This document shows, in pieces, positions 1 through 36,355 of a stretch of DNA of 36,355 nucleotides; the first letter of the stretch is position 1, and every line of letters begins with the position of its first letter. Position numbers and translations under genes: made by a program. The notes beneath the pieces are model-generated. The model had not been told where the DNA came from. It saw only the letters and a program-made list of their open reading frames with translations, and made no database searches. Source of the stretch: a virus; IMG/VR virus record IMGVR_UViG_3300031630_000011, positions 1 to 36,355 of that record; one strand, 5' to 3'.

Positions 1-201
1 GAATCTACTAAAAGAATTGCTCGTGATATAGAAATCTATAGAAAAAGAGACGATGTAAAAGAAATAGAAAGTTCTGGTGGAAACACAAAGGATAAGAATA
101 TACAAAGAGGTACGAAGGATCTAATGTCTGCAATTCAAAAGGGTATTAAAAGTAGTACTGAAGAAAGCGACATAGAAGACATAGAAATTACAGAAGAATA
201 A
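1..201 (+). CDS. C-terminal 66 residues of an unknown protein, 5' end outside window
   Basis: An open frame runs from the first base to the TAA at 199-201, one base before the terminase start. The visible part is basic at first and ends in a very acidic tail rich in Glu, Asp and Ile. In T4 the small terminase gene (16) sits just upstream of 17, so a small terminase is possible from position alone. Nothing in the visible residues proves it. Confidence 0.6.
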   Translation, partial: ESTKRIARDIEIYRKRDDVKEIESSGGNTKDKNIQRGTKDLMSAIQKGIKSSTEESDIEDIEITEE

Positions 202-202
202 A

Positions 203-2035
203 ATGGCAAACGATTCATACGTCGGTGATAATAAATGGATACCAAAGGACGAGAGCGATGTAGATTCAGGCAAAATTGTTTGGTCTACTAAACAAGTTGA
301 CGATCTTATGGTTGCAATGGATCAAGGTTTTAGACCTAAAGTTGCTATGCCATTTTATGAGGGTAAAACATTCCTAAAAAAAGGTAATCTAGTATTTGAA
401 TATACTGATGAAGAAATAAGTGAGTTAGCAAAGTGTGCTACTGACATTGTCCATTTTGCAGAAACATACGCAGTTGTAATGACTGATAATGGTATTCAAC
501 AAGTAAAGCTTAGAGAATATCAAAAGACAATGTTGAGAAACTTTCAAGAAGAAAGATTCAATATTGTATTAGCATCACGTCAGATGGGTAAAACAGTTAC
601 CGCATCTATATTTAATGCATGGTACTTAATATTCAATACAGATAAGAACACATTACTACTTGCCAATAAATCAGATTCAACAAAAGAAATTATAGATAAG
701 GCGAAAGTTGTAGTTGAGAACGTTCCATTCTTTATGAAACCAGGTATCGTTAAATATGATGTAATGAATGTTAAGTGTGATAATGGTTGTAGATTAGTAG
801 GACAAGCTACCACAGCGAAAGCAGGTATTGGTTTTACAATTCATAATCTATATCTTGATGAGTTTGCACATATTCACCCAACGATTGTGGATGCGTTCTA
901 TGAGAATGTTTATCCAACGTTATCAGCATCTAAGGTATCTCGTATTACAATAACATCAACGCCTAATGGATTTAATAAATTCTATCAAATATATGCGGCA
1001 GCAGATAGAGGCGAAAACGAATATAAGCCAATGCGAATTGACTGGTGGGAACATCCAGACAGAGATGATGCATGGTATGAAAGAGAACTTGGAAATTTAG
1101 GTTCTATAGAAGCATTTAATAGACAGTACGGAAATGAATTCGTTTCATCTTCTAATCTATTATTAGATCCTATTGATTTAAAGAAAATGCGAAAGCGAGT
1201 ACAGAAATATGTACACCATGATTTTGAAATATTTGATGACACAGGAATAGATACAAATGGTTTTTTATTATTTGATCCAACATTCGACATAGAAACAGTA
1301 CAAGATAAAGATAAATTCTGGGTATTTTCTGTAGATATTGCAGAAGGAAACGGAGGAGATCATTCAGTTATTAATATATTTGAATTAATACCGATGTCTG
1401 TTGGTGAAATAGAAGCACAATTGAATCCAGGTGCAATGTATGATTTCTTTAAATTAAATCAGATAGGGATATTCAGGTCCAACGAACATGTCATTGAAGA
1501 TTTTGCTAAAGTACTTTATATCTTAGCATGTGATATCTTTTATAATGAGAATGTTAAGATGATCGTAGAATACAACACATATGGGTCTATATTATTCCAA
1601 TACTTAAGATCTGTATTCCCGCAAAGAAATGATTTTGATGATGATATGGTAGTTAAGTTTAGACATAGACATGATTCTAAGACTTTAAAACATGGACTTA
1701 AAATTAAATCAGATAATAAAGCTATATTTTGTCAGAATTTTTCAAAACTGTATAAAATAAATAGGATAAATATAACAGATGAAACGACTATAAACGAAGC
1801 AAGTCTTTTTGGTGGTTTACCAAGAGGCGGGTATGGAGCTCAAATGGGAAATGACGATGCAGTCATGACAGTTATAAGTTCTACTGAGTTTTTTAACACA
1901 ACTGATTATGCAGATTGTGTAGAAGAACTTCTAGATTTTATAGATCCAGACATTCACGATAAGATGGAGATGGTATTATATAAAGATAATAAATCCGATG
2001 GAGATTTACAATATGACATATATGACCTGATCTAA
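203..2035 (+). CDS. terL: Terminase large subunit (T4 gp17-like)
   Basis: This is the ATP-driven DNA packaging motor and headful nuclease that docks on the portal. At 610 residues it has the length of T4 gp17. The N-terminal ATPase shows a Walker A motif (SRQMGKT, residues 125-131), a Walker B with catalytic Glu (YLDE, 217-220) and a coupling motif (TSTPNG, about 252). The C-terminal RNase H-like nuclease begins near residue 372 with a VDIAEG segment that supplies the first metal-binding Asp. ATG at 203 follows the previous stop by one base, so the two genes are likely co-transcribed. Confidence 0.96.
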   Translation: MANDSYVGDNKWIPKDESDVDSGKIVWSTKQVDDLMVAMDQGFRPKVAMPFYEGKTFLKKGNLVFEYTDEEISELAKCATDIVHFAETYAVVMTDNGIQQVKLREYQKTMLRNFQEERFNIVLASRQMGKTVTASIFNAWYLIFNTDKNTLLLANKSDSTKEIIDKAKVVVENVPFFMKPGIVKYDVMNVKCDNGCRLVGQATTAKAGIGFTIHNLYLDEFAHIHPTIVDAFYENVYPTLSASKVSRITITSTPNGFNKFYQIYAAADRGENEYKPMRIDWWEHPDRDDAWYERELGNLGSIEAFNRQYGNEFVSSSNLLLDPIDLKKMRKRVQKYVHHDFEIFDDTGIDTNGFLLFDPTFDIETVQDKDKFWVFSVDIAEGNGGDHSVINIFELIPMSVGEIEAQLNPGAMYDFFKLNQIGIFRSNEHVIEDFAKVLYILACDIFYNENVKMIVEYNTYGSILFQYLRSVFPQRNDFDDDMVVKFRHRHDSKTLKHGLKIKSDNKAIFCQNFSKLYKINRINITDETTINEASLFGGLPRGGYGAQMGNDDAVMTVISSTEFFNTTDYADCVEELLDFIDPDIHDKMEMVLYKDNKSDGDLQYDIYDLI

Positions 2036-2055
2036 ATAAATTTCGAAATAAGAGT

Positions 2056-2071
2056 AGATATATAATAAAAG
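2056..2071 (+). promoter_or_regulatory. Putative late promoter motif before tail sheath
   Basis: AGATATATAATAAAAG lies 25 bases before the sheath start. Near-identical copies precede tail tube, the tape measure block, two lysis-region genes and the RNA at 31190. It recalls the T4 late box TATAAATA but is longer. The promoter role is inferred from repeated placement before structural genes. Confidence 0.5.
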
Positions 2072-2095
2072 TAAAAAAACAAAAATAGAAAAATT

Positions 2096-4948
2096 ATGGC
2101 ACTAAGTCCTCAATTACTACAGTTCAAGAGCTCAGGCGTATATCGCTTAGAGTTTGACAAATCACAAACGGTAAACATTCCAGCAGAAACTATTAGATTA
2201 GTTGTAGGATCCTCTAAAAAAGGACCTTATAACACTCCGGTATTTATTGAAAATATTGAGCAATTCACTCAAGTATTCGGTGGTATCGACAAATCTTTAG
2301 AAAAGAAAGGTATGTATTTCCACAGATCATGTATCGAAACTCTTTCAAGAGGACCGATCTTGGCTTTAAATTTAACAGTAAAAGACGCAGCAGACAGAAT
2401 TGCATTGGTATCGCCAGCAACTAACTCTTCACAAGAAGGATTAGCAGCTACAACGGCATCGGTTCAATACAGTACAGTGTTTGATACAGATAAATTTTGG
2501 GTACCATCTGATATAAAAACATTAACAGCAGCAAATAATATTTCTGCAACTTCAGACAACGCAATTTCATTCGCGAACATCAAACAAGAACCTATTACAG
2601 TTATCATAAGACAAGCTGCTAATACTGCAGGTTTTGAAATGACAGCAAGAGAATGGTATGGTGAAGGAAACGTACCAGAAGGTATTGAAGATTTAGATTA
2701 CGTATCTGATTACATGGTAGACGTATTTGTATTTAAAGGATCTTTCGATGCTTCTATATTACAAAATGACCCTACATACGGTGCATTCTTTACTGAAAAA
2801 GGTTTAGAAAGATCTAAATTAGCTAGCTTTACAGCTTTGAGAGAAGTTAGTTTAGTAGCACAATATTCTGGATCAGTTATTCCTGAATTTCAAGATCAAG
2901 AAGGTCGTCAATTATACATTGAGACTTTAATTAACTTGGAAGCAAGAAGAACAGGTTTATTCTGTGCAATCAATGAAGAAGCTTTAGGTTCTATCGATTT
3001 CGTTGGTAATGACTTTAACATCTATCAAGATTACAAGGTATTATCACATAGAGTTGAACAAGATGCAACACCTAATGCTATTCCAACTGATAAAATAACA
3101 GAAGTTTCTGCAAATGAAGTAGTTTTAAAAACTGCAACAATTGGTGATTTACTAACAGCAGGTATTAGTGACAACGGATATTTAAGAGCAGCAGTTGCAG
3201 GAGAATTTACAAAGATTTCTTCAATTGCTCAAGATGCAGGAGATGTTAGAATTACAACAGAAGCAAATATTAAACCAAATGTATATGAAGAATTTGCAGA
3301 TCTTACTGCAGGTACTTTTAATTCAGGAGCAGTAACTGTTGTTGACGGAGAAATACATATTGCAAGCCCTGCAGGTAACGGAATTAACGCAGGTGCATTA
3401 ATCGCAGCAAACGGTGTTGTACAAGGTAACTTCTTATTAGCATCAAACGGTGTAGATTATATAGCTATCGCAACATTAGACGAAGAATACTCGTCACCTA
3501 ACGGAAACGTTATAAGAATTGTAGCCGCAGGTGGAGGATCATTTAGTTCAACATACGCAGCACCAATAGCAACATCAATTACAGCAAAAGCAAGAACAGC
3601 TAGTACAAGTTTTGAATTTACTACAATTGCACCAAATACTAGAGCAGTAATATTACCTACACAATTAAGCGGTTATGGTTTCATACATGAATCTGGATCA
3701 CCAATATTTAAATTATCTTCTCTAGTAGCAAATGATACATTTGATTGGAAGACAGTTAAAGTAGGAATGTATGTACCAGCAAAAGACGGTAAATTGGCTA
3801 GAATTAAAAGAATTATTAAGACAGTATCAGACGATACACTTTCTAATATTTATGAATTCCAATGTCATAGACAACTTGTTGAAAGACCAGCATATACACT
3901 TAAGAGATATGAGGAAAGTACAACAACTTATACAATGTTCCCATTAGCGGCGGCAACTCAACAGCCAAAGTCAATTTCTCAATTATTAACTCAATTGAAA
4001 CCAGGTAATGGTTTATCTAATACGTTAATAGACAAAGATGCAATAACATTCAGATATGTAGTTGATACATTTGGTTCTTTAGAATCAGGTACTATTCTTA
4101 ATAAAGAAGAAATTACTCAATTATGTAAAGAAAGACAAAATGCTTCTGCAATTCTTAATGCACCTATGGTGAAAGAATTTAAAGCAGCAACTAATCCTTC
4201 TTTCAAAAATTCTTTAGGAGCATTTGATACAAGATTAGTAGCAACAGGTGGAAACTTAGAACTTAACCCTACTGCAATCTATACATTACCAAGTCTTAAT
4301 GAAGGTGCAAACTTCGGTTTCTACTATTCACCAGGACTTAATATCTCAGAAAACGGTAGAACTAAAGTAATTCCACCAGCAGCATACGTATCTAACAACT
4401 ATATCGACAAATATTTAGACGCATTACCATGGTCTATTATTGCAGGACCAAGAAGAGGTGTTGTAGGAGGTACAGGTGTACAAGGTTTAGAATTTGCATT
4501 TGATAAAAATGATAGAGATAACTTAGAGCCATTTGGTATTAACCCAATCGTATTCGAAAGAGGAGTTGGTTTAACTATTAAAGGTAATAAAACTGCACAA
4601 CAATCAATTCAATCAGCATTATCTTCTGCTCACGTAAGAGAAGCGATGATCTATATTGAAGATGGTTTAGCAGAAATCTTGAAAAACTATTTATTCGAGT
4701 TCAATAACGCTCAAACTAGATTAGAGATTAAGACTTTAGCAGATTCATTTATGGAATCAGTTAAGAAAGACGGAGGTGTATACGATTATAGAAACATCAT
4801 GGATGGATCTAACAACACTAACGATGTAATTGATCACAACATGGGTATTTTAGATACTTTTGTTGAGCCAGTTAAAGGTCTTGAAATCTTAGTATCGAGA
4901 GTAACTATCTTGAATACAGGAGAAATAGCAACTGGGAACTTTGCATAA
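2096..4948 (+). CDS. Tail sheath protein (T4 gp18-like)
   Basis: This is the contractile tail sheath subunit. The first 90 residues have the sheath start pattern: a Val-Tyr segment, a VVGSSKKGP stretch and a phage-type FTQVFGG loop. The C-terminal 300 residues carry the conserved sheath fold, with a PGLN/ISENGR region, a GPRRG loop and a helical end. At 950 residues it is much longer than T4 gp18 (659). The extra length lies mostly at about residues 330-560, a Thr/Ala-rich stretch likely to form surface domains. The tail tube follows directly. Confidence 0.93.
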   Translation: MALSPQLLQFKSSGVYRLEFDKSQTVNIPAETIRLVVGSSKKGPYNTPVFIENIEQFTQVFGGIDKSLEKKGMYFHRSCIETLSRGPILALNLTVKDAADRIALVSPATNSSQEGLAATTASVQYSTVFDTDKFWVPSDIKTLTAANNISATSDNAISFANIKQEPITVIIRQAANTAGFEMTAREWYGEGNVPEGIEDLDYVSDYMVDVFVFKGSFDASILQNDPTYGAFFTEKGLERSKLASFTALREVSLVAQYSGSVIPEFQDQEGRQLYIETLINLEARRTGLFCAINEEALGSIDFVGNDFNIYQDYKVLSHRVEQDATPNAIPTDKITEVSANEVVLKTATIGDLLTAGISDNGYLRAAVAGEFTKISSIAQDAGDVRITTEANIKPNVYEEFADLTAGTFNSGAVTVVDGEIHIASPAGNGINAGALIAANGVVQGNFLLASNGVDYIAIATLDEEYSSPNGNVIRIVAAGGGSFSSTYAAPIATSITAKARTASTSFEFTTIAPNTRAVILPTQLSGYGFIHESGSPIFKLSSLVANDTFDWKTVKVGMYVPAKDGKLARIKRIIKTVSDDTLSNIYEFQCHRQLVERPAYTLKRYEESTTTYTMFPLAAATQQPKSISQLLTQLKPGNGLSNTLIDKDAITFRYVVDTFGSLESGTILNKEEITQLCKERQNASAILNAPMVKEFKAATNPSFKNSLGAFDTRLVATGGNLELNPTAIYTLPSLNEGANFGFYYSPGLNISENGRTKVIPPAAYVSNNYIDKYLDALPWSIIAGPRRGVVGGTGVQGLEFAFDKNDRDNLEPFGINPIVFERGVGLTIKGNKTAQQSIQSALSSAHVREAMIYIEDGLAEILKNYLFEFNNAQTRLEIKTLADSFMESVKKDGGVYDYRNIMDGSNNTNDVIDHNMGILDTFVEPVKGLEILVSRVTILNTGEIATGNFA

Positions 4949-4955
4949 CAAAATA

Positions 4956-4970
4956 AGATATATAAAATAA
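4956..4970 (+). promoter_or_regulatory. Putative late promoter motif before tail tube
   Basis: AGATATATAAAATAA sits 14-28 bases before the tube ATG and matches the motif at 2056. A separate promoter would allow the tube to be made in larger amounts than the sheath transcript alone provides. The role is inferred. Confidence 0.45.
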
Positions 4971-4983
4971 ACACATACAAATT

Positions 4984-5541
4984 ATGGCATTACCACACTA
5001 TTCAGAAGATCAAACACAAAAGAAAGGGAAGAACTTCGAACCTGTACAAGCTAACCTTTTTGAGGTAACTATTTTACCTCCAGACGGTGTTGCTGGACAA
5101 GAACTATTATTGCAACATGTTAATACTATTGGAGGATTAGCAGCATTGCATAAAGATATTTCACCTATCACTCAAAAGTATAAACAAGCTACTAGATCAT
5201 TCGCTGGTACAGTAGATGATACTTCGATAGATGTAGCTATTAACTTTTCATTGAACTTAAATGATTCTAACCAAGCGTACTTATATAAAACATTACGTCA
5301 ATGGTACAGAGCACAATATAATCCAGAAACTGGTGAAATGGGCTTGAAGAAGAATTATGTAGGAACAATTGTAATAGTTCAATTTAACAGAGAAGGTGAT
5401 ATTTTCAGAAAAATCACTTTAGATGACTGTTTCATTATTTCAGGACTTTCATTTACAGATTCACTTGATTATTCATCAGGAGATGTACAAACATTAGATA
5501 TCACATGGAGATCTGATGTATATGCAGAAGAAGTAAACTAA
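4984..5541 (+). CDS. Tail tube protein (T4 gp19-like)
   Basis: This is the tail tube subunit that stacks in hexameric rings inside the sheath. The 185-residue length is close to T4 gp19 (163). It is beta-rich, with an N-terminal segment leading to FEVTILPP and a C-terminal stretch near FTDSLDYSSGD that ends in DITWRSD, typical of gp19-type tube proteins. The position right after the sheath gene is the conserved T4 order, and a strong terminator follows. Confidence 0.92.
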   Translation: MALPHYSEDQTQKKGKNFEPVQANLFEVTILPPDGVAGQELLLQHVNTIGGLAALHKDISPITQKYKQATRSFAGTVDDTSIDVAINFSLNLNDSNQAYLYKTLRQWYRAQYNPETGEMGLKKNYVGTIVIVQFNREGDIFRKITLDDCFIISGLSFTDSLDYSSGDVQTLDITWRSDVYAEEVN

Positions 5542-5549
5542 TTAAACTT

Positions 5550-5586
5550 AATAAGAAGGCTTCGCAAGAAACCTTCTTATTTTTTG
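5550..5586 (+). terminator. Rho-independent terminator after tail tube
   Basis: AATAAGAAGG (5550-5559) pairs perfectly with CCTTCTTATT (5572-5581) and is followed by a run of T. A small inner hairpin (CTTCGCAAG) may extend it. It closes the sheath-tube unit. Confidence 0.85.
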
Positions 5587-5625
5587 TAAAATAAATATAA
5601 TATATTATTAACATACCAAAATATT

Positions 5626-5844
5626 ATGAATAACCACAAATTAACAAAAAAGCTTCAAGTTCTTCTTAGCGAGATTGAAGTGGCCGCAGTTAATCGATGT
5701 ATTTTAAATGATGCGTTGGAGACTGAAAACCGGCCAGTTTCTGTTAGCGCATGGATACGAGATTTAATAAAAAGAGAATTAAGTATCAAAGCCGTCGAAC
5801 AGAAGTCTTTTATTAAAAATAAGCTAAAAAATCTAAATAAATAA
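5626..5844 (+). CDS. Small ribbon-helix-helix-like protein
   Basis: This is a 72-residue basic protein. A beta-strand-like start (KLQVLLSEIE) is followed by a helix and then SVSAWIRDLIKREL, which resembles the second helix of ribbon-helix-helix DNA-binding proteins. It starts its own unit after a terminator and ends 4 bases before the gp26-like gene. A regulator inside a virion block would be unusual. An anti-parallel open frame overlaps it but has no similar support. The assignment rests on pattern only. Confidence 0.6.
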   Translation: MNNHKLTKKLQVLLSEIEVAAVNRCILNDALETENRPVSVSAWIRDLIKRELSIKAVEQKSFIKNKLKNLNK

Positions 5845-5848
5845 TAAC

Positions 5849-6853
5849 ATGAACGAAAAAGTAAACAAAAACGAAGAAGCTGCAAAAGCGATGTTAGAAG
5901 CCAAAGATCAAATTAACTCAAAGGCAACTGACAGTCAAGCAACTGAAACGGTCGCAGCAGAAATGCTAGAGACAGTAGACTCTAATGGATTAGGTAAAGT
6001 CAACATGGATAACTTTGGACAAGCAAGACCTGAAAAGTCTGCAGACCAGTTTTTAGGATGGATGAATCTTGATCAAGAAACTCTGCCATCAAAGGGTAAA
6101 TTCTATCCACGTGATACTGTGATTAAAATCAGATCTGCGAGAGCTGCTGAAATTAGACACTTTTCTACAATGGATGAGAACAACTACATTGATATGGAAG
6201 AGAAATTGAATCACATCGTGGAGATGTGTACTCAGATCACTGCAAACGATAAGAGATTATCTTACAAGGATATTTTAGAAGAAGATAGAATTGTAATTCT
6301 ATTGACTATTAGAGATCTTACCTTTCCAGAACCAGAGAATAAATTAATTCTTAAAGGTAAAACTGAACACACTAAAAAAACAGTAGATATCGAACTAGCA
6401 ACTAAATATTTAGTTGCCACAGTAGTCCCTACTGAAATAGAAGCTTACTATAGTTCTAAAGACAGAACATATGTTATTAAAACTAGATCAGCTGGTGAAG
6501 TTATGATGCGTCCACCTTCAATTGGTGTAATGCAAGAAATAACTAAGTATTTAAAAGACAGGCAGGAAAAAGAAATAGAATTCGATAAAGCATTTATACA
6601 AATATTACCGTATATCACGCCAGATTGGAGACAACTTAATTTACCTAGAATTTTCAATTTAGAAGTTGACTATAAAGCATGGAACGAAAAGAAATTCATG
6701 GTTATCTATAGACTAGCAGAAAAAATGAAAATTGGAGTTGAAACAACACTTGAAATGGAATTCGATGGGGAGATCGCGAAAGCCCCTCTTGACTTCCCAG
6801 GTGGCATCAAAAGTCTTTTCATTATTTCAGATCTCGCTGGAGAATTACTTTAA
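5849..6853 (+). CDS. Baseplate hub/tail assembly chaperone (T4 gp26-like)
   Basis: This 334-residue protein has a low-complexity charged N-terminus (about 1-70), then LPSKGKFYP and a mixed alpha/beta domain with SYKDILEEDRIVILLTIRD. These match the T4 gp26 baseplate family. It lies just before the tape measure gene, the position of tail assembly chaperones such as lambda gpG. Its stop codon is in a probable +1 frameshift site (CTT TAA G) that would fuse it to the downstream frame. The chaperone role is inferred from position and the shift. Confidence 0.75.
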   Translation: MNEKVNKNEEAAKAMLEAKDQINSKATDSQATETVAAEMLETVDSNGLGKVNMDNFGQARPEKSADQFLGWMNLDQETLPSKGKFYPRDTVIKIRSARAAEIRHFSTMDENNYIDMEEKLNHIVEMCTQITANDKRLSYKDILEEDRIVILLTIRDLTFPEPENKLILKGKTEHTKKTVDIELATKYLVATVVPTEIEAYYSSKDRTYVIKTRSAGEVMMRPPSIGVMQEITKYLKDRQEKEIEFDKAFIQILPYITPDWRQLNLPRIFNLEVDYKAWNEKKFMVIYRLAEKMKIGVETTLEMEFDGEIAKAPLDFPGGIKSLFIISDLAGELL

Positions 6854-6854
6854 G
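6839..6854 (+). promoter_or_regulatory. Probable +1 programmed frameshift signal
   Basis: GGAG at 6839-6842 lies five bases before CTT TAA G (6848-6854). The layout copies bacterial prfB, where a Shine-Dalgarno-like run precedes CTT TGA C and the Leu tRNA slips to TTT. A +1 slip here enters the open frame that ends at 7100. Bacteroidota ribosomes use Shine-Dalgarno pairing weakly, so efficiency is uncertain. Confidence 0.55.
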
Positions 6855-7100
6855 ACTAAGTTCTATCTGGGTATACATCTCAGAATGCAACCGTCAGAGA
6901 TCGAAAATATGTACTACTACGAGTTTTGGTATTATTTAAAGAATCTTTCGGAATACATTAAAGAGAAGAATAATCAGAACAAGGATCAGGAAGAACAGTC
7001 GGCGCAGCAACAGAGCGATATGAGCTCTAAGTACAAAACGCCTTCGATGCCTAAGATCCCACAGATGAGTGCACCTTCAATGAAGATGCCCAAATTCTAA
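6852..7100 (+). CDS. +1 frame extension of the gp26-like protein
   Basis: From AAG at 6852 the +1 frame encodes 82 residues: PSEIENMYYYEFWYYLKNL, then a charged stretch, then a Pro/Met/Ser-rich tail. The PSEIENM pattern resembles the second part of lambda-type gpGT chaperones. Fused to the upstream gene it would give 416 residues. The only nearby ATG in frame (6885) has no clear ribosome site, so it may instead be a separate 71-residue protein starting there. Confidence 0.6.
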   Translation, partial: KTKFYLGIHLRMQPSEIENMYYYEFWYYLKNLSEYIKEKNNQNKDQEEQSAQQQSDMSSKYKTPSMPKIPQMSAPSMKMPKF

Positions 7101-7110
7101 AGATATATAA
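7101..7110 (+). promoter_or_regulatory. Putative late promoter motif
   Basis: AGATATATAA follows the previous stop directly and matches the motif at 2056. It lies before a terminator-like hairpin, so transcripts from here would have to read through to reach the tape measure gene. A weaker copy (AGATATACAC, 7161-7170) sits after the hairpin. Confidence 0.35.
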
Positions 7111-7121
7111 AGAGTACATAG

Positions 7122-7150
7122 ACAAACGCTACATTAGTAGCGTTTGTTTT
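7122..7150 (+). terminator. Terminator before tape measure gene
   Basis: ACAAACGCTAC (7122-7132) and GTAGCGTTTGT (7137-7147) form a perfect 11-bp stem with a four-base ATTA loop, followed by TTTT. It separates chaperone and tape measure transcripts. Confidence 0.8.
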
Positions 7151-7175
7151 ATACTAAAAAAGATATACACATAAA

Positions 7176-10100
7176 TTGGCAGCACTAATACCACCATTTT
7201 TAGCCAGCGCATTCGAAAGAATGGGTTCAGGTAATAAATTCTTAGAACAGATAACAGTTAATACCCAGAAAACAGCAACATCGGTTTCTGTAGGTGGTGA
7301 CCTGTACAAAAAAATTGATGAACTTGTCAAAGCGCTAAAGGGCGGCAAGGCCTCAGGTGGAAGCAGCAAACTTTCTATTAAAGAAGCATTAGTACTTAGA
7401 ATTACTTCAGGTGCATTAGAACCTATTGGACTTGGTTTAGGTATAATTGTAGATTCATTGAATCGTGCACCAGACGGTGAAGAACTTAAAATAAAAATGG
7501 AAGCGCTGACTAACGGTCTTCTATCACTTGGTGATGTAGGTTGGTCAATATTAAAGTTTGCAGGATTAATGATATTAGCATTACCGCTATTAATTCTTGC
7601 AGGACTCGCAATGATAGTAACAGTACCACTAATTAAATTAATGGTAGACGGTCTAATGTGGGCTACTAAGAAATTAACTAAGAAAGGATTAAAAAACATT
7701 GCAGCACTTGGTGATGTAGGTAAAGCTTTAATGATACTATCAGTGAGTTTAGTATTAGTTGCGTTATTAGCACCTTATGCATTAAAGGGATTATTAGTAG
7801 CAGGTGCAATATTACTAGGATTCGGATTGATGTTAATGGTACTAGATAAAATGGGACTAGATCCAAAGGGTATCAAAAAACTTGGAAATGCATTAAAATC
7901 ACTAGCACTTGGTTTATTAGGACTTAGTTTAACACTTGTGTTGATAGGATTTATTGGATCTTATGTTTTAGCAGGATTAGGAACAGCAGTGATGGTTGTA
8001 TTAACAATCGGTGCAATGTTCTGGTTATTAGATAAGATGCAAGTTGATAAATCAATGAAAAAAACAGGCTTAGCACTTATATTTGCTGCAGGAGCAATAT
8101 TGTCAGTATCTATAGCATTAGTATTATCTCACCTTATATTAGGAAGTATTGGTTTTGAAGAAGTAGCGAAAGTCATGTTAATTGTGGCAGGTATAGCAGT
8201 AGTATTCGGTGTTATTGGATTAGCTGGTAAACAAATTAGAAAAGGAGCTAAGGCTCTTATATTTGCAGCCGGAGCAATCGTTGCACTTTCTGTAGCTATT
8301 TGGATCATGCAAATGGTTTTAGGTAATATGACAGGAGATGATGTTTTAACATCGTATAAAGTACTTGCAGTTATTGCAGGTATAGGAATAGTAATGGCAG
8401 TTGCAGGTTTAGCACACAAACAAATTAAAAAAGGTGCAATAGCAATGGGCTTTGCAGCAATATCGTTAATAGCAATAGGAATTGGTGTGGCAGTAATGGG
8501 CTGGGCAGTTAAAGACTTAGAATGGAAACACATCGGTATGATGGGTGCAATTATAGGTGGCTTAGCAGTAGCATTTGGAGTAGCAGGAATAGGTCCAATA
8601 CCACTAGCAATTGTATTAGGTTCAGCAGCAATGGCAGTAGCCGGACTTGCTTTACTACCAATAGGGTTAGGTGTATCGGTTTTCGGTGCAGCAATTAAAG
8701 ATTTAACATGGGAACATGTTGGTATGATGGGTGCAATAGTTGTTGGAGTAGGTCTTGCCATGGCAGGTGCCGGTTTAGCTTCTCCATTTATAATAGCAGG
8801 TTCAGCAGCAATGGCAATCGCCGGTGGTGCATTGTTTGCTATTGGAAAAGGAATCACTCCATTAGCATCTATTAATTTCAAAAAATTATTCACAGGTACA
8901 GGTTTATTTGCACCTTCAGGACAAGAAACAGAAGGCTTTATGGGAATTGGTGGTGGAAGACCAAAGACATATTTAGAAGTTATGATAGAATCTATGAGAG
9001 ATTCATTTGCTCTTAATCCATTTACAATTCCATTAGTAATTGCAGGGTCTGCAGCTATGATATTAGTTGGAAAGGCTTTAAATTCTATAGCAATTGGTTT
9101 AGTCGAATTTCAAAAATTATCAGAAGGCATAGATACTAATGTATTAGCAGTGAATGTAATGTTCATGACAAGTATATTATCAGAGACATTTGCAAGAATA
9201 GGTAATAAACACAAAGGAGGATTCTTATTCGGTAGTAATCCAGTAGCTGATGGTATTAAAGCTGTAATGGGAATGGGCGCAGCTCTTACCAATATAGCAG
9301 TTGGTATGCAAAACATGGCCAATCTTAGATTCCCAGTAGAATACGATAAAGACGGTAAACCTACTAAATATGAATCAATGGATTCAGACGCACCAGTACG
9401 AGTTGCTGCAAACGCAGCTATGATCACTCGTGTTTTAGCAAAAGTATTTGGAGATATAGGAACAGAATTTCCAGGTGGTAAAAAATCACTATGGGAATCT
9501 GTATTTGGAGGTGGAACACCATCTCCAGTAGCTGATGGTATTTCAGCTGTGATGGGAATGGGAGGAGCGCTTACTGGCGTAGCTTTAGGATTCCAAGCAA
9601 TGGCAAATCTTAATTTCCCAATAGCATGGGATAAAGAAGGAAAACCAACAAAATATGCTAAAATTTCAAATCTTTCAGCAAACGCACAAAGAGTTGCAGA
9701 TAATACTAAATTAATAGTAACAGCACTGAGTGGAACCTTCGCTGAAATCGGCGCCGGTAAAACTTCTAAATGGTGGCAAGGATCCACCTCATTTGAAAAA
9801 GGAACCAAAGTAGTTAACGCATTAGGATTACCGCTTAAGAATTTAGCAGAAGGTGTTCAAAATATGGCAGATATGAAATTTGCAGATGGATACGACGCTG
9901 ATGGTAAAGCAACTGGATGGACAAGTCTAAGTGACATGAAACCAGGTGCTTTAAAAAAGAAAATAGGTACTAATACTCAATTATTAATAGAAGCGCTTAC
10001 CGATACATTTACGGCAATTGGTGGTGGTAAATCTAAAACATCAAGTTGGTGGCAAGGAACCACTGCATTTGAAAAGGGTATTGAAGTAATCAGTTTAATA

Positions 10101-10862
10101 TCAGAACCTTATAAAAAATTAAGTTCTGTTGTTAAAGAATTAGTAGCATTCAAAGATATAGACAGTACGAAAATTAAAAATGATTTACAAAATTTAGTTG
10201 CAGGTTTTACAACAGTAGGTGAAACATCAGATGCTAATACTTTATTTAATGCTACGAAACTTGCAATCGCAGTAGGTGACACATACGCTAAAATGAGCAA
10301 CGCCATTCCTGCAATAGCAAATGCTAAAATGGATTCTGAAACAGGTGACATATTCTCTAATTTATTATTTGGTAGAGTTGACGCAGGAGATGCATCTGTT
10401 GGTTATTATAATCAAATGAAAATGCAACATGCATTAGCAGCTACTTATGGAAAGGCTGGAGAAAACTTCCCTAAAATTCAAGGAGCTATTAATTCATTGG
10501 ATCTTACTAAATTAACAGAGAGTAGAAAGATGTTTGAAGCATTAGCAGTTCTATCTGAAGGCGGTTCTCCAGGAGATATTCTATCAGCAATGGGTGAATC
10601 ATTAGAATCAGCAATGCAACGATTAGCAGACATGTTACAAGAATTTAAAGGCAGTGTAGAAGAAGGTAATACATCTAGTAATTCAGCATTCGAAGGTATT
10701 AAAGATGCAGTATCATCAGTTGGTGCAGCAATGAATCCACTCAAAGATAAAAACACAGCTGCCGCAGAACCTGCTAAAATGCCATCAAAAATGACAGTGA
10801 CGTTAGATCAATCATCAATAGATGCTCTAAAAGAAAATGGCTTTGGTGGTGGAAATTCATAA
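7176..10862 (+). CDS. Tail tape measure protein
   Basis: This 1228-residue protein sets tail length and lies inside the tube. Residues about 100-500 are a series of hydrophobic, Gly/Ala-rich helices (VGWSILKFAGL, GMMGAII and similar), as in other tape measures. Residues about 650-1000 hold repeats with a MANLxFP plus D-x-D/E-GKPTKY pattern. The C-terminus is helical. The start is TTG at 7176; an in-frame ATG exists at 7221 and would shorten it by 15 residues. It is far longer than T4 gp29 (590), which predicts a longer tail if the usual length rule holds. Confidence 0.87.
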   Translation: MAALIPPFLASAFERMGSGNKFLEQITVNTQKTATSVSVGGDLYKKIDELVKALKGGKASGGSSKLSIKEALVLRITSGALEPIGLGLGIIVDSLNRAPDGEELKIKMEALTNGLLSLGDVGWSILKFAGLMILALPLLILAGLAMIVTVPLIKLMVDGLMWATKKLTKKGLKNIAALGDVGKALMILSVSLVLVALLAPYALKGLLVAGAILLGFGLMLMVLDKMGLDPKGIKKLGNALKSLALGLLGLSLTLVLIGFIGSYVLAGLGTAVMVVLTIGAMFWLLDKMQVDKSMKKTGLALIFAAGAILSVSIALVLSHLILGSIGFEEVAKVMLIVAGIAVVFGVIGLAGKQIRKGAKALIFAAGAIVALSVAIWIMQMVLGNMTGDDVLTSYKVLAVIAGIGIVMAVAGLAHKQIKKGAIAMGFAAISLIAIGIGVAVMGWAVKDLEWKHIGMMGAIIGGLAVAFGVAGIGPIPLAIVLGSAAMAVAGLALLPIGLGVSVFGAAIKDLTWEHVGMMGAIVVGVGLAMAGAGLASPFIIAGSAAMAIAGGALFAIGKGITPLASINFKKLFTGTGLFAPSGQETEGFMGIGGGRPKTYLEVMIESMRDSFALNPFTIPLVIAGSAAMILVGKALNSIAIGLVEFQKLSEGIDTNVLAVNVMFMTSILSETFARIGNKHKGGFLFGSNPVADGIKAVMGMGAALTNIAVGMQNMANLRFPVEYDKDGKPTKYESMDSDAPVRVAANAAMITRVLAKVFGDIGTEFPGGKKSLWESVFGGGTPSPVADGISAVMGMGGALTGVALGFQAMANLNFPIAWDKEGKPTKYAKISNLSANAQRVADNTKLIVTALSGTFAEIGAGKTSKWWQGSTSFEKGTKVVNALGLPLKNLAEGVQNMADMKFADGYDADGKATGWTSLSDMKPGALKKKIGTNTQLLIEALTDTFTAIGGGKSKTSSWWQGTTAFEKGIEVISLISEPYKKLSSVVKELVAFKDIDSTKIKNDLQNLVAGFTTVGETSDANTLFNATKLAIAVGDTYAKMSNAIPAIANAKMDSETGDIFSNLLFGRVDAGDASVGYYNQMKMQHALAATYGKAGENFPKIQGAINSLDLTKLTESRKMFEALAVLSEGGSPGDILSAMGESLESAMQRLADMLQEFKGSVEEGNTSSNSAFEGIKDAVSSVGAAMNPLKDKNTAAAEPAKMPSKMTVTLDQSSIDALKENGFGGGNS
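9138..10160 (+). repeat. Three to four internal repeats in tape measure gene
   Basis: Units of about 100-115 codons share a VADGIxAVMGMG-like helix, a (Q)NMANLxFP segment, a D-x-D/E-GK loop and a following helix with FxxIG. The last two units also share WWQG(S/T)T(S/A)FEKG. Units differ in bases, so they are old duplications. Confidence 0.7.
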
Positions 10863-10911
10863 ACTTGAAACAAAATAAGATGTTATTGTATAATGTTTAA
10901 ATACACAACAT

Positions 10912-11169
10912 ATGATAACATCAACTACATCTCAATATGATAGCTCTACTCTTACGTCAGCATCATACAGCTACAAACACAAAACTTTAATGGTTCATTT
11001 CAACCATGCTTCATATCTTTATAAAGAAGTAGAAGCCGTTGATTTTGAAAAATTCAATTCAGCTGATTCTCAGGGTAAAGCCCTTAACGAATTTATCAAA
11101 GGTAAATACGAGTTTGATAAAGTAAATGACGATATTTTAGAATTAGTAACAGAACCAAAAACAATATAA
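10912..11169 (+). CDS. KTSC domain protein
   Basis: This 85-residue protein matches the KTSC domain: a tyrosine-led strand (SYKHKTLMVHF), YLYKEV, then a DFEKFNSADSQGKALNEFI helix and a final KYEF strand. KTSC proteins are common in phages; the domain function is not established. It lies after the tape measure gene and 1 base before the next gene, so probably belongs to the late unit. Confidence 0.8.
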   Translation: MITSTTSQYDSSTLTSASYSYKHKTLMVHFNHASYLYKEVEAVDFEKFNSADSQGKALNEFIKGKYEFDKVNDDILELVTEPKTI

Positions 11170-11170
11170 C

Positions 11171-11494
11171 ATGGAACAATTAGCAGCATTCGCATTAGGA
11201 TCATTAGTAGTATTAGTAACATATGCCGTAGTATATGTAATTAGATCAATTATGAAAATTAAAGCATTAACTAACGAACTTGATCTATTCAAATTAGATT
11301 TCGAAGACGTACATATCGAATTATTAGATCGTACTCATGCTCTTGATATTAGAATTGATCAAGAAATTGACAGAGTAGATGATATTGATGATAAGCAACG
11401 AGATCTATTAAGTGAAGCAGTAGATCAGATAACAATGCACTTTGAAAATGTAGAAGAACAAATTAATTTATGTAAATCTAAAAAGAAGAAATAA
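11171..11494 (+). CDS. Small membrane-anchored coiled-coil protein
   Basis: This 107-residue protein has one N-terminal membrane helix (about residues 3-27) followed by a long acidic helical region with heptad-like spacing (about 30-98) and a Lys-rich end. It could be an inner membrane anchor or a virion or lysis accessory factor. I do not recognise a family. It overlaps nothing and is followed by a terminator. Confidence 0.7.
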   Translation: MEQLAAFALGSLVVLVTYAVVYVIRSIMKIKALTNELDLFKLDFEDVHIELLDRTHALDIRIDQEIDRVDDIDDKQRDLLSEAVDQITMHFENVEEQINLCKSKKKK

Positions 11495-11518
11495 AGACAT
11501 CCCTGAAAAAGAAGAATT

Positions 11519-11548
11519 AAGCACCTAATAAATACGGTGCTTTTTTTT
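11519..11548 (+). terminator. Terminator ending the virion module
   Basis: AAGCACC (11519-11525) pairs with GGTGCTT (11536-11542) and runs into eight T. It ends the tail gene block. Confidence 0.8.
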
Positions 11549-11594
11549 GAAACAAAGTGAAACCAAGTTTGTATAATAACTAAATTAACAAATC

Positions 11595-11927
11595 ATGAAC
11601 AGAGAATCAATCATAGAAAGGCTATTAGATCAAGGTCACATAACAATTAAATGGGCTGATATCATTCTTAATAAGAAAGAGAGATGTATCGATAGAATTA
11701 CAGAACTACATGAAGACGGTAATATAAATACAAATGAAGCTGTATTATTACTTAATGAGAATGTAATAGTTCCAATAATCACAATGCCAGATTTCTCATA
11801 TCCACCACCAAACATGCCTTATATTCCATTTCCGCCAGGAACAGGAAATCCACCAAACATATGGTGTCAAACGACAACTGATGGTAGTGTACCACCGTAT
11901 AATTATCCAATTAATGAAAAAGAGTAA
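11595..11927 (+). CDS. Unknown protein with proline-rich C-terminus
   Basis: The 110-residue protein has a helical first half (residues 1-60, two short helices with INTNEA between them) and a second half rich in Pro, Tyr and Asn (PPPNMPYIPFPPG). No family is recognised. A likely promoter lies upstream (TATAAT-like at about 11571). The next small gene overlaps its end by 14 bases. Confidence 0.6.
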   Translation: MNRESIIERLLDQGHITIKWADIILNKKERCIDRITELHEDGNINTNEAVLLLNENVIVPIITMPDFSYPPPNMPYIPFPPGTGNPPNIWCQTTTDGSVPPYNYPINEKE

Positions 11928-12060
11928 AGATTCACGTGAAGATTATGATCCAGGAGATCGTAAACGTAAACTTCATCTAAAAAAGAAGAAGCAACGATTA
12001 GACGATATCTATTTTAAAATTAATAGACTAGATGATCTTAACGAATTTGAAGATGAGTAA
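11914..12060 (+). CDS. Small charged protein (48 aa)
   Basis: ATG at 11914 overlaps the previous gene and the frame runs to TAA at 12058-12060. The protein is basic in the first half (RKRKLHLKKKKQR) and acidic at the end. The next gene starts inside its last codons, a pattern of translational coupling seen across this block. Function is unknown. Confidence 0.5.
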   Translation: MKKSKDSREDYDPGDRKRKLHLKKKKQRLDDIYFKINRLDDLNEFEDE

Positions 12061-12274
12061 TATGAAAGAAAACGATTTTATTTACAAGTATATTGAAAGC
12101 ATTTTAGATGTACCAGGTGACATAGGTTCTGGTATCAATGGTTGTATACCAAAGACTGTATATAATAGAGCATGTAAGATCTTAGAAGCTAATGGAGCAC
12201 CAAGACCACGTATAGTTCATGTAATAGAAGATCCAGAAGTAGAAACTACATATATCGTAGAAAATGGCGGATGA
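12053..12274 (+). CDS. Small unknown protein (73 aa)
   Basis: The frame is open upstream to 12032, but ATG at 12053 overlapping the previous stop is the better start by context; ATG at 12062 is also possible. The middle has GSGINGCIPKTVYNRACKILEANG, broken here as a short helix with Gly turns. No family is recognised. Confidence 0.6.
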   Translation: MSNMKENDFIYKYIESILDVPGDIGSGINGCIPKTVYNRACKILEANGAPRPRIVHVIEDPEVETTYIVENGG

Positions 12275-12401
12275 TATGATCTTTTGGGATGAAATGTGGA
12301 ATCAGTCATCACCAGATAAAAAAATACCCAAACCGGAATGTTGCGGAGATTGGGATGAATTAGGAATTTGTAATTGTAAAAAACATGAAGATAAAAACTA
12401 A
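12264..12401 (+). CDS. Small cysteine-containing protein (45 aa)
   Basis: ATG at 12264 overlaps the previous gene by 11 bases and the frame ends with TAA at 12399-12401. It has four Cys near the C-terminus (ECCGDWDELGICNCKKH), which may bind a zinc ion. Trp and Asp are frequent at the start. Function is unknown. Confidence 0.55.
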   Translation: MADDMIFWDEMWNQSSPDKKIPKPECCGDWDELGICNCKKHEDKN

Positions 12402-12606
12402 AAACACAAAGTGGAATTTTAACTTTTCACTACCAACTATTTTATTTGCACTACCAACCGCAGTAATAGGACATCACATACATGGAAGTATTTTCTGGTC
12501 AATAATGGACTTTATATTTTGGCCATTTGTTTGGATCAAATGGTTCATATATCATGAAGTATCAATTAGTATAATTAAAGAAACTTTTAGTTGGTTCTTT
12601 GTATAA
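12385..12606 (+). CDS. Small membrane protein (73 aa)
   Basis: It starts inside the previous gene. Two hydrophobic stretches (about residues 14-30 and 34-54), rich in Trp, Phe and Ile, predict a small inner membrane protein. No family is recognised. Confidence 0.6.
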   Translation: MKIKTKNTKWNFNFSLPTILFALPTAVIGHHIHGSIFWSIMDFIFWPFVWIKWFIYHEVSISIIKETFSWFFV

Positions 12607-12612
12607 GACTAT

Positions 12613-12822
12613 ATGCAACTAACGTACACTATATTAAACGAAGAATATTTAAATTGGTCATCTGAAAATGGTGACGGAAGAAATTCAACTGATTTGAGGT
12701 TTGGACAATACTTATGGTCAGTATACAATAACATGTCATCATTTGTTGATGTGTTTCATTTTGAATCATGCGAAAGAACATATTCATCTTTACTAAAAGA
12801 CCTTTATAAACTAGAACAATAA
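12613..12822 (+). CDS. Small unknown protein (69 aa)
   Basis: The protein is mostly helical with many aromatic residues (YLNWS, FGQYLWSVYNN). Its last base is the first base of the next gene's ATG (TAATG overlap), so the pair is likely coupled. No family is recognised. Confidence 0.55.
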   Translation: MQLTYTILNEEYLNWSSENGDGRNSTDLRFGQYLWSVYNNMSSFVDVFHFESCERTYSSLLKDLYKLEQ

Positions 12823-13154
12823 TGGGATTACTACAAAAAGTATCTTGGAAAACAAGAAAATGGAATTTACAAATAAATCTATTAGACATTTATTTGCACG
12901 ATGGCGATGGGTGCTGGGGATTTAATCTTCTACAAATTAGAAAGAATTATATTGTTAGTTGCTTATTAGCATTTGAATGTAGATTACCAAACGGAACAAA
13001 CGTTAAGAGATTTACTGTAGATAATTTTGACATATTATTCTTAGGAAAACCTAGTAGAACATGGATGGAGAACATGAACGAATCTGAATTATGGGGATAT
13101 AAGAAAACAAAAAGCGAAACAATACTATATAAAATCTTACATTTTATATTTTAA
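12822..13154 (+). CDS. Unknown protein (110 aa)
   Basis: It has a Trp/Lys-rich start (WKTRKWNLQI), a beta-strand-like core (DIYLHDGDGCWGFNLLQI, FECRLPNG) and a hydrophobic end. It may be a small beta domain. No family is recognised. It is the last gene of the small-gene block before the kinase. Confidence 0.55.
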   Translation: MGLLQKVSWKTRKWNLQINLLDIYLHDGDGCWGFNLLQIRKNYIVSCLLAFECRLPNGTNVKRFTVDNFDILFLGKPSRTWMENMNESELWGYKKTKSETILYKILHFIF

Positions 13155-13188
13155 CTTAAACAATTATAAACTAGACCATATAAACAAT

Positions 13189-13662
13189 ATGAAATTAATA
13201 CTAGTAGGAAAAGCAGCATCTGGAAAAGATTATTTAAAGCAGAAATTAGAAAAGAAAGGATTTACGGTCGGCGTAAGTCATACTAGTAGAAAGGCAAGGC
13301 CTAACGAAGTAGATGGTACCGATTATCATTTTGTAACTAAAGAACAATTTAAAGCAAAAATAGAAGCAAATGATTTTATTGAGTATATGGAATTCAATGG
13401 TTGGTTTTATGGTCAAACTGAAACCGATTTCAATGAAGCTGACGTAATGATCATGAGTAAAGATGGTTTAGATATGTTACCTGAAGAATACAGAGCTCAA
13501 TGTGCAGTTATCTATTTAGATGTAGATAGAATGACTAGAATTGAAAGACTAAACTACAGAGCTGATGTAAACGATACGATACAAAGACGAATGCAAACTG
13601 ACGAAGCACAATTTAAAGATTTCGAAGACTTCGACATTAGAATAAAAAACGGAGATTTTTAA
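13189..13662 (+). CDS. Guanylate kinase-like nucleotide kinase
   Basis: It probably phosphorylates (d)GMP or a related monophosphate for phage DNA synthesis. The P-loop is GKAASGKD (residues 7-14). The GMP-binding region HTSRKARPNEVDGTDYHF (31-48) matches guanylate kinase closely, and GWFYGQ follows. At 157 residues it is shorter than cellular enzymes (about 200), with a reduced C-terminal part. Substrate specificity is inferred; T4 gp1 is a different dNMP kinase. Confidence 0.85.
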   Translation: MKLILVGKAASGKDYLKQKLEKKGFTVGVSHTSRKARPNEVDGTDYHFVTKEQFKAKIEANDFIEYMEFNGWFYGQTETDFNEADVMIMSKDGLDMLPEEYRAQCAVIYLDVDRMTRIERLNYRADVNDTIQRRMQTDEAQFKDFEDFDIRIKNGDF

Positions 13663-13699
13663 CAAAGATAAATAATAAACAATAACAAATAAATTAACT

Positions 13700-14212
13700 A
13701 TGAGTACAAAATTAACAAAACGCCAATCAGAATTAGCAGTAGAAATAGATGCTATGCAAACTGAAGCTTCAGAAAAAAGATTCGACATTAAATTTGATAA
13801 TGTAAAATCTATTAAAACTTTACAAGAACACCTTAACAAAGGATATACTTGGAAAACACAAAATGCTGCAGTAGTTGTATCATTATATGATCAATTCAAA
13901 TCACAAGCTAGAATGGTAACATCTGATGAAGATGCAATCGTTTCTTTAAGAGGACATGAATTGAATGCGCTTTATCAAGCATTACTTAATGTTGAAGGAA
14001 CAGGAATTGAGAGCGCACGTAGATTTATCACAATGTTAACACAAGTTGGTGAATCAGTAGGTATAGCAATGCAAGAATTAAGCACAATGAATACTAAGCT
14101 TAATGAATTACATACTGAATTATCAGAAGTTGATGCTAAGTTAGATGCTATGACGAAAGTTGAGACAGTATCACCTGAGTTAGAAACAGAAACAAATGAA
14201 TCGAGCAAATAA
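13700..14212 (+). CDS. Coiled-coil protein of unknown function (170 aa)
   Basis: The protein is acidic and helical with a clear coiled coil at about residues 125-155 (MNTKLNELHTELSEVDAKL). The centre holds VSLRGHELNALYQALLNVEG. The end overlaps the nuclease gene by 17 bases, so the two may work together. No family is recognised. Confidence 0.7.
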   Translation: MSTKLTKRQSELAVEIDAMQTEASEKRFDIKFDNVKSIKTLQEHLNKGYTWKTQNAAVVVSLYDQFKSQARMVTSDEDAIVSLRGHELNALYQALLNVEGTGIESARRFITMLTQVGESVGIAMQELSTMNTKLNELHTELSEVDAKLDAMTKVETVSPELETETNESSK

Positions 14213-14732
14213 GAGCCAAAAACGTATTGAGTTTCTTGATCTCATATCAGAGTCAATAACACACAATGACATATTTGGTACAATTGATTATAAACGCAAG
14301 AATGAGGATCAGATAAAGCAATTTATCTACCCTCATCTTGTCGAATCATTGACACAGTATGTAGTAGAAAACGATGGCAAAGAAAAACAGATCGCCAAAG
14401 AGTACGTTAAAAAGAATCTGAAATGGGAAGGTAATGTAAATACAACAGTACATCATATTTTATTTATGGGTACACAAAACCGACCTGATATGATTGTAGA
14501 AATGAATGGACTTAAGGTTGCCATTGAATTCAAAAGAGGACAATCAGGCAGCGATCTTAGATCTGGTGTTGGTCAATCTATGATATACTCTACACATTAT
14601 GATTTTGTTCTATATCTTTTCGTAGACAATTCAGATGATAGTAGAATTAAAAACGCTCAAGGTGGAGTAAATGAAACTGAATTCGTTTCTCTGTTATGGG
14701 ATCAATATAACATTAAATTTATAGTAGCATAA
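14196..14732 (+). CDS. PD-(D/E)XK nuclease-like protein
   Basis: The 178-residue protein has the layout of the restriction-endonuclease-like fold: RPDMIV (Asp98) in one strand, VAIEFKRG (Glu111 and Lys113) in the next, then a helix with GVGQSMIYS that fits the Gln motif of RecB/Mrr-type nucleases. All three active-site residues are present, so it is probably active on DNA. It may attack host DNA or process phage DNA. The target is unknown. Confidence 0.75.
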   Translation: MNRANKSQKRIEFLDLISESITHNDIFGTIDYKRKNEDQIKQFIYPHLVESLTQYVVENDGKEKQIAKEYVKKNLKWEGNVNTTVHHILFMGTQNRPDMIVEMNGLKVAIEFKRGQSGSDLRSGVGQSMIYSTHYDFVLYLFVDNSDDSRIKNAQGGVNETEFVSLLWDQYNIKFIVA

Positions 14733-14735
14733 TAT

Positions 14736-15251
14736 ATGAAAATATTTGTAACATCTAACATGCAATTGGGAAGACCATCTGCCATTAAAAAATATAAAAG
14801 ACCATATACAAATGTCGATGAAATGACAGATGATCTTATTTTAAAATGGAATACAGTTGTAAAACAAGAAGATACAGTATATCATCTTGGTAATTTTGCA
14901 CATGATCCAAAAACTACACAAGATTGCATTACAAGATTAAATGGTAATATCAAATTCATAGAAGGTGATTTCGATTCAGCAATTGCATTACTAGACGAAA
15001 AGAAAATGTTATCGCCTAGATGTTCAATTATTAATCGTGTAAATTTCATCAGTGATATCAATTGTGCATTTTCATATTGGCCTATGGCTGCTTGGCCCAA
15101 AAAGTCTAGTAAATCATGGTCTATTATAGGATATCCTGACAAAAAGCACAAATCAAATCCAAAGACAAGAATTATTAATGTTTCCACTGACTTATGGGGA
15201 AATGTTCCACAAGAACTCGAAAAACTAATAGGTATATTTTCTGATTTTTAA
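14736..15251 (+). CDS. Metallophosphoesterase-like protein with lost metal ligands
   Basis: Overall layout follows phage calcineurin-like phosphoesterases: a TSDxHFGH start, RPF..EEM, a WN..V..ED.VYHLGDF core, LNG, GNHD and a final VDxW segment. Here every ligand position differs: Asp to Asn8, His to Gln10, GH to GR13, GD to GN53, GNHD to GDFD (77-80), SHYP to SYWP (113-116) and GH to GY133. The fold is likely kept but hydrolysis is not. A binding or decoy role is possible. It lies 3 bases after the nuclease gene. Confidence 0.75.
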   Translation: MKIFVTSNMQLGRPSAIKKYKRPYTNVDEMTDDLILKWNTVVKQEDTVYHLGNFAHDPKTTQDCITRLNGNIKFIEGDFDSAIALLDEKKMLSPRCSIINRVNFISDINCAFSYWPMAAWPKKSSKSWSIIGYPDKKHKSNPKTRIINVSTDLWGNVPQELEKLIGIFSDF

Positions 15252-15269
15252 TATTAAACAAGTTACTCT

Positions 15270-15635
15270 ATGCAAATAAATTTAAACCCAGCCGAAGAAC
15301 AGGTAATCAAAGATGCACTAAGTTCATATTCTGAAGAGCTGGTAGGTCGTGGGGAGCAATACAACACAATCGTTAATATTCTTAATAAGATTAATCAGTC
15401 AGGTTTAGTGCAGCTCCAGAGGACTCCAAATGTGTTCCTGTACAAAGAATATTTGTTCTCTTTTAAAGAAGGTGGTTGGAATACAGTATGGGCTAAAACC
15501 AGACGAGGCGCTATAAAAACTGCAATCGAAAAGTTTGAAGATGTTGAAGATCTAAATCCACAAATAGATTCATTACAAATAGCAACCAAAGAATCTATGA
15601 TTTCGGCGAATTCTTTATTTCACGAATCACATTGA
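15270..15635 (+). CDS. Unknown protein (121 aa)
   Basis: This helical protein has an N-terminal NPAEEQVIKDALSSY helix and a central FLYKEYLFSFKEGGWNTVWA segment that looks like two strands. Its TGA stop overlaps the TTG start of the GIY-YIG gene (TTGA), indicating coupling. No family is recognised. Confidence 0.6.
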   Translation: MQINLNPAEEQVIKDALSSYSEELVGRGEQYNTIVNILNKINQSGLVQLQRTPNVFLYKEYLFSFKEGGWNTVWAKTRRGAIKTAIEKFEDVEDLNPQIDSLQIATKESMISANSLFHESH

Positions 15636-15889
15636 AAGATTGGTACGTCTATATAGTTAAATGTTCAGATGGTTCTTTATATACAGGAATCACAGTCGAC
15701 AAAATTCGTAGAGTAATAGAACATAACGAATCTAATAAAGGCGCAAAGTATACCAGATCAAGACGACCAGTAACTTTAGTATATTCTGAAACATTGTCAG
15801 ATAGATCAACCGCATCAAAACGAGAAAGCATTATCAAAAAACTAAATAGAACAAACAAATTAAAATTAATATCCTCCAATAATGAGTAA
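15632..15889 (+). CDS. GIY-YIG domain nuclease-like protein
   Basis: This 85-residue single-domain protein resembles bacterial YhbQ/UvrC-type GIY-YIG proteins. It has WYVYIVKCSDGSLYTGIT (the GIY and YIG strands as VYI and YTG), the catalytic Arg in KIRRVIEHN, the KYTRSRRPVTLVY segment and Glu in the SKRESIIKKL helix. The start is TTG at 15632, overlapping the previous stop. It likely cuts DNA with special structure; exact role unknown. Confidence 0.87.
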   Translation: MKDWYVYIVKCSDGSLYTGITVDKIRRVIEHNESNKGAKYTRSRRPVTLVYSETLSDRSTASKRESIIKKLNRTNKLKLISSNNE

Positions 15890-16055
15890 ATTTAAAATAG
15901 GCGACAAAGCCACAAAAGAAAAAGGATATAAATTTCCATGTACAATAGTATCTGTATTTAAAACGAAAGAAGGTAACGTTAGATTAGTTGCAGAAATGGA
16001 CGAATATGGATTATTACATATATTTAACGAAAACCAATTAACTTTAAACAATTAA
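15882..16055 (+). CDS. Small conserved phage protein, SH3-like barrel (57 aa)
   Basis: ATG at 15882 overlaps the GIY-YIG gene end by 8 bases and the frame ends at 16055. The pattern KIGDKATKEKGYKFPCTIVSVF followed by a VRLVAEM strand and LHIFNENQL is that of a small beta-barrel protein often found in phages. Function is unknown. Confidence 0.7.
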   Translation: MSKFKIGDKATKEKGYKFPCTIVSVFKTKEGNVRLVAEMDEYGLLHIFNENQLTLNN

Positions 16056-16058
16056 ATC

Positions 16059-16655
16059 ATGGCAACTAGCAACACAGTAAAAAAAGCAGTATTAGAATTT
16101 AAAATTCTGAAAAAGACAGTAGAAGATGCACTAATTATACCTTTTGAAAAAGAGATACTTGCATTAGTAAATAAGTTTGGTGAAAGTGGACAGAGCGGTG
16201 GTTCTGCGCCATACACAGCTCGCGCAATTTCAGATGCTGTTAAGAAATTATGTTTACAAGAACCTCTTTGTGATATCACATGTATTGATTCAGAATGGCG
16301 TGAAGTATCAGACCATGTCGGTACTAAAACATCAATGTACCAAAATAAAAGATTATCATCTATATTTAAAGACGGTAAAAATGGAGCTCCTTATTATTTA
16401 GATGCAATTATATTTAGAGGAGACAATGGCAGCACTTTCACAAGTAATTCTGTTAAATTAAAAGACGGAAGCGTACTTGCAAGTAGACAGTTTATTAAAT
16501 TACCTTTCAAACCTAAGACGTTTTTTGTAGATGTTATTGAAACAGAATGGGCAGATCAAGAAGAAACCGTTGAGAAACCAGGAGGTGGCTGGTGGACCTC
16601 AGTTATTAAAGACGAAAGTCAATTAGAAGAGGTATTTGATTACTACCAAAGATAA
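16059..16655 (+). CDS. Conserved phage protein of unknown function (198 aa)
   Basis: A helical N-terminus (residues 1-45) leads to a beta-rich domain with LCLQEPLCDITCIDSEW, YQNKRLSSIFKDG, YYLDAIIFRG and ASRQFIKLPFKPKTFFVDV. This pattern is familiar from T4-like phages as a hypothetical protein. It follows the small barrel protein by 3 bases and ends just before a structured RNA. Confidence 0.7.
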   Translation: MATSNTVKKAVLEFKILKKTVEDALIIPFEKEILALVNKFGESGQSGGSAPYTARAISDAVKKLCLQEPLCDITCIDSEWREVSDHVGTKTSMYQNKRLSSIFKDGKNGAPYYLDAIIFRGDNGSTFTSNSVKLKDGSVLASRQFIKLPFKPKTFFVDVIETEWADQEETVEKPGGGWWTSVIKDESQLEEVFDYYQR

Positions 16656-16671
16656 AGAATATTTAAATTAG

Positions 16672-16778
16672 TATTGCCTTGCGAGAGCTATAGTGAAAAA
16701 GAGTAATATGATAAGCAGAACCAAACATTATCATAGAAGTACCAACCATAGAGTTTGGGTGCCGGTTGGAAGGCAATA
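16672..16778 (+). ncRNA. Structured RNA: three-way junction with kissing loops
   Basis: Three stems fit one fold. P1 is TATTGCCTT (16672-16680) with AAGGCAATA (16770-16778), 9 bp. P2 is TATGATAA (16707-16714) with TTATCATA (16728-16735). P3 is CCAACC (16742-16747) with GGTTGG (16764-16769), stacked directly on P1. The P2 loop CCAAAC (16721-16726) is complementary to GTTTGG (16753-16758) in the P3 loop. It resembles the layout of a riboswitch or ribozyme but no known family is recognised. It lies before the RNA ligase 1 promoter. Confidence 0.6.
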
Positions 16779-16794
16779 TTAGTTTATTATAAAA

Positions 16795-16860
16795 GTTTTT
16801 TGAAAATAAGTACTCAAAAGTTTTTTTATGTCAATATAAATGTTTATATTAGCATTATAC
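16795..16860 (+). promoter_or_regulatory. Promoter of RNA ligase 1 gene
   Basis: A GTTTTTTGAAAATAAGT upstream box, GTTTTTTTATGTCAA and core TATATTAGCA (16845-16854) match nine other promoters in the window. The core fits the Bacteroidota TAnnTTTG type. It overlaps the in-frame ATG at 16840, which argues for the later gene start at 16873. Confidence 0.7.
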
Positions 16861-16872
16861 TTAAAAATACAT

Positions 16873-17868
16873 ATGGTACTATTAGAAGAATATTACGAAC
16901 AAGGTTGGTTAATCAAACAAACCCATCCAACACTTCCATTAACTATTTGGAATTATTCTCAAGCCACTCAGTTTGAGAAAAAATGGGATAGTATCACTTT
17001 ACATTGCAGAGGATTGGTTACAGATAATGAAGGTAACATAGTTGCTAGACCATTTCAAAAGTTTTTTAATATTGAAGAAGCACAACATACACCAACTAAA
17101 GAATTTGATGTCTATGAAAAGATGGATGGATCTTTAGGTATTGCATTCTATTATGATGGACAATGGGTATTTGCATCTAGAGGATCATTCGCTTCTGATC
17201 AAGCAATTAAAGGTGCTGAAATGTTTAAAGAGAAGTTTCAAGAATCTCATTTTGATAAAGGTTCAACTTATATGTTTGAAATCATTTATCCTGCAAATAG
17301 AATCGTAGTAGATTATATTGGTGAAGATAGATTGGTTCTATTAGGTAGAATCGGAACTATTTCTGGTGAAGAGTATTCATTAGATACTTTCAGAGAAAAT
17401 GGATATGATGTCGTTAAAAAATATCATACTATTAAAAACTATGAACATTTAAAAACATTGAACTGGGAAAATAAAGAAGGATTTGTGGTTAAGTTTGGAA
17501 ATGGCGATAGATGTAAAATCAAATTTGAGGATTATCTTAGGTTACATAAAATAATGACTGAAATCTCTACAAAATCGGTATGGGAATGTTTAAGTAAGGG
17601 TGATGATATTTACGAAATGTTGAAAGATGTGCCGGATGAGTTCTTTAAGGGGGTTGATGTGTATATTAACGAACTAAAATCCGAATACCGTTTGATAGAA
17701 GAACTAACAATTGCAAGATTCAATATTAACAAAAATCTTAATAGAAAGGAATTTGCAGAATCGGTACAATGGAATAAGTATTCAGCTGTATTATTTAAAA
17801 TGTTGGATAACAAAGATTATTCAGATACCATTTGGAGACTTATTAAACCAGAATATAAAAGATTATAA
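16873..17868 (+). CDS. rnlA: RNA ligase 1 (T4 RnlA-like)
   Basis: This ATP-dependent ligase seals RNA breaks; T4 Rnl1 repairs tRNAs cut in the anticodon loop by host nucleases. Motif I is EKMDGSL with nucleotidyl Lys83. Others are FASRGSF (Ib), YMFEIIYP (III), EGFVVKF (IV) and CKIKFEDY (V). ATG at 16873 gives 331 residues, near T4 Rnl1 (374); an upstream ATG at 16840 lies in the promoter. A P-loop kinase at 20095 could supply end repair. Confidence 0.9.
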   Translation: MVLLEEYYEQGWLIKQTHPTLPLTIWNYSQATQFEKKWDSITLHCRGLVTDNEGNIVARPFQKFFNIEEAQHTPTKEFDVYEKMDGSLGIAFYYDGQWVFASRGSFASDQAIKGAEMFKEKFQESHFDKGSTYMFEIIYPANRIVVDYIGEDRLVLLGRIGTISGEEYSLDTFRENGYDVVKKYHTIKNYEHLKTLNWENKEGFVVKFGNGDRCKIKFEDYLRLHKIMTEISTKSVWECLSKGDDIYEMLKDVPDEFFKGVDVYINELKSEYRLIEELTIARFNINKNLNRKEFAESVQWNKYSAVLFKMLDNKDYSDTIWRLIKPEYKRL

Positions 17869-17871
17869 ATT

Positions 17872-18000
17872 ATGGAACAACTAGTAAAATATTTAGTAAG
17901 ACCGCATGATTGCCATATATGGGAATTAGATGAAAGTAATAACCGATATCGTTCATGGTCAACACGAATGTGGTATAAAATAGATAAACGACACAAATAA
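17872..18000 (+). CDS. Small unknown protein (42 aa)
   Basis: The ATG is 3 bases after the ligase stop. The protein is rich in Trp, His and Arg (PHDCHIWELD, RSWSTRMWYKIDK). It is followed 2 bases later by another small gene. No family is recognised. Confidence 0.5.
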   Translation: MEQLVKYLVRPHDCHIWELDESNNRYRSWSTRMWYKIDKRHK

Positions 18001-18002
18001 TT

Positions 18003-18176
18003 ATGATGATTTTTAAAACCGACAATGACAAATTAATTGCAACACAAGCCCAGCTTGAATTAATAGACAATATCAAAGGACAAGTGCTAGAATTAGAATC
18101 TATGTCCTCAGATGGATTTGACCTGGCATTAGATATAATATCATTATTGAAGAATATAAAACCTACAATAAAATAA
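18003..18176 (+). CDS. Small helical protein (57 aa)
   Basis: ATG at 18003 follows the previous stop by 2 bases and the frame ends one base before the next gene. The residues predict one long helix (TQAQLELIDNIKGQVLELES) and a second short one. No family is recognised. Confidence 0.5.
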   Translation: MMIFKTDNDKLIATQAQLELIDNIKGQVLELESMSSDGFDLALDIISLLKNIKPTIK

Positions 18177-18177
18177 T

Positions 18178-18411
18178 ATGCAACATACTAAAGAACTAAC
18201 GATCAATGAGTTAATTACAAACCTTAAAAAAGATTGGAAGCCAAAGACCGAAGTCAAAACAGGATATGGATATCACGGGAGTATTAAAGGTGATGAGATT
18301 GAATATACAATGTACTTTGATGAATTTAGATATGAATGGACTACTAAAGATAGAGCATTTCAAGGTCTAATGTTCAAACACGTAAACGAATTTTTAAATT
18401 TAAGAAATTAA
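18178..18411 (+). CDS. Small unknown protein (77 aa)
   Basis: A short N-terminal helix is followed by strand-like segments with alternating Tyr and charged residues (TGYGYHGSIKGDEIEYTMYF). It is tightly packed between neighbours. No family is recognised. Confidence 0.6.
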   Translation: MQHTKELTINELITNLKKDWKPKTEVKTGYGYHGSIKGDEIEYTMYFDEFRYEWTTKDRAFQGLMFKHVNEFLNLRN

Positions 18412-18415
18412 ACAA

Positions 18416-18721
18416 ATGATAACACTTGAAGATATATTAGATGAGATGGATGATAATACCCTATCAATGATAAGAGTCATGATGTTAGAGATCAGAAATC
18501 GTATTGATGAGCCTGTTGAAATAAACGAATCGACGGTTAAGAGTTTATATCTTAACTTATTGACAGCGAATTATGATACCATAATGATGTATCATGGAGA
18601 ATCGTTTACAACAGCTATTATGGAATTATATGCTGATTGTGAATTATATGAAAAATGTACAAAGATCAAAGCTGGAATAAAAAACGTAAATGATCTAATT
18701 TATAAAACCACAAAATCATGA
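18416..18721 (+). CDS. Unknown acidic helical protein (101 aa)
   Basis: The protein is all-helical and acidic, Met-rich (MIRVMMLEIRNR, NYDTIMMYHGESFTTAIMELY). Its end overlaps the next gene by 4 bases (ATGA), so the two are coupled. No family is recognised. Confidence 0.6.
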   Translation: MITLEDILDEMDDNTLSMIRVMMLEIRNRIDEPVEINESTVKSLYLNLLTANYDTIMMYHGESFTTAIMELYADCELYEKCTKIKAGIKNVNDLIYKTTKS

Positions 18722-19056
18722 CAAAACCAGAACAATGGGTAGTAGTTAAAATAGAAAACCCAAAAGCAACAGATCCATTTTTAAAAACGATCCATAAGGT
18801 ATTTGCATCATGGGCCGGTGGTTATTTAGACGGTGACGCATGGAAGATGAACAGTGGAATTGAGAGAATCATGGAAGATGAATCTACAGTAAAATTCTAT
18901 GGATATTCAGGTAGTTGTTATGAATGCCGAAAAGGATCATATGGTACAGGAACTAGTTTTCCAACTGCGGTTCTAGAGAATTATATTAATAAAGCAAAGG
19001 AACTCGGTGGAACTATGACAATCTTACCAGAAGATACAAATTGGATGGAATTATAA
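18718..19056 (+). CDS. Conserved phage protein of unknown function (112 aa)
   Basis: The sequence holds QWVVVKIENP, a WAGGYLDGDAWKMNSGI segment, FYGYSGSCYECRKGSYGT and a final MTILPEDTNW. The family is familiar from large phages as a hypothetical protein. The fold is likely alpha/beta. Function is unknown. Confidence 0.65.
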   Translation: MTKPEQWVVVKIENPKATDPFLKTIHKVFASWAGGYLDGDAWKMNSGIERIMEDESTVKFYGYSGSCYECRKGSYGTGTSFPTAVLENYINKAKELGGTMTILPEDTNWMEL

Positions 19057-19067
19057 AATAAAATAAT

Positions 19068-19301
19068 ATGGTATTTAGAACTGGAAAATACGCTGGAATG
19101 ACAGCATCTCATGTTAACAAAGTCGCACCATGGTATATTAAGTGGGTTCGTGAAAATAGACCTGAAATGTTAAAGGATCATACTAGTAAGAAGAGAATGG
19201 AACCCCAAGTAAAAAAGGTAGTTGAAAGAGTTGAACCTCCTGAAGATGATGGGTCTTATAAGATACAGCCAAACTTAGATTTCGGATCTGAGTGGAAATA
19301 G
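19068..19301 (+). CDS. Small protein similar to exonuclease X C-terminal domain
   Basis: The first 35 residues (FRTGKYAGMTASHV..APWYIKWVREN) match the short FGKYKG..P.YI.W motif found at the C-terminus of exonuclease X-like proteins and in stand-alone phage proteins. The rest is charged and disordered. It may bind DNA or a protein partner. Function is not known. Confidence 0.6.
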   Translation: MVFRTGKYAGMTASHVNKVAPWYIKWVRENRPEMLKDHTSKKRMEPQVKKVVERVEPPEDDGSYKIQPNLDFGSEWK

Positions 19302-19312
19302 TCTTACATATA

Positions 19313-19420
19313 ATGAGTATAAATTTAGTAGCAGTACGATCTGTCAATTGGACTGAATTCGATGATGGGCAAATTGATGAACTAACAATAGAGTTTATTC
19401 CTGAAGTTAAAGAATCTTAA
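19313..19420 (+). CDS. Very small protein (35 aa)
   Basis: ATG at 19313 lies 11 bases after the previous stop and the frame closes at 19420, just before the next promoter. The protein is acidic with two strand-like parts. It is supported only by position and codon use like its neighbours. Confidence 0.4.
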   Translation: MSINLVAVRSVNWTEFDDGQIDELTIEFIPEVKES

Positions 19421-19496
19421 TTGTTAACAACTTTCCGAAAATAAGTACTCTAAAGTTTTTTTATATCAATAAAAAGTTGTATATTAGTAGTATAAC
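19421..19496 (+). promoter_or_regulatory. Promoter of the 19507 gene
   Basis: TTGTTAACAACTTT begins at 19421, followed by GAAAATAAGT, AAAGTTTTTTTATATCAA and the core TATATTAGTA (19480-19489). The full series matches the promoters at 20680, 22293 and 28548. Confidence 0.7.
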
Positions 19497-19506
19497 AAAT
19501 TAAGAT

Positions 19507-19920
19507 ATGAAAGATCAATTAGTAAGTTTCGAAACGGCAACATTAGCAAAAGGAAAGGGATTCGATGAAGATGTGCATGATGCATATTATGTTAGTAAAG
19601 ATGAACTATCTAAAGTAATGAGAGAAGAATGCTGGGATGGTTATCCTGTAAATTCAGAAGACGGTAAAGCATATACGTCTGCGCCAACTCAATCTTTATT
19701 ACAAAGATGGTTAAGAGAAACACATGATATAAATGTAGAATCTAATTACTTACCAAATGCTAAAGCATATAGGAGTTTATATGTACCAATGACTGATACT
19801 ATTCCAAAAGAAGTAAAGTATAGAGCATGGAGTAGATATTACGGAAATAAAAATTGGCCTAATTACGAAGAAGCATTAGAAGAAGGATTACAAGAAGCAT
19901 TAAAACTAATAACTATATGA
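19507..19920 (+). CDS. Conserved phage protein of unknown function (137 aa)
   Basis: The start FETATLAKGKGF and the middle APTQSLLQRWLRETHDINV belong to a family often seen in phages and mobile elements of Bacteroidota. It is thought to be a small DNA- or RNA-related protein, but no role is established. The end overlaps the next gene by 4 bases. Confidence 0.7.
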   Translation: MKDQLVSFETATLAKGKGFDEDVHDAYYVSKDELSKVMREECWDGYPVNSEDGKAYTSAPTQSLLQRWLRETHDINVESNYLPNAKAYRSLYVPMTDTIPKEVKYRAWSRYYGNKNWPNYEEALEEGLQEALKLITI

Positions 19921-20042
19921 AAGATTTAAACTACTGGAAAAACAATTGTGAAGAAGACTATTTACATACACCAATAAGCGTATTGCGATATATTACAGAA
20001 CTAGAAACTAGATTAGAAGATAATACAGAAGTATCAAGCTAA
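19917..20042 (+). CDS. Small conserved protein (41 aa)
   Basis: ATGA overlap with the previous stop sets the start. The residues LNYWKNNCEEDYLHTPISVL and YITELE form two helices and recall short proteins annotated in Bacteroidota phages. Function is unknown. Confidence 0.55.
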   Translation: MKDLNYWKNNCEEDYLHTPISVLRYITELETRLEDNTEVSS

Positions 20043-20045
20043 TGA

Positions 20046-20071
20046 ATTGTTCGTAACTTTTAAGAAACAAT
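20046..20071 (+). promoter_or_regulatory. Upstream promoter element without clear core
   Basis: TTGTTCGTAACTTTT (20047-20061) is the box seen upstream of other promoters. ATTGTT (20046) and AACAAT (20066-20071) form an inverted repeat around it. No TATATTAGCA core follows, so it may be a remnant, an operator or a weak promoter for the kinase gene. Confidence 0.4.
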
Positions 20072-20094
20072 CAACTCACGAAAACAATTAAGAT

Positions 20095-20496
20095 ATGAAA
20101 GAATTATATTTACTAAGAGGTTTACCAGGATCTGGAAAAACAACACTAGCAAAATCAATTGGAGGAATCCACATGGAAGCAGATCAATATTTTATGGAAG
20201 ATGGTGTATATAACTTTGATGCAACCAAATTAAAGTTAGCACATAATTACTGCCAAAATCAAACTAGTGCATGGATGAAAACTGATGGTGAACAGGTTAA
20301 TGTTGATAAAATTGTTGTTTCAAATACATTTACACAAGAATGGGAAATGAAAGCATATTATGATCTTGCAAAAGAACATGGATATACTGTGTATTCTTTA
20401 ATTGTAGAGAACAGACATGAAGGTGAAAACATTCACGGAGTTCCAGTTGAAGCGTTAGATCGAATGGAGAATAGGTTTGAAGTCAAATTAAGATAA
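20095..20496 (+). CDS. P-loop kinase, possibly polynucleotide kinase-like
   Basis: The Walker A motif GLPGSGKTT (residues 9-17) is followed by an HMEADQYF segment where Asp may act in catalysis, and an R-x-E-x-E-like NRHEGENIHGVP lid. The pattern fits the predicted kinase family that includes T4 Pnk and ASKHA-independent NEDD4BP2-like kinases. At 133 residues it lacks a phosphatase domain. In a phage with RNA ligases, 5'-end repair of RNA is a reasonable role, but this is inference. Confidence 0.8.
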   Translation: MKELYLLRGLPGSGKTTLAKSIGGIHMEADQYFMEDGVYNFDATKLKLAHNYCQNQTSAWMKTDGEQVNVDKIVVSNTFTQEWEMKAYYDLAKEHGYTVYSLIVENRHEGENIHGVPVEALDRMENRFEVKLR

Positions 20497-20507
20497 TAAT
20501 ATCACAT

Positions 20508-20572
20508 TTTTTGAAAATAAGTCATAAAAAGCTTTTTTTATTCAAAAGTTTGTGGTATATTTACATATAACA
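20508..20572 (+). promoter_or_regulatory. Promoter of the 29-residue membrane peptide
   Basis: TTTTTTGAAAATAAGT, AAGCTTTTTTTATTCAA and core TATATTTACA (20556-20565) match the promoter family. It is 20 bases before the small gene. Confidence 0.65.
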
Positions 20573-20587
20573 AATAAGAAATCAATT

Positions 20588-20677
20588 ATGGATCACATCA
20601 TTTTACTTTTCACTATCATCGTTTTTATTGTAGTAATATTTAAAAACTTAAACAAATCCACTTCACCGTTCGAATAA
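20588..20677 (+). CDS. 29-residue membrane peptide
   Basis: The frame from ATG 20588 to TAA 20675-20677 encodes a single membrane helix (IILLFTIIVFIVVIF) followed by a short polar tail. It has its own promoter and is followed by another, so it is a stand-alone gene. It might act on the host membrane or a superinfection pathway; this is a guess. Confidence 0.55.
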   Translation: MDHIILLFTIIVFIVVIFKNLNKSTSPFE

Positions 20678-20679
20678 TA

Positions 20680-20754
20680 TTGTTCGTAACTTTTGAAAAT
20701 AAGTCACAAAAGACTTTCCCAATTAAATAAAAAGTGTTATATTAGCACTATAAT
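20680..20754 (+). promoter_or_regulatory. Promoter of sigma factor gene
   Basis: TTGTTCGTAACTTTT (20680-20694), GAAAATAAGT and core TATATTAGCA (20738-20747) are all present. The sigma gene starts 33 bases after the core. Confidence 0.75.
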
Positions 20755-20779
20755 AATAACAACAACTTAAAATAAATAT

Positions 20780-21391
20780 ATGTCTAAAACAAAACAGCCT
20801 AGCTACCGTGAATTATCAGAAAACTTTGTTAATTCTAAATCTGAACAAGATTATACAAAATTATACCAAAGAGTAAAACCAGGACTTAGAAACTATATTG
20901 CAAATGTAGTTAAAGACGGTGATGCTACAGACGATATTTTAACAAACACACTGACTAAGTTATGGACTAAGATTGATCAATATGATCCAAGCTATCAAAT
21001 TACAACATGGCTATATCGTATTGCATTCAATGAATGTTTAGGTTGGATACGCCAGAGGAATTCTAAATATAGCATTGATGCTATGAAAGAATTTGGTATT
21101 GAATTGTCTGAACAACATGGACATACATCTGCTAAGGATCTATTAATCGAGTCTGAATACAAATCAGAACAAGATTGGTTAGATGAAGATCAAGACCTTA
21201 CAGATAGATATGAATTAGCTTTGACGAACATAAACAGTTTGAAGCCAATGTATAAAACTATTATTGAAGATCGATTAATTAACAACATGAAGTATGAAGA
21301 TATTGCAACAAAACATAAGCTTCCATTGCAGACTATAAAGAATCGTATTAGAAGAGGAAAAACGATCATCGCAGAGAATATGGGATATTAA
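20780..21391 (+). CDS. ECF-like RNA polymerase sigma factor
   Basis: The 203-residue protein has sigma region 2 at about 25-95 (DDILTNTLTKLWTKIDQYD, then TTWLYRIAFNECLGWIRQRNSK) and region 4 at about 150-200 with a helix-turn-helix (MKYEDIATKHKLPLQTIKNRIRRGKTII). Regions 1 and 3 are absent, as in ECF sigmas. It is a candidate for the late sigma, the role of gp55 in T4, reading the AGATATATAA motif. The link to that motif is inference. It has its own promoter. Confidence 0.88.
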   Translation: MSKTKQPSYRELSENFVNSKSEQDYTKLYQRVKPGLRNYIANVVKDGDATDDILTNTLTKLWTKIDQYDPSYQITTWLYRIAFNECLGWIRQRNSKYSIDAMKEFGIELSEQHGHTSAKDLLIESEYKSEQDWLDEDQDLTDRYELALTNINSLKPMYKTIIEDRLINNMKYEDIATKHKLPLQTIKNRIRRGKTIIAENMGY

Positions 21392-21478
21392 TTGAAAATA
21401 AACCTAGAAATTGTGAAACTTTTAAAAAGTTAATGATATATAGACTATAAATTAAATAAACACTAATTAACACTAACA

Positions 21479-21616
21479 ATGCTAACACTACATAGACATA
21501 ATACAAATGAACAATTCGGATCTAATCCGACGGTTCAGATTTGTGGCTTATATTTTAGCAAGTCTATATGGAACTCGGATTTATGCGGTTCTTTTGAAAA
21601 CAAAATGTTAGTATGA
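21479..21616 (+). CDS. Possible 45-residue protein
   Basis: ATG 21479 to TGA 21614-21616 is open, but the sequence has a mixed composition and a hairpin (CGGATCTAATCCG) inside it. It may instead be part of a non-coding leader between the sigma gene and the terminator at 21646. Low support. Confidence 0.25.
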   Translation: MLTLHRHNTNEQFGSNPTVQICGLYFSKSIWNSDLCGSFENKMLV

Positions 21617-21645
21617 TTTAATTAAATTAATATAACTATCTATTC

Positions 21646-21683
21646 AAAAGGACCTCTCTTCACAGATTGGTCCTTTTTCTTTT
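21646..21683 (+). terminator. Terminator before tRNA array
   Basis: AAAAGGACC (21646-21654) pairs with GGTCCTTTT (21669-21677), followed by a T-rich tract. It isolates the sigma gene unit from the tRNA array. Confidence 0.8.
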
Positions 21684-21698
21684 TGGTTAATATCGGAA

Positions 21699-21773
21699 TT
21701 GTTCGCAACTTCAGTAAAAATATTTAAAAAAGGTTTTTAGTTTAAAAGTTTTGTGGTACATTTACATTGTAAA
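21699..21773 (+). promoter_or_regulatory. Promoter of first tRNA block
   Basis: TTGTTCGCAACTT (21699-21711) and core TACATTTACA (21757-21766) match the promoter family, with one change in the upstream box. It starts about 50 bases before the first tRNA. Confidence 0.7.
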
Positions 21774-21786
21774 TTAAAACAAAGTG

Positions 21787-21810
21787 TTCTTTGACATATT
21801 GGTAATGAAA
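21787..21810 (+). promoter_or_regulatory. boxA-like antitermination leader of tRNA block
   Basis: TTCTTTGACATATTGGTAAT resembles the boxA antitermination site of bacterial rRNA operons (TCTTTAACA in E. coli). A near copy occurs at 23244-23265 before the second tRNA block. ATATTGGTAAT is complementary to ATTACCAATAT at 25347-25357 after the last tRNA, which could pair for RNase III-type processing. Confidence 0.55.
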
Positions 21811-21811
21811 T

Positions 21812-21884
21812 TGTCCCTTGGTGTAATTGGCAACACGTCTCGTTTTGATCGAGAAGAGCGTAGGTTCGAACCCTGCAGGGACAA
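21812..21884 (+). tRNA. tRNA-Gln(TTG)
   Basis: Acceptor TGTCCCT pairs with AGGGACA. Anticodon stem TCTCG/CGAGA holds loop TTTTGAT with anticodon TTG. T-arm is GTAGG TTCGAAC CCTGC. No CCA is encoded. Confidence 0.9.
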
Positions 21885-21916
21885 CAACAAAGATTCTGAA
21901 ATATGGATCTTTAAAA

Positions 21917-21989
21917 CTAGGTGTAGGAAAGTTGGTATTCCGCTTGCTTTGGGAGCAAGAGATCGTAGGTTCGAGTCCTACCACTTAGA
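21917..21989 (+). tRNA. tRNA-Pro(TGG)
   Basis: Acceptor CTAGGTG pairs with CACTTAG (one G-T). Anticodon arm CTTGC TTTGGGA GCAAG gives TGG. T-arm TAGGTTCGAGTCCTA is regular. Confidence 0.9.
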
Positions 21990-21993
21990 CAAT

Positions 21994-22065
21994 GGTCTAT
22001 TAGTGAAGTGGCTATCATATCTGCCTGTCACGCAGAAGTAGAGGGATCGAAACCCTCATAGACCG
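21994..22065 (+). tRNA. tRNA-Asp(GTC)
   Basis: Acceptor GGTCTAT pairs with ATAGACC. Anticodon arm TCTGC CTGTCAC GCAGA gives GTC. The T-loop is ATCGAAA, slightly unusual, with stem GAGGG/CCCTC. Confidence 0.9.
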
Positions 22066-22075
22066 CAATTAAATT

Positions 22076-22147
22076 GCGAATGTAGCATAGTGGTTAATGT
22101 TCTAGGCTTCCACCCTTGAGACGAGAGTTCGATTCTCTCCATTCGCT
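22076..22147 (+). tRNA. tRNA-Gly(TCC)
   Basis: Acceptor GCGAATG pairs with CATTCGC. Anticodon stem CTAGG/CCTTG has one T-T mismatch around loop CTTCCAC (TCC). T-arm GAGAG TTCGATT CTCTC is perfect. Confidence 0.85.
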
Positions 22148-22208
22148 CATTTCTAGTTTATAGGTCGTTCTGTCCTCGAGTTCTATCCAAAAACTCAAAA
22201 AAAGGCAA

Positions 22209-22282
22209 GGACCTCTAGCACAATTGGTTAGTGCACTTCGCTCATAACGAAAAGGTTGATGGTTCGAATCCATCGGGGTCCA
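22209..22282 (+). tRNA. tRNA with CAT anticodon (elongator Met or Ile2)
   Basis: Acceptor GGACCTC pairs with GGGGTCC. Anticodon arm CTTCG CTCATAA CGAAA gives CAT. C1-A72-type mismatch of initiators is absent. The GGACC start recalls the Ile tRNA whose CAT is modified to read ATA; an ATA-rich phage would benefit. Choice between Met and Ile is open. Confidence 0.88.
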
Positions 22283-22292
22283 CTGCAATTAA

Positions 22293-22368
22293 TTGTTCGT
22301 AACTTTAATAAAATAAGTTACTTAAAGTTTTTTATATCAATTAAAAGTGTTATATTTACTTATAACAA
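22293..22368 (+). promoter_or_regulatory. Promoter inside tRNA array
   Basis: TTGTTCGTAACTTT (22293-22306), AATAAGTTACTTAAAGTTTT and core TATATTTACT (22351-22360) match the promoter family. It would drive the structured stretch at 22376 and the following tRNAs. Confidence 0.7.
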
Positions 22369-22375
22369 ATAAGAG

Positions 22376-22785
22376 ACTGTATTGATTACCGGTTACAAGC
22401 TTTGGTTCTTAACCCACCATTCACGTGGGGTTCTTAATTGAATTGAACAAACCGGGACGCTTTCATAAACGCATCCAAACGGGCAGTAGGGGATGATGAA
22501 AAGAAATAAATCGTACAATAAGCAAGAAATAGTCAACTTAAGATAAGGCTAAAGTAATGTATGAAAAGAATATCCGAAAGGAAAATAACGAAGCTCAGCG
22601 GTATCAATCAAACGCCTCCACGTGGCGATACTGGAAATTGGTTATGAACCTCGGCCGAGGAAAGCAACCAAAACTAAGTTTGAATAATGGTAACATGAAG
22701 AATGTGGTTCGAGTCCACACCCGTAATAGCCAAAGGGTTGAAGCATTGAGGATGATGCGTAAGTTATAACAGATCTGCAGATCTA
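22376..22785 (+). ncRNA. Non-coding, hairpin-rich stretch between tRNAs
   Basis: No good coding frame exists over 400 bases after a strong promoter. Helices include CCGGTT/AACCGG (22389/22450) enclosing AACCCAC/GTGGGTT-like (22411/22425), CATCC/GGATG (22472/22491), CGCC/GGCG (22613/22624), the self-paired CCTCGGCCGAGG (22649-22660), a T-arm-like TGTGG..CCACA (22703-22719) and palindrome AGATCTGCAGATCT (22771-22784). It may be a long structured phage RNA. No known family is recognised. Confidence 0.5.
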
Positions 22786-22841
22786 GAAGTGGTCGGTGAA
22801 AGCTGTACAGTACAAGCATAAGGTTCGAATCCTTACACTTC
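22786..22841 (+). other. tRNA-like fragment lacking one arm
   Basis: GAAGTG (22786) pairs with CACTTC (22824-22829 region end) and a perfect T-arm TAAGG TTCGAAT CCTTA (22819-22835) follows. Only 27 bases lie between acceptor and T-arm, about 14 fewer than in a normal tRNA, and no canonical anticodon loop is found. It could be a decayed tRNA, the 3' part of a split one or a tRNA mimic. Exact ends are approximate. Confidence 0.4.
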
Positions 22842-22847
22842 ACTATT

Positions 22848-22921
22848 GACTTCTTAGCTCAGTTGGCTAGAGCACCTCACTTTTAATGAGGGAGTCCCGA
22901 GTTCGAGTCTCGGAGAGGTCA
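22848..22921 (+). tRNA. tRNA-Lys(TTT)
   Basis: Acceptor GACTTCT pairs with AGAGGTC. Anticodon arm CCTCA CTTTTAA TGAGG gives TTT. This is the usual target of the host anticodon nuclease PrrC in other systems, relevant given the phage RNA ligases. Confidence 0.92.
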
Positions 22922-22927
22922 CAATAT

Positions 22928-23009
22928 GCGTTTGTGGTGGAATTGGTAGACACGCTAGATTTAGGATCTAGTGTCGCAAGATGTGAGAGTTCGAGTCTCT
23001 CCAGACGTA
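22928..23009 (+). tRNA. tRNA-Leu(TAG)
   Basis: Acceptor GCGTTTG pairs with CAGACGT. Anticodon arm CTAGA TTTAGGA TCTAG gives TAG. It has a long variable arm (TGTCGCAAGATGTG), nearly the same as in the split tRNA-Leu at 23304. Confidence 0.9.
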
Positions 23010-23016
23010 CAAATTT

Positions 23017-23097
23017 GGGATGTGAAAGCCGTTCGGATACGGCAGCGAGACTGTAAATCTCGTCCTAACGGGAGTGGTTCGAGTCCACCGCAGCCCA
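23017..23097 (+). tRNA. tRNA-Tyr(GTA)
   Basis: Anticodon arm CGAGA CTGTAAA TCTCG gives GTA, with a long variable arm as expected. Acceptor GGGATGT/GCAGCCC has one A-G mismatch. T-arm GTGG TTCGAGT CCAC. Confidence 0.85.
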
Positions 23098-23102
23098 CAA
23101 TT

Positions 23103-23175
23103 GGTACTATAGCTCAGTTGGTAGAGCACCAGATTGAAGCTCTGGGTGTCGTTGGTTCGAGTCCAACTATCATCT
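23103..23175 (+). tRNA. tRNA-Phe(GAA), imperfect acceptor
   Basis: Anticodon arm CCAGA TTGAAGC TCTGG gives GAA, D-arm AGCTCAGTTGGTAGAGC and T-arm GTTGG TTCGAGT CCAAC are regular. Acceptor GGTACTA/TATCATC has two adjacent mismatches and discriminator T rather than A, so charging may be impaired. Confidence 0.78.
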
Positions 23176-23178
23176 CAA

Positions 23179-23265
23179 TAAAAGTTTTAAAATAATGTAA
23201 ACTTTTACGATTATCAGTGTATAATAAAAGTAAATTGAAAAGATCTTTGACGTATTGGTAATAAA
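23179..23265 (+). promoter_or_regulatory. Control region of second tRNA block
   Basis: AAAGTTT (23181) and AAACTTT (23200) form an A/T-rich inverted repeat that may end the first block. A TATAATAAAAG sequence (23220-23230) may be a promoter core. TCTTTGACGTATTGGTAAT (23244-23262) repeats the boxA-like leader of 21787. TATTGGTAATAAA (23253-23265) is perfectly complementary, 13 bp, to 25344-25356. Confidence 0.5.
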
Positions 23266-23270
23266 AAATA

Positions 23271-23413
23271 AGGTTCCTTACAGCAAACAAACTCTATAAG
23301 GAAACTGCTATCGCAAGATGTGTAGGTTCAAGTCCTACCTCCCTAACAAAATTAATACAAAATTAGGGAGTGGTGGAATTGGTAGACACGGCAGTCAGAA
23401 ACAATAGGAACCT
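23271..23413 (+). tRNA. Probable circularly permuted tRNA-Leu, anticodon unclear
   Basis: The 3' half comes first: anticodon-stem half ACTGC (23304-23308), Leu-type variable arm, T-arm GTAGG TTCAAGT CCTAC and acceptor CTCCCTA (23339-23345). After a 17-base linker comes the 5' half: acceptor TAGGGAG (23364-23370), Leu D-arm and GCAGT (23391-23395). Acceptor pairs 7/7 and anticodon stem 5/5. Flanks AGGTTCCT (23271) and AGGAACCT (23406) pair 8/8 and enclose both halves. The loop that would form lacks T33, so the mature anticodon is not clear. A decayed tandem duplicate is the alternative. Confidence 0.55.
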
Positions 23414-23421
23414 GTTAGTAT

Positions 23422-23504
23422 ACTCGGGTGGTGGAATTGGTAGACACGTCAGACTTAAAATCTGATGCCCCTTAGGCGTGCGGGTTCGATTCCCGCCCCG
23501 AGTA
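23422..23504 (+). tRNA. tRNA-Leu(TAA)
   Basis: Acceptor ACTCGGG pairs perfectly with CCCGAGT. Anticodon arm TCAGA CTTAAAA TCTGA gives TAA. Long variable arm and T-arm GCGGG TTCGATT CCCGC are regular. Confidence 0.93.
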
Positions 23505-23509
23505 CTTTT

Positions 23510-23605
23510 ATAAGAGAAGCAAGTGAAGCTGATTAAATTGAGATCAAGGTAAAGGTTAACCTCTCATTCATGCAGTAACCTCGAAAGACCCGAAGCTTCT
23601 CTTAT
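23510..23605 (+). ncRNA. Stem-closed small RNA or spacer between tRNAs
   Basis: ATAAGAGAAGC (23510-23520) and GCTTCTCTTAT (23595-23605) form an 11-bp stem that encloses 74 bases with an inner AGGTTAACCT hairpin. The exact fit between two tRNA genes suggests a processed small RNA. No family is recognised. Confidence 0.5.
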
Positions 23606-23612
23606 TTTAATT

Positions 23613-23686
23613 GGATCAGTAGTTCAACTGGATAGAATACAGCACTTCTAATGCTGTGGTTACAGGTTCGAATCCTGTCTGGTTCA
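23613..23686 (+). tRNA. tRNA-Arg(TCT)
   Basis: Acceptor GGATCAG pairs with CTGGTTC. Anticodon arm CAGCA CTTCTAA TGCTG gives TCT, which reads AGA, the main Arg codon of this AT-rich phage. Confidence 0.93.
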
Positions 23687-23698
23687 CATATAAGAATT

Positions 23699-23753
23699 AG
23701 GATGCATGCAGCAACCAAAACCAACTTTATTTAGAAAAGCAAAACTGCATCCT
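23699..23753 (+). ncRNA. Hairpin element with CAGCAA loop motif
   Basis: AGGATGCA (23699-23706) pairs with TGCATCCT (23746-23753). The loop starts TGCAGCAA and is A-rich with an AAAGCAAAA end. The same order, stem then CAGCAA then A-rich loop, occurs at 23271 and 31193. The bases to 23835 hold small hairpins such as GTCTCGGTAGAC (23801-23812) and nothing else recognised. Confidence 0.45.
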
Positions 23754-23839
23754 GTTATTTAAAAAGTGTCTTGCTCCGCTCTGAAGAAATTCAACGACAA
23801 GGTCTCGGTAGACAAAATGCATTTGATTCTACCCAAAAT

Positions 23840-23912
23840 GCCTCTTTAGCTCAGTTGGTAGAGCAGCTCACTTGTAATGAGCAGGTCATCCGTTCGAGTC
23901 GGATAAGAGGCT
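23840..23912 (+). tRNA. tRNA-Thr(TGT)
   Basis: Acceptor GCCTCTT pairs perfectly with AAGAGGC. Anticodon arm GCTCA CTTGTAA TGAGC gives TGT. D-arm AGCTCAGTTGGTAGAGC and T-arm ATCCG TTCGAGT CGGAT are canonical. Confidence 0.94.
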
Positions 23913-24600
23913 CTAATTTAATAGATTGCAAAATAGTAAATAAGCTGACGGGCCAGACAATATAGCTGGAACATATAACCGGACTTATCGCTAGAATGAG
24001 AGATAGACTCATTGATCATTAAAATTAATGGAGAGTATTGAGGCTAATACCCATAGGATGCTCCATATATTTAATAGTAAACCTTTCACCGAGGAAACCC
24101 TTTAAAACAGATTCACAACTGCAGAGGTCGTTAGGTTGGGCAATATGAAATGTGAGTATTGCCCACTATTAAATTTATTGAAACTTTTTATACATTTGTT
24201 ATAGGATATATAAGAGTTCAAAAGAACTCGGCAAGTAGAACTGATGGCTGCCTAATAATGCCACTACCTTTGAATTTTCAGTTGACTGATGGAACTAGAC
24301 ATCATACTATCAAGGACTTAGATACCTTGGGACTTGCAATGAGTCCTTAAACATTGTTGGCAACAACCACTCGAGCCAATATCCCATAAACGAGAGTGGT
24401 CTGAGGAATAAAGACAGGTAATAGAGTCTCCCAGTAATTTGACTTTGTTTTATGTGGTAAGACACTAATGCGTTTAATTGAAAGAAAAGAAACCGTTAAA
24501 ATCTAGTTTAAAAATTCTAATTTAAATGCAAATGCTTTATGGTCCTGGTTTCGGCCAGGATCATAGACATTTGTCAATTATAGAACAAACAAAAAGTAAT
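23913..24600 (+). ncRNA. Long non-coding, hairpin-dense RNA region
   Basis: About 690 bases have no plausible gene but many helices: TGGGCAATA/TATTGCCCA (24137/24157), GAGTTC-AAAA-GAACTC (24214-24229), CAAGG/CCTTG (24311/24325), GGACT/AGTCC (24330/24342), GTTG-GCAA-CAAC (24356-24367), CCACTC/GAGTGG (24367/24394) and a 10-bp stem ATGGTCCTGG/CCAGGATCAT (24539/24555). Large ornate phage RNAs such as GOLLD and ROOL also lie among tRNAs, so a relative or a new class is possible. No family match is claimed. Confidence 0.55.
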
Positions 24601-24607
24601 TAATATA

Positions 24608-24748
24608 ATGCAGAGTAACAACAGTAACGGCACAAGCCAAGTAGAAAGTACAAGAAACACATTTAATAAAAATGTTTCTAATTTAAAAATGTTAGGAAGT
24701 TCTAGAAGAATCCAATGGGATAGTAAAAGAAGACACCGAGCAATTTAA
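24608..24748 (+). CDS. Possible 46-residue basic protein in RNA region
   Basis: ATG 24608 to TAA 24746-24748 encodes a polar protein, Ser/Asn-rich first and Arg/Lys-rich at the end (SSRRIQWDSKRRHRAI). The A-rich stretch before ATG resembles other leaders in the window. It might bind RNA. It could also be chance within a non-coding region. Confidence 0.35.
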   Translation: MQSNNSNGTSQVESTRNTFNKNVSNLKMLGSSRRIQWDSKRRHRAI

Positions 24749-24843
24749 AACAAAGTGAACAGTACTTTAAATACTTCCCATAAGAACAGTGTCCCAGTTA
24801 AAGTCTTTTGCGAGGATATTCGTTATAAAGGATATTCTCTTTT

Positions 24844-24918
24844 GATCGATTAGCTTAGGGGAAAAGCGATCGGGGAGCAATTCCCGATAGATGATAGGTT
24901 CGAGTCCTATATTGATCA
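24844..24918 (+). tRNA. tRNA-like gene with enlarged anticodon arm, identity unclear
   Basis: Acceptor GATCGAT pairs with ATTGATC, D-arm GCTT/AAGC and T-arm ATAGG TTCGAGT CCTAT are sound. The anticodon arm has a 6-bp stem (ATCGGG/CCCGAT) and an 8-base loop GAGCAATT without the usual T33. GCA (Cys) is one possible reading. It may decode unusually, or may be a tRNA mimic. Confidence 0.65.
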
Positions 24919-24923
24919 CATAT

Positions 24924-24995
24924 CGCGGGGTAGAGCAGTGGCAGCTCGTTGGGCTCATAATCCAAAGGTCGGAGGTTCGAATCCTTCCCCCGCTA
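24924..24995 (+). tRNA. tRNA-fMet(CAT), initiator-like
   Basis: Sequence starts CGCGGGG and ends CCCCGCT A, so position 1 (C) does not pair with position 72 (T), the mark of initiator tRNAs. Anticodon arm TTGGG CTCATAA TCCAA gives CAT. The three G-C pairs typical of initiators are two G-C plus one G-T. Confidence 0.85.
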
Positions 24996-25000
24996 CTTTG

Positions 25001-25060
25001 TATGGTAGTAGAAATTAAAGGACTTAACACGCAGTCAGTTCCCTGTGCTACCATATTTTT
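25001..25060 (+). ncRNA. Small stem-loop RNA with T tract
   Basis: TATGGTAG (25001-25008) pairs with CTACCATA (25048-25055), followed by TTTTT. The 39-base loop has CAC/GTG and GGACT/AGTC helices. It may be a small RNA with its own terminator, or a terminator with a long loop. Confidence 0.45.
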
Positions 25061-25069
25061 AAAAGAAAA

Positions 25070-25215
25070 TCAGCCTGATTCCGATGCATAGGATAGGGAA
25101 CGAAGCCCACGGATGACGGGTTTACTTAATATTAAACCTCAACTACTTTCGAGTTTGTTGAATTGTTAAGTAGATTGTCGCGGATGCCGGTCGAATCGTG
25201 AGTCGGATTAGTTGG
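25070..25215 (+). ncRNA. Structured non-coding stretch before tRNA-Ser
   Basis: CTGATTCCGA (25074-25083) can pair, with a bulge, with TCGGATTAG (25204-25212). Inside lie GGTTTA/TAAACC (25119/25133 region) and CTACTT/AAGTAG (25143/25168 region) hairpins. It has no coding frame. Helix ends are approximate. Confidence 0.4.
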
Positions 25216-25244
25216 TAACTCTAAGGTGTACTAAAAGTTACGAT

Positions 25245-25326
25245 GGAGGATTGGACAATGGTTGTCAAACTGTCTTGAAAACAGTCGGGTGTTAAAGCTT
25301 TGCAGGTTCGAACCCTGTGTCCTCCG
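25245..25326 (+). tRNA. tRNA-Ser(TGA)
   Basis: Acceptor GGAGGAT pairs with GTCCTCC. Anticodon arm ACTGT CTTGAAA ACAGT gives TGA. It has the long variable arm and G discriminator expected for Ser. Confidence 0.93.
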
Positions 25327-25343
25327 CTAAAAATACGGGCTAC

Positions 25344-25368
25344 TTTATTACCAATATAGAAAGAATAA
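25344..25368 (+). promoter_or_regulatory. Trailer complementary to tRNA leaders
   Basis: TTTATTACCAATA (25344-25356) is the exact complement of 23253-23265, and its ATTACCAATAT part pairs with 21796-21806. AGAAAGAAT follows, which partly complements TTCTTT of the leaders. A long-range helix enclosing the tRNA blocks may guide processing. Confidence 0.5.
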
Positions 25369-25380
25369 TACATAATACAA

Positions 25381-26072
25381 TGAAAGCACATGTAATTTAT
25401 TTAAGCGGTGATGAATTCTCTGTAAAAATGACAAAGGACGCAGTCGCATCTCTTGAGAAATTCAATATCGAATATGAATTGTTTGATGGTGTATTGGGTA
25501 GAGAAGGCATTAGCGTTCTAGAATCATTTGGTGCAAAACCATCTGTATATGTTAAACGACACGAATGGACTAATGGTACTATAGGATGTTTAGCAAGTCA
25601 TTATATATTATGGGATAAATGTTCAAAGCAAGATGAACCATTTCTAATAATAGAACAGGACGGCATTCTTATTAGAGATCCAAGAGACTTATTACCAGAT
25701 ATTAAAAAGGTGTGTCATTTAGATGCGTATCTTCCTTTTGATAATCTAATAAAAACAAAAGGTTACAATCATTTTGATGTATATAACACTAATCTCAATA
25801 ATTGTGTACCAGGTGTATCACAGCACCCTGAAAATGTATTTTATGATAACTCAACCAAAACAGGTTCCACATTTAGAGGAACGTACGGATATATTATAAC
25901 ACCAGATGGTGCTAAAGATATTTTAAATTTTATTACCAATCATGGTGCATTTCCTTCTGATAGATGTTTATGTACAAACGCTACACATTTACAAAAAGCC
26001 AATAGTTCATACGTTAGATTAAATCCATTTTTTGAAAATTTAAACATACAACGAAAATACTCTTCACGTTAA
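25381..26072 (+). CDS. Glycosyltransferase family 25-like protein
   Basis: This 230-residue protein resembles the LPS glycosyltransferases of family 25: AHVIYLSGD at the start, FDGVLGR, TIGCLASHYILWDKC (residues 63-77) and FLIIEQDGILI (84-94), where the usual acidic pair of the DxD-type motif reads EQD. FRGTYGYIITPDGAKDIL follows. It could modify host surface sugars, phage DNA bases or virion proteins. ATG at 25381 is chosen because the frame upstream runs into tRNA-Ser. Confidence 0.82.
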
Positions 26073-26087
26073 ATTTAAGATCATTCT

Positions 26088-26100
26088 AGATATATAAGAA
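26088..26100 (+). promoter_or_regulatory. Putative late promoter motif before holin candidate
   Basis: AGATATATAAGAA lies 38 bases before the small membrane protein gene and matches the motif at 2056. Confidence 0.45.
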
Positions 26101-26137
26101 TATAGTACACAAGTACACTAAAAATATTAAATATATT

Positions 26138-26386
26138 ATGAAATCAAAAATAATCAACTGGATTAAGGGTTTACTTAATGATGAAAAAGGTAATCCATCA
26201 TCTAAAAGAATAATGGGCTTAGTAGCGGGTTTTTCTTTGTGTATTACAATGATAGCAAATAGTTTCACAGATATCTCAGTAGCACCATCAACACCATTAG
26301 TTAACGCAGTTGCTGCTTTAGCATTTGGAGCATTAGGTTTAACATCTATTGATAAAATATGGAATAACAAGAAAGATCAAGAATAA
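26138..26386 (+). CDS. Small two-helix membrane protein, holin candidate
   Basis: The 82-residue protein has a charged N-terminus, a membrane helix at about 27-43 and a second at about 55-72, then a charged tail, the outline of a holin. It is near the endolysin gene and has a late-type motif upstream. Another holin candidate is at 27369, so which one sets lysis timing is unclear. Confidence 0.6.
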   Translation: MKSKIINWIKGLLNDEKGNPSSKRIMGLVAGFSLCITMIANSFTDISVAPSTPLVNAVAALAFGALGLTSIDKIWNNKKDQE

Positions 26387-26412
26387 TCTCAAATATTACA
26401 ATTAACTAAAAA

Positions 26413-26431
26413 GGACCTTACGGTCCTTTTT
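26413..26431 (+). terminator. Terminator after first holin candidate
   Basis: GGACC-TTAC-GGTCC followed by TTTTT; preceding A bases extend the stem. A strong, compact terminator. Confidence 0.8.
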
Positions 26432-26447
26432 CTTGTTTAGGGATATA

Positions 26448-26462
26448 AGATATATATTAAAA
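26448..26462 (+). promoter_or_regulatory. Putative late promoter motif before Ala/Gly-rich gene
   Basis: AGATATATATTAAAA lies 16 bases before ATG 26478 and directly after a terminator, which supports a start site here. Confidence 0.5.
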
Positions 26463-26477
26463 TACAATAAATCAATT

Positions 26478-27365
26478 ATGGAAAATCAAGGAGAAGCTAG
26501 CAATACAGGAGCATCTGCTGATGCAAATATGGGAACTGAGGTAACCGATTCATCGGCAAGTGCTGGAATTAACGCAAGTGCAGAAGCAAACGCTAATATA
26601 GAAAACGAAGAAACTATCGGTGATGTAACATTAACACAAGAAGCACATGCAGAAGTTGAAGCACATGCAGAAGCAGAATCATCTGCAGGATTTGATGGTA
26701 AAAATGCAACCGTTGATGCTCACGCAGAAGTTGGAGTATCGGCAGAAGTTGGAGTATCTAATACAGTAGAATCTGGTGGTGTAACTAATACAACTGAAGC
26801 TCATGTTGGAGCAGACGCTGATGCATATGTTGGAGCAAGTGGACAAGTTGGAGAAGACGGAGCAGAAGGACATGCTGGAGCAATGGCCGGAGCATCTGTT
26901 AACGCTGGGGTTTCAAATGGTACTTATGATGAAGATGGAAACGGCGCAGAAGCCAGCGCTGGAGTTTCAGCTGGAGCACAAGTTGGTGGTGAAGTTGGAG
27001 GCGGAGCTACAATGGATGACGGTGTTGCAACAATTGGTGTTGATGGTAAAGTAGCACTTCTAGTAGGAGTTGATGTAGATCTTTCAGTAAGTGTAGATAC
27101 TAAACCTACACAAGAAGAAATAAATAAGAAAGCAATAGAAGCAGCTGATGCTTTATTAGCTACACAAGAAGCTGCGAGAGTTGCAAAGGCAACTCAAGAT
27201 GCAGAGGACGAAGCATCACGATTAGCAAAAGAAGCACAAGATGCTGCAACTGCTGCACAATTAGCAAAGGCAACTCAAGATGCCGCAAACGCTGCCCAAT
27301 CAAAATTAGATGATTTGGAACATAAAGCAAAGAAAAGTAAAGCTAATCCTAAAAACTGGTTTTAA
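26478..27365 (+). CDS. Ala/Gly-rich repetitive protein with coiled-coil end
   Basis: This 295-residue protein is built of short alternating repeats (HAEVEAHAEAES, HAEVGVSAEVGVS, SAGVSAGAQVGGEVGGG) over residues 1-200, suggesting a beta-helix or similar stack. Residues about 215-285 form an Ala-rich coiled coil (AKEAQDAATAAQLAKATQDA). ATG 26478 follows a late-type motif; an in-frame ATG at 26433 lies in the terminator. It could be a virion fibre, a decoration protein or a lysis spanin-like factor. No family is recognised. Confidence 0.7.
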   Translation: MENQGEASNTGASADANMGTEVTDSSASAGINASAEANANIENEETIGDVTLTQEAHAEVEAHAEAESSAGFDGKNATVDAHAEVGVSAEVGVSNTVESGGVTNTTEAHVGADADAYVGASGQVGEDGAEGHAGAMAGASVNAGVSNGTYDEDGNGAEASAGVSAGAQVGGEVGGGATMDDGVATIGVDGKVALLVGVDVDLSVSVDTKPTQEEINKKAIEAADALLATQEAARVAKATQDAEDEASRLAKEAQDAATAAQLAKATQDAANAAQSKLDDLEHKAKKSKANPKNWF

Positions 27366-27368
27366 ATT

Positions 27369-27668
27369 ATGGAAAAGGAAAAGAATTCTCATTTCTTACA
27401 GATAGTAAAAAGAATGCTTATTGGTAGAATTGTCATTACATCAGTTGTAATACTTTCTTTCATGGGTGTTATATTTGGAATTGGACATGCAATGCATACA
27501 GATACTGAAATATCGGGCGAATGGAAAGAGATCTTATTATTAATGTTAGGAGCTTTGATTGGATCGTTTGGTAAAGTAATTGATCACTGGTTTAAAGATA
27601 GTGATAAAGACAAACAATTAATAGACAAGATATCTGAGTTAGATAAAAAACAAAATAATGAATTATGA
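27369..27668 (+). CDS. Holin-like membrane protein
   Basis: The 99-residue protein has a basic start, a membrane helix at about 20-41, a short loop and a second at about 51-66, then a charged helical C-terminus. Its stop overlaps the amidase ATG by 4 bases. This tight pairing with the endolysin makes it the better holin candidate. Confidence 0.65.
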   Translation: MEKEKNSHFLQIVKRMLIGRIVITSVVILSFMGVIFGIGHAMHTDTEISGEWKEILLLMLGALIGSFGKVIDHWFKDSDKDKQLIDKISELDKKQNNEL

Positions 27669-28546
27669 TTTTAAAAATTAAATCTAGAGGACATGAAGTT
27701 AAAGAATTACAAGAGTTCTTGGGCCTGGATGCAGATGGTATCTTTGGTAGAGGAACAGAAACTGCTATTAAAAACTGGCAATTCAAGAATGGTCTTATTG
27801 CTGATGGTATTGTGGGTCCTGCCACTTGGGATGCTATGGGTTTGGCTACTACTGACGCTTCGGAGAAAGTATACACAACCGAAAACGGTTTAATAGTAAA
27901 CAAACATTTTTTACCAATCGGTGAATATAAACAAGGACCAATTAAACCAGAATATATGTTTTTACATCATACTGCAGGTTGGCAAAATCCTTATAATGCA
28001 ATTGATCAATGGGGTAGAGATTCTCGTGGAGCAGTAGCAACAGAATTTATATTAGGAGGTTCATCTGTCAAAGGAAACAATGACGAACATGATGGTACAT
28101 TAGTGCAAGCATTTCCAGAAGGAAATTATGGTTGGCACTTAGGTAAGAATGGATCTCAACATATGCATGTTAATTCAGTAGCAATTGAAGTTTGCAATTT
28201 CGGTTATATTAAAAACGGAAAGACATATGCAGGAACAACTGTAGCAGGATCAGAAATAGTTACATTAGCAAAACCGTTTAAAGGATTTAAAACATGGCAT
28301 AGATATTCCAATGCACAAATAGAAGCATTGAGATTATGGATATTATGGATTGGAGAAAGAGACAGTATTGATATTACAGAAGGTTTACCTAAATGGATCA
28401 AAGAAAGTGGTGCAGCAGCATTCGAATGGAATGAGGACGCATATTACGGAAAGGTTAAAGGTATACTTACACATACAAATATTAGAAAGGACAAATACGA
28501 TATGTTCCCACAACAAGAATTATTAGATATGTTAGTGAGTTTGTAA
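27665..28546 (+). CDS. Endolysin: N-acetylmuramoyl-L-alanine amidase
   Basis: This lysis enzyme cuts the amide bond between N-acetylmuramic acid and the stem peptide. Residues 1-60 are a peptidoglycan-binding domain (VKELQEFLGLDADGIFGRGT, DGIVGPATWDAM). Residues about 90-240 are an Amidase_2 domain with zinc ligands in FLHHTAG (His101 or 102), the GWHLG region and KTWHRY. It has no signal peptide, so it needs a holin. The gene overlaps the preceding holin-like gene. Confidence 0.92.
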   Translation: MILKIKSRGHEVKELQEFLGLDADGIFGRGTETAIKNWQFKNGLIADGIVGPATWDAMGLATTDASEKVYTTENGLIVNKHFLPIGEYKQGPIKPEYMFLHHTAGWQNPYNAIDQWGRDSRGAVATEFILGGSSVKGNNDEHDGTLVQAFPEGNYGWHLGKNGSQHMHVNSVAIEVCNFGYIKNGKTYAGTTVAGSEIVTLAKPFKGFKTWHRYSNAQIEALRLWILWIGERDSIDITEGLPKWIKESGAAAFEWNEDAYYGKVKGILTHTNIRKDKYDMFPQQELLDMLVSL

Positions 28547-28547
28547 A

Positions 28548-28617
28548 TTGTTCGTAACTTTTATTAAAATAATTAGCCATACATTTTTTTGTATGGCTTT
28601 TTTTTGTTATATTAGCA
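28548..28617 (+). promoter_or_regulatory. Promoter overlapping a terminator
   Basis: TTGTTCGTAACTTTT (28548-28562) and core TATATTAGCA (28608-28617) flank a terminator hairpin. The promoter serves the gene at 28649. Confidence 0.7.
28575..28605 (+). terminator. Terminator of lysis genes
   Basis: AGCCATAC (28575-28582) pairs with GTATGGCT (28591-28598) and is followed by a T run. It lies inside the spacer of the next promoter, so its T tract may double as the promoter's T-rich box. Confidence 0.85.
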
Positions 28618-28648
28618 GTATAATAAAAACAAATAAAAATAAAACAAC

Positions 28649-29041
28649 ATGAAAAATCCAAAAATTTACAAACACGGCATCGAGATTACAAAACCTTGGT
28701 CTAAAGAGATGTACTCTTACAATGAAGTTGTAAAAGACAAAATGATTGAAGATGTTAAATCTTCTATTAATTTTTTGAATGACGAAGCAACCGCTAAAAA
28801 GTTAGCAAAGATCATTAATCCTTATAGATACGGTGAAGGTTACAATCTTGAAAGTATGAGGTCTGACATGTTGAAGAACGCAACAAACTTTGAAAGTTAT
28901 TGGTTGGCAGAAATATGGGAAGATCTTATTATGGCAGATTTTGTACTACCTAATTTTGGCGAAGGCAATGATGTTTATCATATTATCGGATTTGAATCTA
29001 AAGAAGAAATATTAGAACTACGTAAACAATTTTCGAAATAA
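28649..29041 (+). CDS. Conserved phage protein of unknown function (130 aa)
   Basis: The sequence has KHGIEITKPWSKEMYSYN at the start, INPYRYGEGYNLESM in the middle and WLAEIWEDLIMADFVLPNFG near the end. It recalls hypothetical proteins of large Bacteroidota phages. The next gene starts on its last base. Confidence 0.65.
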   Translation: MKNPKIYKHGIEITKPWSKEMYSYNEVVKDKMIEDVKSSINFLNDEATAKKLAKIINPYRYGEGYNLESMRSDMLKNATNFESYWLAEIWEDLIMADFVLPNFGEGNDVYHIIGFESKEEILELRKQFSK

Positions 29042-29202
29042 TGAGTAAAGTAATATACATGGAACAAACCATATCTGAGATAGCAAGGCTTACAGCAGAT
29101 AAACCTGAAATATTCCAAGCACTATTAAAATCAGGTGAAGTTAGAGAAACAAAAACAGGTGCGAAATATTTAGTCATTGAAACTGAAACAAACGAAATAT
29201 AA
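29041..29202 (+). CDS. Small unknown protein (53 aa)
   Basis: ATG at 29041 shares a base with the previous stop (TAATG). The protein has a helix (TISEIARLTADKPEIFQALLKSG) that may be a small helix-turn-helix, then a strand (KYLVIETE). A DNA-binding role is possible but not shown. Confidence 0.55.
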   Translation: MSKVIYMEQTISEIARLTADKPEIFQALLKSGEVRETKTGAKYLVIETETNEI

Positions 29203-29226
29203 TTCATATAAATCAAAACAAACATT

Positions 29227-29397
29227 ATGGGATTTTTTAATAATATAGTAAGTGCAGTAGTAAAAACGGTAATTATACCAGTTGCTATTGTAAAAGATGT
29301 GGCAAACGTTGCCATGAATGAAGAAGTAGATGCTACTAAAAATCATCTAGAATCAATTGCCGACGATATAGAAGATGCATTCGATGACATCACATAA
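29227..29397 (+). CDS. Small conserved phage protein (56 aa)
   Basis: FFNNIVSAVVKTVIIPVAIVKDV is broken by a charged stretch with DATKNHLESIADDIEDAFDD. This pattern of a semi-hydrophobic helix and an acidic helix is common in T4-like phages. Function is unknown. Confidence 0.6.
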   Translation: MGFFNNIVSAVVKTVIIPVAIVKDVANVAMNEEVDATKNHLESIADDIEDAFDDIT

Positions 29398-29456
29398 ATA
29401 ACTGAAACAAAACAAAGTACGTTAGTATAAATCAAGAACATACAAAAACAAGTCAA

Positions 29457-30896
29457 ATGAAATTAGTAGATGCAATTCGTCAAGATGATGTCGTAACAGA
29501 AAATGGTATGGCAACAAACTCAACTTCTTTAAATACAGTTGTTGATTTATTCTTTAATATCGGAGCAATGAGAGGCCAAGATAAAGCTAGACTTATTAGT
29601 CAATTTTCTTTGGCGTTTAATACTGATCCATTAAGAGCAATGAAGATATTGTTTTGGGCAAGAGATGTTAGAGGTGGTGCTGGTGAAAGACAGATCTTTA
29701 AAGATATTGTACTTTATTTAGCAGAAAACCATACTGCAGCAATTGAAGGAAACTTAAACCTTATTTCAGAATTTGGAAGATGGGATGACTTGTTAGTATT
29801 TGAAGGAACTAAATTAGAAACTAAAGCATTTATATTAATAGCAGAAGCAATAGAAGATAAGAATGGTTTATGTGCTAAATGGATGCCACGTAAAGGTGCA
29901 ACAGCTGCAAAGCTTAGAAACTTTATGGGCATGACACCAAAGCAATACCGTAAAACTATTGTTGGATTAACACAAGTTGTTGAAACATTAATGTGTGCTA
30001 AAGAATGGGAAGCTATTGAATTCTCTAAGTTGCCATCTGTGGCAAGTGCTAGATATCAAAAAGCTTTTTGGAAGAATGCACCAATTGGATATGAAAACTA
30101 TGTGAATGCTCTTAAGAAAGGCGAAGCAACAATTAATGCAGGTGCAGTTTATCCTTATGACATCACTAAGTCTTTACATAGAGGTGATAAAGATGTAGCA
30201 AGCGCACAATGGAAAGCTCTACCTAATTTCTTAGAAGGAGCAACTGAAATGATTTTACCGATGGTAGATACTTCAGGATCAATGTCATGCGCAGCAGGAA
30301 ACAATGCAAATGTAACTTGTATGGATGTTGCAATCTCATTAGGACTTTATATTTCTGAGAGAAATGAAGGACCATTCCAAGATTCTTTCTTAACATTTAG
30401 CGGTTCACCTGAATTACAATATTTAAAGGGAGATTTATACGATAGATTTCAACAAATGAATAGATCTGATTGGGGAATGAATACCAATATAGAAGCCGCA
30501 TTCATGAAAGTATTAGATCAAGCAGTGAAACATGAAGTTAAAGCAGATCAAATGCCAGATAAAATAATGATATTATCAGATATGCAATTTGATGAAGCAA
30601 CAAGTACTAGATCATGGGGAAGCAGAGGAAATACTAACGAATGGAACCCAACCGCACAGCAAATGATTGAAAAATTATACAGTGATGTAGGTTATAAGAT
30701 TCCTAAGATTATTTACTGGAACCTTAATTCTAGACACGGTGATGTACCAGTTGCCTTTGATAAAATGGGAACTGCATTAGTAAGTGGTTTCTCTCCAGCA
30801 ATCTTAAAGTCACTTTTAGGTGGAGATGATTTTACACCATTATCAATAATGGACAAGACAATTATGAATGAAAGATATTCTGATATAACTATTTAA
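29457..30896 (+). CDS. DUF2828/TROVE-like protein with vWA domain (Ro60-like)
   Basis: Residues about 25-260 form an all-helical repeat domain (DPLRAMKILFWARDVRGGAGERQIF, read in two parts) like DUF2828 and related to the TROVE ring of Ro60. Residues about 262-460 are a von Willebrand A domain with a complete MIDAS start, DTSGSMS (271-277). Ro60 binds misfolded RNAs and Y RNAs, some of which mimic tRNA. An ncRNA lies downstream at 31190, as Y RNA genes lie near bacterial Ro genes. RNA binding here is inference. Confidence 0.8.
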   Translation: MKLVDAIRQDDVVTENGMATNSTSLNTVVDLFFNIGAMRGQDKARLISQFSLAFNTDPLRAMKILFWARDVRGGAGERQIFKDIVLYLAENHTAAIEGNLNLISEFGRWDDLLVFEGTKLETKAFILIAEAIEDKNGLCAKWMPRKGATAAKLRNFMGMTPKQYRKTIVGLTQVVETLMCAKEWEAIEFSKLPSVASARYQKAFWKNAPIGYENYVNALKKGEATINAGAVYPYDITKSLHRGDKDVASAQWKALPNFLEGATEMILPMVDTSGSMSCAAGNNANVTCMDVAISLGLYISERNEGPFQDSFLTFSGSPELQYLKGDLYDRFQQMNRSDWGMNTNIEAAFMKVLDQAVKHEVKADQMPDKIMILSDMQFDEATSTRSWGSRGNTNEWNPTAQQMIEKLYSDVGYKIPKIIYWNLNSRHGDVPVAFDKMGTALVSGFSPAILKSLLGGDDFTPLSIMDKTIMNERYSDITI

Positions 30897-30906
30897 AACA
30901 AAAAAC

Positions 30907-31167
30907 ATGGGAAAATACGTAAATCAAATTAACGGAGTTGAACTAGGAAGTTCATTCGATTCAAAATGTGAAAAGCTACTAGAAATGGGAGCAACCCAAG
31001 TAACAGATTCTAAATTTATGGACAATATGATATGTGTTGTAGATAATGGATTTTTTGCAGCGGCAGCGTATGCATATTCTGAATCTGAATATACAGAGTT
31101 TAAATCACCAGATGGTCGACCTAAGAAATGGTTCACATTAGAGAATGTCTCAGAGTACGCACAATAA
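30907..31167 (+). CDS. Conserved phage protein of unknown function (86 aa)
   Basis: Residues ELGSSFDSKCEKLLEMGA and CVVDNGFFAAAAYAYSESEY, then FKSPDGRPKKWF, match a family seen in many large phages. It lies between the Ro-like gene and the ncRNA. Function is unknown. Confidence 0.75.
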   Translation: MGKYVNQINGVELGSSFDSKCEKLLEMGATQVTDSKFMDNMICVVDNGFFAAAAYAYSESEYTEFKSPDGRPKKWFTLENVSEYAQ

Positions 31168-31171
31168 AACA

Positions 31172-31187
31172 AGATATATAATAAAAG
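31172..31187 (+). promoter_or_regulatory. Putative late promoter motif before ncRNA
   Basis: AGATATATAATAAAAG is the exact copy of the motif before the tail sheath gene (2056). No protein gene follows for 400 bases, so it probably drives the RNA at 31190. Confidence 0.55.
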
Positions 31188-31189
31188 AA

Positions 31190-31500
31190 ATAAGGTTTCT
31201 TACAGCAACTTACAAGCAATTATAAATAGCCAAAAATGAAACCTGCAAAGGAACGGTTCAGCAAACCATAACTATACACAGAAAGCCAATAATGTCCACT
31301 AAGAAAGCTTCGGCTAATTACAGACACGGCAAATGGAACGTCTAACCAGTATAAAAAAATCTGACAATGTCAACTTCTCATTAAGGTGAAGAAATAACGC
31401 TGAAGTACAGTAGGCCAATAGTTATTGAAGCTAAGACAATAAAAGAGATATAGCTGCAGAGCCGAATGAATACTAACAACGTTCCTGTTAAACATTAGAA
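31190..31500 (+). ncRNA. Structured non-coding RNA downstream of Ro-like gene
   Basis: No coding frame is credible. Helices: AGGTTTC (31193-31199)/GAAACCT (31238-31244); GGTT (31255)/AACC (31264); AGC-TTCG-GCT (31306-31315), a stable tetraloop; CTTC (31374)/GAAG (31388); and a long-range GGAACGT (31335-31341)/ACGTTCC (31479-31485). A promoter motif precedes and a terminator follows. The first 21 bases nearly equal those before the split tRNA-Leu at 23266. It is a candidate Y-like partner of the vWA protein. Confidence 0.6.
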
Positions 31501-31541
31501 TCCTGGTGAAATTGTTAATAACTTTTTAGCCAGGATTTTTT
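31499..31541 (+). terminator. Terminator of the ncRNA
   Basis: AATCCTGG (31499-31506) pairs with CCAGGATT (31530-31537) and runs into T bases. The loop holds a TTGTTAATAACTTTTT box of the next promoter. Confidence 0.65.
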
Positions 31542-31569
31542 TATGTCATATATTTTAGTTATATTTACA
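31512..31569 (+). promoter_or_regulatory. Promoter of the 31588 gene
   Basis: TTGTTAATAACTTTTT, GATTTTTTTATGTCATA and core TATATTTACA (31560-31569) match the promoter family. The upstream box lies in the terminator loop. Confidence 0.65.
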
Positions 31570-31587
31570 TATACAAAACTACGCAAG

Positions 31588-32235
31588 ATGATAAACAACT
31601 TAGAAATAATCAAACCATTATTAAACTTCGATAAAGAAGGAGACTTTTATATGCTTTATGTTTTTAAACGTAAAAAGGATCAACCAATCGGAGAACGCGA
31701 TAATCACCAATCAGTAAGAACAATTAAAACTTATTGTATTGAAAGCATAGAACATCTTGAAAAGAGATATGACGAGATCATGCAATTGTGTGAGATGTTT
31801 AAAGCTAGAGGATATATTCATGTACAAAAACAAAATCATTTCGATGTGAGTTTAAATATGATGGTTACTTTAGCACAAAGAATACAAGATGGAAATCATA
31901 AACAAAAGGGTTTATTTGATTCTACTGTCGGTAGACTTAATACTAGAGAGAAAAGATGGATCATAGATCTTGATGATGTTACTGAGGTTTCACCAATGAT
32001 GGTTGCATATATTGAATATCAATGTAAACCAATTACTGAAGTTGAATTTGATGATGTAGGAATTCCAATAGGATATAAAGTTGGACCTAAGATCGAGTCA
32101 GTTATACCAACTAAAAGTGGTTTTCATTTGATCACATCTAGATTCGATGTAATGAAATTCAAAGAGAACTATCCAGACATCGACATACAAAAGAAAAATC
32201 CCACGCTACTTTTTTATCCAGATTCGTTAGGATAA
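31588..32235 (+). CDS. Unknown protein with primase-polymerase-like segments
   Basis: ATG 31588 follows the promoter; the in-frame ATG 31543 lies within it. The 215-residue protein has WIIDLDDVTEVS (residues about 124-135), with two acidic residues spaced as in archaeo-eukaryotic primase active sites, and PTKSGFHLITSRFD (about 176-189), like their TKSGxHV motif. An AEP-type polymerase or a degraded relative is possible. Support is limited to these motifs. Confidence 0.55.
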   Translation: MINNLEIIKPLLNFDKEGDFYMLYVFKRKKDQPIGERDNHQSVRTIKTYCIESIEHLEKRYDEIMQLCEMFKARGYIHVQKQNHFDVSLNMMVTLAQRIQDGNHKQKGLFDSTVGRLNTREKRWIIDLDDVTEVSPMMVAYIEYQCKPITEVEFDDVGIPIGYKVGPKIESVIPTKSGFHLITSRFDVMKFKENYPDIDIQKKNPTLLFYPDSLG

Positions 32236-32239
32236 TTAA

Positions 32240-32300
32240 AACTTTTTGAAAATAAACAGCATAATATTTTTTTATGTCATATATATGTCGTATATTAGTA
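32240..32300 (+). promoter_or_regulatory. Promoter of DNA ligase gene
   Basis: ACTTTTTGAAAATAAACAG, ATTTTTTTATGTCATA and core TATATTAGTA (32291-32300) match the promoter family. Confidence 0.7.
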
Positions 32301-32323
32301 GTATAAATTAAAACAAGACAATC

Positions 32324-33610
32324 ATGAGTAATTATTTACAAACAATACAGGAATTCGTTACAGCATCGAATTCAACAAATTCAAATACTGATAAGTTAAA
32401 TGTTCTTAGAGAGTATGCTGATAATGAAGATGTGCAGAAAGCACTTAACCATACATATGATACTTTCAAACAATATGGCGTAACTTCTGATAATTGTAAA
32501 AAGAATTCAAATCTAATAAAATATGGATACACCAATCTGTTTGATTTGTTACGAGATCTAAATGCTAGATTTCTTACAGGACATGAGGCTATAAGTTATA
32601 TTAATGGATTCGTAGAGGCTAATAAGAGTCACGCTGATCTGATCTTTAGTATTCTTGATAGAAACCTTAAGACACGTTCTACTGCCTCTACAATCAACAA
32701 GGTGATACCTGGATTGATACCAACATTCGATGTTGCATTAGCTAATTCATATGATGAGAAGATGGCAAAGAAAGTTGATTGGAATGATGGTTGGTATTTG
32801 TCAAGAAAATTAGATGGCGTAAGATGTATATGTATGATCAACGAAGAAGGCGATATTAATTTTTATAGTAGAGCCGGAAAAGACTTCATAACATTAGACG
32901 CATTGAAGCCTTCAATTAAAAAGTTAGGATTATCTAATATGATTTTAGATGGTGAGATTTGTATGACTGATGCTGATGGAAATGAAGATTTTCAAGGAAT
33001 CATTAAAGAGATCAAACGAAAGAATCATACAATTGAAACTCCAAAATTCTTTATATTTGATATGTTAACTATGAAAGAATTTACAGATAAAGTTTCTGAT
33101 ACATTATTCTTTGAAAGAATATTAAATGCAAACAACGCTATAACAGAAGATGAATTTATTCAAGTACTTCCTCAAATAGAAGCAGACGATGATAATTTAG
33201 CATCATTTATGGAAACTGTTAAAGAAGAAGGTTGGGAAGGTTTAATGCTCCGTAAGAATACAACATATAAAGGAAAGCGAAGTAAAGATGTTCTTAAAGT
33301 TAAGAAATTCCATGATGCTGAATATATTGTTGTAGATATTGAAAATGCAATAAACAGAGTTATCGTTGATGAATTAGAAGTTGAAGAAATGATGATGAAG
33401 AATGTAGTAATAGAACACAAAGGAAATAGAGTTAGTGTAGGAAGCGGATTCTCACATGAACAGAGACGACATTACTTTTTAAATCCTAATGATATTGTAG
33501 GTAAACAAATATGTGTACAATATTTCGAAGAAACTTTAAATGAAAGAGGGACCAACTCATTGAGATTCCCTACAGTTAAAGCTGTTTATGAAACAAAACG
33601 AAACTTTTAA
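32324..33610 (+). CDS. lig: ATP-dependent DNA ligase
   Basis: This seals nicks during phage replication and recombination. Nucleotidyl Lys162 is in the motif SRKLDGVR (residues 160-167). Others are FYSRAGKDF (Ia/III region), ILDGEICM (IIIa), GLMLRK (IV) and DVLKVKKF (V). The last 80 residues are an OB-fold. At 428 residues it is close to T4 gp30 (487). The N-terminal 130 residues are a helical DNA-binding part. It has its own promoter. Confidence 0.93.
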   Translation: MSNYLQTIQEFVTASNSTNSNTDKLNVLREYADNEDVQKALNHTYDTFKQYGVTSDNCKKNSNLIKYGYTNLFDLLRDLNARFLTGHEAISYINGFVEANKSHADLIFSILDRNLKTRSTASTINKVIPGLIPTFDVALANSYDEKMAKKVDWNDGWYLSRKLDGVRCICMINEEGDINFYSRAGKDFITLDALKPSIKKLGLSNMILDGEICMTDADGNEDFQGIIKEIKRKNHTIETPKFFIFDMLTMKEFTDKVSDTLFFERILNANNAITEDEFIQVLPQIEADDDNLASFMETVKEEGWEGLMLRKNTTYKGKRSKDVLKVKKFHDAEYIVVDIENAINRVIVDELEVEEMMMKNVVIEHKGNRVSVGSGFSHEQRRHYFLNPNDIVGKQICVQYFEETLNERGTNSLRFPTVKAVYETKRNF

Positions 33611-33622
33611 TTATAAAGGAAT

Positions 33623-33910
33623 ATGGAATTTAAGTTACCATTAGATTACGATAAACTATCTGGAAAGAATAGAAGGTTAGTTAGAGAACAATACACAAAG
33701 GAACAAAACGGTAAATGTTATTACTGTAAAGAAGATTTGGATAAAAAGCCACCAAAGGAAATTACTGATTTAGAAATCAATTTAAAGTTATTTCCACCAG
33801 GTATGTTAAGAAATCCAATACACTTACAACATGATCATTATACTGGCATGACAGAAGGATCAGTTCATGCTTATTGTAATTGTGTTATGTGGCAATATAA
33901 AGGTAAATAA
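33623..33910 (+). CDS. HNH/endonuclease VII-like small protein
   Basis: The 95-residue protein has CYYCKEDL (one zinc-binding CxxC), then LQHDHYTGMTEGSVHAYCNCVMW, read here in two parts, with the HDH, Gly and CNC elements of endonuclease VII and related HNH enzymes. Such enzymes resolve DNA branches or make nicks. It follows DNA ligase by 12 bases, suggesting a joint role in DNA repair. Confidence 0.75.
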   Translation: MEFKLPLDYDKLSGKNRRLVREQYTKEQNGKCYYCKEDLDKKPPKEITDLEINLKLFPPGMLRNPIHLQHDHYTGMTEGSVHAYCNCVMWQYKGK

Positions 33911-33922
33911 AAATATAAAATT

Positions 33923-34489
33923 ATGAGACTATTTAGAGGTAAAAAATACAAGATGATACACACAAGAGACATTAGTCTTGGTGATATACGTGCTATGTTT
34001 TTTCCAAGAACATTTGCTGAAAAATACAGATATCTTGGAACTAGTATATGGAACGAAGAAAGTCCTGCATTTAAAGCATTGTTTCCATTAGTACTTGCAT
34101 TAGATTATGAAGCAAAGCCGAAATATTGTCCGAGATGGTTTTTACGATTCTTGCATTTATTCGGTTCTGATAATTCTATTGTTAGAGTTCGGAATCGCAA
34201 GTTACATGATCTAGAAAATAAACTAACTAAAGGTATTATGTTTATTGATTGGAAAACTAAATGGTCAGATTACGATTTAAGAATTTCAATACATGCACCA
34301 TCTCACTTAAACGATTTAGCATCTGCTATTGAAAACAAATTCTACAAAGATGGTAGATGTAAAGAATTAGTAGAGCAGATCAAAGAACTAGATCCTGAAG
34401 CTTCCATTATGTGGGGTAGTATCGATAGATTTGAAAAGCAATTAGAAGAATTAGAAGCCCTCACAATTATTAAAAATAAGTCAAAGTAA
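33923..34489 (+). CDS. Unknown protein (188 aa)
   Basis: A basic N-terminus is followed by FFPRTFAEKYRYLGTSIW and a hydrophobic LFPLVLALDYEAKPKYCP segment that may be buried rather than membrane. The C-terminus is a helical, charged coil. It may act with the upstream HNH protein. No family is recognised. Confidence 0.6.
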   Translation: MRLFRGKKYKMIHTRDISLGDIRAMFFPRTFAEKYRYLGTSIWNEESPAFKALFPLVLALDYEAKPKYCPRWFLRFLHLFGSDNSIVRVRNRKLHDLENKLTKGIMFIDWKTKWSDYDLRISIHAPSHLNDLASAIENKFYKDGRCKELVEQIKELDPEASIMWGSIDRFEKQLEELEALTIIKNKSK

Positions 34490-34571
34490 GAAAGCTCGTA
34501 CTGACTCTTAACTGAGAGGTACATGTATACTAGAATGCTGGTGAAGCTCCAGAAGACTTATTTTTATTTTC

Positions 34572-34644
34572 ACACTTATAGTTCAATTGGATAGAACACT
34601 CGGCTACGAACCGAGAGATATGAGTTCGACTCTTATTAGGTGTA
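34572..34644 (+). tRNA. tRNA-Arg(ACG)
   Basis: Acceptor ACACTTA pairs with TAGGTGT. Anticodon arm CTCGG CTACGAA CCGAG gives ACG, which needs A34-to-inosine editing to read CGN. D-arm GTTC..GAAC and T-arm ATGAG TTCGACT CTTAT are regular. It is separated from the main array by 9 kb. Confidence 0.9.
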
Positions 34645-34664
34645 CAACTTCAAATTAAAGAAAA

Positions 34665-34759
34665 AAATAGGTGGGCGTAATGAGGGATGGTCCCGAATCC
34701 TGTCAAATGGTTGTCTAATCCGTCTAGAACGGTATCCGGTTCGAGTCCGGCCCTATTTC
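34665..34759 (+). tRNA. Long tRNA-like gene with uncertain anticodon
   Basis: Acceptor AAATAGG pairs 7/7 with CCTATTT and a CCGG TTCGAGT CCGG T-arm is present. A variable arm CCGT-CTAGA-ACGG fits. The total of 95 bases is longer than class II tRNAs and equals bacterial tRNA-Sec. The candidate anticodon loop TGTCAAA would give TCA (UGA-reading), but it lacks T33 and its stem AATCC/TGGTT is weak. It may be a decayed or unusual tRNA. Confidence 0.55.
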
Positions 34760-34769
34760 TAAAATTAAA

Positions 34770-34824
34770 TAAAAAATAAACGCATAAAAGCTTTTTTATG
34801 TCAATAATAATGGTTATATTAGCC
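34770..34824 (+). promoter_or_regulatory. Promoter of RNA ligase 2 gene
   Basis: AAAAGCTTTTTTATGTCAA and core TATATTAGCC (34815-34824) match the promoter family; the upstream TTGTT box is not seen. Confidence 0.65.
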
Positions 34825-34846
34825 TTATAATTAAAACAGAAACAAA

Positions 34847-35896
34847 ATGGATAAAATCAAATGTTTAAAGTTCCCTAAGATTGAGCAATACAGAAATGTA
34901 GTAAGTGCAATCAATAGAAGTTATTCATACGTAGGTCTTGATGAAAATGGAGATGCTATTTATGATCAACTTAAACCAAAACCTACGATTAAATTCAAAG
35001 GTACAGTAAAGTTACATGGAACAAATGCAGGAATTAGTTATAATGACAAGTTTGGTGTATGGACACAATCAAGAAACAACTCATTTGATTTAGATACTAA
35101 TGCAGATTCTCACATGGGATTCTCATTCTTTGTTAAATCCAACATGGATTATTGGGAAACTGAATTCAAAGACTTTGCATACATCCACAATATTGATACA
35201 ACCAAGTTTTGTATTTCAATCTTTGGTGAATGGGCAGGAAAGGGAATTCAAAAAGGTGTTGGTATTTCTGAAATTGAAAAATCATTCTTTATCTTTGGTA
35301 TTAAAGTATCAAATCCAGATGACGAAGATTTTGTATCTCAATGGTATGATTATAGTAATATCCATGCACCTGAATTGAAGGTTTATAATATGACAGATTT
35401 TCCAACATGGGAAATTGAAATTGATTTTAATGAACCATCAAGAATCTCAAATAAGTTGAGTGAATTAACAATGGCAATCGAAGAAGAATGTCCTGTCGCT
35501 AAACATTTTGGCAAATCAGGAATTGGTGAAGGTATTGTATGGGAAACTAATTACAATGGAACTAATCACAGATTTAAAGTGAAAGGTGAAAAGCATTCAG
35601 TATCTAAAGTTAAGACATTGGCTCCGGTTGATGTAGAGAAATTAGATAGTGTTAACGAATTCGTTGAATATGCAATGACCAGAAACAGATTCAACCAAGC
35701 TTTAGGTGAAGTGTTTAATAGTCCAGTTGAATATGATGTGAAGAAAACCGGAGATCTTTTAAGATGGTTGATTAACGATATCATGAATGAAGAAATTGAT
35801 GTTATGACAGAAAACGGATTAACACCAAAGGATACTAACAAATATATTTCAGTGAAAGCGAAGAACATGTTTTTTGCTGAATTACAAAACGTATAA
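34847..35896 (+). CDS. rnlB: RNA ligase 2-like (T4 RnlB-like)
   Basis: This ATP-dependent ligase favours nicks in double-stranded RNA, unlike Rnl1. Nucleotidyl Lys55 is in the motif KLHGTNAGI (residues 55-63). Other motifs are WTQSRNN (Ia), FGEWAGKGIQKGVG (III region), EGIVWE (IV) and FKVKGEKHS (V). The 349-residue length is close to T4 Rnl2 (334), and the C-terminal helical domain is present. Two RNA ligase families in one window is striking. Confidence 0.92.
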   Translation: MDKIKCLKFPKIEQYRNVVSAINRSYSYVGLDENGDAIYDQLKPKPTIKFKGTVKLHGTNAGISYNDKFGVWTQSRNNSFDLDTNADSHMGFSFFVKSNMDYWETEFKDFAYIHNIDTTKFCISIFGEWAGKGIQKGVGISEIEKSFFIFGIKVSNPDDEDFVSQWYDYSNIHAPELKVYNMTDFPTWEIEIDFNEPSRISNKLSELTMAIEEECPVAKHFGKSGIGEGIVWETNYNGTNHRFKVKGEKHSVSKVKTLAPVDVEKLDSVNEFVEYAMTRNRFNQALGEVFNSPVEYDVKKTGDLLRWLINDIMNEEIDVMTENGLTPKDTNKYISVKAKNMFFAELQNV

Positions 35897-35898
35897 TT

Positions 35899-36318
35899 AT
35901 GAACAAATCAGAACAAATAAACACAGACTTTATCACAGCGATGAAGGAAAGAAATACAATCAAAAAAACATTCTTAGGATTACTTAAGAGCGAGATTAAA
36001 AATAACGAAGGTCGTGGCATAGAAGCATCAGATGTTAATGTTACTAAAGTCGTTGTTAAAATGAATAAGAGTTTGAAAGAAGTTTTAGACGCTGGAAACA
36101 AAGACGCTATTATTGAAATAGAATGGTTACTACCATATATGCCAAAAACAATGTCAATTGAAAAGATTAGAGAAGAAGTACAGATTTTAATTGATGGTGG
36201 TGCTAAAAATATTGGAATGGTAATGGGACAATTCAATAAGAAGTTTGCAAGTAGCGAAGAAAAAGCAGATAACAATGAAGTTAAGAACGCTGCACAAGAA
36301 TTAATGAGTATAAATTAG
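35899..36318 (+). CDS. YqeY/GatB C-terminal-like protein
   Basis: This 139-residue protein matches YqeY: FITAMKERNTIKKTFLGLLKSEIKN at the start (read as FITAMKERN and FLGLLKSEIKN), EIEWLLPYMPKTMS, and GMVMGQFNKKF near the end. In GatB this domain binds the tRNA during transamidation of Glu-tRNA or Asp-tRNA; alone, the function is not known. Position next to RNA ligase 2 suggests a tRNA-related role. The ATG is 2 bases after the ligase stop. Confidence 0.85.
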   Translation: MNKSEQINTDFITAMKERNTIKKTFLGLLKSEIKNNEGRGIEASDVNVTKVVVKMNKSLKEVLDAGNKDAIIEIEWLLPYMPKTMSIEKIREEVQILIDGGAKNIGMVMGQFNKKFASSEEKADNNEVKNAAQELMSIN

Positions 36319-36341
36319 ATAGAATTATTAAACTAAATATT

Positions 36342-36355
36342 ATGAATTACGATAA
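36342..36355 (+). CDS. Start of next gene, cut by window end
   Basis: ATG at 36342 follows an A/T-rich leader typical here. Only four codons are visible, so nothing can be said of the product. Confidence 0.35.

What the first reader, a model, noticed from the sequence alone, without database searches (positions are those of the whole stretch)
29457..31541. Ro60/TROVE-like vWA gene followed by a structured RNA: possible phage Ro-Y R NP
The vWA protein has a helical N-terminal domain and complete MIDAS like Ro60-type RNA chaperones. A 310-base non-coding RNA with its own promoter motif, several helices and a terminator lies 300 bases downstream. In bacteria Y RNA genes are placed near Ro genes and some mimic tRNA. 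A phage version could handle tRNA fragments or RNA decay during infection.
Basis: partly seen in the sequence, partly recalled or inferred. Interest (0 to 1): 0.75.

Follow-up and report, generated by a model that had tools for sequence, protein, structure and literature searches.

The report
Phage Ro-like RNP with clamp RNAs
A phage gene makes a ring-shaped relative of the human Ro60 protein and, beside it and in the tRNA gene cluster, the phage encodes small RNAs that share one end-clamp, some carrying a tRNA wired in circularly permuted order; the same clamp marks a mysterious RNA class thought to be unique to social amoebae.

Summary
The 479-aa protein (29457-30896) is a DUF2828/DUF7788 protein with a predicted Ro60 fold (Z 22.8, 402 residues) and complete MIDAS. 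The RNA at 31190-31541 is two tandem units behind a phage-type promoter motif and before a terminator. Each unit has a 6-bp terminal stem opening with G, three nucleotides, CAGCAA, a variable body, the closing stem and [U/A]G. Two more units lie in the tRNA array; one (23272-23414) encloses a circularly permuted tRNA-Leu-like cloverleaf, the topology of bacterial Y RNA (YrlA).

The gene-RNA pair is conserved: all 15 DUF7788 records scanned have a model hit or a visible unit beside the gene (13 at E<=2.6e-4), against 0 of 8 phages without the gene below E 0.19. A phage with true TROVE Ro60 has YrlA instead and no such clamp. In KVP40 and S13 the clamp sits, in the other permutation, in place of the anticodon loop of CCA-bearing tRNA-like RNAs.

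Phage Ro-Y RNPs are known in principle. New here: a distinct clamp paired with the DUF7788 branch, its modular cargo, and its match to Dictyostelium class I RNA, called unique to dictyostelids. Binding and function are inferred. No expression data.

The parts
29457..30896 (+). Ro60-fold RNA-binding protein (DUF2828/DUF7788, PHROG 850), 479 aa: helical ring (about residues 1-255) plus vWA domain (about 262-460)
30267..30581 (+). Codons spanning the MIDAS residues D271, S273, S275, T343 and D375 (complete metal site)
   Evidence: invariant in 40 aligned relatives
31173..31181 (+). GATATATAA, phage promoter-like motif about 20 nt before the first unit
   Evidence: 6 in window, all +, 1.26 expected; two sites just before tail genes; similar motif in 7 of 23 relatives' units
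31194..31245 (+). Clamp RNA unit 1: GGTTTC-TTA-CAGCAA ... GAAACC-TG, 29-nt loop
   Evidence: R1 E 1.7e-10; RF01414 E 5.8e-5 for the record
31250..31487 (+). Clamp RNA unit 2: GGAACG-GTT-CAGCAA ... CGTTCC-TG with a 215-nt body; the closing stem and a GCCG hairpin near the 3' end covary
31499..31541 (+). Intrinsic terminator (AATCCTGG ... CCAGGATT then T run); relatives have different terminator sequences at the same place
23272..23414 (+). Clamp RNA unit 3 in the tRNA array: GGTTCCT-TA-CAGCAA ... AGGAACC-TG enclosing a circularly permuted tRNA-Leu-like cloverleaf (3' half first, closed acceptor, then 5' half; open at the anticodon loop)
   Evidence: homologues in L300, L301, L309
23700..23754 (+). 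Clamp RNA unit 4, short: GGATGCA-TG-CAGCAA ... TGCATCC-TG, 12 nt after a tRNA-Arg
   Evidence: R1 E 2.0e-10
16840..17868 (+). T4 Rnl1-type RNA ligase (context: tRNA repair)
   Evidence: PF09511 E 1e-19
20095..20496 (+). AAA_33 kinase, polynucleotide-kinase-like (context)
   Evidence: PF13671 E 1.4e-9
34847..35896 (+). RNA ligase of the Rnl2/PF09414 type (context)
   Evidence: PF09414 E 3.5e-9, PHROG 548 E 4.5e-58

Best explanation
A phage-encoded Ro-Y-type ribonucleoprotein. The DUF2828/DUF7788 protein is a Ro60-fold ring. Its partners are a family of small phage RNAs defined by one clamp: a terminal 6-bp helix whose 5' strand runs into NNN-CAGCAA and whose 3' strand ends in [U/A]G. The clamp holds the RNA on the ring; the body between the strands is exchangeable cargo: a short unstructured loop (a gate or blocker of the ring), a large structured body, or a tRNA-like domain opened at the anticodon loop that presents T-arm, D-arm and acceptor surface to tRNA-binding enzymes, as YrlA does in bacterial Ro RNPs. 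Most likely job: handling tRNA and other structured RNA during infection, beside the phage tRNA array and its RNA ligases and kinase. Shown: fold, clamp family, adjacency, co-occurrence, permuted tRNA cargo. Inferred: binding, and that the clamp is the binding site (probability about 0.8). More weakly inferred: the tRNA-centred function (about 0.4), and autoregulation where the clamp lies at the start of the gene (KVP40, phiM7).
For: Fold: AF2 pLDDT 86.8, pTM 0.87; VIA Z 22.8, rmsd 3.6 over 402 residues to Ro60 1yvr, Z 16.1 to a Thermus phage Ro60. Clamp next to the gene: 135 units on the gene strand against 1 on the other in 128 loci; nine permuted hexamers give 0-10. CM R1 hits 17/17 on the gene strand near the gene in far loci, some of which helped to train it. 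Co-occurrence: 13/15 gene-positive records at E<=2.6e-4, nine of them not in training, against 0/8 gene-negative records below 0.199 (Fisher p 9e-5). Register: outer G exactly 9 nt before CAGCAA in 54/57 units, not enforced by the finder. Permuted tRNA in 11 of 48 long units against 0/880 shuffles and 4/880 random genomic stretches. Inverted clamp: 5 hits, all inside tRNA-like RNAs that end in CCA. Specificity: phage BONAISHI has a Pfam TROVE protein with two YrlA RNAs beside it and no R1 hit. YrlA model fits LeBron unit 2 over its full length.
Against: No binding, expression or structure of the complex. Units were selected for perfect stems, so pair counts in A5 are inflated; the hexamer controls answer this only in part. 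Loci are related, so counts are not independent. The YrlA model also hits tandem tRNAs in control phages (T4, G), so it is not diagnostic alone. In CPX and Lak-A1 the model is weak (E 0.18, 0.12), though units are visible by eye near the gene. In phiAS5, SNUABM_49 and DLP_6 no unit lies beside the gene; the units are elsewhere in the genome. The TROVE/YrlA contrast rests on one phage.
Confidence: 0.72

Rival explanations
1. The clamp RNAs are decoys: tRNA-like RNAs whose anticodon loop is replaced, made to occupy or mislead host tRNA-directed nucleases or tRNA-modifying enzymes; the Ro-like protein only stabilises them.
For: tRNA-like bodies are opened, or carry the clamp, exactly at the anticodon loop; acceptor stems in some are closed by GAAA or UUCG loops; the phage carries Rnl1, a kinase and an Rnl2-type ligase. 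The Salmonella YrlA tRNA-like domain was suggested as a competitive inhibitor of an anticodon nuclease (PMC7790460).
Against: Many units have no tRNA-like body; S13 and KVP40 forms end in CCA like ordinary tRNAs. Not really exclusive of the RNP view.
Confidence: 0.3
2. Ring-specialised RNA decay (RYPER-like): the tRNA-like domain tethers the Ro ring to host PNPase to degrade structured host RNA.
For: Known for Deinococcus Rsr with Y RNA and PNPase (PMC8394870, PMC8058203); same topology of the tRNA-like domain.
Against: No PNPase link tested; short units lack the tether domain.
Confidence: 0.3
3. The gene and the RNAs are only neighbours: the RNAs are a tRNA-array-associated family with another partner.
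For: In phiAS5, SNUABM_49 and DLP_6 the units are not beside the gene; proximity to tRNA arrays is common.
Against: Absence in phages without the gene, including T4; immediate adjacency in at least eight distant lineages; Ro-fold proteins are known to bind RNAs of this topology.
Confidence: 0.12
4. Similarity to Dictyostelium class I RNA is coincidence: a short stem plus UUACAGCAA arose twice for different proteins.
For: RF01414 hits are all below the gathering score (41.5 bits); spacing differs by one base (outer G at -10 in the Rfam consensus, -9 in phages); the known class I binder Rnp1A is an RRM protein (PMC7919456).
Against: The 16 best hits (E<0.0065) of the Dictyostelium-only model in 22 gene-bearing phage contigs fall on clamp units; control phages gave one such hit, inside a CDS of T4.
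Confidence: 0.55

Closest known systems
Bacterial Ro60 (Rsr) with YrlA / Y RNA
   Same: Ro60 fold with vWA; ncRNA genes beside the protein gene; terminal stem plus permuted tRNA-like domain (T-arm, closed acceptor, D-arm); tRNA repair genes in the genome
   Different: Protein is DUF2828/DUF7788, not Pfam TROVE; clamp is stem + NNN-CAGCAA + [U/A]G, not the YrlA basal stem; many short units without tRNA domain; inverted permutation inside CCA-bearing tRNA-like RNAs
Phage TROVE Ro60 (Thermus phage phiLo, PDB 9l5y; Vibrio phage BONAISHI with two YrlA)
   Same: Phage-encoded Ro60 fold; RNAs beside the gene in BONAISHI
   Different: BONAISHI has Pfam TROVE and YrlA and no R1 hit
Dictyostelium class I RNA (Rfam RF01414)
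   Same: Short terminal stem, G at the 5' end, UUACAGCAA just inside the 5' strand, CUG at the 3' end, variable body, many copies, 42-65 nt
   Different: Spacer one base longer; no Ro-type partner reported; eukaryote; scores below the Rfam cut-off
Mycobacteriophage 'Ro-like RNA binding protein' (LeBron gp53), PHROG 850
   Same: Same protein family; three clamp units directly downstream of the gene
   Different: Annotated from the protein alone; the RNAs are not annotated in the record

Membership tests
Ro60 / TROVE proteins | Ring of helical repeats plus vWA domain | tested here: met
   AF2 model against 1yvr Z 22.8, 402 residues
Ro60 / TROVE proteins | Pfam TROVE (PF05731) match | tested here: not met
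   No match in the window record, KVP40 or LeBron; none among hits of the protein at E 0.1
Ro60 / TROVE proteins | Complete MIDAS | tested here: met
   D271, S273, S275, T343, D375 invariant
Ro60 / TROVE proteins | Binds Y RNA and misfolded RNA ends | not testable with these tools
   needs biochemistry
DUF2828/DUF7788 (PHROG 850) | Profile match above curated cut-off | tested here: met
Bacterial Y RNA (YrlA, RF02553) | Match above gathering score | tested here: not met
   Window units none; best LeBron unit 39.8 of 69 bits
Bacterial Y RNA (YrlA, RF02553) | Permuted tRNA-like domain enclosed by a terminal stem | tested here: met
   unit 23272-23414 and relatives
Bacterial Y RNA (YrlA, RF02553) | Encoded beside a Ro-fold gene | tested here: met
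   units 1-2 here; LeBron unit 2
Bacterial Y RNA (YrlA, RF02553) | Bound by the Ro protein | not testable with these tools
   needs pull-down
Dictyostelium class I RNA (RF01414) | Match above gathering score 41.5 | tested here: not met
   best 36.1 bits
Dictyostelium class I RNA (RF01414) | Terminal stem starting with G, 11-nt motif, 3' CUG | tested here: met
   alignment; register; one-base spacing difference
Ordinary tRNA | Intact anticodon loop | tested here: not met
   the loop is opened in unit 23272-23414 or replaced by the clamp in S13 and KVP40

The most novel reading that the evidence does not exclude
The clamp (terminal stem + NNN-CAGCAA + NG) is a deep RNA signature recognised by the DUF2828/DUF7788 branch of Ro proteins in phages and in amoebae: Dictyostelium class I RNAs, thought unique to dictyostelids and of unknown function, are Y-RNA-like partners of a Ro-type protein, and phages hold a whole modular set of them, including tRNAs rebuilt around the clamp in both circular permutations.
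Probability: 0.3. Interest if true: 0.9.

Novelty: new variant of a known kind. Interest (0 to 1): 0.74.

Why it matters
PHROG 850 genes occur in at least 681 sequenced phage records, including T4-like, Felix O1-like, Listeria, Staphylococcus and Mycobacterium phages, with no described RNA partner found in the library searched. A defined clamp makes the partners findable by sequence and the RNP testable in standard laboratory phages. It ties a phage Ro protein to tRNA-like RNAs opened at the anticodon loop, the place where anticodon nucleases cut. It also offers the first testable lead on a possible Ro-type partner for Dictyostelium class I RNAs, described as abundant, developmentally regulated and unique to dictyostelids.

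Tried and rejected
Folding energy of the RNA: z -0.69, 26 of 100 shuffles as stable, so energy does not show structure. A second hairpin around CAGCAA: 17 of 57 units against 14.1 expected, rejected. Sigma-70 promoter scan: no excess. YrlA model as a detector: hits tandem tRNAs in phages without the gene (T4, G), so not diagnostic. T4 hit of RF01414 (E 0.0024): the motif lies in what reads as a coding sequence, treated as chance. Direct blastn of the RNA against annotated phages: one meaningless hit. Sequence profile against the PDB: only the MIDAS region of phiLo Ro60, E 0.025, so kinship with TROVE rests on structure. Cellular genomes: only 2 loci with the gene. Phage pir03 was fetched as a second TROVE phage, but its PF05731 match is too weak to use. 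Papers on phage Y RNAs (Chen 2014, Wang 2018, Sim 2020) are not held.

Full report
WHAT IS THERE. The window is a 36-kb fragment of a T4-like phage genome (terminase, sheath) with 16 predicted tRNA genes. The 479-aa product of 29457-30896 matches DUF7788, DUF2828 and PHROG 850 'RNA-binding protein'. An AlphaFold2 model from 40 relatives (pLDDT 86.8, pTM 0.87) matches Ro60 end to end: Z 22.8, rmsd 3.6, 402 residues to 1yvr; Thermus phage phiLo Ro60 16.1; Deinococcus Rsr 12.7; the next rows are vWA domains alone at about 11. By sequence it is not Pfam TROVE. The MIDAS residues are invariant.

THE RNA. 31190-31541 has homologues directly downstream of the gene in dozens of IMG/VR contigs. It is two tandem units of one architecture: G-initiated 6-bp stem, three bases, CAGCAA, variable body, closing stem, [U/A]G. 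A finder for that architecture gives four credible units in the window, all on the + strand: 23272-23414, 23700-23754, 31194-31245 and 31250-31487 (a few other matches are weaker or are alternative pairings). In 128 loci around relatives of the gene it gives 135 units on the gene strand and 1 on the other; nine permuted hexamers give 0-10 (the tenth, ACAGCA, is the motif shifted by one). Among 57 non-redundant units the outer G is exactly nine bases before CAGCAA in 54 and U is at -2 in 46, neither enforced. Base-pair counts on A5 (covariation 1.09 against 0.24 shuffled) are inflated by selection for perfect stems. In the large body of unit 2, 27 homologues keep the closing stem with changes on both sides, and a GCCG hairpin shows changes on both sides in several pairs.

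CO-OCCURRENCE. A covariance model R1 was run on whole phage records. Of 15 with the DUF7788 gene (the window's own record included), 13 have a hit at E<=2.6e-4; the other two, CPX and Lak-A1, score 0.18 and 0.12 but show units by eye beside the gene. Nine of the 13 gave no training sequence. Eight phages without the gene (T4, phiKZ, SPO1, G, S-PM2, crAss001, 201phi2-1, N4; gene absence checked) have nothing below E 0.199. Fisher p 9e-5, or 7e-4 for untrained records. In 22 further loci all 17 hits are on the gene strand and near the gene. In KVP40 and phiM7 a unit lies in the 5' untranslated region; in KVP40 its 3' strand overlaps the start codon, which suggests autoregulation (inference).

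tRNA CARGO. Unit 23272-23414 encloses a tRNA in the order 3' half, linker, 5' half; restored to normal order ARAGORN folds it as a cloverleaf with a long variable arm. Doubling the body of every long unit and asking for a tRNA across the joint gives 7 of 44, plus 4 more in relatives of the window, against 0/880 shuffles and 4/880 random genomic stretches. Phages: window, S13, Mushroom, LeBron, SNUABM_49 (two) and L261; relatives L300 (two), L301 and L309. In some the acceptor helix is closed by GAAA or UUCG. Further units in SNUABM_49, phiAS5, KVP40 and DLP_6 hold a T-arm plus acceptor only (by eye). The reverse arrangement, clamp as a hairpin replacing the anticodon loop, was found five times, each inside a tRNA-like RNA ending in CCA (S13 two, KVP40 two, L256, the last with its 5' part cut off by the locus end); control pentamers give 0-6. 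S13's are annotated tRNA-Ser and tRNA-OTHER.

RELATION TO Y RNA. YrlA has a terminal stem bound by Rsr and a tRNA-like domain bound by PNPase (PMC8394870); its Rfam consensus has the same T-arm, closed acceptor, D-arm order. The model fits LeBron unit 2 over its full length (39.8 bits, below the 69-bit cut-off). It also hits ordinary tandem tRNAs in control phages, so it is not diagnostic. Phage BONAISHI is informative: Pfam TROVE protein, two YrlA RNAs beside it (E 6.9e-14 and 4.2e-7), no R1 hit, no CAGCAA near them. So in the cases seen the clamp goes with the protein branch. That some phages carry YrlA is stated in PMC7765460 (citing Sim and Wolin 2018); from memory, Chen et al. 2014 reported likely Y RNAs near Ro60 in bacterial and phage species. 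The phage Ro-Y RNP as a kind is therefore not new.

RELATION TO DICTYOSTELIUM. The only non-trivial Rfam match of the RNA is class I RNA, RF01414. In 22 related contigs its 16 best hits, E<0.0065, fall on clamp units. The controls gave one comparable hit, inside what reads as a T4 coding sequence. Class I RNAs are 42-65 nt, with a terminal stem, an 11-nt motif and 3' CUGU, and were reported as unique to dictyostelids (PMC7919456). Spacing differs by one base and no score reaches the cut-off, so common origin is open.

MECHANISM. Shown: fold, clamp, co-occurrence, cargo. Inferred: the clamp is what the protein binds (about 0.8). Function: Rnl1, a kinase and an Rnl2-type ligase in the same window, tRNA arrays beside the gene in several phages, RtcB near the gene in LP-048 and the bacterial rsr-yrlBA-rtcBA operon (PMC7790460) all point to tRNA handling; decoy, tether and repair roles are not separated by these data.

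LIMITS. No expression or binding data. Loci are related and IMG/VR contigs may be fragments. R1 E-values are rough. The BONAISHI contrast is one phage. The number of gene-negative controls is small.

Noticed in passing
L165 1421-1972 (Listeria phage LP-048): A ROOL RNA match (90 bits, gathering 99.1, E 7.3e-17) lies about 1 kb upstream of the Ro-like gene, among tRNAs.
   Followed up: no
window 23510-23605: Between two tRNAs a stretch closed by an about 10-bp stem (ATAAGAGAAGC ... GCTTCTCTTAT), probably another non-coding RNA.
   Followed up: no
window 22281-22847 and 23914-24843: Long stretches of the tRNA array without recognised tRNA; possible further non-coding RNAs.
   Followed up: no
window 24844-24919: ARAGORN tRNA with a four-base anticodon loop call (gcaa), type undetermined.
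   Followed up: no
window 2057, 4957, 7102, 24205, 26089, 31173: GATATATAA, six times, all on the + strand; two sites just before the tail-sheath gene and the next ORF: likely the phage's promoter element.
   Followed up: partly
L258 150-281 and L259 2669-2767: Two clamp units share a body GAACCTTTCYGGAGGGGAAAG...AAAACTCGCC of unknown kind.
   Followed up: no
L164 4540-7340 (Salmonella phage Mushroom): tRNA features are listed on the strand opposite to the RF00005 matches; possible annotation or display error.
   Followed up: no
Bacillus phage G (W18) 405233-405319: YrlA-model match E 5.8e-7 in a phage without DUF7788; tandem tRNAs or a true YrlA, not examined.
   Followed up: no
window 31543-32235: Gene after the RNA (phrog_14949, unknown function) has close relatives in many IMG/VR phage contigs, some of which also hold the Ro-like gene.
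   Followed up: partly
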